The position numbers were made by a program, and so were the translations under genes. Positions 1 through 64,000 of a stretch of 64,000 bases of DNA are shown in pieces. The notes beneath the pieces were generated by a model that saw nothing but the letters and a program-made list of their open reading frames with translations, did no database searches and was not told where the DNA came from. Location of the stretch: positions 62,001 through 126,000 of the forward strand of contig DASXVS010000024.1 of NCBI GenBank assembly GCA_036504095.1, given 5' to 3'. How positions within the stretch are numbered: position 1 is the stretch's first letter; each line of letters opens with the position of its first letter. This stretch comes from Armatimonadota bacterium (GTDB lineage Bacteria; Armatimonadota; DTGP01; JAKQQT01).

Positions 1-1295
1 TCGCCATTCACGAGCTTGAGCGGAGCGGAACGGGCGCCCTTGTCGGCATTCGGATCCGTGCTTGACTGCGAACGATCGACGCTCAACGTTCCGGCCTTCG
101 CGTCATAGACGATGCGCGTCTCTTCCTCCCCGCCGGGTGAGCGGCGAACCACCAGCCCAACCGTCTGAGCCTCTCCCGGCGCGATGTGAGCGTCGATCTC
201 CAAAGCATCGCCTTTGACACCGTTCAGTGGCTTGAGGCCACCTGGCGTGACAGAGACGTCCTTGAGGCGCGTGCGCTCACCGCGAAGGGATTCCACTTCG
301 CGCGCCGGCTCGTAACGCAGGCGACCGTCCGTCCCCAGTGTGATGACACGAGGAAGCGACTGTGCGCCCTGCCAGCCGTACCGGGCCGCGTCTCCTCGCT
401 GTTCCCACAACCAGCCGAACATAATGCGCCGCCCCTTGCCGTCCCTGAAAGTCAAGGGCGCGTACAGGCCGCCACCCTGATCGGTGCCGGCCTCCGATTC
501 GGGGGAGAATTTGCCGTCCAGGAATGAGCCGACGAAGTGGTACGACTGCCCGTTCGTTGAGACCATCAGCACCCACTTGTTGCCCAGGGCGAAAAGGTTG
601 GGGCATTCCCACATATCGCCAGTCTTCGTCTTGTCGCCGACGAAGGCGGGGTGAAGGTACTCCCAGGTGCGGAGGTCCTTCGAGCGGTAGAGGAGAATGG
701 CGCCGCCCACGTCCCTGATGCCGGAACCGATGACCGCAAGCCATCCGGCGCCGTCCTTCCACACAAAGGGATCACGGAAACCCGTTACCTGGAGTCCGGG
801 CGGAGGACCTGGGATCACCGGATTCACGGACGGCTTCTGCCAGGTGAGCATGTCCTTGCTGGTGGCGATGCACTGCACTTCGGGCGCCGTTCCGGTGTAC
901 ACTGCGGTCGCAGTGCCGGCATCGTTCACCATGCAGCCTGAGAAGACACCGTCCTTGTCATAGGGAGCGTCCGGCCTCAGCGCGAAGGGAAGATCCTTCC
1001 AATGGACCAGGTCGCGGCTTGACGCATGCCCCCATGTCATGTTCCCCCACGCGGCGCCCTGTGGGTTGTGCTGGTAGAACAGGTGGTACTCGCCGTTGAG
1101 CTGGATGAGGCCGTTGGGGTCGTTCATCCAGTTCTTCGGCGCCACGAAATGGTAGACCGGGCGCTGCGGATCCGATGCCAGCGCCTGCCGGTCGCGCAAG
1201 GCTTGTTCGCCAAAATCCTCTGTGCTGTTGGCGTAAGCCATGGGCATCACCACTCCTGTGACAAGAACGAAAACCGACAAGCAAGTCCGAAGCAT
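1..1295 (-). CDS. Secreted glycoside hydrolase family 32 (fructan/sucrose hydrolase), 3' end outside window
   Basis: Hydrolyses beta-fructofuranosyl bonds (levan, inulin or sucrose). The frame stays open from ATG 1295 to the left edge, about 431 codons. Residues 1-22 form a signal peptide ending AYA. The three GH32 signatures are present in order: WMNDPNG at 56-62 (Asp59 nucleophile), FRDP at 173-176 (transition-state stabiliser) and WECP at 229-232 (Glu230 acid/base). The five-blade propeller is therefore complete and the missing part is the C-terminal beta-sandwich. It is read in the same direction as the GH3 gene upstream of it (gap about 100 bp filled by a heptamer repeat), so both may be co-transcribed. 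Levanase, inulinase and invertase cannot be separated from this sequence alone. Confidence 0.93.
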   Translation of the reverse strand, partial: MLRTCLSVFVLVTGVVMPMAYANSTEDFGEQALRDRQALASDPQRPVYHFVAPKNWMNDPNGLIQLNGEYHLFYQHNPQGAAWGNMTWGHASSRDLVHWKDLPFALRPDAPYDKDGVFSGCMVNDAGTATAVYTGTAPEVQCIATSKDMLTWQKPSVNPVIPGPPPGLQVTGFRDPFVWKDGAGWLAVIGSGIRDVGGAILLYRSKDLRTWEYLHPAFVGDKTKTGDMWECPNLFALGNKWVLMVSTNGQSYHFVGSFLDGKFSPESEAGTDQGGGLYAPLTFRDGKGRRIMFGWLWEQRGDAARYGWQGAQSLPRVITLGTDGRLRYEPAREVESLRGERTRLKDVSVTPGGLKPLNGVKGDALEIDAHIAPGEAQTVGLVVRRSPGGEEETRIVYDAKAGTLSVDRSQSSTDPNADKGARSAPLKLVNG

Positions 1296-1317
1296 CCTGG
1301 CCTCATCATTCCGGAAG

Positions 1318-1388
1318 TTGGGAACTGAGAATCGAACAAGGAATCTCAATTCAGAATTCTCAATACTCAACTCTCAATACTCAAGTCC
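1318..1388. repeat. Intergenic heptamer tandem repeat (CTCAATA type)
   Basis: Between the GH3 stop and the GH32 start lie 7-bp units close to CTCAATA (about 1360-1384), preceded by a partly complementary stretch (GAACTGAGAAT at 1322-1332). Read on the minus strand it would form an imperfect hairpin just before the GH32 gene. It has the same architecture as nine other loci in this window, each with a different 7-mer. Confidence 0.6.
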
Positions 1389-1394
1389 CGCCGC

Positions 1395-3098
1395 TCAAAA
1401 TCCCCACTTCGTCGTATCTTCCTCGACGGCCGCGGGGATCGGCGCCGCGCCGTCCATCGGGAGGGTGACCGGCAGTCTGCCAGTGGGTTCCACGGCGCCG
1501 ACAAGAACCTCGGCGAGCGCCGTGAGGCTGGCGGCGGTGTAGCCGTAGGTGCACAGATACGTGGGCGCCTGCGGGAAGTGGCGGATGTCATAGGGGTTGC
1601 GGATCGCCGCCACCACAACCGGCTTGTCCAGCGCGATCATGCTCTTGATCATCTCCGCCTGAGCGGCTTCGTCCTGCGGAACCTGCGTCCAGGGCTCTTT
1701 GTGCTTGGTCAGAACCACGATGGCGGTCGCTCCGGCTGATTTCGCCGCAACCTCGGCCAACTGCTCGTTCGTGAAAGCGGGGCCGATCCCCACGTGCTCA
1801 ACCGGCGCCGTGTCCAGGGATTGGAAAAGGCGCGCGGAAGCGATCTCCTCCGCCAGCGCACGCGCCGGGTCCGGCGGCCCCACAACCAGCGTCTTGCCGG
1901 GCCGAAGGGGAATGCGTTTTGCCTCGTCCTTCACCACCGTGACGCTCCTGCGCGCGATTTCGTGTTCAAGGGCGCGATGGTCCACGCAGCCGACAACCTT
2001 CATCACGGAATCCACGTCCACCACGCGGCGCGCCTCCAGGTCGTATTTCGCTTTGGAAGCCAGGATTCGCTCCACGCTTTCGTCGATGCGCGACTCGGGA
2101 ATCCGGCCTCTCCGCACTGCCTCAAGCAATGCGTTGCGGATTTCACCCTGCCTGGACGGTGTGTGGCAGGCAGCCAGTATGTCCACGCCGGCTTCAACCG
2201 CCAACACAGCGGCTTCCCCGATCCCGTATCTGCTGATGATGCCCTTCATCTCCATGCAGTCGGTGATCACCACGCCTTTATAGCCCAGTTCACCGCGCAG
2301 GAGTCCGTCAATCACCTTCGGCGACAGGGTGCCCGGCAGATCCGAATCGATGGCCTCGAAGATGATGTGCGCCGTCATCACGAAATCGACGCCCGCCTCG
2401 ATCGCCGCGATGAACGGGGGCAGTTCCACCCTCCGCAGGCGATCCATCGTCCACGGCAGCACCGCCAGGCCGAGGTGGCTGTCAACCGCAGTGTCCCCGT
2501 GGCCCGGGAAATGCTTGGCGCACGCGATGGTCCCGTTGGACTGATACCCCGTCACCTGCGCGGTTACCATGCGGGCGACCAGCGCCGGGTCCTCGCCGAA
2601 GGAGCGGACGCCGATGATGGGGTTGTCCGGGTTGTTGTTCACGTCGGCATCGGGCGCGAAATCCAGGTTGATGCCGATGGCGCTGAGTTCCGCGCTCACG
2701 GCGGAGGCCGCGCGTTCCGCCAGCGAAACGTCGCGCGTGGCGCCCAGCGGCATGGCGCCCGGCATCACGGTAAACGGCTTCTTCATGCGGCACACGTGGC
2801 CGCCCTCCTGGTCGGTGGAGTAGAACAGCGGGATCTCGCACTCCGCCTGAACAGCGTTGTGCAGCGCGGCCACCTGCGCCGGACTCTCCACGTTCCGGCC
2901 CATCAGGATGACGCCCCCCACCTTCCAATCGCGTAGGAGACGCAGCGCGTTCGAGTTGACCGCCGTGGCGGCCTTCTCCGGCGCGGCGCCGGGATAGCCT
3001 TCGCTGAGGCTCGGTCCGGCGGCGTCATCAGCCTGCCAGCCGAACAAAAGCTTCTGGCCGACCTTCTCCTCCAGCGTCATTTCTTCCAGGCGTTTCAC
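1395..3098 (-). CDS. Glycoside hydrolase family 3, NagZ-like beta-N-acetylhexosaminidase
   Basis: Retaining beta-hexosaminidase or beta-glucosidase of GH3, 567 residues with ATG start. The TIM barrel carries the NagZ-type motif KHFPGHGDT at 195-203 followed by DSH at 206-208 (the His/Asp pair serving as acid/base in NagZ enzymes) and the nucleophile Asp280 in VVITDCMEM. A second alpha/beta domain of about 200 residues follows, as in two-domain Gram-positive NagZ enzymes. No signal peptide is evident, so it probably acts in the cytoplasm, either on imported oligosaccharides or in cell-wall recycling. It lies directly upstream of the GH32 gene. NagZ is favoured over beta-glucosidase because of the KHFPGHG-DSH motif. 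Confidence 0.9.
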   Translation of the reverse strand: MKRLEEMTLEEKVGQKLLFGWQADDAAGPSLSEGYPGAAPEKAATAVNSNALRLLRDWKVGGVILMGRNVESPAQVAALHNAVQAECEIPLFYSTDQEGGHVCRMKKPFTVMPGAMPLGATRDVSLAERAASAVSAELSAIGINLDFAPDADVNNNPDNPIIGVRSFGEDPALVARMVTAQVTGYQSNGTIACAKHFPGHGDTAVDSHLGLAVLPWTMDRLRRVELPPFIAAIEAGVDFVMTAHIIFEAIDSDLPGTLSPKVIDGLLRGELGYKGVVITDCMEMKGIISRYGIGEAAVLAVEAGVDILAACHTPSRQGEIRNALLEAVRRGRIPESRIDESVERILASKAKYDLEARRVVDVDSVMKVVGCVDHRALEHEIARRSVTVVKDEAKRIPLRPGKTLVVGPPDPARALAEEIASARLFQSLDTAPVEHVGIGPAFTNEQLAEVAAKSAGATAIVVLTKHKEPWTQVPQDEAAQAEMIKSMIALDKPVVVAAIRNPYDIRHFPQAPTYLCTYGYTAASLTALAEVLVGAVEPTGRLPVTLPMDGAAPIPAAVEEDTTKWGF

Positions 3099-3244
3099 GG
3101 TCTAGGGCTCCTTGATAACCGTCGGGTGACGTGATTGAGCGTGCGCGACGCTCTCATGAGATGGTAGTTGGCCGGCGCGAGAGGGGTCAAAATGGGTGTC
3201 CGGGACGGCCCTCCGGGGCAGGTGTAAGCGAACCGTTACGCGGG

Positions 3245-4243
3245 CTATGCCGAGTTCGGGGGTCGCTGGGTACCGCGGAAGCGGCGCATGCCCGACTCGA
3301 CCCAGGCAGCAAATCCCGTGTCGCGCTGGCCGTCTTTTCGTTCATCCGCCACAGCGCGGCGTGCCGCCTCCGCGAAGTGAATCCTTGTTTCGAGCCCGAT
3401 AAGCGTCCAGTAGGCGTCGTTTCGCGCCAGCAGGTCGTGCGCCAACCCGAGGACAATTTCGCGCGCCACTCCCCATTCGGCCCTTGTGACCACGTGGATC
3501 CAGTGCGACGAAAGCCAGGGCGAGAGCACCGGGACTTCCAGCATAATCGGGGGCCGAAGTCCGAGTGCGCCTGCCGTCTGGACGACGATTTCCTTCTCGG
3601 AAAGGCTCTCCGGACCGGGGAGATCGAAACTCGCGCCGGCCGGGATGGACACGGACAGCCCTCGCACAAGAGCTACGACGACATCCTGAATGGCGACGGG
3701 CTGTGTGAGATGCCGCATCCAGCGCGGCAACACCATGAACGGCAGACGGGCGGCGAGATCGCGCACAATCAGCCAGGACAAACTGCCGTGCCCGATGATC
3801 ATGCTGGCGCGTAACTCGAGGCTGGGTATGCCGGAGGAGCGGAGCGCTTCGCCCACCTCAAGCCGGCTTGCGAGGTGTTCGGACGCGGTTCCCTGCGGAG
3901 CCACGCCACCGAGGTAAATGATGCGGGATAGCCCGGCGCGGGAAGCCGACGCGCTGAAATCCGCGGCAGCCAACCGGTCCCTCTCGCGATAGTCCGCGTC
4001 GCCACGGCCCATTCCGTGCACCAGATACAGCGCTGCCCGGCAGTCCTCGAGCGCTCGCTGCACGCCTTCTCCCGTAGCCACGTCGCCTTGGACCCAGTCG
4101 CGGTCCGGCCACCGCGCGCGGGCGAGGTCTGCGCTTCGCGAGAGCCCGCGAACCACGTAACCCGCCTCTTCCAGCGCCGGCCACACGGCCCGCCCCACGA
4201 ATCCCGTGGCGCCAGTGACGAGGATTCGGCCGGCGGTGCTCAT
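3245..4243 (-). CDS. NAD(P)-binding extended SDR/epimerase-like protein
   Basis: About 332 residues from the MSTAGR start. The N-terminus has the Rossmann nucleotide-binding motif TGATGFVG, followed by a strand and basic residues (RGLSRS) typical of atypical/NmrA-type SDR proteins. The Tyr-x-x-x-Lys catalytic pair of classical SDRs is not obvious, so redox, epimerase and purely binding roles all remain open. An upstream in-frame ATG exists at 4279, but the ATG at 4243 overlaps the stop of the preceding gene (ATGA), which implies translational coupling to the unknown protein encoded at 4240-4830. Substrate unknown. Confidence 0.75.
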   Translation of the reverse strand: MSTAGRILVTGATGFVGRAVWPALEEAGYVVRGLSRSADLARARWPDRDWVQGDVATGEGVQRALEDCRAALYLVHGMGRGDADYRERDRLAAADFSASASRAGLSRIIYLGGVAPQGTASEHLASRLEVGEALRSSGIPSLELRASMIIGHGSLSWLIVRDLAARLPFMVLPRWMRHLTQPVAIQDVVVALVRGLSVSIPAGASFDLPGPESLSEKEIVVQTAGALGLRPPIMLEVPVLSPWLSSHWIHVVTRAEWGVAREIVLGLAHDLLARNDAYWTLIGLETRIHFAEAARRAVADERKDGQRDTGFAAWVESGMRRFRGTQRPPNSA

Positions 4244-4830
4244 AGCGGAACCTCCCGGCTCTGCGCGCGCAGCGAACACGAGAGCCGCTTAAGATATCGG
4301 CAGGTGACTACACCGTGGTACCACCCATAGGCCGCGGCGACGGCGCGTCGCAAGGGATTCCGCGAGAACTGCGCCGGGATGAACCGGGACGGATAGCCTT
4401 CAACACGCGCTGTCAGCCGGTGGCGCCACAAGTCTTCGTTCAGTTGCCGCATCGACCACGTAAAGGTGATGCTTCCGTACGAGGACTCCAAGCGGGCCAG
4501 CCGTCCTCCTGTGATGATCCAGCGGCGTGTGGCGCTTGTCGGGGTCAGTTCAGTTGTGGGGTGGCCGAACTGAAGAAGCGAGACTCCGCCGGGGAGAGAG
4601 CACTGAACGCACTCCGTGTCCACGCGGAGACCAACCAGCCGAAGAGCGCTCGCCCCGACGGCCGCAAAGTGCTCACGGTCCATCCGTTCGGGGAGCAAGG
4701 GGATCAGGCACTCGGGCAAAGGGGGGCCATCCCATTCGAGGGCCTGTTCGGCGTTGAGGAATCCCGCGCTAAGGTCGGTGTTGGATTCGCACGAGTTCCG
4801 ACAATGCGCATGCGCGCTCCGGTGATCCAT
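4240..4830 (-). CDS. Uncharacterised protein coupled to the SDR gene
   Basis: I do not recognise this protein. The open frame extends up to 5088 inside the end of the GGDEF gene, but the part before about 4830 is poor in protein-like features; the first convincing ATG is at 4830 (MDHRSAHAHC), so the start is uncertain. The remainder (about 196 residues) is rich in Trp/Arg and contains segments such as WIITGGRLARLE and ITFTWSMRQLNEDLWRHRL that look like beta-strands. No membrane helix or signal peptide. Its TGA overlaps the ATG of the downstream SDR gene, so the two products are probably made together. It could be an accessory or ligand-binding domain for the SDR partner. Confidence 0.5.
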   Translation of the reverse strand: MDHRSAHAHCRNSCESNTDLSAGFLNAEQALEWDGPPLPECLIPLLPERMDREHFAAVGASALRLVGLRVDTECVQCSLPGGVSLLQFGHPTTELTPTSATRRWIITGGRLARLESSYGSITFTWSMRQLNEDLWRHRLTARVEGYPSRFIPAQFSRNPLRRAVAAAYGWYHGVVTCRYLKRLSCSLRAQSREVPL

Positions 4831-4939
4831 GGTGCCATGTTGGGAGGGGTCGAAGTCGTTGCATGACGGCGCCTTTGAGCCCCACACCTGAATCAACACA
4901 ACCGGCAAGCGGTCTGGTTCCTGGCGGAGTCCGTGCCAG

Positions 4940-6004
4940 TCAAGCCATTCGTCCAATTGCGCCCTTGCGTCCCGAAATGGAACTGAACGCGTAGGTATCC
5001 TTGCCGCGTCTCTTGGCGCGGTACATCGCCGAGTCGGCGTCAAACAGGAGCGTCTCCGCTGTAGCGCCATCGTAGGGGTAGACCGCAATCCCGATGCTTG
5101 CGGAGATAGCCATGCCGCACGCGTTGCACGATCGCACCGCCGCGAGCAGTTTCCGGGCGATCATATCGATGTTCTCCGCGTCGCGAAGGTCGGGACAGAC
5201 GATAGCGAATTCGTCGCCCCCCATCCGTGCCACCGTGTCGCTCCTGCGGAGCGAACTCTGCAGGGCGAGCGCGACGTCCTGCAACAGCCGGTCGCCGGCC
5301 GGGTGGCCGTGCGTGTCATTGACCGCCTTGAACCCATCCAGGTCCAGGAACATCACCGCCAGCGTCTCGTGGTGCCGCACGGCGCGGCGAAGCGCATACT
5401 CGAGGCGATCGTTGAACAGGAAGCGTCCGGGGAGGTCCGTGAGGGCGTCGTGGTGGGCCATGTGCAGGATCGTGTGTTCAGCAGCACGAAGCTGCTGCAC
5501 CGTTTCGGCGAGAGCCCGGGCGTGGCGCCTCAGTTCCAGGTGAGTGACCACCTGCTGGGCCAGGCCCATGAGGGCATCGCACTGCCTCGTATCCAGGGTC
5601 CGAGGCACCGTATCCATCACACCCAACGCGCCGATGTGGTATGCGTCCGGCGTCGTGAGCGGCGCGCCGGCGTAAAACCGGACCTGCGGTGAGTAAGCTC
5701 CGGCAATGCGCGCGGTGGCTTCATCCCGAAGAGCGTCTTCCACGCTCAGGAACCGCCCCTCTCGCACGACCAGGGTGCAGAAGGAAGCCTCCCGCGTGTG
5801 CGGTGCACGGGCCAGCCCGACGCTGGACCCGAGGCGCCACCCATCCCCATCAACGAGGCTCACCAACGCCATCGGCGTGCTGCAAACGGTCGCCGCGAGG
5901 CGCGTCAGCGCTCCGAAGTCATCGTTGGCCACGGTATCGAGGATATCGTAGCGAAGCAGGGCCTGCTGGCGGCCGCTCTCATCGATAGGTAAGACACAAG
6001 TCAT
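4940..6004 (-). CDS. GAF-domain diguanylate cyclase (GGDEF)
   Basis: Makes cyclic di-GMP from two GTP. 354 residues. Residues about 25-155 form a GAF sensor domain (CSTPMALVSLVDGDGW; FYAGAPL), followed by a short coiled coil (160-180) and a GGDEF domain with the intact active-site motif GGDEF at 262-266. An allosteric inhibitory I-site RxxD (RRSD, 253-256) stands at the normal distance upstream, so product inhibition is expected. No membrane segment or signal peptide, so the protein is soluble. No EAL or HD-GYP domain is fused. The activating ligand of the GAF domain is unknown. Confidence 0.93.
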   Translation of the reverse strand: MTCVLPIDESGRQQALLRYDILDTVANDDFGALTRLAATVCSTPMALVSLVDGDGWRLGSSVGLARAPHTREASFCTLVVREGRFLSVEDALRDEATARIAGAYSPQVRFYAGAPLTTPDAYHIGALGVMDTVPRTLDTRQCDALMGLAQQVVTHLELRRHARALAETVQQLRAAEHTILHMAHHDALTDLPGRFLFNDRLEYALRRAVRHHETLAVMFLDLDGFKAVNDTHGHPAGDRLLQDVALALQSSLRRSDTVARMGGDEFAIVCPDLRDAENIDMIARKLLAAVRSCNACGMAISASIGIAVYPYDGATAETLLFDADSAMYRAKRRGKDTYAFSSISGRKGAIGRMA

Positions 6005-6276
6005 GGCGTATTATCACACAGACGCGAACGGTCTTGAGAAACTCGCAAGCAACCGACCGCTAGATATTCGTTCCATGAACTCGCCCCCGCTTACAGAGCA
6101 AGGAAAAGCAAAATCAGCATCCGGGTGGATATTTGCCGATTGCCACGCTAAACCGGCCGCATCGGGGGGGCGCGAAGGCTAATATGGATTAATTGCGAAC
6201 CTTACGCGCTCAGGAACGTCCATGATAGTGGTATTAATCGGCCACACGCGATAAACACAGCCCTGTTGAGAAAGGT
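6005..6276. other. 272-bp divergent intergenic region, with weak GEMM-like segment
   Basis: Carries the regulatory regions of the diguanylate cyclase (minus) and the PIN/TRAM protein (plus). On the plus strand, 6143-6181 reads CACGCTAAACC, a C/G-rich hairpin, then GGGGCGCGAAGGCT. This recalls the GCAAACC...GGGACGCAAAGCC core of class-I cyclic di-GMP (GEMM) riboswitches, but the GNRA loop and second stem are not evident, so the match may be accidental. GAGAAAGG at about 6267-6274 is the likely ribosome binding site for the plus-strand gene. Confidence 0.25.
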
Positions 6277-7452
6277 ATGGAACCTGTGCAACCCTCACGC
6301 GGGATACGTCTGACGCTCGTAGCGCTGTTTACAGCGCTTTCCGGATATCTCGGCAAGCTCTGCGCCGACTGGATGTTGACGCAGAACTGGTACACGACGA
6401 ATTTCGTCGCCGTCACCAAGAGCCCCCAGGGGCAGCAGCTGCTCCGATACGTTATCGGGGTGCTGTTCGTGCTGCTGGGCACTCTGCTTGGGTTCCTGTT
6501 TGCGAGCAAAGTGGTGCGGCGAGTGATGCGCCTGAGCCACACCCTGGAGGAAGTGCCTCCTCGTGAACGGGTCGCGGCCGTTTTCGGCGTGATGCTGGGG
6601 CTCGCCTTTACCTGTCTTCTAGCCTTCCTCTTCTTCAAACTACTGCCGGACGCGGGCGCCCTGCCCATTTTCCTCACGCTGTTTGTCGGAGTGGTCGTAA
6701 CTTACCTGTGCATCACGGCGATGATGAGCCTGTCCAATGAGCTGTGGAGCCTGTTCCCCACGGCCCGACCGGATGGATCGCTTGCCGCGCCTGTGCTCCG
6801 CAGCGTGAAAATCCTGGACACCAACATCGTCATCGACGGGCGTATCGCGGACATCTGCCAGAGCGGGTTTTTGGAAGGCACGCTTTATGTCCCGGGGTTC
6901 GTGCTGGATGAGTTGCAGCACATCGCGGATTCGAGCGATGCCCTGAAACGCGCCCGCGGACGGCGCGGCCTGGACATCCTGAACGAAATGCAGAAAGCGA
7001 CCGTCCTGATCGTGCGCGATTTCGACGGCGTGGACGGGATTGAAGGCGGCGTGCCGGTCGACCAGCGACTCGTTACCCTCGCGAAGCACCTGAACGCGGC
7101 CATCGTGACGAACGACTTCAACCTGAACAAGGTGGCGGAACTGCAGGGCGTAAAGGTCCTGAATATTAACCAACTGGCGAACGCGGTGAAGCCGGTCGTG
7201 CTCCCCGGCGAAGAGATGGTGGTTCAGATCATCAAGGAAGGCAAGGAAGCCAACCAGGGCGTGGGCTATCTCGAGGACGGCACGATGATCGTGGTGGAAG
7301 GCGGCAAGCGTCACATCGGGGAGCATCTGAACGTGGTGGTCTCCAGCGTGCTCCAGACCGTGGCAGGCAAGATGATCTTCACGGCCATCCGCGACAGCGA
7401 TGACGGCCCGCAGACATTCCGCCCCGAACGCACAGTCCGGCAGCGCCGGTAG
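6277..7452 (+). CDS. YacL-like membrane protein with PIN and TRAM domains
   Basis: Membrane-anchored putative ribonuclease, 391 residues. Four hydrophobic segments lie at roughly 11-28, 55-76, 102-122 and 128-150. The cytoplasmic PIN domain starts at [11 protein letters not shown] (Asp181), with the second acidic position in FVLDELQ and later [10 protein letters not shown]-terminal TRAM-type RNA-binding domain covers about 310-372 ([15 protein letters not shown]). This order (4 TM, PIN, TRAM) is that of Bacillus YacL and its homologues. The acidic PIN residues are kept, which argues for active nuclease, but the physiological target of this family is not established. A strong terminator follows at 7466-7511. 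Confidence 0.88.
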
Positions 7453-7465
7453 CCTGCGTCAGGGC

Positions 7466-7511
7466 CAGGGGTCAGGGACGAACGCAACCGTCCCCTGACC
7501 CCTGTTTTTTT
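7466..7511 (+). terminator. Rho-independent terminator
   Basis: A stem of about 15-16 bp (CAGGGGTCAGGGACG paired with CGTCCCCTGACCCCTG, one bulged G) with an AACGCAAC loop is followed by seven T. It lies 13 bp after the PIN/TRAM gene stop and also separates it from the convergent beta-helix gene. Confidence 0.9.
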
Positions 7512-7523
7512 CGTCCGTCGGAC

Positions 7524-10500
7524 CTACGGCCAGGGCAATCCGGGATCCAGGGCCTTTCGGAGGATGGCGGTAACATCGTCCAGCGACAACCGCCCGTCCC
7601 CGTAGGGTACGCCGTCTCCGGGTTTCGGCCGCACGTCGCCTGCGGCCAGCGCCCCGGCCGACGCTGCCTGCAATCCGGCCGCCATCCGCAGCGCCAGGAT
7701 GGCGTCCATCACGTCCACGCTTCCGTTCCCGCTCAGATCGCCGGAACCCGGCCCTCCGGCGCCGATAGAGACCAGATCAACCGCCTGCGCGACGCGTCCC
7801 AAACGGTCGGTCACGATCAGGCGCAGTGTGTATTGCCCATCTGCAAGATAAGTTGTGTCCCAAACGCCAAGCGTTCCGCCGCTCACAGTCAATACCGACC
7901 CCGCCAGCGTGGAATACGTGGCGGGCGTCGCGCCGGAACCGACCTCCAGCACCCATGACTGGAACCAGGGGCTGAATGCTGTTCCCGAAATGGAAACCAA
8001 GCCATGCGGAACCGGCAGCGTGATGCTCAGGTTCGCAATGGGTGCGTTAGCGGGTGATGCCAAGTATGGCGTTGTATCGACCGAGCCGACCACTCCCGCC
8101 CCGCTGCCGGGCGGCCGGGGCCCGTCCCCCGCGTCCCAGTAGCAATACCTCGCCGACGAGATGGCGGGCCCGGCGTTGCTGAACGCGGCATCCTGAAGGC
8201 TGAGGAAATCGCAGCCGCTCGGCGCGGCCCCTCCAAACACGACCGAACCGGCCCCCCCGACGTCCACGAGGCGAACGTGAGAGCCCGAAGCGTTGTCCAC
8301 GAACGTCGTGTTCCTGCATGCCAGCGTGAGCGGGGCGCCACGCGCGAAGAGCAGGGAACCCGCGCCGTCGCGGAACAACGATCCGGCGACCGTCAAGTTC
8401 GCGTCCACGGCCGATACCGCTCCGGTCGCGTTCGTTCCGCCCGGCAGCACGAACGGCTTTCCGGCGTAGCGGATTTCGGCTCCTGTGAGGGCGCCGGCCG
8501 ATCCCGGGCCGAAACCCACGCCACCCCAAATGCCCGGCATCGGGAGCGCCGCATCCGCCGTGAACAGTACTGGATGCTCCGGCGAACCCTGCGTTGTCAG
8601 CGACCCGCTCACCAGGATCGACGCCCCGCTGCCCATTTTCAGAGTTACACCCTTCGAAAGCAACAGAGTCGCGCCCGCCGCAACCGACACTGTGCCCGGC
8701 ACAAACAGGGTGCTGTCTGCGGCTACCGAAGCGTTACGCGACAGGGTTCCGGCATCAAGCGATGCGGAGGTGACGCGCACCCCGTCGCCTCCGGCATTTC
8801 CGGTCAATGAATTGCCGAAACCCAGACCGTAAAGCGAGCGCATCGGCATCGCGGCCCCCATCGAGCCACAGTCGGTCACGGTGTTGCGCGCGATCGATAT
8901 GGTGTCCGATGGTCCGGACGCCGTGATGTTGATCCCGGCCGCGACCGCGCGCGACACGGACACGCCCTCAATGACCAGGGATCTCGCCGCGCTGCCGTTG
9001 TTCACGCACACGACTCCGTCCGCGCCGCTGTTTCCGACCGCTGAATCGGTGAGGCTCAGATTACCCCGGAACACCAGCACTCCGCCGGCGGCGCCGGAAT
9101 ACAAGGTCGGGTAGAAATCCCCTTGTTCCCCTGCATCATCTACGCGAACGTATGACAGATTGCCGGCGCCGCCTTCCATAATGCCGATCCCGCCCCATGC
9201 GCCGCGCTGCGCGCCGGGCGGGCCGTGGAACGCGATCGGCGCCGTCGTGATCCCGTGGGCGGAGAGTGTCCCTTCGACCTGAATCCCCGAAAGCGAATCG
9301 CCTGTCACGTCGGCGCCAGGCACAAGTTCAAGCGACGCCCCGAACGGCACATCCACCATATCCAGAAGCCTGATTGGAAACCCCACGCTCACGGTTCCCG
9401 CCACGGCCCCGCCGGTCAATGCAACGTGATCACCCGCGGCATTTCCGCTGAATACCGGCGCAGTGACGGCGCCCAGCATGGCCGCGCCGCAGCGCAACGG
9501 AAACGCGCCGTTCGCATTTGCCGCCAGCAATGCCACGGTCGCGATCCCCCGCACGTCCATCAGCCGCACGCCGTCGCCGGAATTCGCTGACGCGTTCAAG
9601 CCCGTGATCGAAACGGTGTCGGCCAATTGAGACTGATGGACCTGCACGCCGTCACCATCGTTACCGGCACACGTGCCGCCGGTCAGAGTGATGCTCTGAG
9701 CAGGCGCCCCCGGGTTGTATACATAGAGACCGTGTCCGGCGCTGTGGTCGCAACTTAGGCCCGTCGCGTTCAGCGACGCCCGGTTCACCAGAACGCCCGC
9801 CTGTACCGCGCCGACTCCGGACACGAGAAACGCGCCGTACTGGCCGGCGTATCGCACTCCAGTATTCGCGATTGTCGCCGCTGATCCCGGCTGCAGCGCC
9901 ACCCCGCCCCAATCGCCGGGCAGCGGCGACGGCCAGAACGAAGTCAGCGTTACCGGGTGCTCCGCCGTCCCCAGCGTCACCAGCGAGCCGAAGACATCCA
10001 GCCAGGAGTCGGGAGCAAAGTGAAGCTCCGCTCCCGCGGCGATCGTCAGCGCCACGCCCGGCGGAACGGCCAACGGTTGAAGGACGTGGTAGAGCCCCCC
10101 GGCATCCAGGCCCGTATTGGACTCAATGGAGCCGCCAGAGATCCCGATCGCCGGCGTGGCATTGCCGGTGATCAGGTTCCCGGAGAGCGAAACGAGGCGG
10201 CGCGCCGGAAGGAGGATTGGGTAGCGCTGCACCCCGGCGACGGTGTTCGCCGAAATGCTCACGGTGTCCGCCGGCGTCTCCATGGCGACCACATAGCCGT
10301 CGTTCTCGGTCGAATTGATCGTGCTGTTCTTCACGCTCAGCGAGTGCGAGGGCGAATCGTTGTACCAGTAGAGTCCATCGCCGCCGCTGCCGGTGATGGC
10401 CGTCGAGTTCAGGGCCAGGTTGGCCCGATAGGCGAAGATGGAGGCGCTGTGGTATTGGGTTGTCCCCGGTATCTGGAACGAATCGGCAAATCCGGCGCCG

Positions 10501-11537
10501 CTGATGACGGCGCCGGCAAGGGTAACGGACGAACCCTCGGTCAACTCGATTCCGGCCCACCGCGAAGCGGGAGTCTGAGCGGTGCTGTCTGCGATGAATC
10601 CGACCGACGAATCGGGTGAGCCGATTGCGCTCAGGGTCCCGATCACCTGCAACTTCACGCCCGCACGAAAGCGCAGCGTGTCCCCGGCGACGAGGTTCAA
10701 CGAAGCGCCGGCCGGCACGGTGATTTGCCCGAGCACAAACCACAGGCTGTTCGGTGTGAGATTCACCGTTCCGTAAACAGACCCGGCGCTTAACCCGATA
10801 CCGTTGCCGGACGCATTGCCGGTCATCGTGTTTGCCGGGCCGATCCGGCCCATCGCGGACGGAGGGATGTGGAACGGAAACGCCCCGCAATTGGAAATCA
10901 CGTTGCCGCTCACGCTCAACGAATCGCCGGGGTAGATCATTTCCATGTGTACGCCGTCGGTCCGGGCTGCCGAAATGGCGCAGTCGACGATGCCGAGGGA
11001 CTGAGGCTGTAATGTGTCGTTCTGATAGTAGATCCCGTCCCCGCCAGACGCGCCGATCTCCGAGTTCGCGACAGACAGGTTGCCCCGGTAACAGAACAGA
11101 GCGGCCGAGCGCGCCAATTGGCCCGAGATGGGAAAGCCGCCCGGAAGGCCCGCCGCGGTCACCTGGATGAAGGCCAGCGAGGCGGAGCCGCCAGGCTGAA
11201 CGCCGATCCCGGCCCAGGTACCCGGTACGGAGCCCGTGGCGGACGTAAACACGACCGGCGCCGCGGCCGTCCCGTTCGCGAGGAGCGTGCCGCTGACAAA
11301 CATCTGCACCCGGTCCTGGAATTTGAGCTGGACCCCGGCATCGATGGTCAGCGTTGCGCCCGCTGGGACGGTGAGGCGGCTCGTCACGAGGTACGGGCTC
11401 CCGCTCAGCGCAAGGCTGCCCTGAATGGAGCCGGAAATCGCGGTGTCGGCTCGAACGGAAGAGGGCGCGAGCAGGAGGGTTGCCACCGCGCCGCATATCA
11501 TCAACAAAACGCTTCTATGAAACCGGTTCGCCGCCAT
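7524..11537 (-). CDS. Giant secreted parallel beta-helix repeat protein with dockerin-like C-terminus
   Basis: About 1337 residues from the start MAANRFHRS, with signal peptide ending SSVRA. At least five copies of a roughly 200-residue module follow; each opens with a strand pattern of the type VPAGATLTIDAGVQLKF...GTLxAxGTxxxPVxFTS and continues with right-handed beta-helix coils (repeated Asn/Gly turns, GNSLTGNAGGDGV). This is the pectate-lyase-like beta-helix architecture of adhesins or polysaccharide lyases; no catalytic site can be assigned. The last about 70 residues contain two dockerin-like Ca-binding segments (SGNGSVDVMDAILALRMAAGL and YGDGRLSLDDVTAILRKAL). It is divergent from the GH109 gene. 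A longer in-frame start at 11618 is possible but would precede the signal peptide. Confidence 0.85.
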   Translation of the reverse strand: MAANRFHRSVLLMICGAVATLLLAPSSVRADTAISGSIQGSLALSGSPYLVTSRLTVPAGATLTIDAGVQLKFQDRVQMFVSGTLLANGTAAAPVVFTSATGSVPGTWAGIGVQPGGSASLAFIQVTAAGLPGGFPISGQLARSAALFCYRGNLSVANSEIGASGGDGIYYQNDTLQPQSLGIVDCAISAARTDGVHMEMIYPGDSLSVSGNVISNCGAFPFHIPPSAMGRIGPANTMTGNASGNGIGLSAGSVYGTVNLTPNSLWFVLGQITVPAGASLNLVAGDTLRFRAGVKLQVIGTLSAIGSPDSSVGFIADSTAQTPASRWAGIELTEGSSVTLAGAVISGAGFADSFQIPGTTQYHSASIFAYRANLALNSTAITGSGGDGLYWYNDSPSHSLSVKNSTINSTENDGYVVAMETPADTVSISANTVAGVQRYPILLPARRLVSLSGNLITGNATPAIGISGGSIESNTGLDAGGLYHVLQPLAVPPGVALTIAAGAELHFAPDSWLDVFGSLVTLGTAEHPVTLTSFWPSPLPGDWGGVALQPGSAATIANTGVRYAGQYGAFLVSGVGAVQAGVLVNRASLNATGLSCDHSAGHGLYVYNPGAPAQSITLTGGTCAGNDGDGVQVHQSQLADTVSITGLNASANSGDGVRLMDVRGIATVALLAANANGAFPLRCGAAMLGAVTAPVFSGNAAGDHVALTGGAVAGTVSVGFPIRLLDMVDVPFGASLELVPGADVTGDSLSGIQVEGTLSAHGITTAPIAFHGPPGAQRGAWGGIGIMEGGAGNLSYVRVDDAGEQGDFYPTLYSGAAGGVLVFRGNLSLTDSAVGNSGADGVVCVNNGSAARSLVIEGVSVSRAVAAGINITASGPSDTISIARNTVTDCGSMGAAMPMRSLYGLGFGNSLTGNAGGDGVRVTSASLDAGTLSRNASVAADSTLFVPGTVSVAAGATLLLSKGVTLKMGSGASILVSGSLTTQGSPEHPVLFTADAALPMPGIWGGVGFGPGSAGALTGAEIRYAGKPFVLPGGTNATGAVSAVDANLTVAGSLFRDGAGSLLFARGAPLTLACRNTTFVDNASGSHVRLVDVGGAGSVVFGGAAPSGCDFLSLQDAAFSNAGPAISSARYCYWDAGDGPRPPGSGAGVVGSVDTTPYLASPANAPIANLSITLPVPHGLVSISGTAFSPWFQSWVLEVGSGATPATYSTLAGSVLTVSGGTLGVWDTTYLADGQYTLRLIVTDRLGRVAQAVDLVSIGAGGPGSGDLSGNGSVDVMDAILALRMAAGLQAASAGALAAGDVRPKPGDGVPYGDGRLSLDDVTAILRKALDPGLPWP

Positions 11538-11691
11538 GCAAGTGAAGCAAGTATGCCCTCCGCGAGGCGCCGGCGCCCACAAACAGCGTCCGGATGCCCT
11601 CTCCGCTGGAACTTCCACTGCGAGCCATGTACAAGATACTGCAAACCTTATCGGGAATCACAAACGCACTCATCAAGCAGGGGGGACTCAC

Positions 11692-13041
11692 ATGGGCGAC
11701 AACTGGACGGGCAAACTCACACGACTGGATTTTCTCAAGACTCTTGGCCTCGCCGGCGCCGGGCTGGCCCTTCCGGGATCGGCCGGATCGAAAACCCTGG
11801 CCGAACCCTTCAAAACGCCGAGATCGTCCGGCGCGACGATGAAGGGCGTGCCGTTCGAAGCGAAGGACCGTGTCCGCCTCGCCTTCATCGGCGTAGGCGG
11901 TCGGGGAACGGGCCTCCTGGGGCAATACCTCGGCACCGGGAACGTGGATGTCACCGCCATCTGCGACGTCGTCCCATCGAAGGTCGCGAACGCCCAGCGT
12001 ATCGTGACCGCCGCCGGGGGTAAGGAGCCCGCGGGCTACAGCAAGGGCGACCACGATTACGAAAACCTCCTGAAGCGCGACGATTTCGACATCGCCGTCA
12101 TCGCCACACCGTGGAACTGGCACGTGCCGATGTCCGTGTTCGCCATGGAGCAGGGAAAGCACGCCTTTACCGAGGTGCCGGCCGCGAAGACCATCGATGA
12201 TTGCTGGAAACTGGTGGACACGTCCGAGCGCACGCGGCGCCATTGCGTGATGATGGAGAACTGCTGTTACGGCCAGAACGAGATGACGGTTCTGAACATG
12301 ATCCAGCTTGGCGTGTTCGGCAAGCTCACGCACGGAGAGGCGGCCTACATCCACGACCTCCGGGGCGAACTCTTCTCGGACGCCGGCGAGGGCCTGTGGC
12401 GGCGGTTTGAACACCTCAAGCGAAACGGCAACCTGTATCCCACACACGGGCTCGGACCGGTGGCGAAGTACATGGGGATGCACAACGGAGACCGCTTCGA
12501 TTATCTGGTGTCCGCCAGCACTCCCGAACGCAATCTCTCCCGGTACCGTGACGACCACACAAAAGAGGGCGACCCAAAGCACGATGAGCGGTATGCCTGC
12601 GGCGACATGAATACGAGCATCATCAAGACCGTCAACGGCCTGACCATCATGCTTCAACACGACGTGGTCGGCCCGCGGCCATACGATCGCCTGAACCTCA
12701 TCTCCGGCACGCTGGCCACGTTCCGAGATTACCCGGCGCGCATTTTCCTGGACGGCCAGGATGCCGACGACTGGCAGACGTTCGATTCCTTCATCGAGAA
12801 GTACAACCACCCGTACTGGAAGGAAGTTGGCGAACTGGCGAAGAAGAACGGCGGCCACGGCGGGATGGACTTCGTGATGGCGTGGCGTCTGATCGAGTGC
12901 ATCCGCAAGGGCATTGCGCCGGACATGGACGTGTACGACGCGGCGGCCTGGAGCGCCCCCGGTCCGCTCAGCGAGTGGTCGGTCGCCCACGGCAGCGCCC
13001 CGGCAAACTTCCCGGACTTCACGCGCGGCAAGTGGAAGTAG
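11692..13041 (+). CDS. GH109-type NAD-dependent glycosidase (Gfo/Idh/MocA fold)
   Basis: Family 109 enzymes (for example alpha-N-acetylgalactosaminidase) hydrolyse glycosides by an NAD-mediated oxidation-elimination route. About 449 residues from ATG 11692 (GGGGGAC upstream as ribosome binding site). The leader TRLDFLKTLGLAGAGLALPG looks like a Tat signal but has one Arg, not two. The Rossmann motif GVGGRGTG is followed by family hallmarks ATPWNWHVPM, CVMMENCCYG and RNGNLYPTHGLGPVAKY. These are much closer to GH109 than to generic Gfo/Idh oxidoreductases. It sits among other glycan-degrading genes. The substrate sugar is not deducible. Confidence 0.85.
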   Translation: MGDNWTGKLTRLDFLKTLGLAGAGLALPGSAGSKTLAEPFKTPRSSGATMKGVPFEAKDRVRLAFIGVGGRGTGLLGQYLGTGNVDVTAICDVVPSKVANAQRIVTAAGGKEPAGYSKGDHDYENLLKRDDFDIAVIATPWNWHVPMSVFAMEQGKHAFTEVPAAKTIDDCWKLVDTSERTRRHCVMMENCCYGQNEMTVLNMIQLGVFGKLTHGEAAYIHDLRGELFSDAGEGLWRRFEHLKRNGNLYPTHGLGPVAKYMGMHNGDRFDYLVSASTPERNLSRYRDDHTKEGDPKHDERYACGDMNTSIIKTVNGLTIMLQHDVVGPRPYDRLNLISGTLATFRDYPARIFLDGQDADDWQTFDSFIEKYNHPYWKEVGELAKKNGGHGGMDFVMAWRLIECIRKGIAPDMDVYDAAAWSAPGPLSEWSVAHGSAPANFPDFTRGKWK

Positions 13042-13047
13042 GCGCCG

Positions 13048-13098
13048 GGTGTCTGGTGTCGGGTGTCTGGTGTCGGGAAACTGACACCCGACACCAGC
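13048..13098. repeat. Heptamer hairpin repeat (GGTGTCK type)
   Basis: Four tandem 7-mers GGTGTC(T/G) from 13048, a short GGAAACT spacer, then inverted units GACACCC GACACCA. The 14-bp arms 13053-13066 and 13084-13097 are perfectly complementary. It follows the GH109 stop by 6 bp and could act as a transcript-end hairpin, although no T-tract follows. Confidence 0.85.
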
Positions 13099-13139
13099 GG
13101 CCGGAACCTGACGGGGCAACGATCCGTAACGACCGTTGA

Positions 13140-14153
13140 ATGGAGTGCCCTGCCGTGACCACAGAGAAACCCCTGGACGTGGCTGCCGATAGCGCTTTGA
13201 CAGCGGAGGTGATCCCGCACCTCGAAACGGAGCGCGCGGAGGCCGCCAGAGCGTTCTACCTCGCATTCGGCGTGTTCGTGATGACTGCCGGCGCCGTGGC
13301 GCTGGCAGTCATCACGTATCCTTACGACCTTGTACCCGCCGGAATCGCCGGAGCGCTCGGAATCGCGGCCTTCATATACTGTTTGTGGGCTGCGTTTTCC
13401 CGCCAGAACGACTTCGCCGGCGTGTTCTCGCGGTGGCAGGACGAGCAAGTCATGCGGTCGCTGGACCCTGACTGCGACTTCGACGCGGCCAGGTATCTGG
13501 AGAGCGCCGAATATGAGCTAAGCGGCCTCTTTCCCGACGAGTATAACGGCTTCTCGGGAGCCAATTATGTCCATCGAAAAGTGGGCGAAACGGAAATGGC
13601 AGCGTCAAACCTGAACGTCACGTACACCTGGGAAACCACGAGGACGGAAAGCTACACCGATTCCAACGGTAACACGCAGACGCGGACGGTTACGGAAAGC
13701 CACACAGACACGCGGTTTTCGGGGCTTCTCCTGCGCTTCGACGCTGCGAAGGACTTCACGGGCCGCGTCTTCATCGATCCACGCCGGCAGTCGTCGCGTC
13801 GAGAAGGGACGACGGAGGTCCTGCTTCCATCGTCGGAGTTCATGGGCCGGTTCTCGGTGTCGGCTACGGACGAGTTCGCGGCCCACTACCTTCTCTCACC
13901 GGCCACCCTGGAACGCATTCTCGCGCTGCAGGCTCGTTTCAATGATCCCATTCACCTTTCCTACGTCGAAAGCTGCCTTTACCTTGGGCTGCCGGGCGTT
14001 GAACTCGGCTTCGGCGATGCGCCGGGCCTGTTCCGGAGGGTGCGGGAGGAGTCCGTATTGCGCGTCGTTTCCCAGTGCCGTGCAAGCCTGCTTTTCCTCG
14101 ATGGCCTGGTCGAGCAATTGGATTTGAACACACGTATCTGGACGAAGCAATGA
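13140..14153 (+). CDS. DUF3137 membrane protein
   Basis: 337 residues. Two adjacent hydrophobic segments at about 38-60 and 62-85 (YLAFGVFVMTAGAVALAVI; IAGALGIAAFIYCLWAAF) are followed by a soluble domain with the DUF3137 pattern (VGETEMAASNLNV...FSGLLLRFDAAKDFTGRVFI...SSEFMGRFSVSATDEFAAHYLLSP). The function of the family is unknown; it very often adjoins LemA, as here (46 bp downstream). The ATG at 13140 lacks a ribosome binding site; a GTG at 13155 with GGAG about 9 bp upstream is a credible alternative start. Probably one transcript with lemA. Confidence 0.8.
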   Translation: MECPAVTTEKPLDVAADSALTAEVIPHLETERAEAARAFYLAFGVFVMTAGAVALAVITYPYDLVPAGIAGALGIAAFIYCLWAAFSRQNDFAGVFSRWQDEQVMRSLDPDCDFDAARYLESAEYELSGLFPDEYNGFSGANYVHRKVGETEMAASNLNVTYTWETTRTESYTDSNGNTQTRTVTESHTDTRFSGLLLRFDAAKDFTGRVFIDPRRQSSRREGTTEVLLPSSEFMGRFSVSATDEFAAHYLLSPATLERILALQARFNDPIHLSYVESCLYLGLPGVELGFGDAPGLFRRVREESVLRVVSQCRASLLFLDGLVEQLDLNTRIWTKQ

Positions 14154-14199
14154 TTGCCTGCATTCCGAACGCTAAGCGTTCGTCTCTGGAGGGAATACG

Positions 14200-14772
14200 A
14201 TGATGTTGGTTTCCTTGGCGGTGGCAGTGGTCCTGGGGCTAGCCGGCCTGGTGCTGCTTGTTGGCGTTGTCTGGTGGGTGAGCACTCTGAACGACCTTAT
14301 CCGGCGCCGGAATGCCATCCAGAATGCCACTTCCGTGCTGGATGCGTGCCTGAAGCGGCGGTATGACCTGGTCCCGGACCTGGTCGAGAGCGTAAAGCGC
14401 CACATGGCTCACGAGAAGGACCTCGTAGACAGTGTCACGAAGGCGCGGAAAACAGTTATGGGGGCGCGGGGCGCTGGCGATCCGGCCGCAGAAGCGGCCA
14501 TGGGCGACATCCTGAAGGCGTTCAACGTGATGGTTGAGAACTACCCGGATTCCCACGCTGATCAGACCGTGGACACGTTGATGCGTTCGCTCTCCGAGAT
14601 TGAGGAGGAGATTCGCGCGGGGCGGCAGATGCTGGCGGGCAACACGACGATGTACAACAACCTGGTGCAGGGTGTTCCCAGCGGAATGGTGGCGAGTGTA
14701 CACGGCTTCGCCACCGCGGCGATGTTCAGCATCCCGGAGGAGCAGCGCGAGAAGACTCCCGCGTGGAAGTAA
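14200..14772 (+). CDS. lemA: LemA family protein
   Basis: 190 residues. One N-terminal membrane helix (residues 2-28) is followed by the long helical LemA domain with the characteristic stretch LNDLIRRRNAIQNATSVLDA and LKRRYDLVPDLVESVK. The C-terminal half keeps NTTMYNNLVQGVPS and ends shortly after, as usual for LemA. The protein is expected to project the helical bundle from the membrane; the molecular role of the family is unknown. Gene order DUF3137-LemA is commonly seen and suggests the two work together. Confidence 0.9.
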   Translation: MMLVSLAVAVVLGLAGLVLLVGVVWWVSTLNDLIRRRNAIQNATSVLDACLKRRYDLVPDLVESVKRHMAHEKDLVDSVTKARKTVMGARGAGDPAAEAAMGDILKAFNVMVENYPDSHADQTVDTLMRSLSEIEEEIRAGRQMLAGNTTMYNNLVQGVPSGMVASVHGFATAAMFSIPEEQREKTPAWK

Positions 14773-14776
14773 GGCG

Positions 14777-14818
14777 AGCATTCAGCGTCCGGCATCCAGC
14801 ATTCAGGTTCCGGCCGGG
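14777..14818. repeat. Heptamer repeat (AGCATTC type)
   Basis: Six consecutive 7-bp units: AGCATTC, AGCGTCC, GGCATCC, AGCATTC, AGGTTCC, GGCCGGG, starting 5 bp after the lemA stop. No inverted arm is obvious here, so this looks like a half copy of the hairpin type seen at 13048 and 18752. Confidence 0.65.
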
Positions 14819-14861
14819 ATGGTGATTGCTGTACGCGCCAAAATGGTCGAATGAGTATGCG

Positions 14862-15195
14862 ATGCGCATCTATCTCGACACCTGCTGCCTGAACCACCCG
14901 TTTGACGACCAGGCACATCCACGGGTCCGCTTGGAGGCTGAGGCGATTTGGGCCATCTTCAACCGAAGCGAAGGTGGATGAAACTGTTCAACGACGGGCG
15001 AACGAATTACAGGCTGCCGGATACGGTGCATACGACGCCCTCCACGTTGCCTGTGCGGAATGCGCGAAGGTGGACGTGCTCCTGACGACGGATGATCGGT
15101 TGGTCAGGAAAGCGGCCAGTTGCGTGGGATCACCGACCGTCGGAGTCGTGTCCCCTTGGGAATGGCTTGAACAGGAGGCCTCCAATGAACACTGA
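14862..15195 (+). pseudogene. PIN-domain (VapC-like) toxin gene with internal deletion/frameshift
   Basis: The N-terminus reads MRIYLDTCCLNHPFDD (first PIN Asp in YLDTCCL) and runs to a stop in SEGG* near 14979. The C-terminal half resumes in the next frame (KVDETVQRRANELQ...GYGAYDALHVACAE...DVLLTTDDRLVRKA), giving the later acidic positions. The middle of the domain (roughly 50-60 residues in relatives) is missing. A deletion with frame change is the simplest reading; the nuclease would be dead. The downstream partner ORF overlaps its end and is intact, so this is probably a decayed toxin-antitoxin pair. Confidence 0.8.
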
Positions 15196-15454
15196 GTCCC
15201 TAACAGGCGAAGAGATCCGTACAATTGGTCTAAACGCCTTGATGGGTGCGCTCGGCCCATCGGGATTCATCCGATTCCTCCAGCAGTTCAGCAATGGGTC
15301 CGGCGACTACACCCGAGACAGACAGGCATTGCTTGGCAACCCGACAGTCGACGAACTGGTCAGGGAGACTAAGGCGTTGCAGGCGCAAGAAGGCGAACCT
15401 GGCCATACAGGCGATCGCGATCCGGGGGAGAGTGGGCGTTTGTCCGGCGCTTGA
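15185..15454 (+). CDS. Small partner of the PIN pseudogene, possible antitoxin
   Basis: 89 residues from ATG 15185, overlapping the end of the broken PIN gene by 11 bp, with AGGAGG about 8 bp upstream. The conserved-looking part is residues 1-62 (LTGEEIRTIGLNALMGALGPSG..FLQQFSNGSGDYTRDR); short proteins of this kind are found beside such PIN proteins, but I do not know a named family. The final 25 residues are Gly/Asp/Glu-rich and unlike the start, so a late frameshift may have replaced the original C-terminus. No DNA-binding fold is evident. Confidence 0.6.
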   Translation: MNTESLTGEEIRTIGLNALMGALGPSGFIRFLQQFSNGSGDYTRDRQALLGNPTVDELVRETKALQAQEGEPGHTGDRDPGESGRLSGA

Positions 15455-15464
15455 CTTCCGCCCC

Positions 15465-16745
15465 CTACTCTTCGCCTAGCTGCACATCGATGCGGCGGGC
15501 GGCCTCGGTGAGCGCGGCCTCAACGGTTCGCTTCTTAAGAAGGATTTCGTCGATCGCCTCCCGCCCGATGTCTTCCACCAGCGCGTACTGCTCCACGCTC
15601 GCTCCGGTCGGGCCGCGCGCGTACCGCACGTTGTCGAGAAATGCCGGCTCCAGCGGGCTCTTTCCGCGGTACTCCTCGGCGATCTGGCGGTCCGCCGCGA
15701 TGGCGATTCCCTGATCGGCGTACATCCGCTGAGCGTACTTGCCGCTGATGAACTTGATGTACTCCCAGGCCTCTTTCGGGTGCTTGCAGCCTCGCATCAT
15801 CGCCGGGCCGGACTCGTACATCACCGTCACGTGCGCCTTGTTTCGCGGCAGCCCCACCACCCCCACGTTTGACAGCGGATAGAGCTCGTTCTGGCTGTAG
15901 GTTGGGATCATCCAGTGGCCGGAAACGTCCATGGCCACGTTGCCGGCCTGGAAGTTGGAGGTGCCCATGGCCTGCGCCTCGGAGGTGGTCGGCGCGAGGC
16001 GTTCTTTCACGACAAGGTCCGTATAGAATCGCATCGCCTCGACGCTGGCCTTGCTGTTCAGGTAGCCGGTAGCCTTCTTACCGTCCGGGCTCAACACGCT
16101 GCCGCCGTTCTGCCATATCCACATCACCCAACCGGGCATCCAGTCGGTGGCGTTGAAGCCGTATTGCACCACTTTACCGTTCCTGCGAATCGTGAGGCGG
16201 CGCGCGGCGTCGTGGAAATCCGCCCAGGTCCACCCTTCCTTCGGGAAGGGCACTCCCGCCCTGCGGAACGACGCCTTGTTGTAGTACATCATCATCGGCG
16301 TGAAGTTGGCGGGCATGGCGTACAGGGCCTTTCCGCGCCGCGCGACGTTCACCACGTTGGGATAGAAGCTGGAGAGGCGCATCTCCGGATCGCCCTCAAT
16401 GAATGGCGTGAGGTCCTGCAGCGTGTTGTTGTCGATGAAGATCGCCGCGTACGAGGCGTCGAGGGCGATGACGTCCGGCTGGGTGCCGGCCAGGATCGTC
16501 ATCATCACCTTCTGGGTGTACGCGTCCGGCATATGCTCCATCTGGAGCCGGATCCTCGGGTGCAGGCGCTGGAACTCGGCGATCAACTGCTGGTTCTGCT
16601 GGTTGGACTTCTCGTCCGCGGAGGCGCCGCCCCAATCGGCAACGTGGATCGTCACCACGTTAGCGGCCGGCGCGGCAGCGTGGCGGCAGCCGGCGGCGGC
16701 CAGCGACATGAGTATACCTGCGGTTACGAAGGCTGTGCGGTTCAT
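15465..16745 (-). CDS. Sugar ABC transporter substrate-binding lipoprotein (family 1)
   Basis: About 426 residues from the start MNRTAFVTAG. The signal peptide ends in the lipobox LAAAGC, so the protein is a membrane-anchored lipoprotein. The mature part has the family 1 pattern: VTIHVADWGG at the start, FQRLHPRIRLQMEHMP, the periplasmic-binding signature around PDVIALDASYAAIF, and PKEAWEYIKFISG near the end. It should bind an oligosaccharide or sugar alcohol for import. No permease or ATPase genes adjoin it, so it is an orphan in this window. A longer in-frame start at 16811 would not give a signal peptide. Confidence 0.9.
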   Translation of the reverse strand: MNRTAFVTAGILMSLAAAGCRHAAAPAANVVTIHVADWGGASADEKSNQQNQQLIAEFQRLHPRIRLQMEHMPDAYTQKVMMTILAGTQPDVIALDASYAAIFIDNNTLQDLTPFIEGDPEMRLSSFYPNVVNVARRGKALYAMPANFTPMMMYYNKASFRRAGVPFPKEGWTWADFHDAARRLTIRRNGKVVQYGFNATDWMPGWVMWIWQNGGSVLSPDGKKATGYLNSKASVEAMRFYTDLVVKERLAPTTSEAQAMGTSNFQAGNVAMDVSGHWMIPTYSQNELYPLSNVGVVGLPRNKAHVTVMYESGPAMMRGCKHPKEAWEYIKFISGKYAQRMYADQGIAIAADRQIAEEYRGKSPLEPAFLDNVRYARGPTGASVEQYALVEDIGREAIDEILLKKRTVEAALTEAARRIDVQLGEE

Positions 16746-16908
16746 AGACGGTCTCATCTTAACACAATTTGACGTGCCGCCGGGGGGCGCGGACCGCACG
16801 CATACCCGCATGGCCGGAGACTTTTCGCCTGTGTACCGTCAATAATGCTTAAGGGCAATTTAAGCCCCAGCGCTCCCGGCGCTCACGCCGCGAGTACCGG
16901 AGGAACAT

Positions 16909-17532
16909 TTGGCACTCTTTACCAAAGACACATCGTTCTACGACCTGCTGGAAGAGCAGGCGGACACGGCGCACAAAGCCGCCGAAACCTTTCTAAAACT
17001 GACCGACGACTGGAAACACCTTCTGAACTACGTGGAGGAACTGGACGAGATCGAAAGCGCCGGGGATGACCTCTGCCATCAACTCACCAACCGGGTTGAC
17101 GCTACTTTCGTAACCCCGCTCGACAAGGAGGATCTCCACGCGCTGGTCGGCGGCCTGGACGATATTACTGACTGCATCGACGCCGCGACCTCACGCCTTG
17201 CCATCTATCAGATCCCCGGGCCGAGGCCCGATCTGAGCGCACTGGTGCGCCTTCTGGTAAACATTACCGCCGCCACTCGCAAGGCCGTTGGCCACCTCCG
17301 CAACCTCAAGGCCCGCACCAAACTGCAGGCCACCCTCATCCGCATTCACGAACTGGAGAACCAGGCCGACCTGGGGTTCCGCAACGCTCTGGGAGACCTG
17401 TTCAACGCGCCGGACGCCGAACCGATCAACGTGATGAAGTGGAAGGAGATCTACGACCGCATCGAGCGCGCCATGGACAAGTGCGAGGATGTGGCGAACA
17501 TGGTAGAGAGCGTGGTCGTCAAGTATGCATAG
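16909..17532 (+). CDS. DUF47 (PhoU-like) phosphate transport accessory protein
   Basis: 207 residues, starting with TTG 16909 behind a good ribosome binding site (GGAGG at 16899-16903). All-helical PhoU-like protein with the DUF47 signatures FYDLLEEQADTAHKAA and TPLDKEDLHALVGGLDDITDCID. Members form or regulate the PiT low-affinity phosphate transporter; here the pit gene follows 66 bp downstream on the same strand, the classic arrangement. Cytoplasmic. Confidence 0.92.
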   Translation: MALFTKDTSFYDLLEEQADTAHKAAETFLKLTDDWKHLLNYVEELDEIESAGDDLCHQLTNRVDATFVTPLDKEDLHALVGGLDDITDCIDAATSRLAIYQIPGPRPDLSALVRLLVNITAATRKAVGHLRNLKARTKLQATLIRIHELENQADLGFRNALGDLFNAPDAEPINVMKWKEIYDRIERAMDKCEDVANMVESVVVKYA

Positions 17533-17598
17533 CCTGGACGCTCTGATCGTGCCGGCGGCGTTTTCGCGCCAGGCCGTCATTGGCAGGAGGGCCGACAG

Positions 17599-18753
17599 AT
17601 GTCGCCCCTTCTGATCGTCGTTATCCTGGTCATCGTGCTGGCCCTCGCCTTCGACTACAGCAACGGCTTTCACGACTCCGCCAACTCCATTGCCACCGTT
17701 GTCGCTACCCGGGTGCTCAGGCCCGGCCAGGCCGTGCTCTGGGCCGCGTTCTTCAATTTCATTGCGGCCTTCACGTTCGCTCCGTCCGTGGCCAAGACCA
17801 TCGGCAAAGGCATCGTGAACCCGTCCATCGTGGACGTGAACATCATCCTTGCCGCTGTGGTGGGCGCCATCTTGTGGAACCTGGCAACGTGGTACCTGGG
17901 ACTGCCGTCCAGTTCATCCCACGCGCTTGTGGGCGGCCTGGTGGGAGCGGCGCTGGTAAAGGTGGGACCTCAGGCTGTGATCGGGTCCGGCTTGGAGAAG
18001 GCCGCCCTCTTTATCGTCGTCTCGCCGGCCATCGGCATGGTCATCGGATTCATCCTGATGTCCCTGTCTATGAGGGCGCTCCGCAACGCGCAGCCAGGCC
18101 CGGTGAACCATTGGACGCGGCTGCTGCAACTCCTGTCATCCGCGTGCTACTCGTTGAGTCACGGCCTCAACGACGCGCAGAAAACGATGGGCATTATCGC
18201 TATTCTCCTCATAAGCATGCAGCCGCAGATCCCCGCGCTCCAGCACGCGCCCCACTGGCTGATGCCCCCGCGTGACCTGCACTATGTGCCACTTTGGATT
18301 ATCCTTTCGGCCCACACCGCCATTGCTCTCGGCACACTGTCCGGAGGGTGGCGCATTGTGAAGACGATGGGAATGCGGATCACCCAACTGACGCCGCTGG
18401 GAGGGGTTTGCGCGGAATTGGCGGGCGCATGCACCATCATCGGCGCATCCATCGCCGGCATCCCGGTGAGCACAACCCATACCATCACCGGCGCTATCGT
18501 CGGCGTTGGATCCAGCCGGCGCCTGTCTGCCGTGCGCTGGGGCATCACGTACCGAATCGTGTGGGCCTGGATCCTGACCATCCCATGTGCCGCACTGCTT
18601 TCCGGAGCGACGTATTTTGCCGTAGCGCGCCTGCTGCCCCAACTCCCCAAGGCCGGCCAGTCTGCCATAGGAGTGCTGATAGCCGGCGCCCTGCTATACG
18701 CTCTCGTGGGCTGGCTGTCGTCTACCAGAAAGCCTCAGCACGTTCACGCTTGA
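17599..18753 (+). CDS. pit: PiT family inorganic phosphate transporter
   Basis: 384 residues and about ten hydrophobic segments. The two inverted PiT signature halves are present: FDYSNGFHDSANSIATVV near the N-terminus and SLSHGLNDAQKTMGI in the second half, with GLPSSSSHALVGG and GIPVSTTHTITGAI as the paired re-entrant motifs. It imports phosphate, or metal-phosphate, with H+ or Na+. It is in one transcription unit with the DUF47 gene. The heptamer hairpin at 18752-18837 starts at its stop codon. Confidence 0.95.
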   Translation: MSPLLIVVILVIVLALAFDYSNGFHDSANSIATVVATRVLRPGQAVLWAAFFNFIAAFTFAPSVAKTIGKGIVNPSIVDVNIILAAVVGAILWNLATWYLGLPSSSSHALVGGLVGAALVKVGPQAVIGSGLEKAALFIVVSPAIGMVIGFILMSLSMRALRNAQPGPVNHWTRLLQLLSSACYSLSHGLNDAQKTMGIIAILLISMQPQIPALQHAPHWLMPPRDLHYVPLWIILSAHTAIALGTLSGGWRIVKTMGMRITQLTPLGGVCAELAGACTIIGASIAGIPVSTTHTITGAIVGVGSSRRLSAVRWGITYRIVWAWILTIPCAALLSGATYFAVARLLPQLPKAGQSAIGVLIAGALLYALVGWLSSTRKPQHVHA

Positions 18754-18837
18754 AGGCGTTCCTGAGTTCCGGGTTCTGGGTTCCGGGTTCCGGGTTCTGA
18801 GTCTCGGAACCAGGAACTCGAAACTCGAAACGCCTTC
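18752..18837. repeat. Heptamer hairpin repeat (GRGTTCY type)
   Basis: Five 7-mers GAGTTCC, GGGTTCT, GGGTTCC, GGGTTCC, GGGTTCT, then a turn and the inverse units GGAACCA, GGAACTC, GAAACTC, GAAACGC. The base is closed by a perfect outer stem GAAGGCGTT (18752-18760) / AACGCCTTC (18829-18837). It lies between pit and the beta-mannosidase gene. Confidence 0.85.
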
Positions 18838-18929
18838 GCCGCGTGACAATCTCTTGAGCGATGTGCCATCCTGACCTCGGATAGCCATGCTGTCCCCGAC
18901 AGCATATTTTCAGAACCGGAGAGCCTCAC

Positions 18930-21437
18930 ATGAACCCGTCCGAGGAAACCACTGTCCTGCCTCTGAACACCGGCTGGCGCTTCACCGAAGTACGCCCGCC
19001 GGACTCCTCCCCCAATACCGCCCTGCCCTGGATGCCGGCCACCGTGCCCGGCCACGTACACGACGACCTGGCCCGCGCCGGCGTCATCCCCGACCCCTTC
19101 AGCCGCATGCAGGAACGCGGCGTCGGCTGGGTTGATGAGACCGACTGGGTATACGAGAACACTTTCACGCTGGAAACGCCGCCCGCCAACGCCTATCTGC
19201 GCTTCGAGGGCCTCGATACCATCGCGGAGATCGAGCTGAACGGCGAACCGCTGGCGAACACCGACAACATGTTCGTGGAGCACGAGTTCCCGGTCGGCGG
19301 CCGCCTGAAGGCGGGCGAGAACACGCTGAAGGTGACGTTCCGCAGCGCGCTGAGGATCGGCCGCGAGCGCCGCGCGGCGTACGCCAAGACCGGCGAGGAC
19401 CGGCTGGAGGACCACCGCGCCGTCTGGGGCCCGCGCTCGTTCGTCCGCAAGGCGCAGTACATGTACGGCTGGGACTGGGGCCCGGAACTCGTTTCCTGCG
19501 GCATCTGGAAGGGCGTTTCCCTCGTAAGCGTTCCGGTCGCACGCATCACCGACTGGAAGTACGATACCGTCTTCAATGAAGATGGCAGCGCCACGGTAGC
19601 CTTCGAGGTCAGTGTGGAGCGCGCCCCGGGGCAGGAAGAGACGCCGCTGACCGCGGCGGTTTCGTTCCCGATGCACGGTATACCTAGAGTACTCGCGGAC
19701 GTTCCGGCTGGTTTAGGAAGACTGGCTGTTCCAGTAAAATGTTATGTTTCGGATGCCAAGCGCTGGGTTCCCAACGGAAGCGGTAACCCGGAACGTTATC
19801 GCACTCTTCTGGAGTTGTCCACCTCCGGCGTTGCGCTGGATGTCCGCCACACTAGCATCGGCCTTCGCACCGTCGAACTTGTCCGCGAACCCGATGCGGA
19901 TGGCAAGGGCGAGTGCTTCAAGTTCCGCGTAAACGGAAAGGACGTCTTCATCAAGGGAGCCAACTGGATCCCCGCGCACTCATTGCCTTCGCGACTGGAT
20001 AGTTATGATGGATTCCAGCATCTGGAGCGTGTCCTCACGCAGGCCCGCGACGGGGGCATCAACATGGTGCGCGTGTGGGGAGGCGGTGTATACGAATCGG
20101 TGTATTTCTACCGACTTTGCGACTCCTTTGGCATCCTCGTGTGGCAGGACTTCCCTTACGCTTGCGCCCACTATCCGGACACAGGCGAATACGCCGAGGA
20201 GGCGCGCGCCGAGGCCATGAAAGCCGTGCGTCGGCTGCGGAACCACCCGTCGCTGGCGCTCTGGTGCGGCAACAACGAAAACCAGTGGCTGGCGGCGCAC
20301 TGGCCGAAATCCACGCCCAACGCGCGCGTACTGGGCAGCCACCTGTACGACGAAGTGCTGCCGGAAGTTGTCAAGCAGGAAGACGCGTCCACGCCGTACT
20401 GTCCTTCGTCCCCCTTCGGCGGCGACGAGCCGAACAGCCAGGACGCCGGCGACCGCCACGACTGGGATGTCTGGCACGGTGGCGGCGACTACACCAAATA
20501 CCTCGAGGACAACTCGCGGTTCGTGAGCGAGTTCGGCTTCGCATCATCGTGCGGCCTCAAGGCGTGGGACTCCTGCCTCGCACCTGAAGACAAGCACCCG
20601 TATTCGGACGCCGTGAAGTGGCACAACAAGACCGGCAAGAAGTACGAGGAATACATCGGCTACACGGCGGCGCACTTCCCGGAGCCACGCACGCTGGAGG
20701 ACCTCGTCTACTACACGCAACTGAACCAGGCGGAAGCGCTGAAATGCGGCGTGGAGCATTGGCGCCGTCACAAGGGGCGCTGCTGGGGCACGATCTTCTG
20801 GCAGTTGGAAGACTGCTGGCCGGTTCAGTCGTGGGCCGTCATCGACTCCGCGGGCGAGCCGAAAGCCGCGTATTACGGCATGAAGCGATTCTACGCTCCG
20901 GTCCTGATCTCACTGGTCCGCGACGGCGACGTGGTCCGCGCCCACCTGACCAACGACACGAACGAACCGATCCGGGGCAAGGTAACGGTTCGGGTGGAGT
21001 CGTTCATCGGCGAGCGCCTGGAGAAGGAAGACGCCATCGCGTATATCCCGGCGAACGGCACGGCGGAGGTGGACGCGGTCAATATCGTGTGCGCCGAGGG
21101 CCGCGAACGGGAAGTCTACGTGTACGCCCGCTTCCGCCCCGAGGACGGCGGCCCGCAGATCGAGAACTACATGTTCCTCGCCGAACCAAAGGAACTGCAG
21201 ATGGCCGACCCCGGTTTGAGCGTTGATGTGTCGGTGACGGGCGGCGGTTTCGTCGTTACGCTCGGGGCGAAGCGCTTCACTCCGTACATCTGGCTGCGAC
21301 TGACCGGCGACGAACCAGGCGAGTGGAGCGACAACCACTTCCACATGCGGGCCGGAAAGGAAACGACCGTCACGCTCAATGCGCCCGGCCTCAGCGTGGA
21401 GGACGTGCGCTCAAGATTGGTCGTCCGACACCTGTAA
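18930..21437 (+). CDS. Beta-mannosidase, glycoside hydrolase family 2
   Basis: Releases beta-mannose from mannooligosaccharides. 835 residues, the usual length for this subfamily, with no signal peptide (cytoplasmic). The N-terminal jelly-roll has the mannosidase pattern LNTGWRFTEV...ATVPGHVHDDLARAGVIPDPF...WVYENTFTL. The barrel carries acid/base Glu in LWCGNNENQW (about 449) and nucleophile Glu in RFVSEFGFAS (about 533). KGANWIPAHSLPSR and MVRVWGGGVYE are also beta-mannosidase hallmarks. It is flanked by repeats on both sides, so probably monocistronic. Confidence 0.95.
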   Translation: MNPSEETTVLPLNTGWRFTEVRPPDSSPNTALPWMPATVPGHVHDDLARAGVIPDPFSRMQERGVGWVDETDWVYENTFTLETPPANAYLRFEGLDTIAEIELNGEPLANTDNMFVEHEFPVGGRLKAGENTLKVTFRSALRIGRERRAAYAKTGEDRLEDHRAVWGPRSFVRKAQYMYGWDWGPELVSCGIWKGVSLVSVPVARITDWKYDTVFNEDGSATVAFEVSVERAPGQEETPLTAAVSFPMHGIPRVLADVPAGLGRLAVPVKCYVSDAKRWVPNGSGNPERYRTLLELSTSGVALDVRHTSIGLRTVELVREPDADGKGECFKFRVNGKDVFIKGANWIPAHSLPSRLDSYDGFQHLERVLTQARDGGINMVRVWGGGVYESVYFYRLCDSFGILVWQDFPYACAHYPDTGEYAEEARAEAMKAVRRLRNHPSLALWCGNNENQWLAAHWPKSTPNARVLGSHLYDEVLPEVVKQEDASTPYCPSSPFGGDEPNSQDAGDRHDWDVWHGGGDYTKYLEDNSRFVSEFGFASSCGLKAWDSCLAPEDKHPYSDAVKWHNKTGKKYEEYIGYTAAHFPEPRTLEDLVYYTQLNQAEALKCGVEHWRRHKGRCWGTIFWQLEDCWPVQSWAVIDSAGEPKAAYYGMKRFYAPVLISLVRDGDVVRAHLTNDTNEPIRGKVTVRVESFIGERLEKEDAIAYIPANGTAEVDAVNIVCAEGREREVYVYARFRPEDGGPQIENYMFLAEPKELQMADPGLSVDVSVTGGGFVVTLGAKRFTPYIWLRLTGDEPGEWSDNHFHMRAGKETTVTLNAPGLSVEDVRSRLVVRHL

Positions 21438-21440
21438 ACA

Positions 21441-21507
21441 TGTCATCCTGAGCGCAGCGAAGGATCTCGACGTCACGTTGAGTTGTTTCGCTGCGCTCAA
21501 CCTGACA
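21441..21507. repeat. Inverted repeat of the TCATCCTGAGCG type, diverged copy
   Basis: Arms 21441-21460 (TGTCATCCTGAGCGCAGCGA) and 21488-21507 pair with two mismatches around a GACGTCACGTTGAG loop. The same repeat family is present in near-perfect form at 47268-47340, including the loop ACGTTGAG. It lies just after the beta-mannosidase stop. Confidence 0.8.
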
Positions 21508-21513
21508 CGCATG

Positions 21514-21567
21514 CTTTCCTCCGTGCTCCTCCGTTTACTCCGTTACCTCCGTGGTAGTTTCTGTGTG
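21514..21567 (-). repeat. ACGGAGG-type tandem repeat overlapping the mutY 3' end
   Basis: Read on the minus strand it is a run of approximate 9-bp units (ACGGAGGTA, ACGGAGTAA, ACGGAGGAG, CACGGAGGA). It begins inside the last mutY codons and continues past the stop. The mutY C-terminus TETTTEVTE is encoded by this repeat. Confidence 0.7.
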
Positions 21568-22614
21568 GACCATCGCCATCAGTTTTCGTTGCGGGGAGGG
21601 CAAGGCCAGGGCCTTCGCTTCTTCCGTTGTCACCCATCGGCCGGTCGCGATCCGCTCCTGCAGCTTCGCCTCGTAGGCATGAAGGGCGATGGACCGGCGC
21701 ATCACGGTGTGGCGAATGGCCGTGATGTATTCTCCCAGCGTCACTTCAACTCCGAGGCGTTCCGCCGCTATTCGACGCGCGGCGTTCTCGAGCGATTCGC
21801 CCGGTTGAACGGTACCGCGCGGGACCTCCCACATGCCGGCCCAGACGCCGGTTGGCGGCCGCTGGAGCAGCAGTATCCGGCCCTCGGCATCTCGGATGAC
21901 CAGCCCTACGTCGGCCTGCGCTTCCATCGGCGGTTTTGGCGCGATCTGCGGGAACTCCGACTGACGGCCTTCGCGCCTCGCGCTGCACCAGGGGGATATC
22001 GGGCATTCCGGGCAGCGCGGGGCCTCTGGGACGCAGACTGAGGCGCCGATGTCGAACAGCGCGAGGTTCCAGTCACGCGCGCGGCCGTGCGGCAGGATAA
22101 CCTCAGCGATTCGCCAGAGTTCGCGGTGCGTGAAGCCCGAGCGCGGATCGCCGTAGATGAGCATCAATCTCGCCAGCACACGCGAGATGTTGGCATCGAC
22201 GACCGGAACGTTGTCATTGAACGCAAAGGAGCAGATCGCTCCGGCGGTGTAACGGCCGATCCCCGGCAGCGCGAGGACGTCCTCGAAAGATCGCGGGAAG
22301 ACGCCGCCGTGGCGTTCTACGACCTGTCGCGCCGCGGCATGGAGGTTGCGGGCACGGCTGTAGTAGCCCAGCCCGGCCCAAGCGTGCAGAACGTCGTCCA
22401 GCAGCGCGTCCGCCAGTTGGCGCACGGTCGGGAACCGCGCCATGAACCGCTCCCAGTACGGTGTTGCCGCGGCGACGGTGGTCTGCTGGAGCATGATTTC
22501 GGACACCCAGATGGCGTAGGGGTCGCGCGTGTCGCGGAACGGCATCGGCCGCGCGTTGCGGCCAAACCAATCCAGCACGGCCGCCTGCAGGGCCGGTATG
22601 TCTTCTGGAAGCAT
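21535..22614 (-). CDS. mutY: A/G-specific adenine DNA glycosylase MutY
   Basis: Removes adenine paired with 8-oxoguanine. About 359 residues from MLPEDIP (ATG 22614); the longer frame to 22722 would run into the hairpin at 22642. The catalytic Glu is in VSEIMLQQT, the helix-hairpin-helix is LPGIGRYTAGAI, and the catalytic Asp is in PVVDANISR. The iron-sulfur cluster cysteines keep C-x6-C-x2-C-x5-C (CVPEAPRCPECPISPWC). A NUDIX-like 8-oxoG recognition domain (GLVIRDAEGRILLLQRPP...GMWEVPRG) follows from about residue 235. The last nine residues derive from a tandem repeat and are unlikely to be part of the fold. Confidence 0.95.
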   Translation of the reverse strand: MLPEDIPALQAAVLDWFGRNARPMPFRDTRDPYAIWVSEIMLQQTTVAAATPYWERFMARFPTVRQLADALLDDVLHAWAGLGYYSRARNLHAAARQVVERHGGVFPRSFEDVLALPGIGRYTAGAICSFAFNDNVPVVDANISRVLARLMLIYGDPRSGFTHRELWRIAEVILPHGRARDWNLALFDIGASVCVPEAPRCPECPISPWCSARREGRQSEFPQIAPKPPMEAQADVGLVIRDAEGRILLLQRPPTGVWAGMWEVPRGTVQPGESLENAARRIAAERLGVEVTLGEYITAIRHTVMRRSIALHAYEAKLQERIATGRWVTTEEAKALALPSPQRKLMAMVHTETTTEVTE

Positions 22615-22641
22615 ACAATGATGGTAGCAACAGCCTGAGTG

Positions 22642-22694
22642 GAACGGGCGTCCCGCCCGTTTTCGATGCAATGCAACGGGCGGGACGCCCGTTC
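22642..22694. repeat. Perfect 20-bp inverted repeat (REP-like)
   Basis: Arms 22642-22661 and 22675-22694 are perfectly complementary (GAACGGGCGTCCCGCCCGTT and its complement) with a 13-bp loop. It lies between the divergent mutY and kinase genes. A hairpin here would be in both 5' leaders. Its composition resembles the REP-like palindromes near the transposase at 23741. Confidence 0.85.
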
Positions 22695-22702
22695 TACTGG
22701 AA

Positions 22703-23638
22703 ATGGACAACTCAATCCTCACACGCTTGATCCAGCCGGCTTTTCCGGGCGGAACAGTGATCTCTTCCGCACCGCTGGACGGGATGGCGAACAGCAGTTA
22801 CCGGGTCAGCCTGGATGGCCGCGAGGCGCCGATCACCGTTCGGGTCTACACGCGGGCGCCGGAGTCGGCGGCGCGCGAGTGGGAGATCATGGCCCATGTT
22901 GCCCGCCGAGTGCCGGTCCCTCACGTCCTCTGGCACGGCAGAAACCCGGAACTGATCGACAACCCGTACGCTATCCTGCGCTGGGTGGATGGCGTTCCCC
23001 TCGACCAGGTGATCGCGGAAGGCGGATCGGACGCGCATCAGGCCGCCTACGCCGCCGGAGAGGTGCTGGGCCGCATCGGCTCCTTCACGTTCCCGAAGGC
23101 CGGCTTCCTCGGACCCGACCTGACGGTCACGGATCCGTGGGAGAGCTTCGCGCAGGGCATCCGCGACTGCGTGAAGGACTGTGCGTTCAAGGGCATTGCG
23201 GCGGACCGGATGGGCAGGGACCTCGCCGCGCGTATGTGGACGTTTGCGATGCAGCACGTCGGCAGCCTGAACCGGGTCCGCGACAGCAAGTGCTTGGTCC
23301 ACGCGGATTTTCACGGTCGCCATCTGATCATGCGACGCGCCCGCGATGAATGGGCCGTTGCCGGAGTGCTCGACTGGGAGTTCGCGTTCTCGGGGCCGCA
23401 GTTGTTCGATCTGGGGCAGATGATCCGGTATAAGGGCCTGCCGCCCGAATATCACGACGATTTTGCGCGCGGATTCGCCGACCATGGCGGCGAACTGCCC
23501 GACGATTGGCGGACGCTGGGACGAACCTGCGACCTGGTGAACCTCCTGCAGTTCCTCAGCCGTCCCGAGCTCACACCCGAACAGGAAGGCCACTGGCTGA
23601 ACGCGCTGCGATACGCGCTGGATGAGGAGGGAGTATGA
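22703..23638 (+). CDS. Aminoglycoside phosphotransferase (APH)-fold kinase
   Basis: 311 residues of the APH/choline kinase superfamily; phosphorylates a small molecule, identity unknown. The N-lobe has SSYRVSLDG and ITVRVYTRAP. The catalytic loop reads LVHADFHGRHLIM: the His and Asp of the HxDxxxxN Brenner motif are kept but the metal-binding Asn is replaced by His. The metal-binding DWE (VLDWEFAFSGPQLFDLGQMI) is present. Its last 27 bp form one copy of the direct repeat that brackets the RAYT cassette; the second copy contains the mnmE start. Before that insertion its TGA would have overlapped the mnmE ATG. Confidence 0.8.
   Translation: MDNSILTRLIQPAFPGGTVISSAPLDGMANSSYRVSLDGREAPITVRVYTRAPESAAREWEIMAHVARRVPVPHVLWHGRNPELIDNPYAILRWVDGVPLDQVIAEGGSDAHQAAYAAGEVLGRIGSFTFPKAGFLGPDLTVTDPWESFAQGIRDCVKDCAFKGIAADRMGRDLAARMWTFAMQHVGSLNRVRDSKCLVHADFHGRHLIMRRARDEWAVAGVLDWEFAFSGPQLFDLGQMIRYKGLPPEYHDDFARGFADHGGELPDDWRTLGRTCDLVNLLQFLSRPELTPEQEGHWLNALRYALDEEGV
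23612..23638 (+). repeat. Left 27-bp direct repeat of the RAYT cassette
   Basis: Identical to 24296-24322. It begins TACGCGCTGGATGAGG and ends GAGTATGA. It contains the last eight codons of the kinase gene and its TGA; the ATG embedded in GTATGA is the position where the mnmE start stood before the insertion. Confidence 0.95.
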
Positions 23639-23740
23639 GCATGGGCGACAACAAAGTCCAGCAGCCGGGCTCCGAGGCATAAATGCCCCGGCAAAGGGCC
23701 TACGGCCGCAAAGGCCATGAATGGCCTGACGGAGGGAAGG

Positions 23741-24175
23741 ATGCCACAGAGTCTCGTAGAAATCTATGTTCACCTTGTGTGGACAACCCACAATCGGGAA
23801 CCATTGCTGATTAGTGATACAGAACGATCGGTCTACCGCGTATTGGCCTCAGAAGCAGCGAAGATGAACTGCCGCATCCTGGCGCTGGGAGGCGTTGCGG
23901 ACCATGTCCATGTCTTGGTTTCTCTGCCTGCCCAGTACGGTATTCCTCGTCTCCTCAACCAAATGAAGGGTGCTTCTTCACATCTCATCCGAGCCACGCC
24001 TTCCGGCGAGGGGTTTGGCTGGCAGGGTGGCTATGCCGCCTTGAGCGTCAGCCCCAATCATGTCCCACGGGTACAGGCCTATGTTCAACGCCAGAAAGCA
24101 CACCATGCGGAATGCTCCACGTTTCCTGCATGGGAACCGTCCCTCGAACAAAACGCACCGAGTAAAGCGGAATGA
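23741..24175 (+). CDS. REP-associated tyrosine transposase (RAYT, IS200/IS605 TnpA-like)
   Basis: About 144 residues from [10 protein letters not shown], preceded by GGAGGGAAGG as ribosome binding site. Y1 transposase with the HUH motif in [12 protein letters not shown], the N-terminal [12 protein letters not shown] typical of the family, and the C-terminal helix carrying the single catalytic Tyr ([10 protein letters not shown]). Such enzymes cut and join single-stranded DNA at palindromic ends. It has no TnpB partner, and it lies within REP-like palindromes, so it is classed as RAYT. The frame is intact. Confidence 0.9.
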
Positions 24176-24295
24176 GACACGCACTGACGCCGGGCTCCAC
24201 TAGTCCCTCACTGAACGGCTGAGTGAAAACCGGCAGCCCATTCATGGGCTTCGTGGCCGAAGGCCAGCAGCAGTGGCATTCATGCCACGGGATGC

Positions 24296-24322
24296 TACGC
24301 GCTGGATGAGGAGGGAGTATGA
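24296..24322 (+). repeat. Right 27-bp direct repeat of the RAYT cassette
   Basis: Identical to 23612-23638. Here the ATG at 24319 is the mnmE start, and GAGGAGGGAGT upstream is its ribosome binding site, so the duplication rebuilt a full translation start for mnmE. Confidence 0.95.
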
Positions 24323-25689
24323 CAACCGACACCATCGCCGCCATATCCACGCCGATCGGGGAGGGCGGAATCGGCATCGTCCGCGTAAGCGGGCCGGACG
24401 CCTTCGCTGTCGCAGCGCGCGTGTTCCGGGCGAAAAGCGGCAGACCGATATCCGGGCAGCGGAGCCACACGGTGCGCTTCGGCACGATTGCCGACGAGGG
24501 CGAAGAGGTCGACCAGGCCCTGGCGACCGTCTTTCGGGGCCCGAATTCCTACACCGGAGAGGACACCGTGGAGCTGTCCACGCACGGAGGCCCGGTTCCG
24601 CTGCGGCGCACGCTGGACCTGTTGTTGAGGGCCGGGGCGAGGCTGGCCGGTCCCGGCGAGTTCACGCAACGCGCCTTCATGAACGGGAAGCTTGACCTGG
24701 CGCAGGCGGAAGCCGTGATCGACAGCATCCGCGCGAAATCCGACGCCGGACTGAAGGTCGCGATCCGCCAGTTGGAGGGCGTGCTCAGCCGTCGCGTGAC
24801 CGCCGCCAGGGACTCGCTGCTCTCTGTCTGCGCCGCTGTCGAGGCGAGCACGGATTTCCCGGACGAGGTGCCCGAACCGGACAGGCCGCAGCTCATCCTC
24901 CAGACCGGCCACGTCCTGGACGAGGTGAACCGTCTCCTCGCGACGGCGGACAGCGGCCGGGTGTATCGCGAGGGCGTGTCGTGCGCCATCGTCGGACGGC
25001 CCAACGTGGGCAAATCTTCCCTGCTGAACGCCCTCCTTCGCGATGCCCGGGCGATCGTCACCGAGGTGCCGGGCACGACGCGTGACGTCATAGAGGAAAG
25101 CGTGACGCTGGGCGGGGTGGCGATCCGCCTCCTGGACACGGCGGGCCTCCGGGATTCCGAGGATACTGTGGAGCGCATCGGCGTCGAGCGCACGCACGCC
25201 GCGATGGCCGACGCCGACGTGTTGATGGTGGTTCTGGACGCCTCCACTCCACTCACCCGCGAGGACGAGCAGGCGCTGGACGAGGCGCGCGGCCGCCCGG
25301 CGGTCGTCGTGCTGAACAAGAGCGATCTCCGGCAGTTCCTGGTCGGCGCCGATGTCACGGTCCGCCTGCCGCACGCAGAGGTGGTCTCCGCTTCCATGGC
25401 CACGGGCGCCGGTCTCCCGGAGGTTGAAATGGCGCTGGCGAAGGTCGTTCTGGACGGCAAGATGGCGCCGCAGGACGTCACCGTTAGCCGTGCGCGGCAC
25501 GTAGCCAGCCTGTCAGGGGCGCGCAATGCCCTGGAGGCCGTGCTCGCCACGCTGAGAGGTGACTGGCCGCTCGACCTCGTCGCCCAGGACCTCCAGATCG
25601 CCGCGCGCCACCTTGGCGAGATCGGCGGTCAAACGGCAAGCGAGCGGATCATACAGGAGATATTCGCCCGATTCTGCGTGGGAAAATGA
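24319..25689 (+). CDS. mnmE: tRNA modification GTPase MnmE
   Basis: With MnmG it adds the aminomethyl group at U34 of certain tRNAs. 456 residues. N-terminal folate-binding domain ([22 protein letters not shown]), helical domain, and an inserted G domain: G1 GRPNVGKSS (about 225-233), G3 [11 protein letters not shown]4 NKSD. The C-terminus ends FCVGK, keeping the catalytic Cys of the FC(I/V)GK signature. Start ATG 24319 lies in the right direct repeat of the RAYT insertion. No mnmG adjoins it in this window. Confidence 0.97.
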
Positions 25690-25779
25690 AGGAATCGGGG
25701 GCAGGAGCCAAAGATAGGGATGCGGATGGCGGCGGGACAGGGTTCGGCGGGCCTGTTTCCCGTCTCCTGTCGCCTGAGA
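25690..25779. repeat. Heptamer-like repeat with partial hairpin (CAGGMGA type)
   Basis: On the minus strand 25751-25777 reads as 7-mers CAGGCGA, CAGGAGA, CGGGAAA, CAGG. The left part (GGGGGCAGGAGCC) is only weakly related. It starts at the mnmE stop. Confidence 0.45.
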
Positions 25780-25782
25780 GGA

Positions 25783-25788
25783 TATAAT
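25783..25788 (+). promoter_or_regulatory. Candidate -10 box
   Basis: A perfect TATAAT 51 bp before the ASCH gene start. No convincing -35 hexamer stands 16-18 bp upstream because that stretch is occupied by the heptamer-like repeat, so the assignment rests on the -10 alone. Confidence 0.35.
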
Positions 25789-25838
25789 ATGTTGCGGGAA
25801 CTTGTACCCGCCGCTTGCCCATTATCGGAAACTGCCCC

Positions 25839-26186
25839 ATGTTTGCCATCAATTTCTATTCCCAGATTTACGTCGATATGCTGCGCAAGGGCCGCAAGAC
25901 CGGAACGGTCCGCCTCGGCGACAAATCGTCAAAATACCAGCCTGGGCAGCTGGTCTGGATCACAACGGGTCACCGCCACGGCACCCGGCAGAAACTCTTT
26001 ACCGCCATTATCGACACGGTACGTGTTGCGCCTATCACCGACCTCACCCCGCGCGAAATCGAGAAGGAAAGCCCGGAGATCCGCACCGCCGACGAATTGG
26101 TAGACCTTCTCGAGCGCATCTATGGGGACTCGCTGACTCCATCGAATATCGTCACGGTGATTCAGTTCTCCCAGGTCATCGAATGA
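25839..26186 (+). CDS. ASCH-domain-like small protein
   Basis: 115 residues from MFAINFYSQ. The pattern KGRKTGTVRLGDKSSKYQPGQLVWITTG, followed by FTAIIDTVRVAPITDLT, fits the ASCH beta-barrel (PUA-like), a predicted RNA-binding fold linked to translation or RNA modification. It follows mnmE but is separated by a repeat and its own -10-like box. No signal peptide. Molecular function unknown; the fold assignment is from pattern recognition and moderately sure. Confidence 0.65.
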   Translation: MFAINFYSQIYVDMLRKGRKTGTVRLGDKSSKYQPGQLVWITTGHRHGTRQKLFTAIIDTVRVAPITDLTPREIEKESPEIRTADELVDLLERIYGDSLTPSNIVTVIQFSQVIE

Positions 26187-26220
26187 GGATAACACGGCGC
26201 ACCGACGCCGGCCGAGGGCT

Positions 26221-27945
26221 ATGCCGCTTCCCCGCCTGAACATAACCATTTCTCCGCTGGCTTTCGCCATCGCGATCGGGACCGCGCTTACCTGCGCGGC
26301 GCTGCTGTCCGGCCGTCACTTGCCGGCCCGCCCGCAGATGGCGGAGGCGCCTCCCCCCAGGCCCGTTCATCGCAACCGCCATATTCACCGGGCGGCGTTC
26401 CAGAAAGAACCCATCGTCAGGGCCGAAGACTTCCTCACGGGCGCCGGATTGGCCGCGCCCCAGGAGACCGTCCGCGTACTGATCACCAAGGCCGCCCAGA
26501 AAGGTCGCGTAACGTTGACGTCGGAGGCGGATCTGCTGGTGGTGAACCCTGAAACGCATTCCGCGTTCGCCCGCGTACCGGCGGGGATGCCTTACATGCT
26601 TTCCCTCTCGGATGACGGGCGCGACGTCGCCGGGCCGGGCGGCTCCGACCTGCCGTGCGCCACCGTTCGCATCATTAGCCTCAACGCATCCCGTCCTATC
26701 ACCATCGGTACGCGCGCGTATCTGGGCGCGATTGAGGTGCGTGTCGGCGATTCCGGCCTGGAAGTCGTCAACGAAGTACGGCGCGAGGACTACATCGCGG
26801 GCGTGCTGGCCGGCGAATCGGTCAAGGCGTTCCCGCTGGGCGCTCTGAAGGCCCAGGCCGTCGCGGCGCGCACGTTCGCCCTGTCGCAATCCGGCCATCG
26901 CCCGAATGGCATCGACGTTGTGGATACCGTGGCCGACCAGGTCTACGGCGGTACTCGCTCGGACTGGCCGGAAATCCGCCAGGCTGTGGAGGAGACCGCC
27001 GGCATCATCGCGACTTACCACGATGAGCCGATTGTCGCCTATTTCAGCGCCGATTGCGGCGGGCAGACCAGGTCGAATGCAGCGGCCGGCCTCAGCCATA
27101 GAGAATTGCCGTACTTGCTCCCGGTAGTGGACGCCCCCGCGGGCGGACCGGATTACTGCTCCGCGTCGCCCCGGCACACGTGGACGCTCGACATCCCCGC
27201 GGCCGACATCATCGCCAAACTGAACGCGAAGGGCGGTACGAAACTGGCAGCCATCACCGACATCCGATTCAACCGTGTATCAGCGGATGGCCGGGTCGGA
27301 GAGGTGGAGGTCGAGGGGCTCCCGGTATCCGAAAAAGCGATCGCGCCCGCAGCGCAGCCTGGCGCCGCAACACCTGCCGAACCGAAGGTGGAATCGCCGG
27401 CTGCCCAGGGCGACTCGGCGGCGGATCCGGGGAAGCCGGTTGTCCCGGTAGCCCCGGCCGACCCTGGAACCGCGCCGCCAACCCCCGAACCGGTGAAGTC
27501 AACATTCGCGGGCTATGAGTTCCGGAAGATGGTGGGCACGAATGTCCTCAAGAGCCAGATCATGACCGTCTCGCGGTCCGGCGAGGATACGTGGACGTTT
27601 TCCGGACGGGGATACGGTCACGGCGTTGGCCTCTGCCAGTGGGGAGCCTGCGGGATGGCCCGGGCCGGCATCGGATACGACGCCATCCTCAAGCACTATT
27701 ACACCGGCATCGAACTGACGCACGAGAAACAGCGCACCGGTATCCTGGAAGGGCGCGCGCGGGACATTTCCGGCGCGTTCGCGCCCGGCGCCCTCGTGCA
27801 GGTGGCCGGCGCCGGCCTTGAAGCCGTCGCGGACCGGGAAGGCTTCTTCCAGTTCAAAGACCTGCCCGCGGGGACATACGATCTCGTTGTCACCCCCAAA
27901 GGCGGGCAGGCAACCGTGTCGTTCGCCTGGCGCGTGAAGGCCTAG
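26221..27945 (+). CDS. SpoIID/LytB-domain protein with disordered insert and C-terminal beta-sandwich
   Basis: 574 residues. An N-terminal hydrophobic segment (about 10-32) exports or anchors the protein. The SpoIID domain (peptidoglycan lytic transglycosylase family that removes naked glycan strands) shows YIAGVLAGE, LKAQAVAARTFAL, VYGGTRSDWPEIRQAVEETAG, YFSADCGGQTRSN and GRGYGHGVGLCQWGACGMA. Between the last two motifs stands a Pro/Ala-rich stretch of about 50 residues (roughly 378-428), probably a flexible loop. The last about 70 residues look like a carboxypeptidase-regulatory-type beta-sandwich (AGLEAVADREGFFQFKDLPAGTYDLVVTPKGG). No other sporulation gene is present, so a cell-wall role outside sporulation is likely. 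Confidence 0.88.
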   Translation: MPLPRLNITISPLAFAIAIGTALTCAALLSGRHLPARPQMAEAPPPRPVHRNRHIHRAAFQKEPIVRAEDFLTGAGLAAPQETVRVLITKAAQKGRVTLTSEADLLVVNPETHSAFARVPAGMPYMLSLSDDGRDVAGPGGSDLPCATVRIISLNASRPITIGTRAYLGAIEVRVGDSGLEVVNEVRREDYIAGVLAGESVKAFPLGALKAQAVAARTFALSQSGHRPNGIDVVDTVADQVYGGTRSDWPEIRQAVEETAGIIATYHDEPIVAYFSADCGGQTRSNAAAGLSHRELPYLLPVVDAPAGGPDYCSASPRHTWTLDIPAADIIAKLNAKGGTKLAAITDIRFNRVSADGRVGEVEVEGLPVSEKAIAPAAQPGAATPAEPKVESPAAQGDSAADPGKPVVPVAPADPGTAPPTPEPVKSTFAGYEFRKMVGTNVLKSQIMTVSRSGEDTWTFSGRGYGHGVGLCQWGACGMARAGIGYDAILKHYYTGIELTHEKQRTGILEGRARDISGAFAPGALVQVAGAGLEAVADREGFFQFKDLPAGTYDLVVTPKGGQATVSFAWRVKA

Positions 27946-28013
27946 CCAGACCCGGCAGGTTTGTCGGGCGCAGCCTCGAATCATATAGCACAGCGACAAA
28001 ACCAAGGAGGGAT

Positions 28014-29519
28014 TTGATGAGCACCGGAATCAGCGCACTGCGCGAGCATCTCGGAGAGATAAGCGACATCGACATGGCAGCCAGTGTCCTCGGCTGGGAC
28101 CAGCAGACGTATATGCCTCCCGGAGGAACCGAAGGGCGCGCGCAGCAGCTCTCCACCCTCAGCAGGCTGTCCCACACCTGGTTTACCTCGAGCAAGACCG
28201 AACAGCTCCTGGACGCGGCGCAGCAGGAAGCGGACGCACTGGACCGGGACAGCGACGACGCCTGCCTTGTCCGCATCGTGAGGAAAGACTACGAGCGGGC
28301 GCGGAAACTGCCAAACGATTTCGTCGCCGCGTGGACGATGGATGGTATCCGCGCCAACGAGGCGTGGCGGGTCGCGCGGAAGGCCAATGATTTCAAGGCG
28401 TTCCAACCCCATCTCGAAAAGCAGGTGGATTACGCGCGGCGAGCGGCCGACTATTACGGCTTCGAGGACTCACCCTACGACGCCCTGCTCGATGTCTTTG
28501 AGCCGGGCGCCAGGACGGCGGAAGTGAAGGCGGTATTTGACGTTGTCCGCCCGCAGCAGGTTGCGCTCGTGAAGGCGATCGCGGAACGCCCCGCCCCGCG
28601 TACCGATTTCCTGACCAGGGATTACCCGGAGGCCGGCCAGCAGGCCTTTGCGCTCAAAGTCGCTCAGGATTATGGCTACGATCTGAACCGCGGCCGCCTC
28701 GACGTTGCGCCGCACCCGTTTGAGACGGATTTTGGGCGCGATGATGTGCGCATCACCACACGGTTCGATCGGAAGGCGCCTCAGGAATGCCTCTACTCCA
28801 TCTTCCACGAATCCGGCCATGCTATGTATGAGCAGAACATCAAGCCCGTTTTCTCCCGCACGCCCCTCGACAACGGGTGCAGCATGGTGTTCCACGAGAG
28901 CCAAAGCCGGACTTGGGAGAACATCGTCGGCCGCAATCGCGGTGTTGTGGAGCACTATTTCCCGCTGCTGAAAGAGACATTCCCGGAGAACCTCGCGGAT
29001 GTAACCGCCGAGGAGTGGTACCGCGCGGTAAACTGCGTTCGGCCGAGCCTGATCCGTACCGAGGCGGATGAAGTCACTTACAATCTTCACGTCATGCTGC
29101 GCTTCGAACTGGAGCAGGCTTTGCTGGACGGGACGATGAAAGTCGCCGATCTGCCGGAGGCCTGGAATGCCAAGATGCAGGAATTCCTGGGGATCGTGCC
29201 GCCGAACGACGCGGACGGCGTATTGCAGGACTCGCATTGGAGCCAGGGCTCGCTCGGGTATTTCCCGACGTATGCGCTGGGAAATATCCTGGGCGCGCAG
29301 ATCTTCGAAACGGCCCTAAAGGCGCACCCGGAGATCCCGAGACAGATGGCGCAGGGCCAGTTCACAACGCTCAGAACGTGGCTGGTGGAAAACGTGTACC
29401 AGTACGGCCGCCAGTACGAGCCGAAGGAACTCGCGCTGAAGGTGAACGGCAAGCCCCTGGATCCGGCGCCTTACGTTGCCTACCTCACGGGCAAGTACGG
29501 CGAACTGTACGGTCTGTAA
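28014..29519 (+). CDS. Carboxypeptidase Taq (M32 metallocarboxypeptidase)
   Basis: Zn/Co-dependent carboxypeptidase of the cytoplasm, 501 residues, as usual for M32. The zinc motif HESGH is at about 265-269 (SIFHESGHAMYEQN). Other family signatures: DQQTYMPPGG near the start, FETDFGRDDVRITTRF, GCSMVFHESQSRTWEN and the late motif ALGNILGAQIFE. AAGGAGG immediately upstream is a strong ribosome binding site. The next gene starts about 115 bp later on the same strand. Confidence 0.95.
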   Translation: MMSTGISALREHLGEISDIDMAASVLGWDQQTYMPPGGTEGRAQQLSTLSRLSHTWFTSSKTEQLLDAAQQEADALDRDSDDACLVRIVRKDYERARKLPNDFVAAWTMDGIRANEAWRVARKANDFKAFQPHLEKQVDYARRAADYYGFEDSPYDALLDVFEPGARTAEVKAVFDVVRPQQVALVKAIAERPAPRTDFLTRDYPEAGQQAFALKVAQDYGYDLNRGRLDVAPHPFETDFGRDDVRITTRFDRKAPQECLYSIFHESGHAMYEQNIKPVFSRTPLDNGCSMVFHESQSRTWENIVGRNRGVVEHYFPLLKETFPENLADVTAEEWYRAVNCVRPSLIRTEADEVTYNLHVMLRFELEQALLDGTMKVADLPEAWNAKMQEFLGIVPPNDADGVLQDSHWSQGSLGYFPTYALGNILGAQIFETALKAHPEIPRQMAQGQFTTLRTWLVENVYQYGRQYEPKELALKVNGKPLDPAPYVAYLTGKYGELYGL

Positions 29520-29634
29520 GAAGTCGCGCTGTTCACCGATACGGCGTGACGGCGCCGCACAACCAGGGAGTTCCGAGTTCAATGTGATTCGCGCCGAACG
29601 CGATCGGCGGAAGAGTCCGGGAAGGCCGATATCC

Positions 29635-32481
29635 ATGAGCACATTCGTTTCGGTTCCCGCCGCGATGCTGGTCCTCGCCTTGTTGGCGGCTACCGCCGGC
29701 GCCATCCCGATTCCGACGGACGGCGGCGCCGGCGTCTCCCTCGACGGGATGTGGCGATTCAAGCTCGAACAGGCCGGCGACACCGCGGCCGATGCGCCGC
29801 GCAAACTGGGCGCCATCGAGCCGATCACCACCCCCGAGACCTTTGAGCCGTTCTTCCGGACGGACTACGTGGAAGACGCCGCCTGGCACGACTTGCGCGT
29901 GCCCGGCAATTGGGAGATCGCCGGATACTCGCCCGCCACTTATGACCACCCGGACAACGCCTCCGGATTCTACCGCAAGTGGTTCAAAGTGCCGTCGAAG
30001 TGGGCCGGCCAGCGGGTCTATGTGAACTTCGACGGCGTGCAGAACGGGGCGGAGTTGTTCCTCAACGGACAGCCGGTGAGCGTGAGCGAACCGAGTTGGG
30101 ACCGCGCGAACTACCACGAGAGCGGATGGACAGCCTGGCAGGCGGACCTCACGCCGCAAGTGAAATTCGGCGAACGTAATCTGCTGGCGGTCCGAGTAAC
30201 GAAGATCACACGGTCTGCGGATCTCGATTCGGGCGACTATTTCTTCCTCGGCGGCATCCACCGCACAGTGACCCTGTTCTCCGTGCCGCAGACGCACATC
30301 GAGGATTTCGTGGTCCGTACGACACTTCAACGCGGCGGGAGCGCCGAGGTACGGGTGGGCGTCACCGTAACACCGGCCCGGGAAGCCCCGCTCATCGCCG
30401 TCCGCATCGGCGACGACGCCGAATGGCACACCGCTCCGGCGGTGCCCGGAGGAACGGTGGAGATAGCCCAGGTTCTCTCGAAGCCGCGCCTGTGGTCGGC
30501 GGAACACCCGAACCTGTATCCCCTGACAGTTGAACTCCGTGAGCCGTCCGGGCGAGTGATTCAACAGATCCGCCGCAGAATCGGGGTCCGCGAGGTCTCC
30601 ATCCGGCGCGGCGTGCTGATGGTGAACGGTGTGCCGGTCAAACTCACGGGCATTTGCCGCCACGACGTGTATCCGGACGCGGGAACGGCCGTGGGGATAG
30701 ACGTCTGGCGTAAGGATCTGGAGTTGATGAAGGCGGCGAACATCAACGCGATCCGCACCTCGCACTACCCCTATGGCTCCGGCTTCTACGACCGGTGCGA
30801 CGAAATGGGATTCTACGTCCTCGACGAACTCCCATATTGCTGGTGCAACGCCGATGACCCCGCGATGAGGCCGGCCTTCGAGCAGCGCGCCCGGGAGACG
30901 GTGCGCCGCGACCGGAACCACCCGTCCATCATCATTTGGGCGGTTGGGAACGAGAACAAGCCGGGACGCAACCTCCAGGTCGCGGCAGACATCGCCAAAG
31001 CGCTCGATCCATCAAGGCCACGGCTTGTATCGGAGATGAAGGCGGACCGGTACGGCGTGGAGATGGACGACCTTCACTATACGTCGCCCGCCGAGATCCG
31101 CAAACGCGCTGACGACACCGCGCGCCGGGCCAAGTGGCCGATGATATTCGCCGAAAACCCCAACGTGTGGGACGTGCGGAACGGCGCCGACTACGGGTGT
31201 CTCGACCTCTGGGCCGCCGTCCTCAAGCGCAACTGGGACATCGTGTGGGACGCTCCCGGGATACCCGGCGAGTTCCTGTGGGAATGGCAAGACCGCGCCG
31301 TGCAGGACAAGTCGCCGGTCAAACTCTACCGGTTCGACCGCGAAACCGGCATTCAGTACGCCAAGACGAAGGGCCTTGTGGACGGTTGGCGACACCCTCG
31401 CCCGGACTATTACCACGTGAAGATGGTCTACTCGCCGATCCAGGTCGATGCGAAGGCCGACATGGCATCGAAGCCGGGCTACGCAGTTCTGAAAGTGCAT
31501 AACCGGTACTCGTTCACGAACCTGTCGGAGATCAGGGCCGAGTGGACCCTGCTCGCCCGGGGGCGGAAGGTCGAAGAGGGTACGGCCCGCCTGGCGTTGC
31601 CGCCGCGGACGCGGCGGAGCGTTGCCCTGAAGCTGCCGGCGGGATTTGCCGGGTTGGGCGCCGATACGCTGCGTATTGCGTTCGAAGACCCGCGCGGATG
31701 GAACATCGTCACGTGTCAGTTCCCGCTCACCCCGGCAATCGCGACGCCCGCGCTGGGCCCGCCACCCGCCGGTCTGCCGTTCCTGACATTCAACCTGATA
31801 ACCCGCGACACCCACGGTGATCCGTACCTGTGGAACACCGCGGAACGGCATGCTGCGAGCGTAATCAATGTGAAGCGCACGCCGGAGGGGGCGGGCCTCG
31901 GTGGAACGACGTCGATGGAAGGCGACATCGTGATGGCGGATGCGCCCACGCGCGTTGTCGGCCGTGTAAGTGTGCGCTTTTCAGACGTCAGGTTCGCCTA
32001 CCGTGTTGAGTGGACGGGGGAAAAGGCGGATGTTCAGGAGATCGGCTGGGTATTCGAAATGCCCGCCCTGTACGATCGGTTCTCGTGGAACCGCCACGCG
32101 CTGTGGACGTACTACCCTGCATTGCACATCGGACGGCCCGCCGGCACGGCCCGGCCGGACTCCATGGACGCCCACAATACGAACCTGACGCGCCCGGATG
32201 CCTTCGACTTCAACTCAACGAAATACGAATGCGAGTGGGCATCCCTCAGCGCGCCCGATGGGCACGGCCTGCGCGTCGAGTTCAGCGCCGACGACCGGCA
32301 TCAGGTCAGGGGCGGCAAAAATGCCGAGGGTCACACGCTTCTGTACGTGAACTGGAAGGTGTGTCCACCGCGGGACATCAGCAGCAATGCCGTGCCGGAC
32401 CTCTACCTGGAATTACAGCCGGGAGCGGCTATCGAGAGCAGCTTCCGTGTGGGATCGCAGCAGGCGGCGGCCGCCGACTGA
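29635..32481 (+). CDS. Secreted GH2 beta-galactosidase/glucuronidase-like enzyme
   Basis: About 948 residues from MSTFVSVPAA with a signal peptide ending TAGA. N-terminal jelly-roll (SLDGMWRFKLEQAGD...RVPGNWEI), immunoglobulin-like domain, then the GH2 barrel: GICRHDVYPDAGTAVG, INAIRTSHYPYGSGFYDRCDEMGFYVLDE, acid/base Glu in IIIWAVGNEN (about 439) and the probable nucleophile in PMIFAENPN (about 505). The C-terminal 250 residues resemble the LacZ small-chain/domain 5 (FNSTKYECEWASLSAPDGHGL). It differs from the cytoplasmic beta-mannosidase at 18930. Substrate beta-galactoside or related; not resolved. Confidence 0.88.
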   Translation: MSTFVSVPAAMLVLALLAATAGAIPIPTDGGAGVSLDGMWRFKLEQAGDTAADAPRKLGAIEPITTPETFEPFFRTDYVEDAAWHDLRVPGNWEIAGYSPATYDHPDNASGFYRKWFKVPSKWAGQRVYVNFDGVQNGAELFLNGQPVSVSEPSWDRANYHESGWTAWQADLTPQVKFGERNLLAVRVTKITRSADLDSGDYFFLGGIHRTVTLFSVPQTHIEDFVVRTTLQRGGSAEVRVGVTVTPAREAPLIAVRIGDDAEWHTAPAVPGGTVEIAQVLSKPRLWSAEHPNLYPLTVELREPSGRVIQQIRRRIGVREVSIRRGVLMVNGVPVKLTGICRHDVYPDAGTAVGIDVWRKDLELMKAANINAIRTSHYPYGSGFYDRCDEMGFYVLDELPYCWCNADDPAMRPAFEQRARETVRRDRNHPSIIIWAVGNENKPGRNLQVAADIAKALDPSRPRLVSEMKADRYGVEMDDLHYTSPAEIRKRADDTARRAKWPMIFAENPNVWDVRNGADYGCLDLWAAVLKRNWDIVWDAPGIPGEFLWEWQDRAVQDKSPVKLYRFDRETGIQYAKTKGLVDGWRHPRPDYYHVKMVYSPIQVDAKADMASKPGYAVLKVHNRYSFTNLSEIRAEWTLLARGRKVEEGTARLALPPRTRRSVALKLPAGFAGLGADTLRIAFEDPRGWNIVTCQFPLTPAIATPALGPPPAGLPFLTFNLITRDTHGDPYLWNTAERHAASVINVKRTPEGAGLGGTTSMEGDIVMADAPTRVVGRVSVRFSDVRFAYRVEWTGEKADVQEIGWVFEMPALYDRFSWNRHALWTYYPALHIGRPAGTARPDSMDAHNTNLTRPDAFDFNSTKYECEWASLSAPDGHGLRVEFSADDRHQVRGGKNAEGHTLLYVNWKVCPPRDISSNAVPDLYLELQPGAAIESSFRVGSQQAAAAD

Positions 32482-32489
32482 CGCCGCAC

Positions 32490-33422
32490 CTACGACAGTT
32501 TGTTTTCGAGGTGGCTCAGGGCGGCCTCCATCGGAGCGGTGGCGGCGAGGAGCTGCGTGGTCGTCTCGGTCTGGATCACAACCTCGTTGATCTCCCGCAA
32601 GACCTGTTCCGGCGCCTGAGTGCGCACCTGGTCGGCGATCAGGCCGAAGGTGCTCTCGATCAGATCCAGCTGGCACTCCAGGTTGGTGATAATGTCGCCC
32701 AATTCGCCGATTCGCGTGCGGCGTTTGGTGAGAACCTCGAGGTTCTTCGACATGACCATCTTGTTGGCGTCGCTCGTCTGGGCCCCGATGGAAGCCTGAA
32801 GCTGCTGGATGCGCGCGTCCTGATCCTTCCGGATCTCGTCGATAATCGCGCCGACATCCGTGACGCGCTTAGGGGTGCCGCCCACCGGTATCTGCACGTA
32901 ATCCTGCTTTTCGTTCAGGAGCGTTCCGGCGAGGTCGAAGAGTTTGTCGAGCCACGGAGCGCCCGACTGGGCCGGCCCCGGCGCCGGCCGAACCATTTCG
33001 ACCAGGTAGGCGCGGTATTGGGCGTTTTTCGCGCCGAACTGGAGAAACTTGTCCAGGAGGACGTCCATTTGCCCGCAAATCCCCGCCATCTCGGCCGGCC
33101 GCGTACCCGCGGCGGCAGGGATCTGATTGCGCATCGTCTCCAGGCGAAGGAACCGTTTGCGGTCGGCCGGCAGAAGCCTCGGCAGGGTCATGGTTTTCAG
33201 GCGAGCCCGGTCCCGCTGGCGGAGCCGAAAGGCGCGCTCCTCCAATATGCCGCGGTACCATGCGCTCGGGGGTACAATCATCAGATACGCGCACTCGATG
33301 ACGAGGGCGCCGAGCAATATCGGCACCGCCCCGGAGGCCAGGTACAGCGCCGCGCCAAAGCCCAGGAACAACAGGTTCCCCAACTCCCCTAACGCCGATT
33401 TTACGTTGTATTGTATCCGCAT
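32490..33422 (-). CDS. Coiled-coil membrane protein upstream-linked to PspA
   Basis: 310 residues, not recognised as a named family. The N-terminus has two close hydrophobic segments (LGNLLFLGFGAALYLASG and AVPILLGALVIECAYLMIVP, about 15-52) with little between them. The remainder is soluble and largely alpha-helical, with heptad-like helices at about 180-290 (IIDEIRKDQDARIQQLQASIGAQ; LGDIITNLECQLDLIEST). It lies 166 bp downstream of the PspA-like gene, so they may share a transcript and a membrane-stress role; this is an inference from position only. Confidence 0.75.
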   Translation of the reverse strand: MRIQYNVKSALGELGNLLFLGFGAALYLASGAVPILLGALVIECAYLMIVPPSAWYRGILEERAFRLRQRDRARLKTMTLPRLLPADRKRFLRLETMRNQIPAAAGTRPAEMAGICGQMDVLLDKFLQFGAKNAQYRAYLVEMVRPAPGPAQSGAPWLDKLFDLAGTLLNEKQDYVQIPVGGTPKRVTDVGAIIDEIRKDQDARIQQLQASIGAQTSDANKMVMSKNLEVLTKRRTRIGELGDIITNLECQLDLIESTFGLIADQVRTQAPEQVLREINEVVIQTETTTQLLAATAPMEAALSHLENKLS

Positions 33423-33480
33423 CCTGCCTGACCTGCCTCATGCGCCGACGCCGGGAAGGGCCGGCGCGCGCCTGCCTCAT

Positions 33481-33520
33481 CTGTGAGCCGACGGGCATAA
33501 AATGCCCGTGCCGGTCACAG
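33481..33520. repeat. REP-like palindrome
   Basis: Nested palindrome with core ACGGGCAT-AA-ATGCCCGT and flanks CTGTGA / TCACAG. The CAT-AA/AAA-ATG centre matches the palindromes at the left end of the RAYT cassette (GGCAT-AA-ATGCC). It sits between the PspA-like gene and the coiled-coil membrane protein gene. Confidence 0.75.
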
Positions 33521-33588
33521 CGTGTTGAGCGCCATTGAACCGGCACGTCGTCGGCAAACCGGCCTGTTCCGCCCGGCCGAATGGCGTG

Positions 33589-34359
33589 TTACTGTTTCTG
33601 CTCGATCGTCGGCGGAGCGACTTGCTCTTCCGCCGGCGCTTCCGCCGAGGCTGCCGGGGACAGCTGTCGCGGAGTCTCGACGCCGGGCAGCAGGCCCAGT
33701 TGGCGCTGATAGTCCTCGTATGCCGTGGAAGCGGCCAGTGACGCGGCGCTGATACGCACCTGCGCCAGTTGGGCTTCCGTCGAACGGCCGCTTACCTCGA
33801 GCATTCCCTGCGCCTTGGCGTAGCGCTCATCGATGCGACGGCCCACTTCATCCAGAACGCTGGCGTCGTCACCGGTCTCAAATGACGAGCGCAACTGGGC
33901 CATTTGTTCGACCATCGCGGCTTGCTTGTTACGGTTGATCTTCTGAATCGCCACCTGGCTGCGGCGTTCGACTTCCGATTCGTAGGCATCCAGTAGCTGC
34001 TTCGCCTGGTCGGCGGCCGATTGAGTGAGCTCAAGCTGGCGTTCCTTGTCGCCCATCCCCGCATCGAGGTTCTGCTTGCGGGTGATGAGGACTTCGGCGG
34101 CCTGTCGCATGGGTTCGCCCCCGCGGACGGCGGCGATGATCTGCGGTTCGAGGGCTGCCAGTTCGCGCTTGGCTTCATCGAGGTCCGCCTGGGCCATATT
34201 GCGGGCGCCCAACGCACTGGCAACGGCCATGCGCATCTTCGGGACTTTGGCGCGCATATCGCGCATCAATTGCTTAAGCGTCAGTTCCGGATCCTCCGCG
34301 TTTTCGAAAAACGCACCCCAGAATCCTCGCCATATGCGTGTGAACCAATTGGTGAACAT
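33589..34359 (-). CDS. pspA: PspA/IM30 family protein
   Basis: About 256 residues from MFTNWFTRIW. The amphipathic start (FTRIWRGFWGAFFENAEDPELTLKQLMRDMR) and long coiled coil of PspA/Vipp1 proteins are present, ending with a Pro/Ala/Glu-rich tail (EAPAEEQVAPPTIEQKQ) that is longer than in Escherichia coli PspA. These proteins polymerise on damaged inner membrane as ESCRT-III-like coats. No pspF/B/C genes adjoin; instead a two-helix coiled-coil membrane protein follows and a TonB-like gene precedes it. Confidence 0.88.
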   Translation of the reverse strand: MFTNWFTRIWRGFWGAFFENAEDPELTLKQLMRDMRAKVPKMRMAVASALGARNMAQADLDEAKRELAALEPQIIAAVRGGEPMRQAAEVLITRKQNLDAGMGDKERQLELTQSAADQAKQLLDAYESEVERRSQVAIQKINRNKQAAMVEQMAQLRSSFETGDDASVLDEVGRRIDERYAKAQGMLEVSGRSTEAQLAQVRISAASLAASTAYEDYQRQLGLLPGVETPRQLSPAASAEAPAEEQVAPPTIEQKQ

Positions 34360-34501
34360 GGGCGTTTGGTCGATCCTTTCAAAAAGCGTGGGGAAGACTG
34401 AATCCTCCCGCGCATGTCGATACGCGCTTGTCAAGGCCGAAGTTTCAGGCGTCAATAATGTGCACGAAGCCACGCGCCGTCTGTCGGGCCGCGCTCCGTG
34501 T

Positions 34502-35242
34502 TTAGCGCCGGCTGAATACGACGCTCCGCGTTGCCTGCACGGGCACGGGGAGCCCGTCTTTCATCGCGGGGCGGAAACGCAGACGCTTCACATAATCCAG
34601 CGCCGCCTGATCGAGACGGCTGTCGCCGGATGACTGCCCGATGGATGCATCGGTTGTTATGCCGTCCGGGGTTATGGTAAACGTTACCTTCGCGGTTCCC
34701 TCGACGCCTTCCTCGTAGGCGGACGAAGGATACTCCTGCGCCGGATCGTTGAGCTTCACGGCGTCGCGATCGGGCGCCGCCACGGGGCGGGAGTCTTCTG
34801 TCGCCGGCGCCTCGGCGGAGCCTGATGAACCGGCATCCGAGCCCGAATCGGCGGATGTGGTGTCATCGGCGCCATTGGGGAGAACAACGGCCGGCTCTTC
34901 GTGCTTGAACGATGGCCCGGCCTCCGATTTGGGCGGCTTGTTCACAGGGGGCGCCACGCTTGGGGGCACCGGGGTTATACTGACGGCCTTGGGCACCTCG
35001 GTGACCGAAATCTTGCCCTGCGGGGCGACGGGAGGGGGCGCCTGGACCGTCGGCTGCACCTGCGGCGGTGGCTCCGGGCTACGGTACTGGCCCAGCAGGT
35101 AAGCGCCTAGTATCAACAGCGCGATCACGGGCAGCAATGCCCATAGCCGCGGATCGGCACGGCGCGACCGAGGGTCCGGCGGCATCGCGCCCGGGGGAAC
35201 CGGATTGCCTTTCGAAGGCTTGTTAGTGTCGTTCGGTGCCAT
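34502..35242 (-). CDS. TonB-like energy transducer
   Basis: About 246 residues from ATG 35242 (TTG at 35245 is less likely; GGAG lies 9 bp before the ATG). One N-terminal membrane helix (ALLPVIALLILGAYLLG), then a Pro/Glu/Ser-rich periplasmic spacer of about 120 residues, then the TonB C-terminal domain (YPSSAYEEGVEGTAKVTFTITPDG...LDQAALDYVKRLRFRPA). It transmits the proton-motive force to outer-membrane receptors, implying a diderm envelope. ExbB/ExbD genes are not in the window. It may also be a TonB-family protein of other use. Confidence 0.88.
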   Translation of the reverse strand: MAPNDTNKPSKGNPVPPGAMPPDPRSRRADPRLWALLPVIALLILGAYLLGQYRSPEPPPQVQPTVQAPPPVAPQGKISVTEVPKAVSITPVPPSVAPPVNKPPKSEAGPSFKHEEPAVVLPNGADDTTSADSGSDAGSSGSAEAPATEDSRPVAAPDRDAVKLNDPAQEYPSSAYEEGVEGTAKVTFTITPDGITTDASIGQSSGDSRLDQAALDYVKRLRFRPAMKDGLPVPVQATRSVVFSRR

Positions 35243-35290
35243 CAATCACTCCAGCGGACGGCCAGCGTCCACATGAGAGATGATAGCACC

Positions 35291-35365
35291 GGGGGTGGAA
35301 ATGGAGGATGGAGCGTGGGGCGAGAAGGATGGGGGATGGAATCCTGTCTCCATCCCCCTCTCCTC
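35291..35365. repeat. Heptamer hairpin repeat (AGGATGG type)
   Basis: 7-mers in register from 35291: GGGGGTG, GAAATGG, AGGATGG, AGCGTGG, GGCGAGA, AGGATGG, GGGATGG, followed by the complementary CCATCCCCCTCTCCT (35351-35365). It lies between trxA and the TonB-like gene; a hairpin would form in either transcript. Confidence 0.8.
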
Positions 35366-35377
35366 ACGATCTTTGCC

Positions 35378-35701
35378 CTACATATGCGGGCTGAGTTTCC
35401 CGACGATCGCCTGCTTCGGCTGCGCGCCGATAATCTGGTCCACGCGCTCGCCGCCCTTGAAGATCATAAGGGTAGGGATGCTCATGATGTTGTAGGAACC
35501 GGCCACGCCGGGCGCCTCGTCCGTGTTCACTTTCACAACCTTCAGCTTGCCGGCATAGTCCTTCGCGATCTCGTCGACCACGGGTCCGACCATGCGGCAG
35601 GGGCCGCACCAAGGCGCCCAGAAATCCACCAGGACGGGGATCGAGGAATCCAGGACTTCCTGTTTGAAATTGGCTTCGTTTACTTCGAGGGCAGCGCTCA
35701 T
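35378..35701 (-). CDS. trxA: Thioredoxin
   Basis: 107 residues from MSAALEVNE; an in-frame extension to 35764 adds a basic stretch that is not part of the fold. The active site is WCGPC in [12 protein letters not shown], with the cis-Pro loop [12 protein letters not shown]. Full thioredoxin length, no signal peptide, so it is the cytoplasmic disulfide reductant. AAGGAG stands before the ATG as ribosome binding site. Confidence 0.97.
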
Positions 35702-35776
35702 ATGTTTTCTCCTTGAGTGTATGCGGGGGTTCGTGCCCCCGCGATTTGTGTACGGCCGCGTCACGATGCAGTGCGG

Positions 35777-36379
35777 CTATCGTGCTTTATTGGACCTCAG
35801 CCATTCCGCGGCTTGAGACATGGCTCGTCCGCGATGGCTGATGGCGTTCTTCTCTTTTTCGGACAGATTTGCCATTGTGCGGCCGGCTTCGGGAACATGG
35901 AAAATCGGATCGTAGCCGAACCCGCCATTCCCGGACGGCGCCAGAGCAATGACTCCCTCCACGCGGCCTTCACCTTCCCACAGCACGCCTTCGGGCCCGG
36001 CGATGCACGCAGCGCATACAAATCGTGCGGTGCGGTCTTGATATGGCACGGAGTCCAGAGCGTTCAGCAATTTCGCAATGCGATCGCCGTCGTCCGCATC
36101 ATCTCCCGCCCATCGCTTGCTATGCACGCCGGGTTCGCCGTTGAGACCATCGACCATCAAGCCGGAATCATCGGCCAGGGCAATGTTCTTGGTCGCCCGG
36201 GCCGTCGCCAGCGCCTTGATCCGGGCGTTCTCCGCAAACGTTGAGCCGGTCTCTTCTATCTCGGCCATTTCCGCCGGCGCCGCCGCGACTGCCCAGCCGC
36301 AATCGACGAGAAGGGACTCCATTTCGCGCACTTTGTGAGCGTTGGCGGTCGCCAGAATCAGCGTGTTTCGTGTTGCCAT
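35777..36379 (-). CDS. rdgB: XTP/dITP diphosphatase (HAM1/RdgB)
   Basis: Hydrolyses non-canonical purine triphosphates to monophosphates. About 200 residues from MATRNTLILATANAHKVRE, with the substrate-binding SGLMVDGLNGEPGVHSKRWAG and GNGGFGYDPIFHVPEAGRTMANL motifs. It lies directly after RNase PH, the common gene order. The longer frame to 36448 lies inside the rph 3' end. Confidence 0.95.
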   Translation of the reverse strand: MATRNTLILATANAHKVREMESLLVDCGWAVAAAPAEMAEIEETGSTFAENARIKALATARATKNIALADDSGLMVDGLNGEPGVHSKRWAGDDADDGDRIAKLLNALDSVPYQDRTARFVCAACIAGPEGVLWEGEGRVEGVIALAPSGNGGFGYDPIFHVPEAGRTMANLSEKEKNAISHRGRAMSQAAEWLRSNKAR

Positions 36380-36413
36380 GGGGTTCAACAATGACGCGGC
36401 GGAACCGGTTCCC

Positions 36414-37139
36414 TCAGTCGTCCCGGAGGGCGGCTTTCTGGGCTTCAAGCAGTGTCCGGACGCCGCCCTCGGCGAGGTCGAGCAAGCGGTTCAGCCGGTC
36501 GCGCCCGAACGGCAGGCCTTCGGCGGTGCCTTGGACTTCCACAAATTCGCCCGCCGATGTCATGACCACGTTCATGTCCACCGCGGCGGACGAATCCTCT
36601 GCGTAACAGAGGTCTAAAAGATCGCGGCTTTGGACAATCCCCACGCTCACGGCGGCGACCGCGTTGGCGACAGGCACGCGCTTCAGCCCGCGGTTGGCCA
36701 TCATCCAGCGAAACGCATCCACGAGGGCGACGTAGGCGCCGGTAATTGCAGCGGTGCGTGTACCGCCATCTGCCTGCATCACGTCACAGTCGAGCGTGAT
36801 CGTCCGTTCGCCGAAGGCCTCGAGGTCGACGATTGAGCGCAGACTGCGACCGATGAGACGCTGGATTTCAAGGCTGCGCCCGTTGGGCTTTCCGGGATCG
36901 CGTTGGGTGCGGGTATTGGTTGCCCGCGGAAGCATAGAGTACTCGGCGGTGACCCAACCCTTCCCGGAATCGCGCAGGAAAGGCGGCACGCGATCCTCAA
37001 CACTGGCCGCACAGATGACCTTGGTATCGCCGAACTCGATGAGGCAGGAGCCTTCGGCGTTCTTGAGGAATCTGCGGGTAATCGTCACGGGGCGCAACTC
37101 ATCGGGTGCCCGGCCATCTGAACGCACGCTCACTGTCAC
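36414..37139 (-). CDS. rph: Ribonuclease PH
   Basis: Phosphorolytic 3'-5' exoribonuclease that trims tRNA 3' ends. 241 residues with the signature [17 protein letters not shown]...[23 protein letters not shown], and [22 protein letters not shown]. Start is GTG 37139 or, better spaced behind GAGGAG, GTG 37133. Overlap or close spacing with rdgB implies co-transcription. Confidence 0.96.
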
Positions 37140-37208
37140 TCTCCTCTGTCACATTGCGGGTCTGGTGGAATCATACCCGCTCAGTGTAGGGGAGGCGCGG
37201 CGCGTTGT

Positions 37209-37565
37209 TCAAGACGGCTGCGGCACGCGGACGGACAGAGCCTCTGCCTCGGAGTCCATCAGCGATATCAACTGGGTGAGGCGGGTAATCTCGAACACCC
37301 GGCGGATGCGGGGGGACCGGCACACCACGGCAAGCTCGCCATTCCGGTCGCGCAGACGCGCCAGGGTTCCGACGAGGACGCCCAGGCCGGCGCTGTCGAT
37401 GTAGTCCAGCCCATCGAGGTTGATGACGATGAGGTGCGCGCCTGCTTCAATCGTCTCAGCGATGGCGGCCCGTGCCGTGGCGACGTGCGTGAAATCAAAC
37501 TGCCCCGAAAAGCGAATGATCACTGTGTCAGGCTGTGACGCCTCCGTTGATATGTCGAAACCCAT
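37209..37565 (-). CDS. STAS-domain anti-sigma factor antagonist
   Basis: 118 residues, SpoIIAA/RsbV-like. The phosphorylatable Ser lies in GLDYIDSAGLGVLVGTL. Such proteins bind an anti-sigma kinase when unphosphorylated and are reactivated by PP2C phosphatases; a SpoIIE-type phosphatase is encoded at 62549 in this window, but pairing is only a suggestion. No anti-sigma kinase gene adjoins. Soluble, single domain. Confidence 0.92.
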   Translation of the reverse strand: MGFDISTEASQPDTVIIRFSGQFDFTHVATARAAIAETIEAGAHLIVINLDGLDYIDSAGLGVLVGTLARLRDRNGELAVVCRSPRIRRVFEITRLTQLISLMDSEAEALSVRVPQPS

Positions 37566-37681
37566 GATCCGATCTCCCGCACATTAACATGTTATCTGTT
37601 TAGTGTACCCAGCCTTTGGCAAAACTATGCATTGTCGCCAGGCGAGCCCCGCCAGGGGACAAGCGAGCGACATGTCGCGTC

Positions 37682-37687
37682 TATAAT
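37682..37687 (+). promoter_or_regulatory. Candidate -10 box for holA
   Basis: Perfect TATAAT 37 bp upstream of the holA ATG at 37724. No recognisable -35 element at standard spacing. It supports 37724 as the real start rather than the longer frame beginning at 37616. Confidence 0.35.
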
Positions 37688-37723
37688 GAACACGCACGCG
37701 CACCCGGACTATCCATTTCCAGC

Positions 37724-38773
37724 ATGGCTAACGAAAAAAACCACCCCGTATACTTCCTGAAGGGCAAGGAGGCCGTTCTGCGCAACGAAGCGCTGAACTC
37801 CCTCATCGAGCGCTTTACGGACGCGGCATTCCGTGATTTCGACCTCGAGCGGATCGACGGGCGTGACGCCACGGCCGAGCGCGTCCTGTCCGCCCTGGGC
37901 GGTGTTCCTTTTGCGTCCGAGAAGCGCGTGGTCGTCGTCGACGATGCACAGAGGATGCCCACCGAGGAGGTCGAGAAGATCCAGAAACTCCTCCCGAAGA
38001 GCATCGGTGCGATGAGCGTGGTGATCTTCGTGGCAGGCGAAACGGGCGAGGAGAAAAAGGGCGGCGACGACAACGGTGGCGGGAAGTCAGCGCAGAAAGT
38101 AGCCGGCATCGTGCGGCGGCTGGACTCGCTCTGCAAATCACTAGGCGTAGTGCAGAAATTCGACGTCCTCAAGCCGCCCGAGGCGGCGCGCTGGCTCGCG
38201 GCCGCCGTGGCCCGGACCGGCAAGAGCATGGACACCCAGGCCCGGACCGAACTGCTCGCGCGCGTCGGGTGCGATCTGGGCGCCCTCGCCATGGAACTCG
38301 ACAAGTTGGCGGCGTTCAGCGGCAACCGGGCGACCATCACGCGGGATGACGTGCGGACGGTTGTTTCCGAGAGCACGGAGTTCAGCGTCTTCGTGATGAC
38401 AGACGCTATCTGCGCGGGGAACGCCGCCCTCGCGCTATCAACGCTGCACGGCCTGCGCGCCAACAACGAGCCCGCGCTGCGCATCCTCCCGATGATCGCG
38501 TGGCAGTACCGCCTCGTCTGGCAAGCGAAAATGATGGCCGAGGATCGAACCGCCGCTGACCGTCTTCCGCGCGAGAAGAACTTGTTGAAGATGGGGGAGT
38601 GGAACCGGGAAAAAGCAGCCAAGCAGGCGCGCATGGTTACGTGGGAGCGCCTGCGACGCGCCTTCCGGCTTATCCTGGACAGGGACCTGGCGCTGAAGGG
38701 GATCGAGGGGCCCGCCGCGGACGAGGACGAATCGCTCGAGACTCTCATCGTGGAATTGTGCCGGAAGGGCTGA
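37724..38773 (+). CDS. holA: DNA polymerase III subunit delta
   Basis: Clamp-loader subunit that opens the beta clamp. About 349 residues from MANEKNHPVYFLKGKEAVLRNEAL. Delta-type features: YFLKGKE at the N-terminus, LDLER-like FDLERIDGRD, ALGGVPFASEKRVVVVDDAQRM, and the C-terminal domain with GCDLGALAMELDKLAAFSG. A Gly/Lys/Asp-rich loop (EEKKGGDDNGGGK, about residues 110-122) is an extra insert. Identity rests on the whole pattern since delta lacks catalytic residues. Confidence 0.9.
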   Translation: MANEKNHPVYFLKGKEAVLRNEALNSLIERFTDAAFRDFDLERIDGRDATAERVLSALGGVPFASEKRVVVVDDAQRMPTEEVEKIQKLLPKSIGAMSVVIFVAGETGEEKKGGDDNGGGKSAQKVAGIVRRLDSLCKSLGVVQKFDVLKPPEAARWLAAAVARTGKSMDTQARTELLARVGCDLGALAMELDKLAAFSGNRATITRDDVRTVVSESTEFSVFVMTDAICAGNAALALSTLHGLRANNEPALRILPMIAWQYRLVWQAKMMAEDRTAADRLPREKNLLKMGEWNREKAAKQARMVTWERLRRAFRLILDRDLALKGIEGPAADEDESLETLIVELCRKG

Positions 38774-38809
38774 GCCGACGTGGGCGTGGCCGTTGGCTAC
38801 GCCCCGGGG

Positions 38810-38815
38810 TATAAT
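38810..38815 (+). promoter_or_regulatory. Candidate -10 box for the small membrane protein gene
   Basis: Perfect TATAAT 58 bp upstream of the ATG at 38873; no clear -35 at normal spacing. Confidence 0.3.
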
Positions 38816-38872
38816 GGCGTCAGGATGTGCACCGCGGACGCGTTGCGCAATTCCTGTGCCGAAGGAGTCGTC

Positions 38873-39136
38873 ATGAATGAGTTCTCATATTTGAAAGCCG
38901 CGAAGCGCCGGAGAAGGACCGTCGCCTGGGCTTTTCTAGTGCCGACCACGTTCGCGACAATCGCGCTGATGCTCGGAGTCAACGTCCAGATACGTTTCCG
39001 GGAGGAGTATTACTACCACGATCCACTTTACGCGCCATTCACGCCTCCTGCACGCCCGCTTGATCCAACCAGTGATTTGAATGAGCCATGGAGAACTCTA
39101 TTCTCCAGCGCTCCGACCATCGAGCACAGAGGTTAG
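38873..39136 (+). CDS. Small single-pass membrane protein, function unknown
   Basis: 87 residues from MNEFSYLKAAKRRRR, with GAAGGAG as ribosome binding site. A basic patch (KRRRR) precedes one membrane helix (AWAFLVPTTFATIALMLGV), then a Pro/Tyr-rich outside tail (REEYYYHDPLYAPFTPPARP). N-in/C-out topology follows from the positive-inside rule. It ends 6 bp before the secreted GH128 gene, so it may be co-transcribed with it. Confidence 0.6.
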   Translation: MNEFSYLKAAKRRRRTVAWAFLVPTTFATIALMLGVNVQIRFREEYYYHDPLYAPFTPPARPLDPTSDLNEPWRTLFSSAPTIEHRG

Positions 39137-39142
39137 CCCCGG

Positions 39143-40399
39143 ATGCCCCGTGTTCAAACGCCTGCAATCTCAACACTGGCGCTCTGCTGTCTGCTCAGCG
39201 CGACCGTCCTCGCCAACCCCACCACGGGTGTCTACCGCCTCACCACGCGCGGCCAACCGGGCATGTGCCTGGACGTCTACGGCTTCGGAAACGCCAATGG
39301 CACGGCCGTTCAACTCTGGACCGCCAACAAGACGAGCAATCAGCAGTGGCTCGTCGAGCAGCAGGCCGACGGCGCCTACAAGATCTACGCCTACTCCGGC
39401 CGGAACTCCCTCCAGATGCTGGACTGCAATAACGGTGTGTCCACAAACGGCAACTCCGTCACGACCTGGGAGGACAACGGCAACACGGCGCAGCAATGGT
39501 GGTTCAAGGACGTTGGAAACGGCTACTACCGCATCATCCCGAAGAACGCAGGCGTGACGTCCAACCAGACACTCGAGATCCGTAATGGGAACTCGGCGAA
39601 GGCCGGCGACACAACGGATATCTACGCCTACTGGGGAGGCGACAACCAGGTCTTCAGACTGGATTGGGCCGGCGTCGCCAAGGTGCTGCCCAGCCCGAAG
39701 AAAGGCCTCGGAGGCCGCGAGACCAAGGTTCCGTACCTGAACGGCGCGTGGTACTACACCTGGGGCGGCGATCGGCCGGCAGACGCCCCGAGCGGAGCGG
39801 AATTCGTGCCGATGGTCTGGGGCTACTACGGCAACGCGAACAACTCGCAGGTGAACTGGCTGGCCGGAGTGAAGGGCCAGCCCGGCGTGCGGTACCTGCT
39901 GGGGTTCAACGAACCGGACAACTCGACGCAGGCCAACCTTTCCGTCGCTTACGCCCTGGAGGGCTGGCAGTATATGGTCGGCACCGGTCTACCACTGGGC
40001 AGCCCGGCCACCGTCCACGCGGACAACCAGTGGATGAAGGACTTCATGGGGGGCTGTGCGACCAAAGGCTACCGAGTGGACTTCGTCTGCATCCACTGGT
40101 ACGGGGGAAACGACCCGTGGGGCTTCCTGAGCCACGTGGATTACATACACAACCTCTACGGCAAACCCGTGTGGATCACGGAGTTTGCGCCCGCGGACTG
40201 GTCCGGCAACCGTGGAATCTCGCCGGCGCAATGCGCCGATTTCGCCCGGACAGTGCTGCCGGAGCTGAATCGGCGCGACTATGTTCAGCGCTACGCCTGG
40301 TTCTCCGCCGGCACCGGAGACGCGGCCCTGGGAGCGGCCGCACTGGTAAACAACGATGGCACACTCACCGACCTTGGGCGTCTCTACGGACGCCTGTAG
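39143..40399 (+). CDS. Secreted ricin-lectin/GH128 beta-1,3-glucanase-like protein
   Basis: 418 residues with signal peptide ending TVLA. Residues about 27-175 form a ricin-type beta-trefoil (GQPGMCLDVYGFGNANGTAVQLW...QQWLVEQQADGAYKI...QQWWFKDVGNGYYRI), a carbohydrate-binding module. From about 200 on stands a GH128 domain (glycosyl hydrolase catalytic core): YLLGFNEPDN (acid/base Glu), FVCIHWYGG, and PVWITEFAPADW (nucleophile Glu). It should cut beta-1,3-glucans such as laminarin, curdlan or fungal wall glucan. Confidence 0.88.
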   Translation: MPRVQTPAISTLALCCLLSATVLANPTTGVYRLTTRGQPGMCLDVYGFGNANGTAVQLWTANKTSNQQWLVEQQADGAYKIYAYSGRNSLQMLDCNNGVSTNGNSVTTWEDNGNTAQQWWFKDVGNGYYRIIPKNAGVTSNQTLEIRNGNSAKAGDTTDIYAYWGGDNQVFRLDWAGVAKVLPSPKKGLGGRETKVPYLNGAWYYTWGGDRPADAPSGAEFVPMVWGYYGNANNSQVNWLAGVKGQPGVRYLLGFNEPDNSTQANLSVAYALEGWQYMVGTGLPLGSPATVHADNQWMKDFMGGCATKGYRVDFVCIHWYGGNDPWGFLSHVDYIHNLYGKPVWITEFAPADWSGNRGISPAQCADFARTVLPELNRRDYVQRYAWFSAGTGDAALGAAALVNNDGTLTDLGRLYGRL

Positions 40400-40413
40400 G
40401 CGCTGCGCCCATG

Positions 40414-40458
40414 CCAACGAATTGGTTGGCTTCCGAAGCCAAGTCGGCCTTCGCCGAC
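40414..40458. repeat. REP-like double palindrome
   Basis: CCAACGAATTGG, then TTGGCTT-CCG-AAGCCAA (40426-40442) and GTCGGC-CTTC-GCCGAC (40443-40458) back to back. The layout of two neighbouring palindromes with 3-4 bp loops resembles the right flank of the RAYT cassette. It is 14 bp upstream of the LamG gene start. Confidence 0.75.
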
Positions 40459-40471
40459 CGGGGATAGATTC

Positions 40472-41461
40472 TTGAGCAAGACACTGGAAACCGCACTGAC
40501 GAAAGCACTGCCGACAGCCGCGCTGGCAGTGTGGATGCTTGCGCCGTGCCACGGTCAGTCATTGCTTCACCGGTACAGTTTCAACGGCAATGCGAACGAC
40601 TCCGTCGGGACCGCCCACGGCGCCGTGGTGGGAAGCGTGTCCATCGTGCCGGCGTGGGGCGCGAACGGCACGGCCATTTTCACGGGCGGGACCTCCAGCA
40701 GCGGCCCGGGGTACATCCGGCTTCCGGTGACAGCAGTCAGCGGGCTGCAAAACGCGACAATCGAGATCTTCACCGCCAACTTCAGCACGCCGCTCGACGT
40801 CTACGGCCAGGCGGGCGGGTACTTTCAGGCGTTGTTCTCCGTGGCCGGAGCGTACGGCAGCCTCACCAACTACTCCATCCTCTCGCCAAACCGGAGCGGC
40901 GCCGGAATCGGCCTGGGCACACGTTCGGACGGCGCGGCAGAGAATGTGATTGTGAGCCCGGACCCGCTGCCGGTTTCCTACGGCAACCACGTGGTGCATC
41001 TCGTCTTTTCGGGCTTCGGCGGAATCGGCGCGACGGGCGTCGCGGCGGTCTATCTCGACGGCGTCAAAGTTGCGCAAGGGGCCACCGTCTACTCTTTCGC
41101 GAAGGTTGCCGCCGGTGCGGGAGGCATCAGCGTGGTCGGCATCGGAGGGGGCTCACCATTCAACGATCCCACGTTCAGGGGCAGCATGAGCGAGGTCCGG
41201 ATCTACAACGGCGCTCTCAACGCCGCGCAGATCGCAGCAAACGTGGCAATGGGGCCGGGCGCCCTCGGCTTCACTCCGCCGTACACTCTCGCGGAGGCGG
41301 CCCGCGCCGCGCAGATCGCCGGCGGGGTGGGCGCCGCCGCCACTTCGTGGGAGAAAACCAGGCTGAATGTGGAGATCGGCGGAGGCTCCGCAACCGCGAT
41401 AGACCTTCTGGACGCGCTTCGGATCGCGCGACGCGCGACGGGGCTGGAATCCAATCCCTGA
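40472..41461 (+). CDS. Secreted LamG (concanavalin A-like lectin) protein with degenerate dockerin-like tail
   Basis: 329 residues, start TTG 40472 (weak ribosome binding site GGGGA). Signal peptide ends PCHG. Residues about 35-250 form a laminin-G-like/ConA jelly-roll (LHRYSFNGNANDSVGTAHGAVVG...FRGSMSEVRIYNGALNAAQIAANV). The tail (TLAEAARAAQIAGGV...VEIGGGSATAIDLLDALRIARRATGLESNP) resembles the dockerin-like end of the beta-helix protein at 7524, although here the Ca-binding Asp/Asn positions are mostly lost. A polysaccharide-binding or sorted cell-surface protein is likely; no catalytic domain is visible. Confidence 0.75.
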   Translation: MSKTLETALTKALPTAALAVWMLAPCHGQSLLHRYSFNGNANDSVGTAHGAVVGSVSIVPAWGANGTAIFTGGTSSSGPGYIRLPVTAVSGLQNATIEIFTANFSTPLDVYGQAGGYFQALFSVAGAYGSLTNYSILSPNRSGAGIGLGTRSDGAAENVIVSPDPLPVSYGNHVVHLVFSGFGGIGATGVAAVYLDGVKVAQGATVYSFAKVAAGAGGISVVGIGGGSPFNDPTFRGSMSEVRIYNGALNAAQIAANVAMGPGALGFTPPYTLAEAARAAQIAGGVGAAATSWEKTRLNVEIGGGSATAIDLLDALRIARRATGLESNP

Positions 41462-41560
41462 ATGGCCTCAGGCAGGCGATTCGTCCGGCCGTCATGGTGA
41501 CGCGAGCCGTCTCATTTGACGCCGGTTTTCATGGGTCCAAGCGTGCAGGCGCCGTCCGGG
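41462..41560. other. Intergenic, nothing recognised
   Basis: About 100 bp after the LamG gene with no convincing ORF, repeat or terminator; the promoter of the aldolase gene follows. Confidence 0.4.
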
Positions 41561-41589
41561 TTTACTTTGGCCCGCCGATTTCCTATAAC
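41561..41589 (+). promoter_or_regulatory. Sigma-70-type promoter of the aldolase gene
   Basis: TTTACT (41561-41566) and TATAAC (41584-41589) are separated by exactly 17 bp. The leader would be about 75 nt with a small stem (TTCCGGCAATCCTGGCCGGA) and ends with AAGGAG (41660-41665), 7 bp before the ATG. Confidence 0.55.
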
Positions 41590-41630
41590 ATGGAGGTGCT
41601 GACACTGCTTTCCTGACGATTGAATAGTAA

Positions 41631-42629
<999 letters not shown>

Positions 42630-42637
42630 GTGGAAAC

Positions 42638-42691
42638 GATGAAGTATGAGCGATGAGCGATGAATCCCGGTTCGGGGATTCATCGCTCATC
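42638..42691. repeat. Heptamer hairpin repeat (GATGARC type) after fba
   Basis: GATGAAG, TATGAGC, GATGAGC, GATGAAT, then a CCCGGTTCGGGG hairpin core, and inverse units ATTCATC, GCTCATC. It forms one long stem directly after fba, followed by GGGTTTTGG, so it may serve as a terminator. The same 7-mer occurs near the GNAT gene start at 48142. Confidence 0.85.
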
Positions 42692-42749
42692 GGGTTTTGG
42701 GCGAACCATATCCGCGGAAGAGTGCGTCAAGTGGAGTTGGAGGCATACC

Positions 42750-43271
42750 ATGCAGATGCGCTCGACGGTCACCATCTTCCTTTGCGGAGTACTCGGCGCG
42801 GTTGTTCTGGCGGCAACCGCCAATACCATCAACTCCCAGGTTAGCCCTGAGTACTTCCGCGTCGTGATGGGTTGGGAGAGTGTGACAAACCTGTCGCGAA
42901 CCATCGTTGCCCAGGGCATCCTCGAAGCCCTCGTAGCCGGCACGTTACTGTCCCTCACGCTCACTTGCGGAATCGTCCTCACCATGCGTTCGGAGGCATC
43001 GATCCGCGCCGGATTGTCGTGCCTGGCACGCATTTTGGTCGGGGCGGCTGCTGGCTGGCTGGCCGGAGGCGCAATTGGAGTGCTGCTCTGTTCCCTGGGC
43101 CCTGATCTGTTCGCAAACGCGTTCTATGGAGCCGGAAAGCCACTATCGATATCGCGTTTCGCGTGGGTCGGGGGATCCATCTGGGGCATCTATCTCGGAG
43201 CGGTCGTTTCGATAGTATTGGTGCTAGTCGCGCTCAAATCGTCTCAGGAATCCGTGCCCCGGAAGAGATAG
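42750..43271 (+). CDS. Membrane protein of unknown function
   Basis: 173 residues from MQMRSTVTIF (TTGGAGG upstream as ribosome binding site). About four hydrophobic segments: VTIFLCGVLGAVVLAATA, GILEALVAGTLLSLTLTCGIVL, LARILVGAAAGWLAGGAIGVLLC and VGGSIWGIYLGAVVSIVLVLVAL. No known motif. It is separated from fba by a hairpin repeat and lies convergent to the MFS gene. Confidence 0.65.
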   Translation: MQMRSTVTIFLCGVLGAVVLAATANTINSQVSPEYFRVVMGWESVTNLSRTIVAQGILEALVAGTLLSLTLTCGIVLTMRSEASIRAGLSCLARILVGAAAGWLAGGAIGVLLCSLGPDLFANAFYGAGKPLSISRFAWVGGSIWGIYLGAVVSIVLVLVALKSSQESVPRKR

Positions 43272-43311
43272 AACCGCTCGCTGCCGAAACCAACCTGGGC
43301 GGCTCGGGAAT

Positions 43312-44559
43312 TCATCGCACCGCGTTCGTCGTTTCCGTTCGTCCGTCCGTGGCGATCAGGATGGTCAAGGCAAGATAGCACGCTGGGACGAGGTAGAAGG
43401 CCGATTGGAGGCCGCCGGTGTGGTTTCCGATGAAGCCCATCAGCCACGTAAAGAACCCGCAGCCCGGCACCCCCGCGCATGCGAGCAGGATCATCAGCAT
43501 CGTGGTATCGGTGTCCGGCAGGCGGTCGGCGCTGTAGCTCTGGATGCTGGGCCAGTACGGCGCGCTGGCGATGCCGGCGGCAAACAGGACCACGAAGAAC
43601 CAATTCATGTGCCCTATGACCGGCAGAAGCAGCGTTATCACTACGCCCGCCGCGCCGGAGCCGATGATGAGCGACCGCAGATGGTTCTGGTGGAGCAGCC
43701 AGCCGGAACCAATGCGCCCCGCCATCATCCCGGCCGCGAAGCAGGCCGTCCCGACCCCGCCGGCCCACGCGGCGGCGGCGAAATGGAGTTGAATGTAACT
43801 GGCGCACCAGAACGTGAGGCAGAACTCGCCGCCACCCGCAACGAACATGGCGGCGAAATAACGCCAGAACCGCGGTTCACGGACGATAGCGGACGCATGG
43901 CCCCACACGGCGGCGGCTGGAACGGAATCGGCAAACGCCATTTCCGCGCGGACACCCTTCCGCGGAATCACGAGCAGAAGGGCCGGCGCCAGCGACAACG
44001 CCGCCACCCCCGCCGTGATCACCCGCCACGACACCCCTACGCTCAGCAGCCAGCCGGCCGCCAGGACCGTGATGAAGACCCCCACCGACCAGAACGCATG
44101 CGACAAATTGACGTACCGGCCCGGCTCGCGCGCGTGCAATTGCTGTACAAACGGGGTCGCAAGCCCCTCGATAACGCCCTCACCCAGACCCGCCACCGAA
44201 AGGGCCAGCAGCAGCATCACGTAGTTCGGAGCGAATGCGCACAGCGCCATCCCGGCGCCCATTGCGAGAATGGACCAGCCCAGGGTACCGCGAATGCCCC
44301 ATCGGGCCGCGGCGAAGCCGCACGCCAGCATCGCACAAACCAGTGCCGCGGTGCGGCCAATCTGCAGTGCGCCTCCCGCCGTGAGGCCTCCGGCTTCCAG
44401 CGAAAAGCCGAGTTCGCGGGCCAGCTCAACCAGTGACACCGGAATCACGACTGAACCGGCGGCGTAGATGGCGTAGGTCAGAAATGACGCGATGTCGTAG
44501 CGCCCGATCTGCAGGCGCCTATTTGAATCGGAGTCAACCACAAAGACACCAAGGCACAA
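43312..44559 (-). CDS. MFS transporter
   Basis: 415 residues, about 12 hydrophobic segments (FLTYAIYAAGSVVIPVSLVEL; ALVCAMLACGFAAARWG). The pattern GRIGSGWLLHQN after helix 8 is the usual loop motif. The nearest recognised group is the sugar/fucose-permease-like family, but no substrate can be named. The first codon is TTG 44559 in the octamer repeat (44538-44562); GTG at 44541 is an alternative, and the first about 9 residues (MCLGVFVVD) are repeat-encoded. It follows the heparinase gene on the same strand. Confidence 0.85.
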   Translation of the reverse strand: MCLGVFVVDSDSNRRLQIGRYDIASFLTYAIYAAGSVVIPVSLVELARELGFSLEAGGLTAGGALQIGRTAALVCAMLACGFAAARWGIRGTLGWSILAMGAGMALCAFAPNYVMLLLALSVAGLGEGVIEGLATPFVQQLHAREPGRYVNLSHAFWSVGVFITVLAAGWLLSVGVSWRVITAGVAALSLAPALLLVIPRKGVRAEMAFADSVPAAAVWGHASAIVREPRFWRYFAAMFVAGGGEFCLTFWCASYIQLHFAAAAWAGGVGTACFAAGMMAGRIGSGWLLHQNHLRSLIIGSGAAGVVITLLLPVIGHMNWFFVVLFAAGIASAPYWPSIQSYSADRLPDTDTTMLMILLACAGVPGCGFFTWLMGFIGNHTGGLQSAFYLVPACYLALTILIATDGRTETTNAVR

Positions 44560-44650
44560 AGTCGCAGATATTGATGTGTGCCCGAATGGATATGACTCCC
44601 AGATTCAGGGATTCCGAATTCGCTTTGTGCCTTTGTGCCTTTGCGGTCAT
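44538..44650. repeat. Inverted pair of octamer repeats (ACCACAAAG / CTTTGTGC)
   Basis: ACCACAAAGACACCAAGGCA (from 44538) and CTTTGTGC CTTTGTGC CTTTGCGG (44623-44646) are inverse-related. The left arm encodes the N-terminus of the MFS protein and the right arm runs up to the stop codon of the heparinase-like gene (44647-44649). The gap holds no other element I can name. Confidence 0.7.
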
Positions 44651-46776
44651 CGGATTCCGTTCCATGTAAAGACCATACAGGGGTTCCATTCGCGGACGGC
44701 GCGCGCGGTCTTCATCTCAAGATGGTACTGGTCTGGGTAGTCGTCGAACGTGTCCAGCAGGGCGCTGCGGGTATTGCAAACATATTCGAAGGCGGTGGTG
44801 ATCGTGGCGTCAATCGGCTGGTCGGTCTCCAGCCTGCCCAGGAGTTCGATCCTCTCGCCGCGGATGCACAGGGTCTTTTCGCCGGGATCCCACAGGATGG
44901 GGTAGACACTGTGCAGCAGGAGCGAGAGCCTGGCTGCGTGAGGCGTGACGATCTCGTCCTCGACGATCAGTTCCGCGCAGTCGCGCAAGGATGCGCGGCG
45001 GACAAATCGGTCCACCAAACCGCCGTAGACCAGCGGGTGCGAAGCATCGCTTTCCACCGCCACGTTCAGGCCGTCCACGTCGCAGCGCGAGATGTGCCCG
45101 TAGACGCCGCGCGTTTTACCCAACTGGCCGGCCCCATCCACCAACAAGACGTTGTGCGCCTGGCTCTGGCGGGAGTAACCGCTGTGGTGCGGGCTCTCGT
45201 AGCTATCGTAGTAGCCGGCGTCCCACAGCAGTTTTTCGCCGCCCACACAGAGGACGAAGCTGTTGACGTCCGCGTGGCAGTGGCCGCTGGCGCCCGGGTG
45301 CTTACCGCCGGATTTGAACGCGAACAGGACCTGATCGTCGGCGTGGAACGGGTCGCTGTTGACGACCACCCAACCCATGTCCTTGTAATGCGCCACGCGC
45401 GCCGGCACGGCGACCGCCGCCGCTTCCCGCGTGACGCCACCGCGGTCCGACCACGCGAGGGCGTGCGGCAGGTGACGTCTCTGGTCGATGGCTCCGCCCG
45501 CGATCGTGTCCACGTAGCGCCATTCCCCGGGATCGTGGTGGCGTGAGGCGAGGCGCATCGCGATGAGGCGATCGACGGCCAGCGGCGGGTGGTGTTTCAC
45601 GTCGCCGAAAGGCACGTACGCGCCGGCCGGCGGGTGGGCGAGCATCTTGAACGAGGTCGTCTTGCGCAGCCATGGGTGCTCGTACAGGTTCACTCCGGTC
45701 GCGTCCAGCAGGGCATCCAGGAACTGGAACGTGAAGAACAGGCTGTACGACCAGTAGTCGATGCCCTCGTGCCAGCCGCCGTCCGGGTCGCCGAACGGGA
45801 AGAACGCGCCCGTGTGCAGTTGCGCGGCCAGAGCTACCCACTGCCGTGCGTCCGGTTCCTCTTCCCAGAGAGCCAGCCCACCCAGCCCCATTGCCTCCGC
45901 CACGAACCAGGCGTGGTTGTTGGCGGGGGAGCCCATGAGGCCGCAACTGAGTTCCTTCATGTGGAATGGGTTGAGGAATTCGTAGATGTCTCGACAGCGG
46001 GCGGCGATGGAAGCGCGGATGGCGGAGCGGAGATCGGCGGGAAGGGCTTCGCCGAAGGTATCGTACGCCACGGTGAACGCGTGGAGGAACGCGTGTGTGC
46101 TGTGATCGTTCTCCCAAAGGCCGGTGGGACCGAGCGGATCCCACTGCGCCGCGTGGGATAACATGCGGATCGCGGGCGCAAGGTACTTGTCATCACCGGT
46201 CAGGCGCCATGCCACTGTGGCGGCGAAAATGGCATCCTCCAGCGCGATGCAGACGGAATTGTTCTTCTTCCAGTAGTCGAAGCTCCAGACGCCGTTCGGG
46301 TAGCTTTCCGGTTCCGGCGGGCCCTGGAGCAGTTCCTCACTGATGTCGTCAGCGACGGCGAGCAGGCGATCGCGCCATTCACCGCGCTCACCTTCGGCCG
46401 CTAGAATCGAACGGACGTCGGCGTCCTGCAGGAACAAGCGGCTGCCGGGCGCCCGGTGCAGGTTGTTCAGGTCGGCCGATGTGCCGGTGGCGGGCGGTTC
46501 CAGTTGCGTCTGACGCTCGTCCGTGGCGATCAGCGCGCCGTCGGAGCCGATTGCCTCGACGGTAATACTGAACAGCCCCGCCTCCAGCGGCACGGGCGGA
46601 GTGAGGAAGTTGTACGGTGTCTCCCAGGTCTGTGGTTCGCCGCGGCCGGCGAAAGTGACGCGATACCGGGCGGCGCCTTCGGCAGGGAACCAGTTGACGA
46701 ACGGCGGGTTGGCGGGAGCTTGCGTGGCGGGCAGCAGGATGCCGAACGGCTTAGGCGTGTTGAAGGGCTTTCTCAT
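44647..46776 (-). CDS. Heparinase II/III-like polysaccharide lyase
   Basis: 709 residues. The central part is an alpha/alpha toroid (ALEDAIFAATVAWRLTGDDKYL...NDHSTHAFLHAFTVAYDTFG...ELSCGLMGSPANNHAWFVAEAMGLGGLAL), the second a beta-sandwich (FHADDQVLFAFKSGGKHPGASGHCHADVNSFVLCVGGEKLLWDAGYYD). The Asn-Asn-His and the later GHCHADVNSF motifs are those of the lyase families PL12/PL15/PL17/PL21. It probably cleaves a uronic-acid-containing polymer; heparin itself is not implied. No signal peptide at the ATG, so it may act inside the cell on imported oligomers. Confidence 0.85.
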   Translation of the reverse strand: MRKPFNTPKPFGILLPATQAPANPPFVNWFPAEGAARYRVTFAGRGEPQTWETPYNFLTPPVPLEAGLFSITVEAIGSDGALIATDERQTQLEPPATGTSADLNNLHRAPGSRLFLQDADVRSILAAEGERGEWRDRLLAVADDISEELLQGPPEPESYPNGVWSFDYWKKNNSVCIALEDAIFAATVAWRLTGDDKYLAPAIRMLSHAAQWDPLGPTGLWENDHSTHAFLHAFTVAYDTFGEALPADLRSAIRASIAARCRDIYEFLNPFHMKELSCGLMGSPANNHAWFVAEAMGLGGLALWEEEPDARQWVALAAQLHTGAFFPFGDPDGGWHEGIDYWSYSLFFTFQFLDALLDATGVNLYEHPWLRKTTSFKMLAHPPAGAYVPFGDVKHHPPLAVDRLIAMRLASRHHDPGEWRYVDTIAGGAIDQRRHLPHALAWSDRGGVTREAAAVAVPARVAHYKDMGWVVVNSDPFHADDQVLFAFKSGGKHPGASGHCHADVNSFVLCVGGEKLLWDAGYYDSYESPHHSGYSRQSQAHNVLLVDGAGQLGKTRGVYGHISRCDVDGLNVAVESDASHPLVYGGLVDRFVRRASLRDCAELIVEDEIVTPHAARLSLLLHSVYPILWDPGEKTLCIRGERIELLGRLETDQPIDATITTAFEYVCNTRSALLDTFDDYPDQYHLEMKTARAVREWNPCMVFTWNGIR

Positions 46777-46855
46777 GGGAATTCAGGGTTCAGTGTTCGG
46801 GATTCAGGAGACGACCTTTGCGAAGGCGCCTCCTGTCTCCTGATTCCTGCCTTCT
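46777..46855. repeat. Heptamer hairpin repeat (GGGTTCA/AGGAGAC type)
   Basis: 7-mers AGGGTTC, AGTGTTC, GGGATTC, AGGAGAC, then a CGAAGG loop and the reverse units GTCTCCT, GATTCCT, GCCTTCT. It fills the gap between the heparinase-like gene and ridA. Confidence 0.75.
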
Positions 46856-47231
46856 ATCGTACCGCGATGGCCTCGATCTCGATCTGGCAGCCGAACGGCA
46901 GGGCCGCGACGGCCACGGCCGTGCGGGCGGGCGGTTCCGTGCCGAACGTTTCAGCGTAAATGCCGTTCACGGTTCCGTACGTGGAAATGTCCGTCACGTA
47001 GACAGTGGTCTTGACCACATTCACCGGACTCAGGCCGGCCGCGGCGAGAACGCCGCACAGGTTGGACAGCGCCTGCCTCGCCTGTTCCTCGATGCCCCCC
47101 GGTACGATCTGCTTCGTGGCGGGATCCAGCGGCACCTGGCCGGAGATGAAAACGAAGCCGTTTGCCTCAACGGCAGGCGAGTACGGCGCGCCGGCCGCCT
47201 TGATAGGTCCCTCGAATATCCGCTTGTTCAT
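46854..47231 (-). CDS. ridA: RidA-family enamine/imine deaminase
   Basis: Hydrolyses reactive enamines formed by PLP enzymes. 125 residues with the family motifs AAGAPYSPAVEANGFVFISGQVP, the active-site Arg in PPARTAVAVAALP, and CQIEIEAIAVR. It lies at the end of the accC-nusB-folD-GNAT gene run, but a 24-bp inverted repeat separates it from the GNAT gene. Confidence 0.95.
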   Translation of the reverse strand: MNKRIFEGPIKAAGAPYSPAVEANGFVFISGQVPLDPATKQIVPGGIEEQARQALSNLCGVLAAAGLSPVNVVKTTVYVTDISTYGTVNGIYAETFGTEPPARTAVAVAALPFGCQIEIEAIAVR

Positions 47232-47267
47232 GATTGTTTCCTTTCACTCTTACCGTTCTCTACGCGG

Positions 47268-47340
47268 GCACGTCATCCTGAGCGAAGCGAAGAGCCTCGA
47301 CGTAACGTTGAGATCCTTCGCTTCGCTCAGGATGACGTGC
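47268..47340. repeat. Perfect 24-bp inverted repeat of the TCATCCTGAGCGAAGCG type
   Basis: Arms 47268-47291 and 47317-47340 are perfectly complementary with loop GAGCCTCGACGTAACGTTGAGATCC. A diverged copy stands at 21441-21507. It lies between the GNAT and ridA genes and should form a long hairpin in RNA. Confidence 0.9.
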
Positions 47341-47368
47341 TTGGGCCTCAGCCCACAGCCCTCTCCCC

Positions 47369-48154
47369 TCAGCCCTCTCGCACCCACACTTGGCGGGCGT
47401 CTTCCATTACCGTTTGGTAACCCGCGGTCTGGCACAAGCCTGTCGCGGGTCCGTTGTGATCGTTGAAGAGGTAGGTTACGCTCGCGCCATCCTTGCGGCT
47501 CTGGCGCGTGAGATAATTCACCAGCGCCAGGCCGACCCCCTTGAGCCTGTACTCCGGTGAAACCACCACGGGGCCCACCTGCGCCATTTCGTCTCTGACG
47601 AATACAGGGCACACACCCGCCGCCGTCCCGTTGAAGAGGCCGAACCAGAATGAGAAGCCTTGCGTGCGGAACTGGAGCGTCAACATGATGCGCGCCTGCT
47701 CGCCGGCCGGTTCCGGCATTTCGAGCGTGGCGATGCGGAGATATTCGTTCAGTGTGGCGTTCGTGGCCATCGTCATGTAGACCTCCGCCGCGGTGTAAAT
47801 ATGGCGCGCATCCGGATTCCAAAGCATCAGGTCGGACCGGGAAGGTACGGGCTTGAATCCCGACGCACTCAGCTTCGCGGCGATGCCATCCGGGGCATCC
47901 GGATCGAGCACAACGGCGGGCTGGCGTTTGCGTTTTTCGAAGAAGGTTATCAGGCGCTGAAGGGCCTCGTCACTGCCTGATCGAATGAGCGCCGCGTGGT
48001 TGAACTCGCGGAGGTCGGGCGCACGACCGTCCGCGACCAAGGTGGCGCCGTCCAACTCCTCGACCACGTCCGCCACTGATGCGCTCAGAGCAAGGTCATG
48101 CCGGGCTATCCGGTCAAGTAATTCACGCCCAACCGGCATGCCTTCATCGTTCAT
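47369..48154 (-). CDS. GNAT N-acetyltransferase
   Basis: 261 residues. The C-terminal about 130 residues carry the GNAT acetyl-CoA fold (FRTQGFSFWFGLFNGTAAGVCPVF; VVVSPEYRLKGVGLALVNYLTRQ, the R/Q-x-x-G-x-G/A type motif). The N-terminal half is an extra domain of unknown role. The initial MNDEG is encoded by a heptamer repeat; the next Met (MPVGRELLDRIARHD) may be the original start. Substrate unknown. It follows folD after a 10-bp gap. Confidence 0.8.
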   Translation of the reverse strand: MNDEGMPVGRELLDRIARHDLALSASVADVVEELDGATLVADGRAPDLREFNHAALIRSGSDEALQRLITFFEKRKRQPAVVLDPDAPDGIAAKLSASGFKPVPSRSDLMLWNPDARHIYTAAEVYMTMATNATLNEYLRIATLEMPEPAGEQARIMLTLQFRTQGFSFWFGLFNGTAAGVCPVFVRDEMAQVGPVVVSPEYRLKGVGLALVNYLTRQSRKDGASVTYLFNDHNGPATGLCQTAGYQTVMEDARQVWVREG

Positions 48155-48178
48155 CGTTCCGCGCTCATCGTTCTTTGG
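48142..48178 (-). repeat. Heptamer repeat at the GNAT start (GATGAAC type)
   Basis: On the minus strand units GATGAGC, GCGGAAC, GATGAAC, GATGAAG follow one another across the folD stop and the GNAT start codon. Same 7-mer as at 42638. Confidence 0.6.
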
Positions 48179-49016
48179 ACGCCGCCTTGAGCGTGTTCAT
48201 GAGCAGTGTGGCGATGGTCATGGGCCCCACGCCGCCGGGAACAGGAGTGATCCAGGAGGCCACCTCAGCGGCGCTGGCCGTGTTCACATCTCCCACATCG
48301 CCCTGGCGCCCCGGAGGCCGGCTATAACCTGCATCCACCACAACCGCGCCCGGCTTCACATAGGTCCTGTCGAGCATTTCCGGCTGGTTCAGCGCGGCGA
48401 CCAGGATATCGGCCTCGCGACATATTCCGGGGAGGTCGTCGGTCTTGCTGTGGCAGATCGTGACGGTGGCGTTGGCGTGCATCAGGAGGATCGCCATCGG
48501 CTTGCCGACGATGTTGCTGCGACCAACGACCACGGCGCGCTTGCCCGCGATCGGAATGTCGTAACGACGCAGAAGCTCCATCATTCCGCCCGCCGTGGCG
48601 CTCACAAAGGTGTCACGGCCCAGGAGCAGGCGGCCAAAGGACGCGGCGGTGACGCCGTCCACATCTTTGTCCGGCGAAATCAAGTCGATCACGGACTGTG
48701 TATCGATGCCCTTCGGCAGCGGCAACTGCACCAGGATGCCGTGGACCTCTGCCTTCGCGTTCAGAGATTGGATGAGGGTGACGACCTCCTCGGTGGACGC
48801 CGTGTCCGGCAGACGGTGCAGCCAGGACACGATGCCGGCCTTTTCGCACGCTTTCTGCTTCGCCGAAACGTAGACCTCACTGGCGGGATTGTTGCCAACC
48901 AATACGGCCGCCAGGCCGGGTTGAACGCCCCGGGCCCGCAGTTCCTCAACCGCGGCCTTTACCTCGCGGCGAACCTGCTTTGCTGTTTCCTTACCATCCA
49001 GTATCTGTGCGGGCAC
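48165..49016 (-). CDS. folD: Methylenetetrahydrofolate dehydrogenase/cyclohydrolase FolD
   Basis: Bifunctional enzyme of one-carbon metabolism. 283 residues. Catalytic Lys in YVSAKQKACEKAGI, GILVQLPLPKGIDTQSVIDLISPDKDVDG, and the Rossmann site VVGRSNIVGKPMA. The usual TPxG in the folate-site loop reads TAGG (SATAGGMMELL), a Pro-to-Ala change that may be neutral. It is near nusB, as in many genomes, but a toxin-antitoxin-like pair has been placed between them. Confidence 0.96.
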   Translation of the reverse strand: MPAQILDGKETAKQVRREVKAAVEELRARGVQPGLAAVLVGNNPASEVYVSAKQKACEKAGIVSWLHRLPDTASTEEVVTLIQSLNAKAEVHGILVQLPLPKGIDTQSVIDLISPDKDVDGVTAASFGRLLLGRDTFVSATAGGMMELLRRYDIPIAGKRAVVVGRSNIVGKPMAILLMHANATVTICHSKTDDLPGICREADILVAALNQPEMLDRTYVKPGAVVVDAGYSRPPGRQGDVGDVNTASAAEVASWITPVPGGVGPMTIATLLMNTLKAASKER

Positions 49017-49039
49017 TGTGTTCTTTCCTTGAAGATGGG

Positions 49040-49267
49040 CTATCTCGTGGAGGCGTGAAGGACGGTGTAGCCGATCACCTGGTCACCTTCGTATCGAACG
49101 ATAATGTCATCGTCCGTAAGCTCGATGTCCGTCGCGTGGCTGGGCTTGTTGAAGTTGATGTACATCACGTCCGCCTCAGCGTCATAGGACGACCACAGAT
49201 ACCCCTCTGGCGCGCCGCGCACTGCAGTCACCATGCTGAGATAGTCTTGTGGGCTGGTTACGGCCAT
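49040..49267 (-). CDS. DUF2283 protein, possible antitoxin
   Basis: 75 residues from MAVTSPQDYL. The DUF2283 core is WSSYDAEADVMYINFNKPSHATDIELTDDDIIVRYEGDQVIGYTVLHAS, a short beta-rich domain often found next to DUF4258-like toxin candidates. It overlaps the end of the interrupted toxin-like gene by 10 bp. It is intact while its partner is interrupted by an amber codon. Confidence 0.8.
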   Translation of the reverse strand: MAVTSPQDYLSMVTAVRGAPEGYLWSSYDAEADVMYINFNKPSHATDIELTDDDIIVRYEGDQVIGYTVLHASTR

Positions 49268-49560
49268 AGCTGCTTCCTCTTGTCTAGATATCCGGTGCGC
49301 CTGGTGAGAAAGGCTGTGATCACGAAGCCGTCCTCGCCGGTCTCACGATAAACTATCACGATCCATTTCCCCGGCTCCACTTCGCGGACGGCAAGTCTCT
49401 CGCCTTCTGTCCCGGCAAGCACACGCATCGGTTCGGAAACCGCTTCCAGCACATCCAATCGCCTTCCGGCAAGTTCAGCCTATTCCTCGGTTATGTGAGT
49501 CCATCGCTCATCGGTCAGGCGAAAAAGAACGCCGCTCACTGAAGGCACCGTGGCGGTCAC
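49258..49560 (-). pseudogene. Toxin-like (DUF4258/PBECR type) gene with in-frame amber codon
   Basis: A single reading frame runs from GTG 49560, which overlaps the nusB stop (GTGA), to TGA 49258. It reads VSGVLFRLTDERWTHITEE, TAG (49480-49482), then AELAGRRLDVLEAVSEPMRV...WIVIVYRETGEDGFVITAFLTRR...LW. The first half (LTDERWxHI) and the second half continue smoothly across the TAG, as in an HPELAG-type sequence of relatives. The second part has a possible TTG start at 49458, giving a 66-residue fragment. Nuclease-like toxin paired with DUF2283 is the best guess. Confidence 0.7.
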
Positions 49561-50009
49561 TTCTTCGCCTCCGCGCCTTCCGTCCTTACGTATGAACCCA
49601 GGATGCCGTTCACGAATTTCCCGCTTTCCTCGGTGCTGTACTCCTTGGCAAGGTCCACGGCCTCGTTGATGGCCACGCCGTGCGGCACATCGCCCGAGTG
49701 CAGCAGTTCCTGCAACGCTATGTGCAAGAGAATGTGGTCAACCGTCGGCATCCGGTCCGGGTCCCAGTCGCGGGCATAGCGCTGCAGTGTTTGATCGTAG
49801 GACTCTCCATTGGCGACCACTCCCAGCACCAACGCCCGGGCGTACTCCGACACGGCCTCCCACGCCAGCGCGTCGTCTCTGCCCGCGATTGGAGGCTGAT
49901 TCGCGTCCAGCGCGCCATCCAGCGCCGTATCGGCGTCCATCCCGCCAATCGCGATCTGGTAGAGCGTCTTGAGCGCAATCTCCCGAGCCAGTCTGCGTGT
50001 AACGGCCAT
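49557..50009 (-). CDS. nusB: Transcription antitermination factor NusB
   Basis: Binds boxA RNA with S10 (NusE) in rRNA antitermination. 150 residues: TRRLAREIALKTLYQIAIGG, DHILLHIALQELLHSGDVPHGVAINEAVDLAKEYSTEESGKFVNGILG, the NusB signature. Its ATG overlaps the accC stop (TGATG), so the two are translationally coupled. The TGA overlaps the GTG of the next frame. Confidence 0.95.
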   Translation of the reverse strand: MAVTRRLAREIALKTLYQIAIGGMDADTALDGALDANQPPIAGRDDALAWEAVSEYARALVLGVVANGESYDQTLQRYARDWDPDRMPTVDHILLHIALQELLHSGDVPHGVAINEAVDLAKEYSTEESGKFVNGILGSYVRTEGAEAKK

Positions 50010-51355
50010 CAGACTCCCATTCGCTTTTGCAGGAAGGCCGTACTCACCTCGCCGCGGCGGAAATACGGATTCGCGAAAATGCGACGCTGGAAGGCAACAT
50101 TGGTGATCAGCGGTTCGACCTCGAACTCATCGAGGCAGCGCACCATGCGGTTCACAGCCTCCTCGCGGTTGGCGCCCCACACGATGAGTTTCGCGAGCAT
50201 GCTGTCGTAGTAGGACGGCACTTCATAACCGGCGTACAGGTGGGTGTCCACGCGGGTTCCATATCCGCCCGGAAGGATCAGCCGGTCCACCTTCCCGGCA
50301 TTGGGAGCGAAGTTACGGTCCGGATCCTCCGCTGTTATGCGCGCCTCAATGGCGTGGCCATTGATCCTGATGTCTTTCTGACCGAATGTTAACTCCTGGC
50401 CCGCCGCGATCAGTATCTGCTGCCGGATCAGGTCAACGCCGGTAACCATCTCCGTTACCGGCACCTCGACCTGGATGCGCGTATTCATCTCCAGGAAGTA
50501 GAAATGGCCGGTGCTGTCGAGCAGGAATTCGACGGTCCCGGCGTTCGTGTAGTTGACGGCGCGCGCGGCCTTGATGGCGGCTTCACCCATCTTGTGGCGC
50601 AGATGGTCGTCCACCGCGATGCTGGGCGCCTCCTCCACCATCTTCTGATAGCGCATGGTCTGCACGCTGCAATCGCGTTCGCCCAGGTGGACCACGTTCC
50701 CGTGCTCATCCGCCAGTATCTGAAACTCGATGTGGCGCGGCTCCTCGATGTACTTCTCGATGATGACGCCCGCGTCGCCGAACGCGGCCAGGGCTTCCGT
50801 CTGGCACGCCTTCAGGTTGGTGAGGAGGTCCTCTTCCGTCTGGCAGATGCGGATCCCCTTGCCGCCGCCGCCCGCGACGGCCTTGATCATCACGGGATAC
50901 GCGATCGATCGCGCAACGTTGAGCGCGTCCATCTCGGACGAGATCGGGCTCGGGCTGCCTGGCACGACCGGCACGCCGGCCTTCTGCATCAATTCGCGCG
51001 CCTTGTGTTTGTCGCCCATCCCGTCGATGGCGGCCGGAGTGGGCCCTATGAACTTGATCCGGCTTTGCTCGCACGCTTCCGCAAACGTGGTGTTCTCCGC
51101 GAGGAAGCCATAGCCCGGATGGATGGCGTCGGCGCCGCTGATGAACGCGGCGCTCAGGATATTGGCGACGTTCAGGTATGACTCACGCCCGGCGGGCGGG
51201 CCTACGCAGATCGCTTCGTCCGCCGCGCGAACGTGCAGACTGTGAACGTCGGCCTGTGAGTACACCGCAACGGATGGTATTCGCAGCTCGCGGCAAGCGC
51301 GGATGATGCGCAGGGCTATCTCGCCCCGGTTGGCAATCAGTACTTTTTTAAACAT
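50009..51355 (-). CDS. accC: Acetyl-CoA carboxylase biotin carboxylase subunit
   Basis: ATP-dependent carboxylation of biotin on AccB, first step of fatty acid synthesis. About 448 residues from MFKKVLIANRGEIALRIIRAC. ATP-grasp motifs GGGGKGIRICQTEEDL and the late EMNTRIQVEVPVTEMVTGVDL are intact. accB is not next to it, unlike the usual order. The longer frame to 51577 runs through a heptamer repeat (51365-51392), which replaces a recognisable ribosome binding site upstream of this ATG. Confidence 0.96.
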   Translation of the reverse strand: MFKKVLIANRGEIALRIIRACRELRIPSVAVYSQADVHSLHVRAADEAICVGPPAGRESYLNVANILSAAFISGADAIHPGYGFLAENTTFAEACEQSRIKFIGPTPAAIDGMGDKHKARELMQKAGVPVVPGSPSPISSEMDALNVARSIAYPVMIKAVAGGGGKGIRICQTEEDLLTNLKACQTEALAAFGDAGVIIEKYIEEPRHIEFQILADEHGNVVHLGERDCSVQTMRYQKMVEEAPSIAVDDHLRHKMGEAAIKAARAVNYTNAGTVEFLLDSTGHFYFLEMNTRIQVEVPVTEMVTGVDLIRQQILIAAGQELTFGQKDIRINGHAIEARITAEDPDRNFAPNAGKVDRLILPGGYGTRVDTHLYAGYEVPSYYDSMLAKLIVWGANREEAVNRMVRCLDEFEVEPLITNVAFQRRIFANPYFRRGEVSTAFLQKRMGV

Positions 51356-51364
51356 GTGTGAGCA

Positions 51365-51392
51365 GGAGACAGGAGGCAGGAGACAGGAGACC
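51365..51392. repeat. Heptamer repeat (GGAGACA type) in the accC leader
   Basis: Four tandem units GGAGACA, GGAGGCA, GGAGACA, GGAGACC. On the accC strand this gives CTCCTGTCTC-type sequence just upstream of the start codon. Apart from this, the 298-bp divergent region 51356-51653 holds no gene I can support. Confidence 0.8.
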
Positions 51393-51653
51393 GCGAGCGG
51401 AGCATCGTGCTTCTGACCAGAGACTGCGCGAATTGGAACGCCGTCATTATAGCAGACGCGTGCGCTTGTGTGCTGGCGCGCCGACAATAGCGCTCTGCAA
51501 CTGAAGTCACGGCTGGCAATGCACGAAATCGGCCGCGAAGGCGGGCTATGTGGACGCTTGGCCGCGAATTCACTCATCGGAGCGGAGCGCCTGTATGCTG
51601 GCAGCAGACGCGAGGTATACTGACCTCATAGACCGTTCCACTGGAGGCACGAG

Positions 51654-52946
51654 ATGACGAAACGCACCCTCTTGGTTATCGGCGCATCGGCTCTGGCGGC
51701 GCCGTCGTGGGCCTGCCTCAACGATCGGGACACCACCACCCTCGCCGACGTGGCGGGCAAGTTCCCAAACGCCGTCCAGGTGATCACCGGAAGGTTCCCC
51801 CGCAACCCCCCGCTCTATTACGAAATGCGCATCCAGCGCATCACAGGGAAACTAAAGCGTAACCCCAACCTGCTGCCCGAGTACGACGACATCGCGGTCG
51901 CGTGCGACCGTATCGGCCGCGACGACGAGGCCATCGCCTGGATGGAGGGGAAGCGCGAGCGGATGCTGGCCCTCGGCAAATCCGGCGACGCGCCAGACTC
52001 CGGCGATACTCCGTGGTACCGCTATTACGCCAACAACGGCACGTTCTGGGTGCACCGTTACATGCATAGCGCCGGTAAGCGCCCGCTAAGCGACGTTGAG
52101 AACGCACGAAGCCTCATCCAGAAGGCGATTGAGGTGTATCCCGGCGCCCACTACGGCCGCGAGCGCTTCCAGGTCTACGCAATGGACTGGATGCTGAACG
52201 AAGGCACCCGCGAGCGCTCTAACGGTTACACTCAGGAACAACCGCTGGGTGAGTACATGGTGGAGCGCGGCTTCTCCGAAACGGAAAGGCCCTCCGGCAC
52301 GAATCGGATCGCGGCCACCGTCGATGGCATCGCCGGCATCATCGTGCTGGGCGCGGGCTGGGAAAGCGTTGACATGTTTGATGCTCTCTCTTTTGCCTTC
52401 AGATATCATCACGTGCGCGGTGCGCCGATTGGACAGCTTGCGACGATGCGTGTTAGTGAGTTACTTCGCGCCGGCAAGCGGTCCGCCTGGCCAGGGCATC
52501 CGCTGCTTCACTTCACCGTCGTACCGCCGGCGCCCGCCGCGACGAGTACATATTGGTCGGTCGAGTCCAACTACGTCCGCCTGCGCAAGGAGGCCGAGGA
52601 GTGGCAGGCGAAGCGTACGGCCTACATGGTGGTGCGTCTTCAGGCCGGCCGCCACCCCGACACCGACCCCGCGTTCTGGGCCGAGTACAAGGATGCCCCA
52701 GCGCCGCCCATCTACAACGCTCCGTGGTACGTGCGCGCCTGGTGGGGACTCGAAAACCTCGGTTTCTTCGCCTGGCTGATTGGTGCCACGGTCCTCCCGA
52801 CCGCGCTCTTCATCAGGAGTCGGTGGATCGCTTCCCGCACTGGCAGGCCAAGCACATTCTCTTGGGGCACGTTATTCGCCCTGCTGGCGTTCGTGTGGTT
52901 GGTCGCCCTGATCCTCTTCCCGGTGTTCGCGAAGGCCAGGGTGTAA
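51654..52946 (+). CDS. Uncharacterised exported membrane protein with pilin-like C-terminal motif
   Basis: 430 residues. Signal peptide (LLVIGASALAAPSWAC; Cys at position 21, lipoprotein-like but with no clear lipobox). The middle is a helical, TPR-like region (about 55-230: LYYEMRIQRITGKLKRNPNLLPEYDDIAVACDRIGRDDEAIAWMEGKRE). Two hydrophobic segments follow near the C-terminus (GFFAWLIGATVLPTALFI; SWGTLFALLAFVWLVALIL). It ends LFPVFAKARV, a string that in Armatimonadota pilins normally follows the N-terminal hydrophobic helix. Function unknown. Confidence 0.7.
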   Translation: MTKRTLLVIGASALAAPSWACLNDRDTTTLADVAGKFPNAVQVITGRFPRNPPLYYEMRIQRITGKLKRNPNLLPEYDDIAVACDRIGRDDEAIAWMEGKRERMLALGKSGDAPDSGDTPWYRYYANNGTFWVHRYMHSAGKRPLSDVENARSLIQKAIEVYPGAHYGRERFQVYAMDWMLNEGTRERSNGYTQEQPLGEYMVERGFSETERPSGTNRIAATVDGIAGIIVLGAGWESVDMFDALSFAFRYHHVRGAPIGQLATMRVSELLRAGKRSAWPGHPLLHFTVVPPAPAATSTYWSVESNYVRLRKEAEEWQAKRTAYMVVRLQAGRHPDTDPAFWAEYKDAPAPPIYNAPWYVRAWWGLENLGFFAWLIGATVLPTALFIRSRWIASRTGRPSTFSWGTLFALLAFVWLVALILFPVFAKARV

Positions 52947-53007
52947 GGTGATGGCGCCGGCCCGAGCGTTATGCCATCCGCTGTCCGCAACCCACCAAAA
53001 ACGGCAC

Positions 53008-53038
53008 CGGGGCAGCGTGAACATGGCGCGCTGCCCCG
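53008..53038. terminator. Hairpin between convergent genes, likely terminator
   Basis: A 10-bp stem CGGGGCAGCG (53008-53017) / CGCTGCCCCG (53029-53038). On the minus strand it is followed after a few bases by GTTTTTGG, so it probably ends the minus-strand transcript from 53065-53418. Confidence 0.55.
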
Positions 53039-53064
53039 ATAGTGAGATTCAGTTCAAAGCGGCG

Positions 53065-53418
53065 CTACTTGCGCTTGGTGTAGCCGTCGATGCGCCACGC
53101 CTGCATAGCTTCGTGAGACTTGGTCCGAACGGTCCACACCCGCACTCGCTCGCCATTGGAAAGGTCGTGAATGGAAACCTTGCGTCCGTCCTCCGTGATG
53201 GTTGCCTTCATCGGCACTTCCAGGACAGGATTCTCGCCATTGGCGAAGCGGACGCGAATGTTACGGTTAGTAGCTGTGGGCTTGCGGACGATGACTCCCC
53301 AGCGCCCCGCGGGGCCGGTGCCGTGCTTGACGGTGTGCGCGGGCGTTCTCGCCAGCGTCGGGGCCACCGATATGCTGATCACCGTTGCAATGGCCATTAT
53401 GGCCGATTTGAAGCTCAT
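53065..53418 (-). CDS. Small secreted beta-barrel-like protein
   Basis: 117 residues with signal peptide ending TLA. The mature protein is one beta-rich unit: GRWGVIVRKPTATNRNIRVRFANGENPVLEVPMKATITEDGRKVSIHDLSNGERVRVWTV. The order (G-turn, IRVRF strand, GRKVSIHDL, GERVRVW) matches each unit of the neighbouring 53519 protein, so the two are probably paralogues by duplication. Function unknown. Confidence 0.7.
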   Translation of the reverse strand: MSFKSAIMAIATVISISVAPTLARTPAHTVKHGTGPAGRWGVIVRKPTATNRNIRVRFANGENPVLEVPMKATITEDGRKVSIHDLSNGERVRVWTVRTKSHEAMQAWRIDGYTKRK

Positions 53419-53518
53419 TCAGTTCCTCCTTGTGGATATTCAACCGGGCGTACCGAGATTGCCGCCCGTCACATCCTGTAACTTACCCTCGCTCGCCCGT
53501 AAGCAAACGTCTCCCGCA

Positions 53519-54238
53519 TCACCGAACGGTCACAGAGGCCGCGAATATGTCGTCGCCGTCCCTGCGGCCTTCCACGATCACGTAATCGCCGTTTTCCAGA
53601 TCGCGCAGGACGATAAGCCCCCGGGACGTGCGTATCTCCGCGCGGTTAACGCGAACGATCACGCGGCGTCCGTCAACATCGATGCGGAGGATGCTCCCAC
53701 GGGAGTCGATACTGTTCACGCGGCCGCGGACGGTGACCTGCCGGCCGGCAGGCGCGCGATCGAGGCGGCCGGCACCTTCGAGTACGTCTATTCGCAACCC
53801 CGTGAGGTCACCTTCGATGGAGTACCGTTCCAGGCGGATGCGGACCAACTCGTCGCGGCGTAATTCGTGAACCGAAATCGGGCGGCCGTATCGCCTCACG
53901 GCGACGTTGCGCGGCGCATACACACTTCGTTCCTCACCGTTGTCGAGGAGCACCTTGAGCGTACGCCCAAATGCGCCGGTGCTTTCGGTGATGCGCCCGG
54001 ACACGAGCCGTGTGCCGCGGTCATACAGCGGGGCATTGTCGTCGCCCTGACGGTACGTTGGGACACGGGTGTAGCCGTACGGATCGTCGTCGTATGATCG
54101 CGAAGGCGACCGGTAGGCGGGCTCGCGAGGGGGGCGAGCGCCGTCGGTCTCCGACCGATAGTCCTGCGCGATGGCGCCGCCAGCCGAGACCAGCCCGACT
54201 AACGCAGCGATAGCAACGCGCAAAGGGCCTGGCTTCAT
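53519..54238 (-). CDS. Secreted protein with two OB-like (DUF5666-like) units
   Basis: About 239 residues from ATG 54238, with signal peptide ending GGAIAQ. Residues 20-75 are polar and Tyr/Arg/Asp-rich. Two beta units follow: VSGRITESTGAFGRTLKVLLDNG...RPISVHELRRDELVRIRL and VRGRVNSIDSRGSILRIDVDGRRVIVRVN...SRGLIVLRDLENGDYVIVEG. They resemble DUF5666-type OB-fold repeats. The start overlaps the stop of a 21-codon ORF (54235-54300), so translation may be coupled. Function unknown. Confidence 0.72.
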   Translation of the reverse strand: MKPGPLRVAIAALVGLVSAGGAIAQDYRSETDGARPPREPAYRSPSRSYDDDPYGYTRVPTYRQGDDNAPLYDRGTRLVSGRITESTGAFGRTLKVLLDNGEERSVYAPRNVAVRRYGRPISVHELRRDELVRIRLERYSIEGDLTGLRIDVLEGAGRLDRAPAGRQVTVRGRVNSIDSRGSILRIDVDGRRVIVRVNRAEIRTSRGLIVLRDLENGDYVIVEGRRDGDDIFAASVTVR

Positions 54239-54300
54239 CTCGCGCCTCCCGGGAGAATCACCCTGGCGGCCTCGTGTCCGGCCTCCCTGAGTTTGTTCAT
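54235..54300 (-). CDS. 21-residue leader ORF upstream of the secreted OB-like protein
   Basis: ATG 54300 is preceded at 5 bp by a strong GGAGGTGA ribosome binding site. It encodes MNKLREAGHEAARVILPGGA-R and stops with TGA at 54235-54237, which overlaps the ATG of the next gene (ATGA). The last codons include GGGAGG, which acts as ribosome binding site for that gene. No stalling motif is evident, though PGG is close to the end. It has the layout of a translationally coupled leader peptide. Confidence 0.6.
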   Translation of the reverse strand: MNKLREAGHEAARVILPGGAR

Positions 54301-54544
54301 CTTGCTCACCTCCACCGGTCCAGGGACGCCCAAGTCCTGCGGCAAACCCCTTCCTGCATGCTATCATGCGTTTCCAGGTGCGATGGCGACCACATAGCGG
54401 ATCCAGCGGGCATCCGCGCTCGATATGGCCGCTCGCAAGGAACCGTTTCCGAAGAAGCACGGTTTTGCTTTGGAAGGCGGCGCTTTCACAAGATACGCGT
54501 GTAAGACAATATCACAAACTTGACAGGCACGGACGGCAGGAACA
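54301..54544. other. Divergent regulatory region between the leader ORF and lon
   Basis: 244 bp with no ORF I can support. It must hold the promoters of lon (plus) and of the leader/secreted gene (minus). TTGACA occurs at 54520-54525, but it is too near the lon ATG (54545) to be its -35. No CIRCE or HAIR-like repeat is seen. Confidence 0.3.
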
Positions 54545-57112
54545 ATGGACGAGGTAATCGAACAAACACTAGGCGGGACGGAAGAGAACGAATCCATGGA
54601 GTTGCCGGAGATACTGAACCTCCTGCCCCTTCGGGACACCGTGCTGTTCCCCGCCGCCGTATTGCCCCTGAACGTGGCCCGCGAGTCGTCGGTGAAGATG
54701 ATCGATGATACGGTGACGGCCGGGGGGCGCATCATCGCGACCTGCACGATGAAAGACTCCAGCATCGACAAGCCCGGTGCGGACGACATCTACACCATCG
54801 GCACCGCGGTGGTCATCCGCATGATGCTCAAGATGCCGGATGGCGTGCGCTTGATGGTTCAGGGTTTGGGCCGCTTCCGCATCGTCGAAGTCCTTCAGAC
54901 CGACCCGTACATACGTGTGCGGATTGAGCCCCTGTCGGACCAGACCGAAGTTACCGAAGAGCAGGCGGAGCACCTGGAAGCCCTTCGCCGGGCCGTCGGA
55001 GACGTATTCAAGCGCGTGGTTGAACTTGCGCCCGGGCTGCCCGACGAATTGGCCGGGATCTCCGATGCGGTGACGGAACCGGCCGTGCTCGCGGACATGA
55101 TCGCCGCCCACCTGCCCATCGGCACCGAGGAAAAACAGGGACTGCTGGAAACGCTGCCCGTCCGGGAACGCATGGAGCGCCTGCTTTCAATCCTGAACCG
55201 TGAATCCCAGGTGCTGGAACTGAGCAGCAAGATCCAGGGTGAGGTCCGCGAGGAACTGAACAAGACCCAGCGCGATTACTTCCTGCGCGAGCAGATGAAA
55301 GCGATCCAGCGCGAATTGGGCGACGCGGACGACCGCACCGAGGAGATCGAAGAACTCCGCCAGAAAATCGAAGCCAGCGGCATGACAGAAGAGGCGCACA
55401 AGGAAGCCGACAGGGAACTCGATCGGCTCCAGCGCATGCCGCCGCAGGCCGCGGAATACACGGTCAGCCGCACGTATCTGGATTGGCTCACATCGCTTCC
55501 GTGGCAGTCGGCAACCATTGACAACCTTGATATCCCGCATGTGAAGGAAGTTTTGGATACGGACCACTTCGGACTGGACAAGGTGAAGGACCGTCTGCTG
55601 GAGTTCCTCAGCGTACGCAAGTTCAAGCCTGAAGGCCACGTTCGACAGCCGATCTTGTGCTTCGTTGGACCTCCCGGCGTGGGCAAGACCAGCCTCGCCA
55701 AATCCATCGCGCGGGCGCTTGGCCGCAAATTCGTGCGCTTCAGCCTCGGCGGCATGCGGGACGAAGCGGAAATCCGCGGCCACCGGCGGACCTATGTTGG
55801 CGCCCTGCCCGGCCAGATCATTCAGGGTATCCGCCGCGCCGAAAGCAACAACGCGGTGATGGTTCTGGACGAAGTGGACAAACTCGGCAGCGACTTCAGA
55901 GGCGACCCGACCTCCGCCCTCCTGGAGGTGTTGGATCCGGAGCAGAACAACACATTCCGCGACCATTACCTGGACGTTTCGTTCGATCTGAGCAAGGTGC
56001 TATTCATCACAACGGCGAATATGCTCGACCCGATTCCGGGCCCGCTCCGCGACCGCATGGAGATCATCGAGATCGCCGGGTACACCGAGGAGGAAAAGGT
56101 CCAGATCGCCATCCGGCACCTCATTCCCAAGCAGATGTACGAACACGGCCTGAAGTCGGCGGGAGGGGTCGTCACCGAGGAGTATATTCCCGAGGGAGAG
56201 AGGGACACTCCGAAGGACGTTCCCATCGATAAGGAGGTCGCTCCGAACGAGGCCGAGGAGCCGTCCACGCCCCAGGCTCCGCCCGAGGCGCCGCAAGGCC
56301 ATATCGCCTGGACCGAGGAAGGCATCCGGGACATACTGCGGGGATACACTCGGGAAGCCGGCGTCCGCAATCTGGAGCGCCAGGTAGCCGCGGTGTGCCG
56401 CAAATGCACCCGCCAGTTCGCCGAAGGCCGCACGGAACCGGTGACAGTGGACGTTGCCGCCGTGGAATCCTACCTTGGCGCACCCCGCTTCGAAGATGAA
56501 GACCTTAGGGATCGCACCCTGATTCCGGGAGTCGTCACGGGCCTCGCCTGGACCCCGGTCGGCGGCGACGTCCTTTTCGTCGAAGCCATCGCTATGCCGG
56601 GGGAACGCGGCCTCACCCTCACGGGCCAGCTGGGCGACGTGATGAAAGAGTCAGCGCAGGCCGCGCTTTCGTGGGTTCGGGCACACAGCCGTGAACTCGG
56701 TATCGCCGACGACTTCTTCACCAAACACGAACTTCACGTTCACGTTCCGCAAGGCGCGGTGCCCAAGGACGGACCGTCCGCCGGCGTGACCATGGCGACC
56801 GCCATCACGAGCCTCGCGACCGGCAGGCCGACAATACCGCTTCTCGCGATGACCGGCGAGATCAGTCTCAGCGGCCGAGTGCTGCCGATAGGCGGCCTGA
56901 AGGAGAAGGCTCTGGCCGCTCACAGGGCCGGCGTCCGAACGTTGATCGTCCCGGAACGAAACCGAAAGGACTTTGAAGAAGACGTGCCCGAAGACGTGCG
57001 CGCGGAACTCACTGTCCATTACGTGAAGGAACTCAAGGAAGTGCTGGACCTGGCTCTGCAGCCCGCCAAGCCAGGAACAACCCCGCCGAACGACGAACCG
57101 ATTGCTGTATAG
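54545..57112 (+). CDS. lon: ATP-dependent protease Lon
   Basis: Degrades misfolded and regulatory proteins in the cytoplasm. 855 residues. N-terminal substrate-binding LON domain ([18 protein letters not shown]), AAA+ Walker [14 protein letters not shown] (about 373-385), Walker [13 protein letters not shown], and the protease domain with catalytic Ser in [11 protein letters not shown] (about 744) and Lys in [12 protein letters not shown] (about 786). An acidic, Pro-rich insert of about 45 residues (about 540-582; [20 protein letters not shown]) interrupts the AAA+ small domain between EHGLKSAGG and AWTEEGIRD. Confidence 0.97.
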
Positions 57113-57157
57113 CTTTTATCACAGAGCCTTAACTACGTTCGCCGAGAAGTAATGCTT

Positions 57158-57194
57158 TGGCGCGAAATATTGGACAACCTAATTTCGGGCGCTA
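57158..57194. promoter_or_regulatory. Interrupted inverted repeat upstream of the ABC transporter genes
   Basis: TGGCGC-GAAAT (57158-57168) and ATTTCGGGCGCTA (57182-57194) are inverse-related around a TTGGACAACC centre. It stands 50 bp before the ABC ATPase start and could be an operator or a hairpin after lon. Weakly supported. Confidence 0.25.
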
Positions 57195-57246
57195 AGTGAC
57201 GCAATGACCAGATGCCACGGCGGATACGTACAAGATCAGACCCCAC

Positions 57247-58164
57247 ATGCAGCCAGCCATCGAGATAACAGGCCTGCGGAAGACGTACCGCAGCCGATTC
57301 CCGCGCCGCAACGTACACGCGCTTGACGATGTCACACTCGCGGTGGCGCCCGGTGAAGTGTTTGGCTATCTGGGATCCAACGGCGCGGGCAAGACCACCA
57401 CAGTCAGGATTCTGCTAGGACTGGCCCGCCCGTCCGGCGGATCCGCTCGATTGATGGGACGCCTTCCCGGCGGTCCGAATCGGTCGCGCGTTGGATACCT
57501 CCCGGAGTCGCCGTACTTCTATGACTTTCTCACGCCGGTAGAACTGCTCACCTTTTACTGCCGGGTCTTCGGCATTTCCGGCGTGAATCGCCGGCACAGG
57601 ATCGCCGAGGTACTCGACTTGGTCGGCATTGCGGATCGCCGGGACAGCCCGCTCCGCGCCTTCTCCAAGGGGATGACGCAGCGGGTGGGGTTGGCTCAAG
57701 CTTTGCTGAACGACCCGGATGTACTGTTCCTCGACGAGCCGACTTCAGGCCTCGACCCAATGGGGCGCCGGGACATTCGCGACATCATCCTCGCGCTGAA
57801 ATCCAGGGGGAAGACGGTCTTCCTGAACTCCCACCTTTTGAGCGAGGTGGAACAGATCTGCGACCGCGTCGCCATCCTGAAGGCCGGACGCTTGATGAGC
57901 ATCGGCACGGTGAATGAACTGATCAGCCGCGGCGGCGTTGAGATCTGCGTTCGCGCCTCCGCCGAGAACCTGCCAGGCAGCGCCTCCTCTCTCGCGGTTG
58001 GAGAGCCGACTGATGGGGTCCTTCGCCTCGTTGTGGAGCGCGAATCGGATACGCCGGCTGTCTTGCGCGCGCTGATGGATGCCGGAATCGAGATCATATC
58101 GATGAACCCCCGGCGCGAAACCCTCGAGGATGTGTTCATCCGCATCGAAACGGAGCGAACCTGA
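57247..58164 (+). CDS. ABC transporter ATP-binding protein
   Basis: 305 residues. Walker A GSNGAGKTTTV, signature FSKGMTQRVGLAQ, Walker B VLFLDEPTSGLDP and the switch His in FLNSHLLSEVEQ. The ABC-2 (DrrA/NatA) type C-terminus of about 80 residues follows. It pairs with the permease that starts 2 bp after its stop. The exporter substrate (drug, polysaccharide or Na+) cannot be told from the sequence. Confidence 0.93.
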   Translation: MQPAIEITGLRKTYRSRFPRRNVHALDDVTLAVAPGEVFGYLGSNGAGKTTTVRILLGLARPSGGSARLMGRLPGGPNRSRVGYLPESPYFYDFLTPVELLTFYCRVFGISGVNRRHRIAEVLDLVGIADRRDSPLRAFSKGMTQRVGLAQALLNDPDVLFLDEPTSGLDPMGRRDIRDIILALKSRGKTVFLNSHLLSEVEQICDRVAILKAGRLMSIGTVNELISRGGVEICVRASAENLPGSASSLAVGEPTDGVLRLVVERESDTPAVLRALMDAGIEIISMNPRRETLEDVFIRIETERT

Positions 58165-58166
58165 CG

Positions 58167-58955
58167 ATGCTGAGGCGAATTCTGGCCATTGCGGGGCTGA
58201 CGCTGAAGGAATCGGCGCGAAAGCGCGTGTCAGCCGGAATGATCTTCTGCTCCGTCCTGATGACGCTTGCGTTAGGCCTGGTGGCGCGATCGATGCAGGC
58301 GAATGAAGGCAGCGATATCGGCCTCGCCGCGGCTGTATTCACGCTGCTGCGCGTGGTCGCCGGATTCACCTGGGTCCTGGCGATCTTCATCTCCGTGACC
58401 GCCATTCCACCGGAATTCGAGCGGCGGACGACCTACACCCTGTTCGCAAAGCCGGTAGAGCGGTACGAATTCGTGTTCGGCAAATTCCTGGGGTGCTTCC
58501 TCCTGCTAGCCGGCAACCTGGCTGTGATTGCGGCAATCGTGTGGTTGATGCTCGGCCGCGAGGACCCCAAGCTCACAATGGACATGCTCCGGAATCTGGG
58601 CGCATTCTGTGTGAGTTACACGGCGCTGATCGCGCTGGCGATCTCCTTCACCCTGGTGGCGCCGATGCCGATCGCCGCATTACTGTCACTGGGCGTCTAT
58701 TTTTTGGCTTCCGTGTACGGTTACGGGCAGCAGGTCGCCGAGACCGCGCGCCTGCACCCCTTCTGGCGAGCACTCGGCGCGCTGGTCTTCCATCTCGGCC
58801 GCTACGCAACCCCACGCGTGAACTGGCTAAACACCGACCGGCCATTTTACCAGATCACCGGCCACACCCAGCCCGAAGCCATTCTGTATGTGCTTGCCTA
58901 TTCGATGGCAGTGCTCATTCTCGGCGCCGTCGTCTTCTCGCGGCGGGAACTCTAG
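58167..58955 (+). CDS. ABC-2 type transporter permease
   Basis: 262 residues with about six hydrophobic segments (MIFCSVLMTLALGLVA; VVAGFTWVLAIFISVTAIPPEFERRTTYTLFAKPVERYEFVFGKFLG; LLAGNLAVIAAIVWLML). The ERRTTYTLFAKPVERYEFVFGKFLG stretch is the usual ABC-2 coupling-helix region. It forms the transmembrane half of the exporter with the preceding ATPase. Its stop overlaps by 4 bp the stop of the convergent LolA-like gene. Confidence 0.9.
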   Translation: MLRRILAIAGLTLKESARKRVSAGMIFCSVLMTLALGLVARSMQANEGSDIGLAAAVFTLLRVVAGFTWVLAIFISVTAIPPEFERRTTYTLFAKPVERYEFVFGKFLGCFLLLAGNLAVIAAIVWLMLGREDPKLTMDMLRNLGAFCVSYTALIALAISFTLVAPMPIAALLSLGVYFLASVYGYGQQVAETARLHPFWRALGALVFHLGRYATPRVNWLNTDRPFYQITGHTQPEAILYVLAYSMAVLILGAVVFSRREL

Positions 58956-59971
58956 CGCCCGTTCAGGCGGAACACGCTGTCGGGCATGCCGGAGTTGACC
59001 TTTGTATTCGTGTACGTCCACTGCGTTGAGCCGCCGTCCGGCGCCTGCGCGGACATCTTCGCGGGGTACAACACATTTCCCTTCCAACCGATCCAGACAT
59101 CCAGAGCGCCTCGACGATCCGTCGGAAACGAGGCCGGCCGAGGCTTCGCCTCGGGAGCGCGGGCGCCCGTCGCCTTCTCAATGATATGTTGAACCTTGTG
59201 GTGAGACCGTACGCGGTCAATCTCATGGTCGGTGATTGTTATGTGCGTGGGCGCCCACCCGGCAGGCGTGCGCACCGGATCGCGAAATTCGCCGGTTGTC
59301 GCCAGCCGGTTCGCGGTATCAAAGGATTCGCTGTGCACTGGGCAGAGCCGCGTCGTATCGACGTACATATCGGTATACGCCAGGTTGGTGAGGGGATTGA
59401 GGACCTCGGGTTTGAACAATCTCATTCGAATTTTGTAAACACCGACACCGTTTCGAACCGATTTGCCCAGCATCTCGAACCGGTAACGCTTTGGATCGAA
59501 CAACAGCCCCAGCATCGCGAACTTGGTATCCATTCGGGCCGGCTCGCGTCCTGTGAGACGCCGGAAATCCGTTGTGACGTACCGATCGGAGACCGGGTCG
59601 TAGGCGGCGAATTCGGCTCCTCTCTGCAAGAATATCCAACGGTTGAAGAGCGGGAAAGTGCTGTTGAGTACCTGGAATTTGACCTTGTCCGGCATCTTCA
59701 GATAGAGATGGGCCGTCATCGACACCTGGCGGCCGCGCCGCTGATCGCCGGAACCCCTCGGCGGTGACACAATGATTTCGGCGATGGCCTCCATATCCTT
59801 AAATCCGCCCCCGAGCCCCTGCATGGCGCCTTTGACGCGGTTCAACACGGCGCCATCCGCGGCGGGTGCGCTGAATGCACGCAGCGGGGCCAGAGACAGG
59901 AGGAGGACGGCCAAAGCGCAAACGGCCCGGGCGCCGATGATAGAATTCACAGATGAACGCACAACTGCCAT
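58952..59971 (-). CDS. Secreted LolA/MucB-fold outer-membrane-like protein
   Basis: 339 residues with a signal peptide (ARAVCALAVLLLSLAPLRAFSA). The mature part resembles the LolA/RseB half-barrel: AHLYLKMPDKVKFQVLNSTFPLFNRWIFLQRGAEFAAYDPVSDRYVTTDF, then VYKIRMRLF and THITITDHEIDR. The family carries lipids or lipoproteins or senses them. Start at ATG 59971 overlaps the rsmG start by 19 bp in the opposite direction; GTG 59950 would avoid the overlap. Specific cargo unknown. Confidence 0.72.
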   Translation of the reverse strand: MAVVRSSVNSIIGARAVCALAVLLLSLAPLRAFSAPAADGAVLNRVKGAMQGLGGGFKDMEAIAEIIVSPPRGSGDQRRGRQVSMTAHLYLKMPDKVKFQVLNSTFPLFNRWIFLQRGAEFAAYDPVSDRYVTTDFRRLTGREPARMDTKFAMLGLLFDPKRYRFEMLGKSVRNGVGVYKIRMRLFKPEVLNPLTNLAYTDMYVDTTRLCPVHSESFDTANRLATTGEFRDPVRTPAGWAPTHITITDHEIDRVRSHHKVQHIIEKATGARAPEAKPRPASFPTDRRGALDVWIGWKGNVLYPAKMSAQAPDGGSTQWTYTNTKVNSGMPDSVFRLNGR

Positions 59972-60684
59972 CCTTTGACAATGCCCTCATCGAGGGCGCA
60001 TCCCAGTTCGGTTTCTCGCTGGACGAATCCCAAGTGACCGACCTGACCCTTCTGGTCGATCAACTCCTGGACTGGAACCAGCGTATGAATCTGACCGCGG
60101 TGCGCGACCCGCACGACATCGCCATCAAACACATCATAGATTCCATGACGTGCCTACGCGTGGTACCGTTCCCGGAAGGCGCATCCGTACTCGATGTCGG
60201 AACCGGCGCGGGGTTTCCAGGGCTCGTGCTCAGCGCTCTCAGGCGCGACCTGCGCCTGACCCTGCTTGACAGCACCAATAAGAAGCTTGCGTTCGTCGAA
60301 CACGTAGCCCGCCTTCTGAGCCTCGCGCACGCCAAAGTCGCCTTCGGCCGTGCCGAGGAGGCCGGTCGCTTGCCCGAGCACCGAGAACACTACGACATAG
60401 TTGTAGCCCGCGCCGTTGCGCCTATGCGGATCCTGGCCGAGCTCTGCCTCCCATTCACACGCCCGGGCGGCCATTTCCTCGCCATGAAGGGCCCCAACCT
60501 CCGTGACGAAATGAACAATGCAGAACACACGATATCCGTGCTCGGCGGCCAAATACTGGAGCCCATCCTCTTCCAACTACCCTTCGGCGGCGGCGACCGC
60601 GCCATCGTGCCCATCTTCAAGGCGAAGCCCACACCGTCCGCCTACCCGCGCTTGTACCGGGACATTCGCCGCCAACCGGTATGA
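59953..60684 (+). CDS. rsmG: 16S rRNA (guanine527-N7)-methyltransferase RsmG
   Basis: 243 residues. SAM-binding motif I VLDVGTGAGFPGLVLS, KKLAFVEHV and the RAVAPMRILAELCLPFTRPGGHFLAMKG region of GidB/RsmG. Methylates 16S rRNA at G527, the methylation whose loss gives low-level streptomycin resistance. It is followed by parB, as in many chromosomes (gidB-parA-parB), but parA is missing from this place. Confidence 0.95.
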   Translation: MNAQLPSFDNALIEGASQFGFSLDESQVTDLTLLVDQLLDWNQRMNLTAVRDPHDIAIKHIIDSMTCLRVVPFPEGASVLDVGTGAGFPGLVLSALRRDLRLTLLDSTNKKLAFVEHVARLLSLAHAKVAFGRAEEAGRLPEHREHYDIVVARAVAPMRILAELCLPFTRPGGHFLAMKGPNLRDEMNNAEHTISVLGGQILEPILFQLPFGGGDRAIVPIFKAKPTPSAYPRLYRDIRRQPV

Positions 60685-60772
60685 CATTGTATCATGTGCT
60701 TAGCCCTTTCGACCCGCCACTTCCCTCCGTCAATCCGCGCGGTCATTGCGGTCAGCCGAGGACACAACGCTC

Positions 60773-61636
60773 ATGGACAATCCGATCATTTCACCAGACA
60801 ACCCCCGCAACACGACCGTCACCGATCTGCCCGTCGCTAAGATCGAGCCAAACCCCTACCAGCCGCGGACGGTCTTCAATGAGGTCGCCCTGCAAGAGCT
60901 TGCCGCCTCCATCCAGCAACACGGCGTTCTACAGCCGGTCATCGTGCGGCCAAGCGGTTCCGGTTACCAGCTAGTTAGCGGTGAGCGTCGCCTGCAGGCG
61001 TCTCGTAGGGCGAACCTGAGCACCATTCCCGCGGTGATTCAGTCCTACGACGACCGCACGGTGCTCGAAATCGCGATCGTCGAAAACGTCCAACGCGAGG
61101 ATATTAGCCCGTTGGAGGCGGCGCGCGCCTACAAGCGTCTCATAGAGGAATTCGGGCTCACCCAGGAACAGGTGGCCTTGCGCGTCGGCAAGAGCCGCCC
61201 TGCGGTTTCGAACACGCTCCGGCTCTTGAAACTGCCCAAGATTATTCAGCAAAGTTTGGCGTGCGGCGACATCACGGAAGGCCACGCGCGCAGCCTCCTC
61301 AGCATACAGGACCCCGAGTGGCAGATGCGGGCGTGGGAAAAGATCGTACAGGAAAATCTGTCCGTGCGCGAGGCCGAGCGCCTCGCTTACGGAAACGAAC
61401 CCGAGACGCCTCGGGCCGAACGGCGTGAACGCGGGGACGTTTCACGTGAAGCACGGGAACGCGGCGCGCAGGGCCAGAGCCTCTCGCCGGAGCTTGAGGC
61501 GCTCGAAAACAGGCTCAGGTCGCTGCTCGGGACTCGCGTGCGGATTCGCGGAACGCTGGATGGGGGGACTGTCAATATCGAGTACTTTGACGCCCAGGAT
61601 CTGCAGAGGATAGCAGAACTGCTGGGCCTTCCGTGA
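60773..61636 (+). CDS. parB: Chromosome-partitioning protein ParB
   Basis: About 287 residues from MDNPIISPDNPR (a TTG at 60746 is possible). ParB N-terminal CTPase domain with IEPNPYQPRTVFNEVALQELAASIQQHGVLQPVIVRP and the GERRLQAS box, then the helix-turn-helix KoRB-like region TQEQVALRVGKSRPAVSNTLRLLKLP, and a C-terminal dimer domain. It binds parS and spreads as a CTP-dependent clamp. A parS-like site lies in its own gene at 61438. No parA adjoins. Confidence 0.95.
   Translation: MDNPIISPDNPRNTTVTDLPVAKIEPNPYQPRTVFNEVALQELAASIQQHGVLQPVIVRPSGSGYQLVSGERRLQASRRANLSTIPAVIQSYDDRTVLEIAIVENVQREDISPLEAARAYKRLIEEFGLTQEQVALRVGKSRPAVSNTLRLLKLPKIIQQSLACGDITEGHARSLLSIQDPEWQMRAWEKIVQENLSVREAERLAYGNEPETPRAERRERGDVSREARERGAQGQSLSPELEALENRLRSLLGTRVRIRGTLDGGTVNIEYFDAQDLQRIAELLGLP
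61438..61453. promoter_or_regulatory. Putative parS site inside parB
   Basis: CGTTTCACGTGAAGCA matches the bacterial parS consensus TGTTTCACGTGAAACA at 14 of 16 positions, with the central TTTCACGTGAA intact. Known parS sites in Bacillus and Streptomyces likewise lie near the origin, one of them within the parB (spo0J) gene. This suggests that the window's right part is near the replication origin. Confidence 0.75.
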
Positions 61637-61646
61637 GGGTGGCGCC

Positions 61647-62513
61647 ATGGACGAGCGCAGCATCGCTCTTGCTTGCCTTCAGGATTGCCCCGGACTGGGG
61701 CCGATGGCGCTTGGCCACATTCTCCAACACACCGGAGGGGATGTCCCGGCCGGCGTGTTCGGCCGCGCGGCCAGTTGGTATGCCGAGGAATACGGCTTGC
61801 CCCGAGCGGCCGCGAAGGCGCTCAGCGAGTATGTTCCGCAGGGCCGAGACGCATACGCGAAGTTACCAATCCGGTTGGTAACTACCGTAGACCAGGCATA
61901 TCCAGGCGATCTTAGGCGTATGGAGCACCCGCCTCCACTCGTGTCTGAGCACGGAATCGGAAATTGCGAGTTAACTAAGGGTAGTTTTAGTGTGCTTTGC
62001 TCGGCCCGTTCGGAGATGGATCGGGCGGAGGAGGCCAAAGCCGCCATCCAGGCCGGGCTGGAGGCTGGGTGGCATGTCGTGAGTGGGCATAACCGACCGA
62101 TATATCAATGGGCCGTCTTGGCGGCAAAACGAAGTGAACGCCCTTCCGTGATGGTGCTGGATCGAGGCTTTCTCTGCGCGTTCGATTCCGACATGCATCG
62201 GGATCCGGTCGCAGCGGCTCGAATCTGGGGCTTCGCGTTCGACGCGGATCACTGTACGGCGCTCTCCGCCTTTCGCTTGAGGGACGCGTGGACGCCCCCG
62301 AACGGCCGGCGGAGGGATGCGATGGTGGTGGCCCTATCCGACACCATCGTGGTGCTGGGGATGCGGAGTGGAGGGACCATTCACCATCTGTGCGAGCACG
62401 CGCTCGCATCAGGGCAGAGAGTATACGCAGATGAGGCTGCCATGGAGGTCCTTGGCAGCCAGGGTGCGTCGCTCTGGACGGGGACTTTCCCAGCCGGACC
62501 GCTTTTGCGATAA
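61647..62513 (+). CDS. Divergent DprA/Smf-like protein
   Basis: 288 residues. The N-terminal helix-hairpin-helix-like start (LACLQDCPGLGPMALGHIL) and the Rossmann region (VDQAYPGDLRRMEHPPPLVSEHG; EEAKAAIQAGLEAGWHVVSGH; AMVVALSDTIVVLGMRSGGTIHHLCEHALASGQRVYA) follow DprA/Smf. The conserved phosphate/ssDNA motif G(S)RxxSxYG is changed (CSARSEMDRAEEAKA), so loading of RecA onto ssDNA may be lost or altered. It is 11 bp after parB. A distant nucleoside- or nucleic-acid-binding DprA relative, role uncertain. Confidence 0.65.
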   Translation: MDERSIALACLQDCPGLGPMALGHILQHTGGDVPAGVFGRAASWYAEEYGLPRAAAKALSEYVPQGRDAYAKLPIRLVTTVDQAYPGDLRRMEHPPPLVSEHGIGNCELTKGSFSVLCSARSEMDRAEEAKAAIQAGLEAGWHVVSGHNRPIYQWAVLAAKRSERPSVMVLDRGFLCAFDSDMHRDPVAAARIWGFAFDADHCTALSAFRLRDAWTPPNGRRRDAMVVALSDTIVVLGMRSGGTIHHLCEHALASGQRVYADEAAMEVLGSQGASLWTGTFPAGPLLR

Positions 62514-62548
62514 TCTTACGTGGGGGATCAGAGCAAGAAACGCAGCAG

Positions 62549-63700
62549 ATGAATACTAGTGACAAAGACAACTTGGGCGCTGATTTGGAGGGGGCGATGG
62601 AGCGTTGGCGGGCCGCGGTGGCTGCGATGTCGCGCCCCCCGCACATCGACATCAAGCTTGAAGAGGCTGTTCGCTCGCTCATCGAAGCGCATTCGCGCTT
62701 CCGTGCCGGCAGCGCGCCCGACCTGGCTCAGGATGTCTACCGCACCGCGTATGCGCTCGCCCATACGGCCCTCGAGGATATGGGGCAGCGGGCAGTCGTC
62801 GCGGCCTTCCGCGATGCCCTCGAGAACTCCATAGCCGGCAAAGACGCGCACGCCGAGGGGGCGATCAATGACAATCTCGCCTTCTTTGGCGTTCTGAGCG
62901 ACGCGTACTGGCAAGCTTATGTCGATAACCTGAAGCGGACGATCCGCAACCAGGCCGCCGAGAACACCGCGAAGGAATTGCACCTCGCCAAATACATCCA
63001 GCAGTATTTGCTCCCGAAAAAGATCCCTGTTATCGACGGATACGAGTTCGCGGGTCGCCTCGTCCCAGCGTCCGAAGTCGGCGGCGACTACTGGAGCGTC
63101 AAGTTCTACCCGGAAGACGGGATCGTTACATTCAAACTTGCGGACATTGCCGGTCACGGAATCGCCAGCGCGACGCTCGTAGCGGCCGTCAAATTCATCT
63201 CCGGTGGCTATTACCCGGCCGCGAAGACCGCCGCCGCCGTCATGAATCAGACGAATCACGTTCTCGTGAAGGAAACACCCAGCGACATCCTGGTAACGAT
63301 GATCTACGGATGGCTCCACCCCGAGAGTGGCGATATCAACATCGTGAACGCCGGTCACAGCCCGATCTTCATCCAGCGCGGCGAGGAGTGCATCGACATT
63401 CCACCGACCGGACCGGTGCTCGGTTTGGCCGAAAAGCGCTATGGAGAGCGCCGGCTTCACCTGGAGCCCAAGGATGTCGTCTTCACGTGCAGCGACGGCA
63501 TCACGGAAGCCCGTCGCGGCAAGGAGATGTTCGGCGTCGAGCGCGTCAAGCGAATCGTGGCCGATAACCGGGGGCTTCACGCCGAGGAACTCATCGATGC
63601 GGTGATCGCGGAGGTGGAGAATTTCTCGGGCGGCCCCACGGACGATCTCAGCGTGCTGGTGATTCGGGTGCTCGATAACGCCATTCCGCCATTCCGCTAG
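62549..63700 (+). CDS. SpoIIE/RsbU-type PP2C serine phosphatase
   Basis: 383 residues. The first about 160 residues are helical and unassigned, followed by a linker helix (AKELHLAKYIQQYLLPKKIP). The PP2C domain has the metal-binding GGDYW (ASEVGGDYWSV), DIAGHGIASATL, NAGHSPIF and SDGITEARRG, so an active Mn2+-dependent phosphatase is expected. It probably dephosphorylates a STAS anti-sigma antagonist; a STAS gene is at 37209 but no kinase is near. Start ATG 62549. Confidence 0.9.
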   Translation: MNTSDKDNLGADLEGAMERWRAAVAAMSRPPHIDIKLEEAVRSLIEAHSRFRAGSAPDLAQDVYRTAYALAHTALEDMGQRAVVAAFRDALENSIAGKDAHAEGAINDNLAFFGVLSDAYWQAYVDNLKRTIRNQAAENTAKELHLAKYIQQYLLPKKIPVIDGYEFAGRLVPASEVGGDYWSVKFYPEDGIVTFKLADIAGHGIASATLVAAVKFISGGYYPAAKTAAAVMNQTNHVLVKETPSDILVTMIYGWLHPESGDINIVNAGHSPIFIQRGEECIDIPPTGPVLGLAEKRYGERRLHLEPKDVVFTCSDGITEARRGKEMFGVERVKRIVADNRGLHAEELIDAVIAEVENFSGGPTDDLSVLVIRVLDNAIPPFR

Positions 63701-63711
63701 AGCGCTTCCGC

Positions 63712-63802
63712 CCCGCTGGGCGGGATCAGGCCGAGCAGCTGTTCCCGCCACAGGTCTGCCGATGCGGATATTGCCCAGCGGGCAGACAGCTCTACCCGCC
63801 AC
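63712..63802. repeat. Overlapping inverted repeats between convergent genes
   Basis: CCCGCTGGGC (63712-63721) pairs with GCCCAGCGGG (63773-63782), and GTCTGCC (63754-63760) pairs with GGCAGAC (63781-63787); the two overlap at GGG so they exclude each other. AGCAGCTGTTCCCGCCAC recurs in degenerate form at 63786-63802. It may be a bidirectional terminator or REP-like element. Confidence 0.5.
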
Positions 63803-63814
63803 GGAGCCAGGCCC

Positions 63815-64000
63815 TCAGTGCCTGATCGGCTCGCCCTCGTGGCTCACGGGGTACCCCTTCTCTTCCCATTCGCGCCAGCCGCCGCGCATCGACAGCACGT
63901 TCGTGTAGCCCATGTGCCGGAGGCTGTCGGCGGACAGGGCCGACCGGTTGCCGCCACGGCAGTACAGCACGATCTCCTTGTCCGTGTCAGGGACTTCATC
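63815..64000 (-). CDS. Rhodanese-domain protein, 5' end outside window
   Basis: 61 codons of the C-terminal part. The catalytic loop is VLYCRGGNRSALSADSL (active-site Cys, CRxGxR-like), followed by GYTNVLSMRGGWREWEEKGYPV, the end of a single rhodanese domain. Sulfur transferase or related; the rest of the gene lies beyond 64000. The stop TGA is at 63815-63817. Confidence 0.85.
   Translation of the reverse strand, partial: DEVPDTDKEIVLYCRGGNRSALSADSLRHMGYTNVLSMRGGWREWEEKGYPVSHEGEPIRH

Follow-up and report, generated by a model that had tools for sequence, protein, structure and literature searches.

How did two perfect copies of one 27-bp sequence come to stand on either side of a transposase cassette, at the very junction between two intact genes? 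According to the prevailing view, REP-associated Y1 transposases are domesticated and immobile, and their IS200/IS605 relatives insert without target duplication. The window, a stretch of 64,000 nucleotides, belongs to a metagenome assembly (MAG) of an Armatimonadota bacterium (genome G000; 4.68 Mb, 80 contigs, 98.6% complete). The probable answer, to which we assign a rough probability of 0.6, is a lineage-specific insertion of the cassette into a tight kinase-mnmE junction, with duplication of 27 bp of the target.

Direct repeats at the kinase-mnmE junction

The repeat TACGCGCTGGATGAGGAGGGAGTATGA is present in two copies without mismatch, located at positions 23612-23638 and 24296-24322 with a spacing of 684 bp. 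The initial annotation had described this pair as bracketing the transposase gene and its palindromes, and its coordinates were confirmed. The left copy forms the last nine codons, including the stop TGA (23636-23638), of an APH-family kinase gene from the list of open reading frames (22703-23638; Pfam APH, E=1.5e-27). The right copy includes the Shine-Dalgarno sequence GGAGG and, at 24319, the start codon ATG of mnmE (tRNA modification GTPase; 24319-25689; TIGR00450, 358.6 bits against a cut-off of 252.6), the N-terminus of MnmE being in agreement with that of the sister genus. Both flanking genes are intact around the cassette. From the orphaned mnmE-type start in the left copy, a mini-ORF of 15 codons (MSMGDNKVQQPGSEA, followed by a stop) can be read at 23635-23682. 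Both repeat copies and all these frames are given on the plus strand. Between mutY and the kinase gene, at 22638-22698, there is also a near-perfect 24-nt inverted repeat of the AACGGGCGTCCCGCCCGTT type, which belongs to a different palindrome family.

For two flanks of 450 bp, the computed number of 27-bp matches expected by chance is about 9e-11 to 1e-10, and a chance origin of the repeat pair is excluded. The genome is a metagenome assembly in 80 contigs, but artefact or chance is scarcely credible as an explanation: a match of 27 bp is far beyond chance, both genes are intact, and a like anatomy was found in two other independent genomes.

Anatomy of the cassette

The 657 bp between the repeat copies (23639-24295) consist of filler DNA, a left palindrome, the transposase gene, a right palindrome and the sequence GATGC. 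The filler (23639-23666, plus strand), located between the left repeat and the left palindrome, is unique; the genome search detected no further copy of it with three or fewer mismatches. The left palindrome, a double hairpin (REP/TIR) identified by repeat and family search, is located at 23672-23732 on the plus strand, and the right palindrome, likewise a double hairpin but in inverse orientation, at 24230-24290 on the minus strand. The two arms are 61 nt each and 77% complementary. GATGC (24291-24295, plus strand) spaces the right palindrome from the right repeat copy. The repeats abut the palindromes asymmetrically, because the left gap is about 28-33 nt of unique DNA and the right gap is GATGC. 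In DNA folding against shuffled sequences, the right palindrome gave z of about -3.1, and the result for the left one was less clear (z of -0.95 to -1.6). A 10-bp direct repeat, GCCGGGCTCC, was also observed at 23664-23673, where the left palindrome has its outer foot, and at 24189-24198, inside the cassette before the right palindrome.

The palindrome family is dispersed, with about 20 matches in the window genome. The cassette is single-copy there, and therefore no donor copy is left in the genome. The same genome carries seven Y1_Tnp genes, six of them outside the window (L015 and L017-L021); repeat finding detected palindromic inverted repeats around each of these six, in differing families. 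Around REP singlets of the window genome, no surrounding repeat longer than 13 nt was found.

Class of the transposase

The transposase gene (23741-24175, plus strand, with 23741 as the best start) encodes a Y1/HUH enzyme of 144 aa (Pfam Y1_Tnp, E=5e-23). Alignment gave the motifs DHVH, WQ and YVQRQKAHH, the active-site motifs being intact. With 69.3 bits the protein passes the NCBIfam IS200 equivalog model (cut-off 55), but with 27.2 bits it falls short of REP_Tyr_transpos (cut-off 80); its relatives in the PDB include ISHp608 TnpA. The TnpA-Y1 subclass 1.2 is characterized by the signature DH[IV]H, WQ and Y---Q--HH, a length of about 148 aa and a low copy number (Quentin et al. 2018, PMC6006769). 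The enzyme shares these motifs, with similar length and low copy number. As judged from its sequence, it is of the subclass 1.2 type and not a canonical RAYT, and the RAYT assignment of the initial annotation fails on both the motifs and the REP_Tyr_transpos score.

Subclass 1.2 was reported without REPs or typical terminal structures and without IS properties, mainly from Cyanobacteria and Bacteroidetes (PMC6006769), the lack of terminal secondary structures and REPs being, according to the authors, a general but not strict feature (PMC6006769). In contrast, the window cassette and 85% of the Armatimonadota loci with this signature have flanking inverted palindromes or repeats. When an inverted repeat was scored as present above the 99% level of mismatched pairs, it was detected for 100/118 (85%) Armatimonadota genes with the subclass-1.2 signature and for only 6/25 classical subclass-1.1-like genes. 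Three Armatimonadota loci of this type also carry long direct repeats, unlike the published subclass.

The canonical RAYT (TnpA-REP, REPtron) has a Y..NP motif and GT(A/G)G-headed REPs, and it showed none of the usual signs of mobility (Nunvar et al. 2010, PMC2817692). The window cassette shares with this group a single-copy HUH-Y1 gene between inverted REPs and the dispersal of cognate REPs, but its enzyme has YVQRQ in place of Y..NP, and its palindromes lack the GT(A/G)G head, the sequences 5' of the two being ..GGGCTC and ..GCATCC. In TIRtrons (TIRYTs), inverted repeats that contain self-complementary tracts flank a tyrosine transposase gene, and some of these repeats are dispersed (Di Nocera et al. 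2013, PMC3733652); the motif GGGGWSAS occurs in some TIRs only and is not universal in the class (PMC3733652). The cassette agrees with them in its tyrosine transposase gene, self-complementary inverted repeats and dispersed relatives of these repeats, and differs in the direct repeats, as no target duplication is reported in PMC3733652. With IS200/IS605, which are without larger target duplication or terminal inverted repeats (PMC2817692), it shares the Y1_Tnp domain, the score above the IS200 cut-off and the PDB relatives. IS200/IS605 elements are typically multi-copy, whereas the cassette is single-copy and has inverted palindromes and a 27-bp direct repeat, if this is a target duplication. 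The most fitting description of the element is that of a REPtron/TIRtron-like cassette whose enzyme belongs to subclass 1.2.

Survey of direct repeats at Y1 loci

A total of 236 Y1 loci (104 + 60 from Armatimonadota, 72 from other phyla) were scanned for direct repeats on either side of the gene that were unique and non-palindromic; the counts include only loci whose flanks were long enough under the thresholds of the scan concerned. The same anatomy was detected at 3/164 Armatimonadota loci (the window locus, L077 and L115), and no clean case was found among the 72 loci of other phyla.

At L077, in genome G208 of another family, the repeat is a perfect 41 bp. The left copy ends at the TGA of a 248-aa upstream ORF, with the right copy beyond the right palindrome at a distance of 11 nt. 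Among 11 orthologues of this ORF from the same family, the conserved C-terminus (NRVPxPW) is present once each and a second copy is absent, so that the coding copy should be the original; the downstream synteny of the orthologues differs. At L115 (genome G008), the repeat is 41/43 bp, with two mismatches over 43 bp. Its left copy spans the final codons of the upstream frame with their stop, and 6 nt more, this frame being only a fragment because the contig starts there; the right copy is located 6 nt outside the right palindrome. The transposase frame of this locus (L115:346-984) lacks a stop codon of its own upstream of the right palindrome and continues across both this palindrome and the right-hand repeat copy, giving 212 aa. 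In all three cases the transposase is co-directional with the upstream gene. The distance between right copy and right palindrome is 5 nt in the window, against the 11 and 6 nt above, while the distance on the left varies from 8 to 40 nt. No microhomology was detected at any of the six joints, and no cut motif is common to the ends of the three cassettes.

As controls, 582 intervals away from Y1 genes, mostly coding DNA, were scanned and none carried such a repeat, the sole match listed being the window element itself, seen in L092. Comparison of the three clean cases, out of 126-164 loci, with 0/582 gave a Fisher p of 0.006-0.010. The enrichment at Y1 loci, based on three cases, looks real. 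The classical multi-copy IS200 in G019 showed no unique repeat. A plasmid search returned mostly classical IS200, and viral contigs scanned with three transposases gave one partial match of 43 residues only.

These three loci also bear on the idea that a 27-bp tandem duplication arose first and that the cassette landed between its copies later. Small tandem duplications occur in bacteria, and this order of events is compatible with an enzyme that makes no duplication by itself, but it requires landing exactly at the copy border in three unrelated genomes, and we regard it as highly improbable.

Several candidates were not retained. Repeats in L054, L061, L068, L072, L076, L124, L132, L137, L142, L154 and others proved to be the REPs themselves, and L199, L203, L205, L244 and L257 were dropped, as they contain large duplicated REP blocks and no unique repeats. 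L121 (G002:C35) was set apart as ambiguous on account of a paralogue duplication, its cassette having a gene start on one side and, on the other, a second ORF whose beginning repeats this region (a 161-bp stretch of high identity). L227, L240 and L258 were also set apart as ambiguous, involving the ends of hsdS (type I restriction specificity subunit). In these, subclass-1.2 transposase genes are located directly 3' of hsdS ends, the palindrome is translated as the HsdS C-terminal tail (..SANGAPPSQPGATPQ..), and another, diverged hsdS 3' end is located to the right; in L227 a second transposase frame starts after it.

The presumed ancestral junction

If the cassette were removed, the outer flanks at both the window locus and L077 would read as one plausible continuous junction. 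For the window locus, the initial annotation had proposed an original 4-bp overlap of the kinase and mnmE genes. In the sister genus (G001), the gene upstream of mnmE overlaps it by ATGA at the stop/start, but that gene encodes a GNAT protein, and kinase-mnmE adjacency was found nowhere else. Among kinase homologues in nine other genomes of the phylum, none adjoins mnmE within the 1.5 kb examined; this is only a weak refutation of the ancestral overlap, because these relatives are distant. No empty kinase-mnmE site and no congener of the window genome were found in the genome collections, and a kinase scan of the 85k-species collection yielded no relative. An ancestral 4-bp overlap at mnmE is plausible from the sister-genus junction, though with another upstream gene there. 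That the kinase and mnmE themselves originally overlapped, with a single copy of the repeat, is the most economical reading but is not demonstrated. The ATGA overlap in the sister genus, together with the two further independent cassettes, supports the earlier proposal of a local duplication on both sides of the cassette with neither gene disrupted.

In relatives of G008, the gene preceding dapB differs. Ancestral adjacency is unproven at all three clean sites, because the neighbour gene pairs are not conserved in relatives. This lack of conservation would suit capture of a gene end by recombination, in which the cassette would mark the place of a rearrangement and the right copy would have remained from the end of an older gene. 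The hsdS loci described above seem to be such cases, and L121 lies between copies of the first part of a gene. The repeats of the window and L077 are, however, perfect and short, and their joined outer flanks make a single junction, so that for the clean sites this explanation is improbable.

Probable insertion with local target duplication

The best reading of the perfect repeat, the anatomy of L077 and L115, the clean controls, the joints without microhomology and the repeat-free IS200 of G019 is an insertion with target duplication. The REPtron/TIRtron-like block 23639-24295 would have entered the very tight kinase-mnmE junction in one event, and the 27-bp duplication would have let the kinase keep its end and mnmE its ribosome binding site and start. 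We infer that the insertion event itself gave rise to the duplication and, more weakly and as a proposal of our own, that it was made by displacement synthesis. HUH cleavage leaves a 3'-OH that is able to prime synthesis or to attack a phosphotyrosine (PMC8266576). The enzyme might nick one strand of the target; the free 3'-OH would then be extended by tens of bases with strand displacement and joined to the cassette, and the displaced strand, which ends in the phosphotyrosine, would become linked to the opposite end of the cassette. Such limited displacement synthesis before strand transfer would produce a long, variable and blunt-jointed duplication; the three observed are 27, 41 and 43 bp and blunt at both edges. 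This route is undescribed for any Y1 enzyme in the cited literature, and a transposition route new to RAYTs, as raised by the initial annotation, is possible.

Several points count against insertion with duplication. It is rare (3/164 Armatimonadota loci), and if the target were always duplicated on insertion, most traces must have decayed. The variable distances between repeat and palindrome and the missing shared cut motif are unlike the precise end cleavage by TnpA. There is also no empty site in a close relative, and the gene pairs are unconserved.

Some of these points would fit a duplication made by host repair, in which a broken fork or double-strand break captured the cassette by template switching or end joining and long overhangs were filled. 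The filler DNA at the left joint, the varying repeat length and palindrome distance, and a rarity that suits an accidental event agree with it. Under host repair the repeat would be retained because, without a duplicated junction, one of the genes would be broken, and selection would favour such junctions among packed genes; selection would act under either mechanism, since in overlapping or packed genes only a junction-duplicating insertion keeps both whole. The joints are, however, without microhomology, and template switching copies, whereas no donor copy is present in the genome. Ku-dependent joining is judged unlikely because one Pfam search found no Ku gene in the window genome, G008 or G208. 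These absences speak against the commonest forms of host repair, as does, against host repair in general, the occurrence of three independent cases in one small gene family and none in controls. We consider it less likely, though it is the main competitor, and either the transposase or host repair may have made the duplication.

Possible mobility of the cassettes

As a generalization from insertion with target duplication, subclass-1.2 Y1 cassettes might move as whole palindrome-transposase-palindrome units, with an HUH pathway of limited displacement synthesis duplicating 27-43 bp of the target; we put this forward tentatively, and think it rather doubtful. The arrangement at these loci suggests that a gene type thought to be immobile may jump and copy its landing site. 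If true, cassette mobility would be directly attested by recent insertions that carry long duplications of variable length, the duplications would provide a footprint for dating and finding cassette insertions, and the mechanism by which the cassettes disseminate would become testable.

Follow-up and report, generated by a model that had tools for sequence, protein, structure and literature searches.

A 21-codon open reading frame as a probable translationally coupled leader of a secreted DUF5666-like protein gene in Armatimonadota

The locus and its features

The window, meaning the whole 64,000-nucleotide stretch of an Armatimonadota genome that was analysed (GenBank assembly GCA_036504095.1, contig DASXVS010000024.1), carries on its minus strand a short predicted open reading frame, here called the leader ORF, and, overlapping its stop codon, the start of a gene for a secreted-looking protein of 239 amino acids. 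The features, given by position in the window, are as follows:

54306-54313, minus strand: SD1, GGAGGTGA, the ribosome binding site of the leader ORF, identified from the sequence as a complement of the 16S rRNA 3' end (duplex −15.2 kcal/mol)
54235-54300, minus strand: leader ORF of 21 sense codons plus TGA, a predicted ORF read from the sequence, with the predicted peptide MNKLREAGHEAARVILPGGAR
54245-54250, minus strand: SD2, GGGAGG, the ribosome binding site of the secreted-protein gene, identified from the sequence inside the last codons of the leader ORF (duplex −10.3 kcal/mol)
54235-54238, minus strand: ATGA stop/start overlap, read from the sequence, in which the TGA of the leader ORF is joined with the ATG of the next gene
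53519-54238, minus strand: gene following the leader ORF; its 239-amino-acid product begins with what looks by eye like a signal peptide and contains DUF5666/OB-like repeats
53065-53418, minus strand: next gene, for a secreted-looking protein of 117 amino acids in which this repeat domain recurs (29.6 % identity by tblastn, E 7.8e-5)

Read directly, the leader ORF starts with the ATG at 54300-54298 and stops with the TGA at 54237-54235. SD1 is separated from the start codon by 5 nt and, because the 16S rRNA 3' end of the same genome reads GGATCACCTCCTTTCT, is a perfect 8-nt complement of it. The distance from SD2 to the ATG of the downstream gene (54238-54236) is 6 nt. The initial annotation had described a 21-codon ORF at 54235-54300, and these coordinates coincide exactly with the ORF, whose strand, left unnamed there, is minus. 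Its further claims, of a perfect ribosome binding site, of an ATGA overlap with the next gene and of that gene's ribosome binding site in the last codons of the leader, agree with the reading given here. Two marks by which a coupled upstream ORF (uORF) is recognised, a stop codon that shares ATGA with the start codon of the following ORF and a short-ORF start supported by an SD sequence, were both found, the latter, on sequence alone, as a perfect 8-nt SD at 5 nt. The anatomy of strong SD1, short ORF, SD2 within the last codons and ATGA overlap is thus present in the DNA.

The start of the downstream gene is backed by its own SD and by the signal-like N-terminus of the product. In the description of this product as a "secreted OB-like protein", the OB-like element corresponds to sub-threshold Pfam matches; DUF5666 (PF18914) scored 17.9 bits, below the Pfam gathering cut-off of 27, whereas three of the four relatives scanned matched DUF5666 above the cut-off. 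The AlphaFold model was too poor for a fold search, since its mean pLDDT was 43.1. The gene at 53065-53418 is probably a tandem paralogue of the gene at 53519-54238 and possibly belongs to the same operon. A single terminator-like site was found past this second gene, at 53017-53005, one being observed against a chance mean of 1.6, and no such site was found between the leader ORF and its gene. The same scan returned no sigma-70-type promoter.

Ribosome binding site strength, coding signal and conservation

The strength of SD1 was compared with a simple, uncurated set of 336 genes, defined as stop-to-stop frames of 450 nt or more, each with the start of best SD, taken from the window and 20 further stretches of the same genome (464 kb). 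The 5th percentile of duplex energy at these gene starts was −12.1 kcal/mol, as against −15.2 kcal/mol for SD1, and GGAGGTGA preceded only 2 of the 336 chosen starts. Eight upstream short-ORF starts at −9 kcal/mol or stronger were present in the 464-kb sample, and the leader ORF was the sole overlapping or near-adjacent short ORF at −12 kcal/mol or stronger. When the upstream regions were dinucleotide-shuffled, 2.09 ATGA-type cases per run were expected on average at −9 kcal/mol (4 observed) and 0.01 at −15 kcal/mol (1 observed, reached in 1 of 100 sample-wide runs), the −15 kcal/mol threshold having been chosen post hoc, once the value of the leader had been seen. Shuffling the upstream region of this gene (n = 5000) gave 5 cases with ATGA overlap at −15 kcal/mol, 79 at −12 and 570 at −9. 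Judged by the counts at −9 and −15 kcal/mol, weak leader-like cases are background and the leader ORF at 54235-54300 is not.

In the whole genome GGAGGTGA followed after 2-9 nt by ATG was counted 31 times and the reversed pattern 5 times, an excess suggesting that such strong-SD ATGs are mostly real starts. ORFs of at most 60 codons began at seven of the 30 of these loci that were read (the leader ORF, L065, L070, L072, L081, L083 and L088), and the leader ORF was the only one of the 30 with an ATGA at a probable gene start. The 10-codon ORF of L083 also ends in ATGA; this overlap looks accidental, because its ATG has a poor SD (−1.7) and sits within a frame that is open for 265 codons upstream.

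Codon usage neither supports nor excludes translation of the leader ORF. A score at least as high was obtained by 81 % of real 20-codon pieces, but also by 33.4 % of unassigned stretches, 40 % of antisense pieces and 9 % of off-frame pieces when the controls were free of stops. An apparently favourable signal, in which 1.9 % of off-frame pieces scored as high, was dropped: it arose because those pieces contained stops, and it vanished with stop-free controls.

A search of the phylum's 290 other genomes yielded no ortholog of the secreted-protein gene. Nine of the 291 genomes, this one included, matched the secreted protein, the eight others distantly (28-39 % identity over partial length). A protein scan of genome contigs confirmed no ortholog; the one other genome of the same family gave no match to the protein and the one other of the same class weak matches only. 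The nearest Lon, at 73 % identity, indicates Armatimonadota as the phylum. Synteny with lon was considered and set aside, as the same-family genome G001 carries other genes upstream of lon. A tblastn match was present at nine of ten homolog loci (all except L005), and L006 had no start within its stretch. None of the eight loci with a usable start had a comparable leader ahead of the homolog, and weak upstream frames ended at the homolog start in two of them (L003: 8 codons, GTG, −9.5; L007: 90 codons, GTG, −10.0). The peptide was also considered as a conserved small protein and rejected as such: matches at E ≤ 1 occurred in 30 of the 290 other genomes, the best at 0.109, which is at or below chance level, and within its own genome the peptide was not found elsewhere at E ≤ 10. 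A literature search on Armatimonadetes and leader peptides returned nothing related.

Coupling to the downstream gene and other explanations

The 21-codon ORF is, in our judgement, probably a natural bicistronic leader, or coupled uORF, of the gene for the secreted DUF5666-like protein. From the sequence we infer that it is translated and that its translation is coupled to the gene; the leader is well formed and probably functional, and the peptide sequence itself is probably immaterial. Ribosomes would load at the strong and comparatively accessible SD1 and, in translating the leader ORF, would unfold the RNA at and near SD2. Having reached the TGA, they could slip one nucleotide backwards and begin again at the ATG that overlaps it; alternatively, SD2 may be left open for a new 30S subunit. 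The output would be the secreted DUF5666-like protein. The downstream gene could also initiate without the leader, since SD2 alone is good (−10.3 kcal/mol), and as both ORFs have an SD, uncoupled initiation can contribute as well.

Predicted opening costs, ranked against up to 120 of the sampled genes drawn at random, were 16.9 kcal/mol for the start region of the gene, just over the 75th percentile (16.7), and 10.1 kcal/mol for the leader start, just under the 25th percentile (10.4). A leader that assists the gene would be expected to give a contrast of this sort, but the modelled difference is modest. When a ribosome was modelled on the start or middle of the leader ORF, the unpaired probability of SD2 was the same or lower, i.e. 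SD2 was equally or more paired (0.39 to 0.40/0.41; 0.32 to 0.25/0.19; 0.17 to 0.17).

The nearest described case, and by analogy the closest tested analogue, is ORF27, the leader of iraD in E. coli (PMC5574718), a 27-amino-acid ORF which likewise has its own SD and a stop over the start codon of the gene, and whose gene start is predicted to be structured. The peptide, the gene and the phylum differ, and for iraD the account describes coupling and CsrA repression via the leader as experimentally shown and the SD-sequestering structure as mapped, whereas the present case is read from sequence. Short out-of-frame ORFs joined to the next gene by NTGA are also described in mycobacteria, as RTGA-coupled small ORFs (PMC4633059) and as uPPE2-PPE2 (PMC11260477), where the placement can persist while the sequence of the small protein does not. 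The RTGA set is described on leaderless transcripts, unlike the present pair of SD-bearing ORFs, and PPE2 of M. tuberculosis is described as being without an SD, its uORF lying under a B12 riboswitch, whereas two SDs and no Rfam element are found here. The ORF-11/ORF-18 of class 1 integrons (PMC8876359) resemble the leader as SD-bearing short ORFs; their translation is reported to boost that of the gene that follows, and amino-acid changes in ORF-11 to matter little; they differ in serving cassettes without a start region, and ORF-11 is described as usually ending in TAG, with no ATGA. In bicistronic expression designs, as reviewed in PMC12548453, a short ORF similarly delivers ribosomes and cancels repressive structure, but there it is engineered. 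In the work of Huber et al. (PMC6728339) 13 of 14 tested pairs are given as strictly coupled, with an SD dependence ranging from none to essential; Saito et al. (PMC7538156) is cited beside it on the mechanism of coupling. The arrangement is thus of a known kind, here in Armatimonadota, and opens no new question.

A chance origin of the ORF is unlikely; in that reading SD2 alone would start the gene, and the upstream SD-like site and the open frame would be a coincidence of GC-rich DNA. ATGA starts are common (80 of the 336 sampled genes), weak leader-like ORFs are about as frequent as shuffling predicts (at −9 kcal/mol, 4 ATGA-type cases for 2.09 expected), codon usage is uninformative, the peptide is unconserved and at least one other GGAGGTGA-ATG of the genome, that of L083, opens an accidental-looking 10-codon ATGA ORF, all of which would be compatible with chance. 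Against it, the combination of a −15.2 kcal/mol SD, 5-nt spacing and exact overlap was reproduced in only 5 of 5000 shuffles for the gene and 1 of 100 runs for the sample. Regulation of the iraD type, in which an RNA-binding protein such as CsrA would act on GGA motifs around SD1 and silence both ORFs, is improbable, even though the layout is like that of iraD ORF27, the genome encodes CsrA (PF02599, E 7.2e-23) and 7 GGA motifs lie between −120 and +3 of the gene, compared with a mean of 2.8 and as many in 3.6 % of the 336 genes. Any strong SD includes GGA, the core A(N)GGA is counted 3 times, a number reached by 14.6 % of genes, and no such core lies between −30 and +10 of the leader start. 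CsrA control stays a lead because the region is GGA-rich and CsrA is present, but the A(N)GGA cores are not unusual; that the ORF is a CsrA-controlled leader of the iraD kind in Armatimonadota, a putative switch setting the DUF5666-like protein by carbon or growth state via the leader ORF alone, is about equally improbable.

The initial annotation had proposed translational coupling or leader-peptide control. Coupling fits the anatomy and has tested precedents of the same layout in iraD ORF27, uPPE2-PPE2 and ATGA pairs; strict leader-peptide control found no such backing. Attenuation or arrest of the classical kind, in which stalling on the leader would sense a metabolite, a drug or the state of secretion, is very improbable; all that speaks for it is that a short ORF lies ahead of a gene. 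The stretch from leader to gene is without a terminator-like site, the leader region has no Rfam match and folds no more stably than shuffled sequence (MFE z +1.06), the 21 residues contain no run of a single amino acid and the peptide was not found in the 290 other phylum genomes. We know of no arrest motif that could be recognised in the peptide. Because 21 residues remain within the ribosome exit tunnel, sensing of secretion by the leader is unlikely. If the ORF is translated, it would be a clean natural example of a two-SD coupled leader in a phylum that has received little study, and could serve directly as a part for bicistronic expression. It would also suggest that ORFs this short, which gene sets easily miss, can be of consequence for the gene that follows.

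Similar layouts in the genome and the phylum

Two other short ORFs of the same genome lie close before a gene. At L072 (contig C37) a 48-codon ORF with the SD GGAGGTGA stops 2 nt short of a 451-codon ORF (SD −11.3) and is possibly another case of a short ORF with a strong SD and coupling to a gene, though the two do not overlap. At L029 (contig C24) an 18-codon ORF at 5891-5947, MAIVSSSPDFLSHWGVPL, has GTGGAGG upstream and a GTGA at the next start, that of a gene for a secreted-looking esterase-like protein (PF03629); as a candidate coupled leader it is less strong, at a level that shuffled sequence is expected to yield.

The phylum was searched with a strict pattern consisting of GGAGGT, 7 nt, ATG, 30-60 nt, GGAGG, 4-9 nt and ATGA. 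Thirty-two matches were found in 27 of the 291 genomes, this one included, against one for the reversed pattern, a loose control as it does not keep start-codon statistics. ATGA leaders were present at four of the 30 loci read, namely 54235-54300 (21 codons), L095 (23), L101 (22) and L117 (20), and their peptides are unrelated; at 15 of the others both ATGs lie in one frame and at 11 the first ORF ends elsewhere. The distribution suggests that a generic device for delivering ribosomes is used sporadically, rather than that a regulatory peptide is conserved.

The ORF of L101, from another genome of the phylum, has the SD AAGGAGGTGAG, and its ATGA overlaps the start of a Cas5d gene whose SD is AAAGGAGG; here the two-SD leader design recurs ahead of a CRISPR gene. 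At L098, L105, L106, L108, L109 and L111 two in-frame SD-ATG sites lie 16-25 codons apart at the start of genes with signal-like N-termini, and these may be alternative starts whose products carry or lack an extension at the N-terminus.
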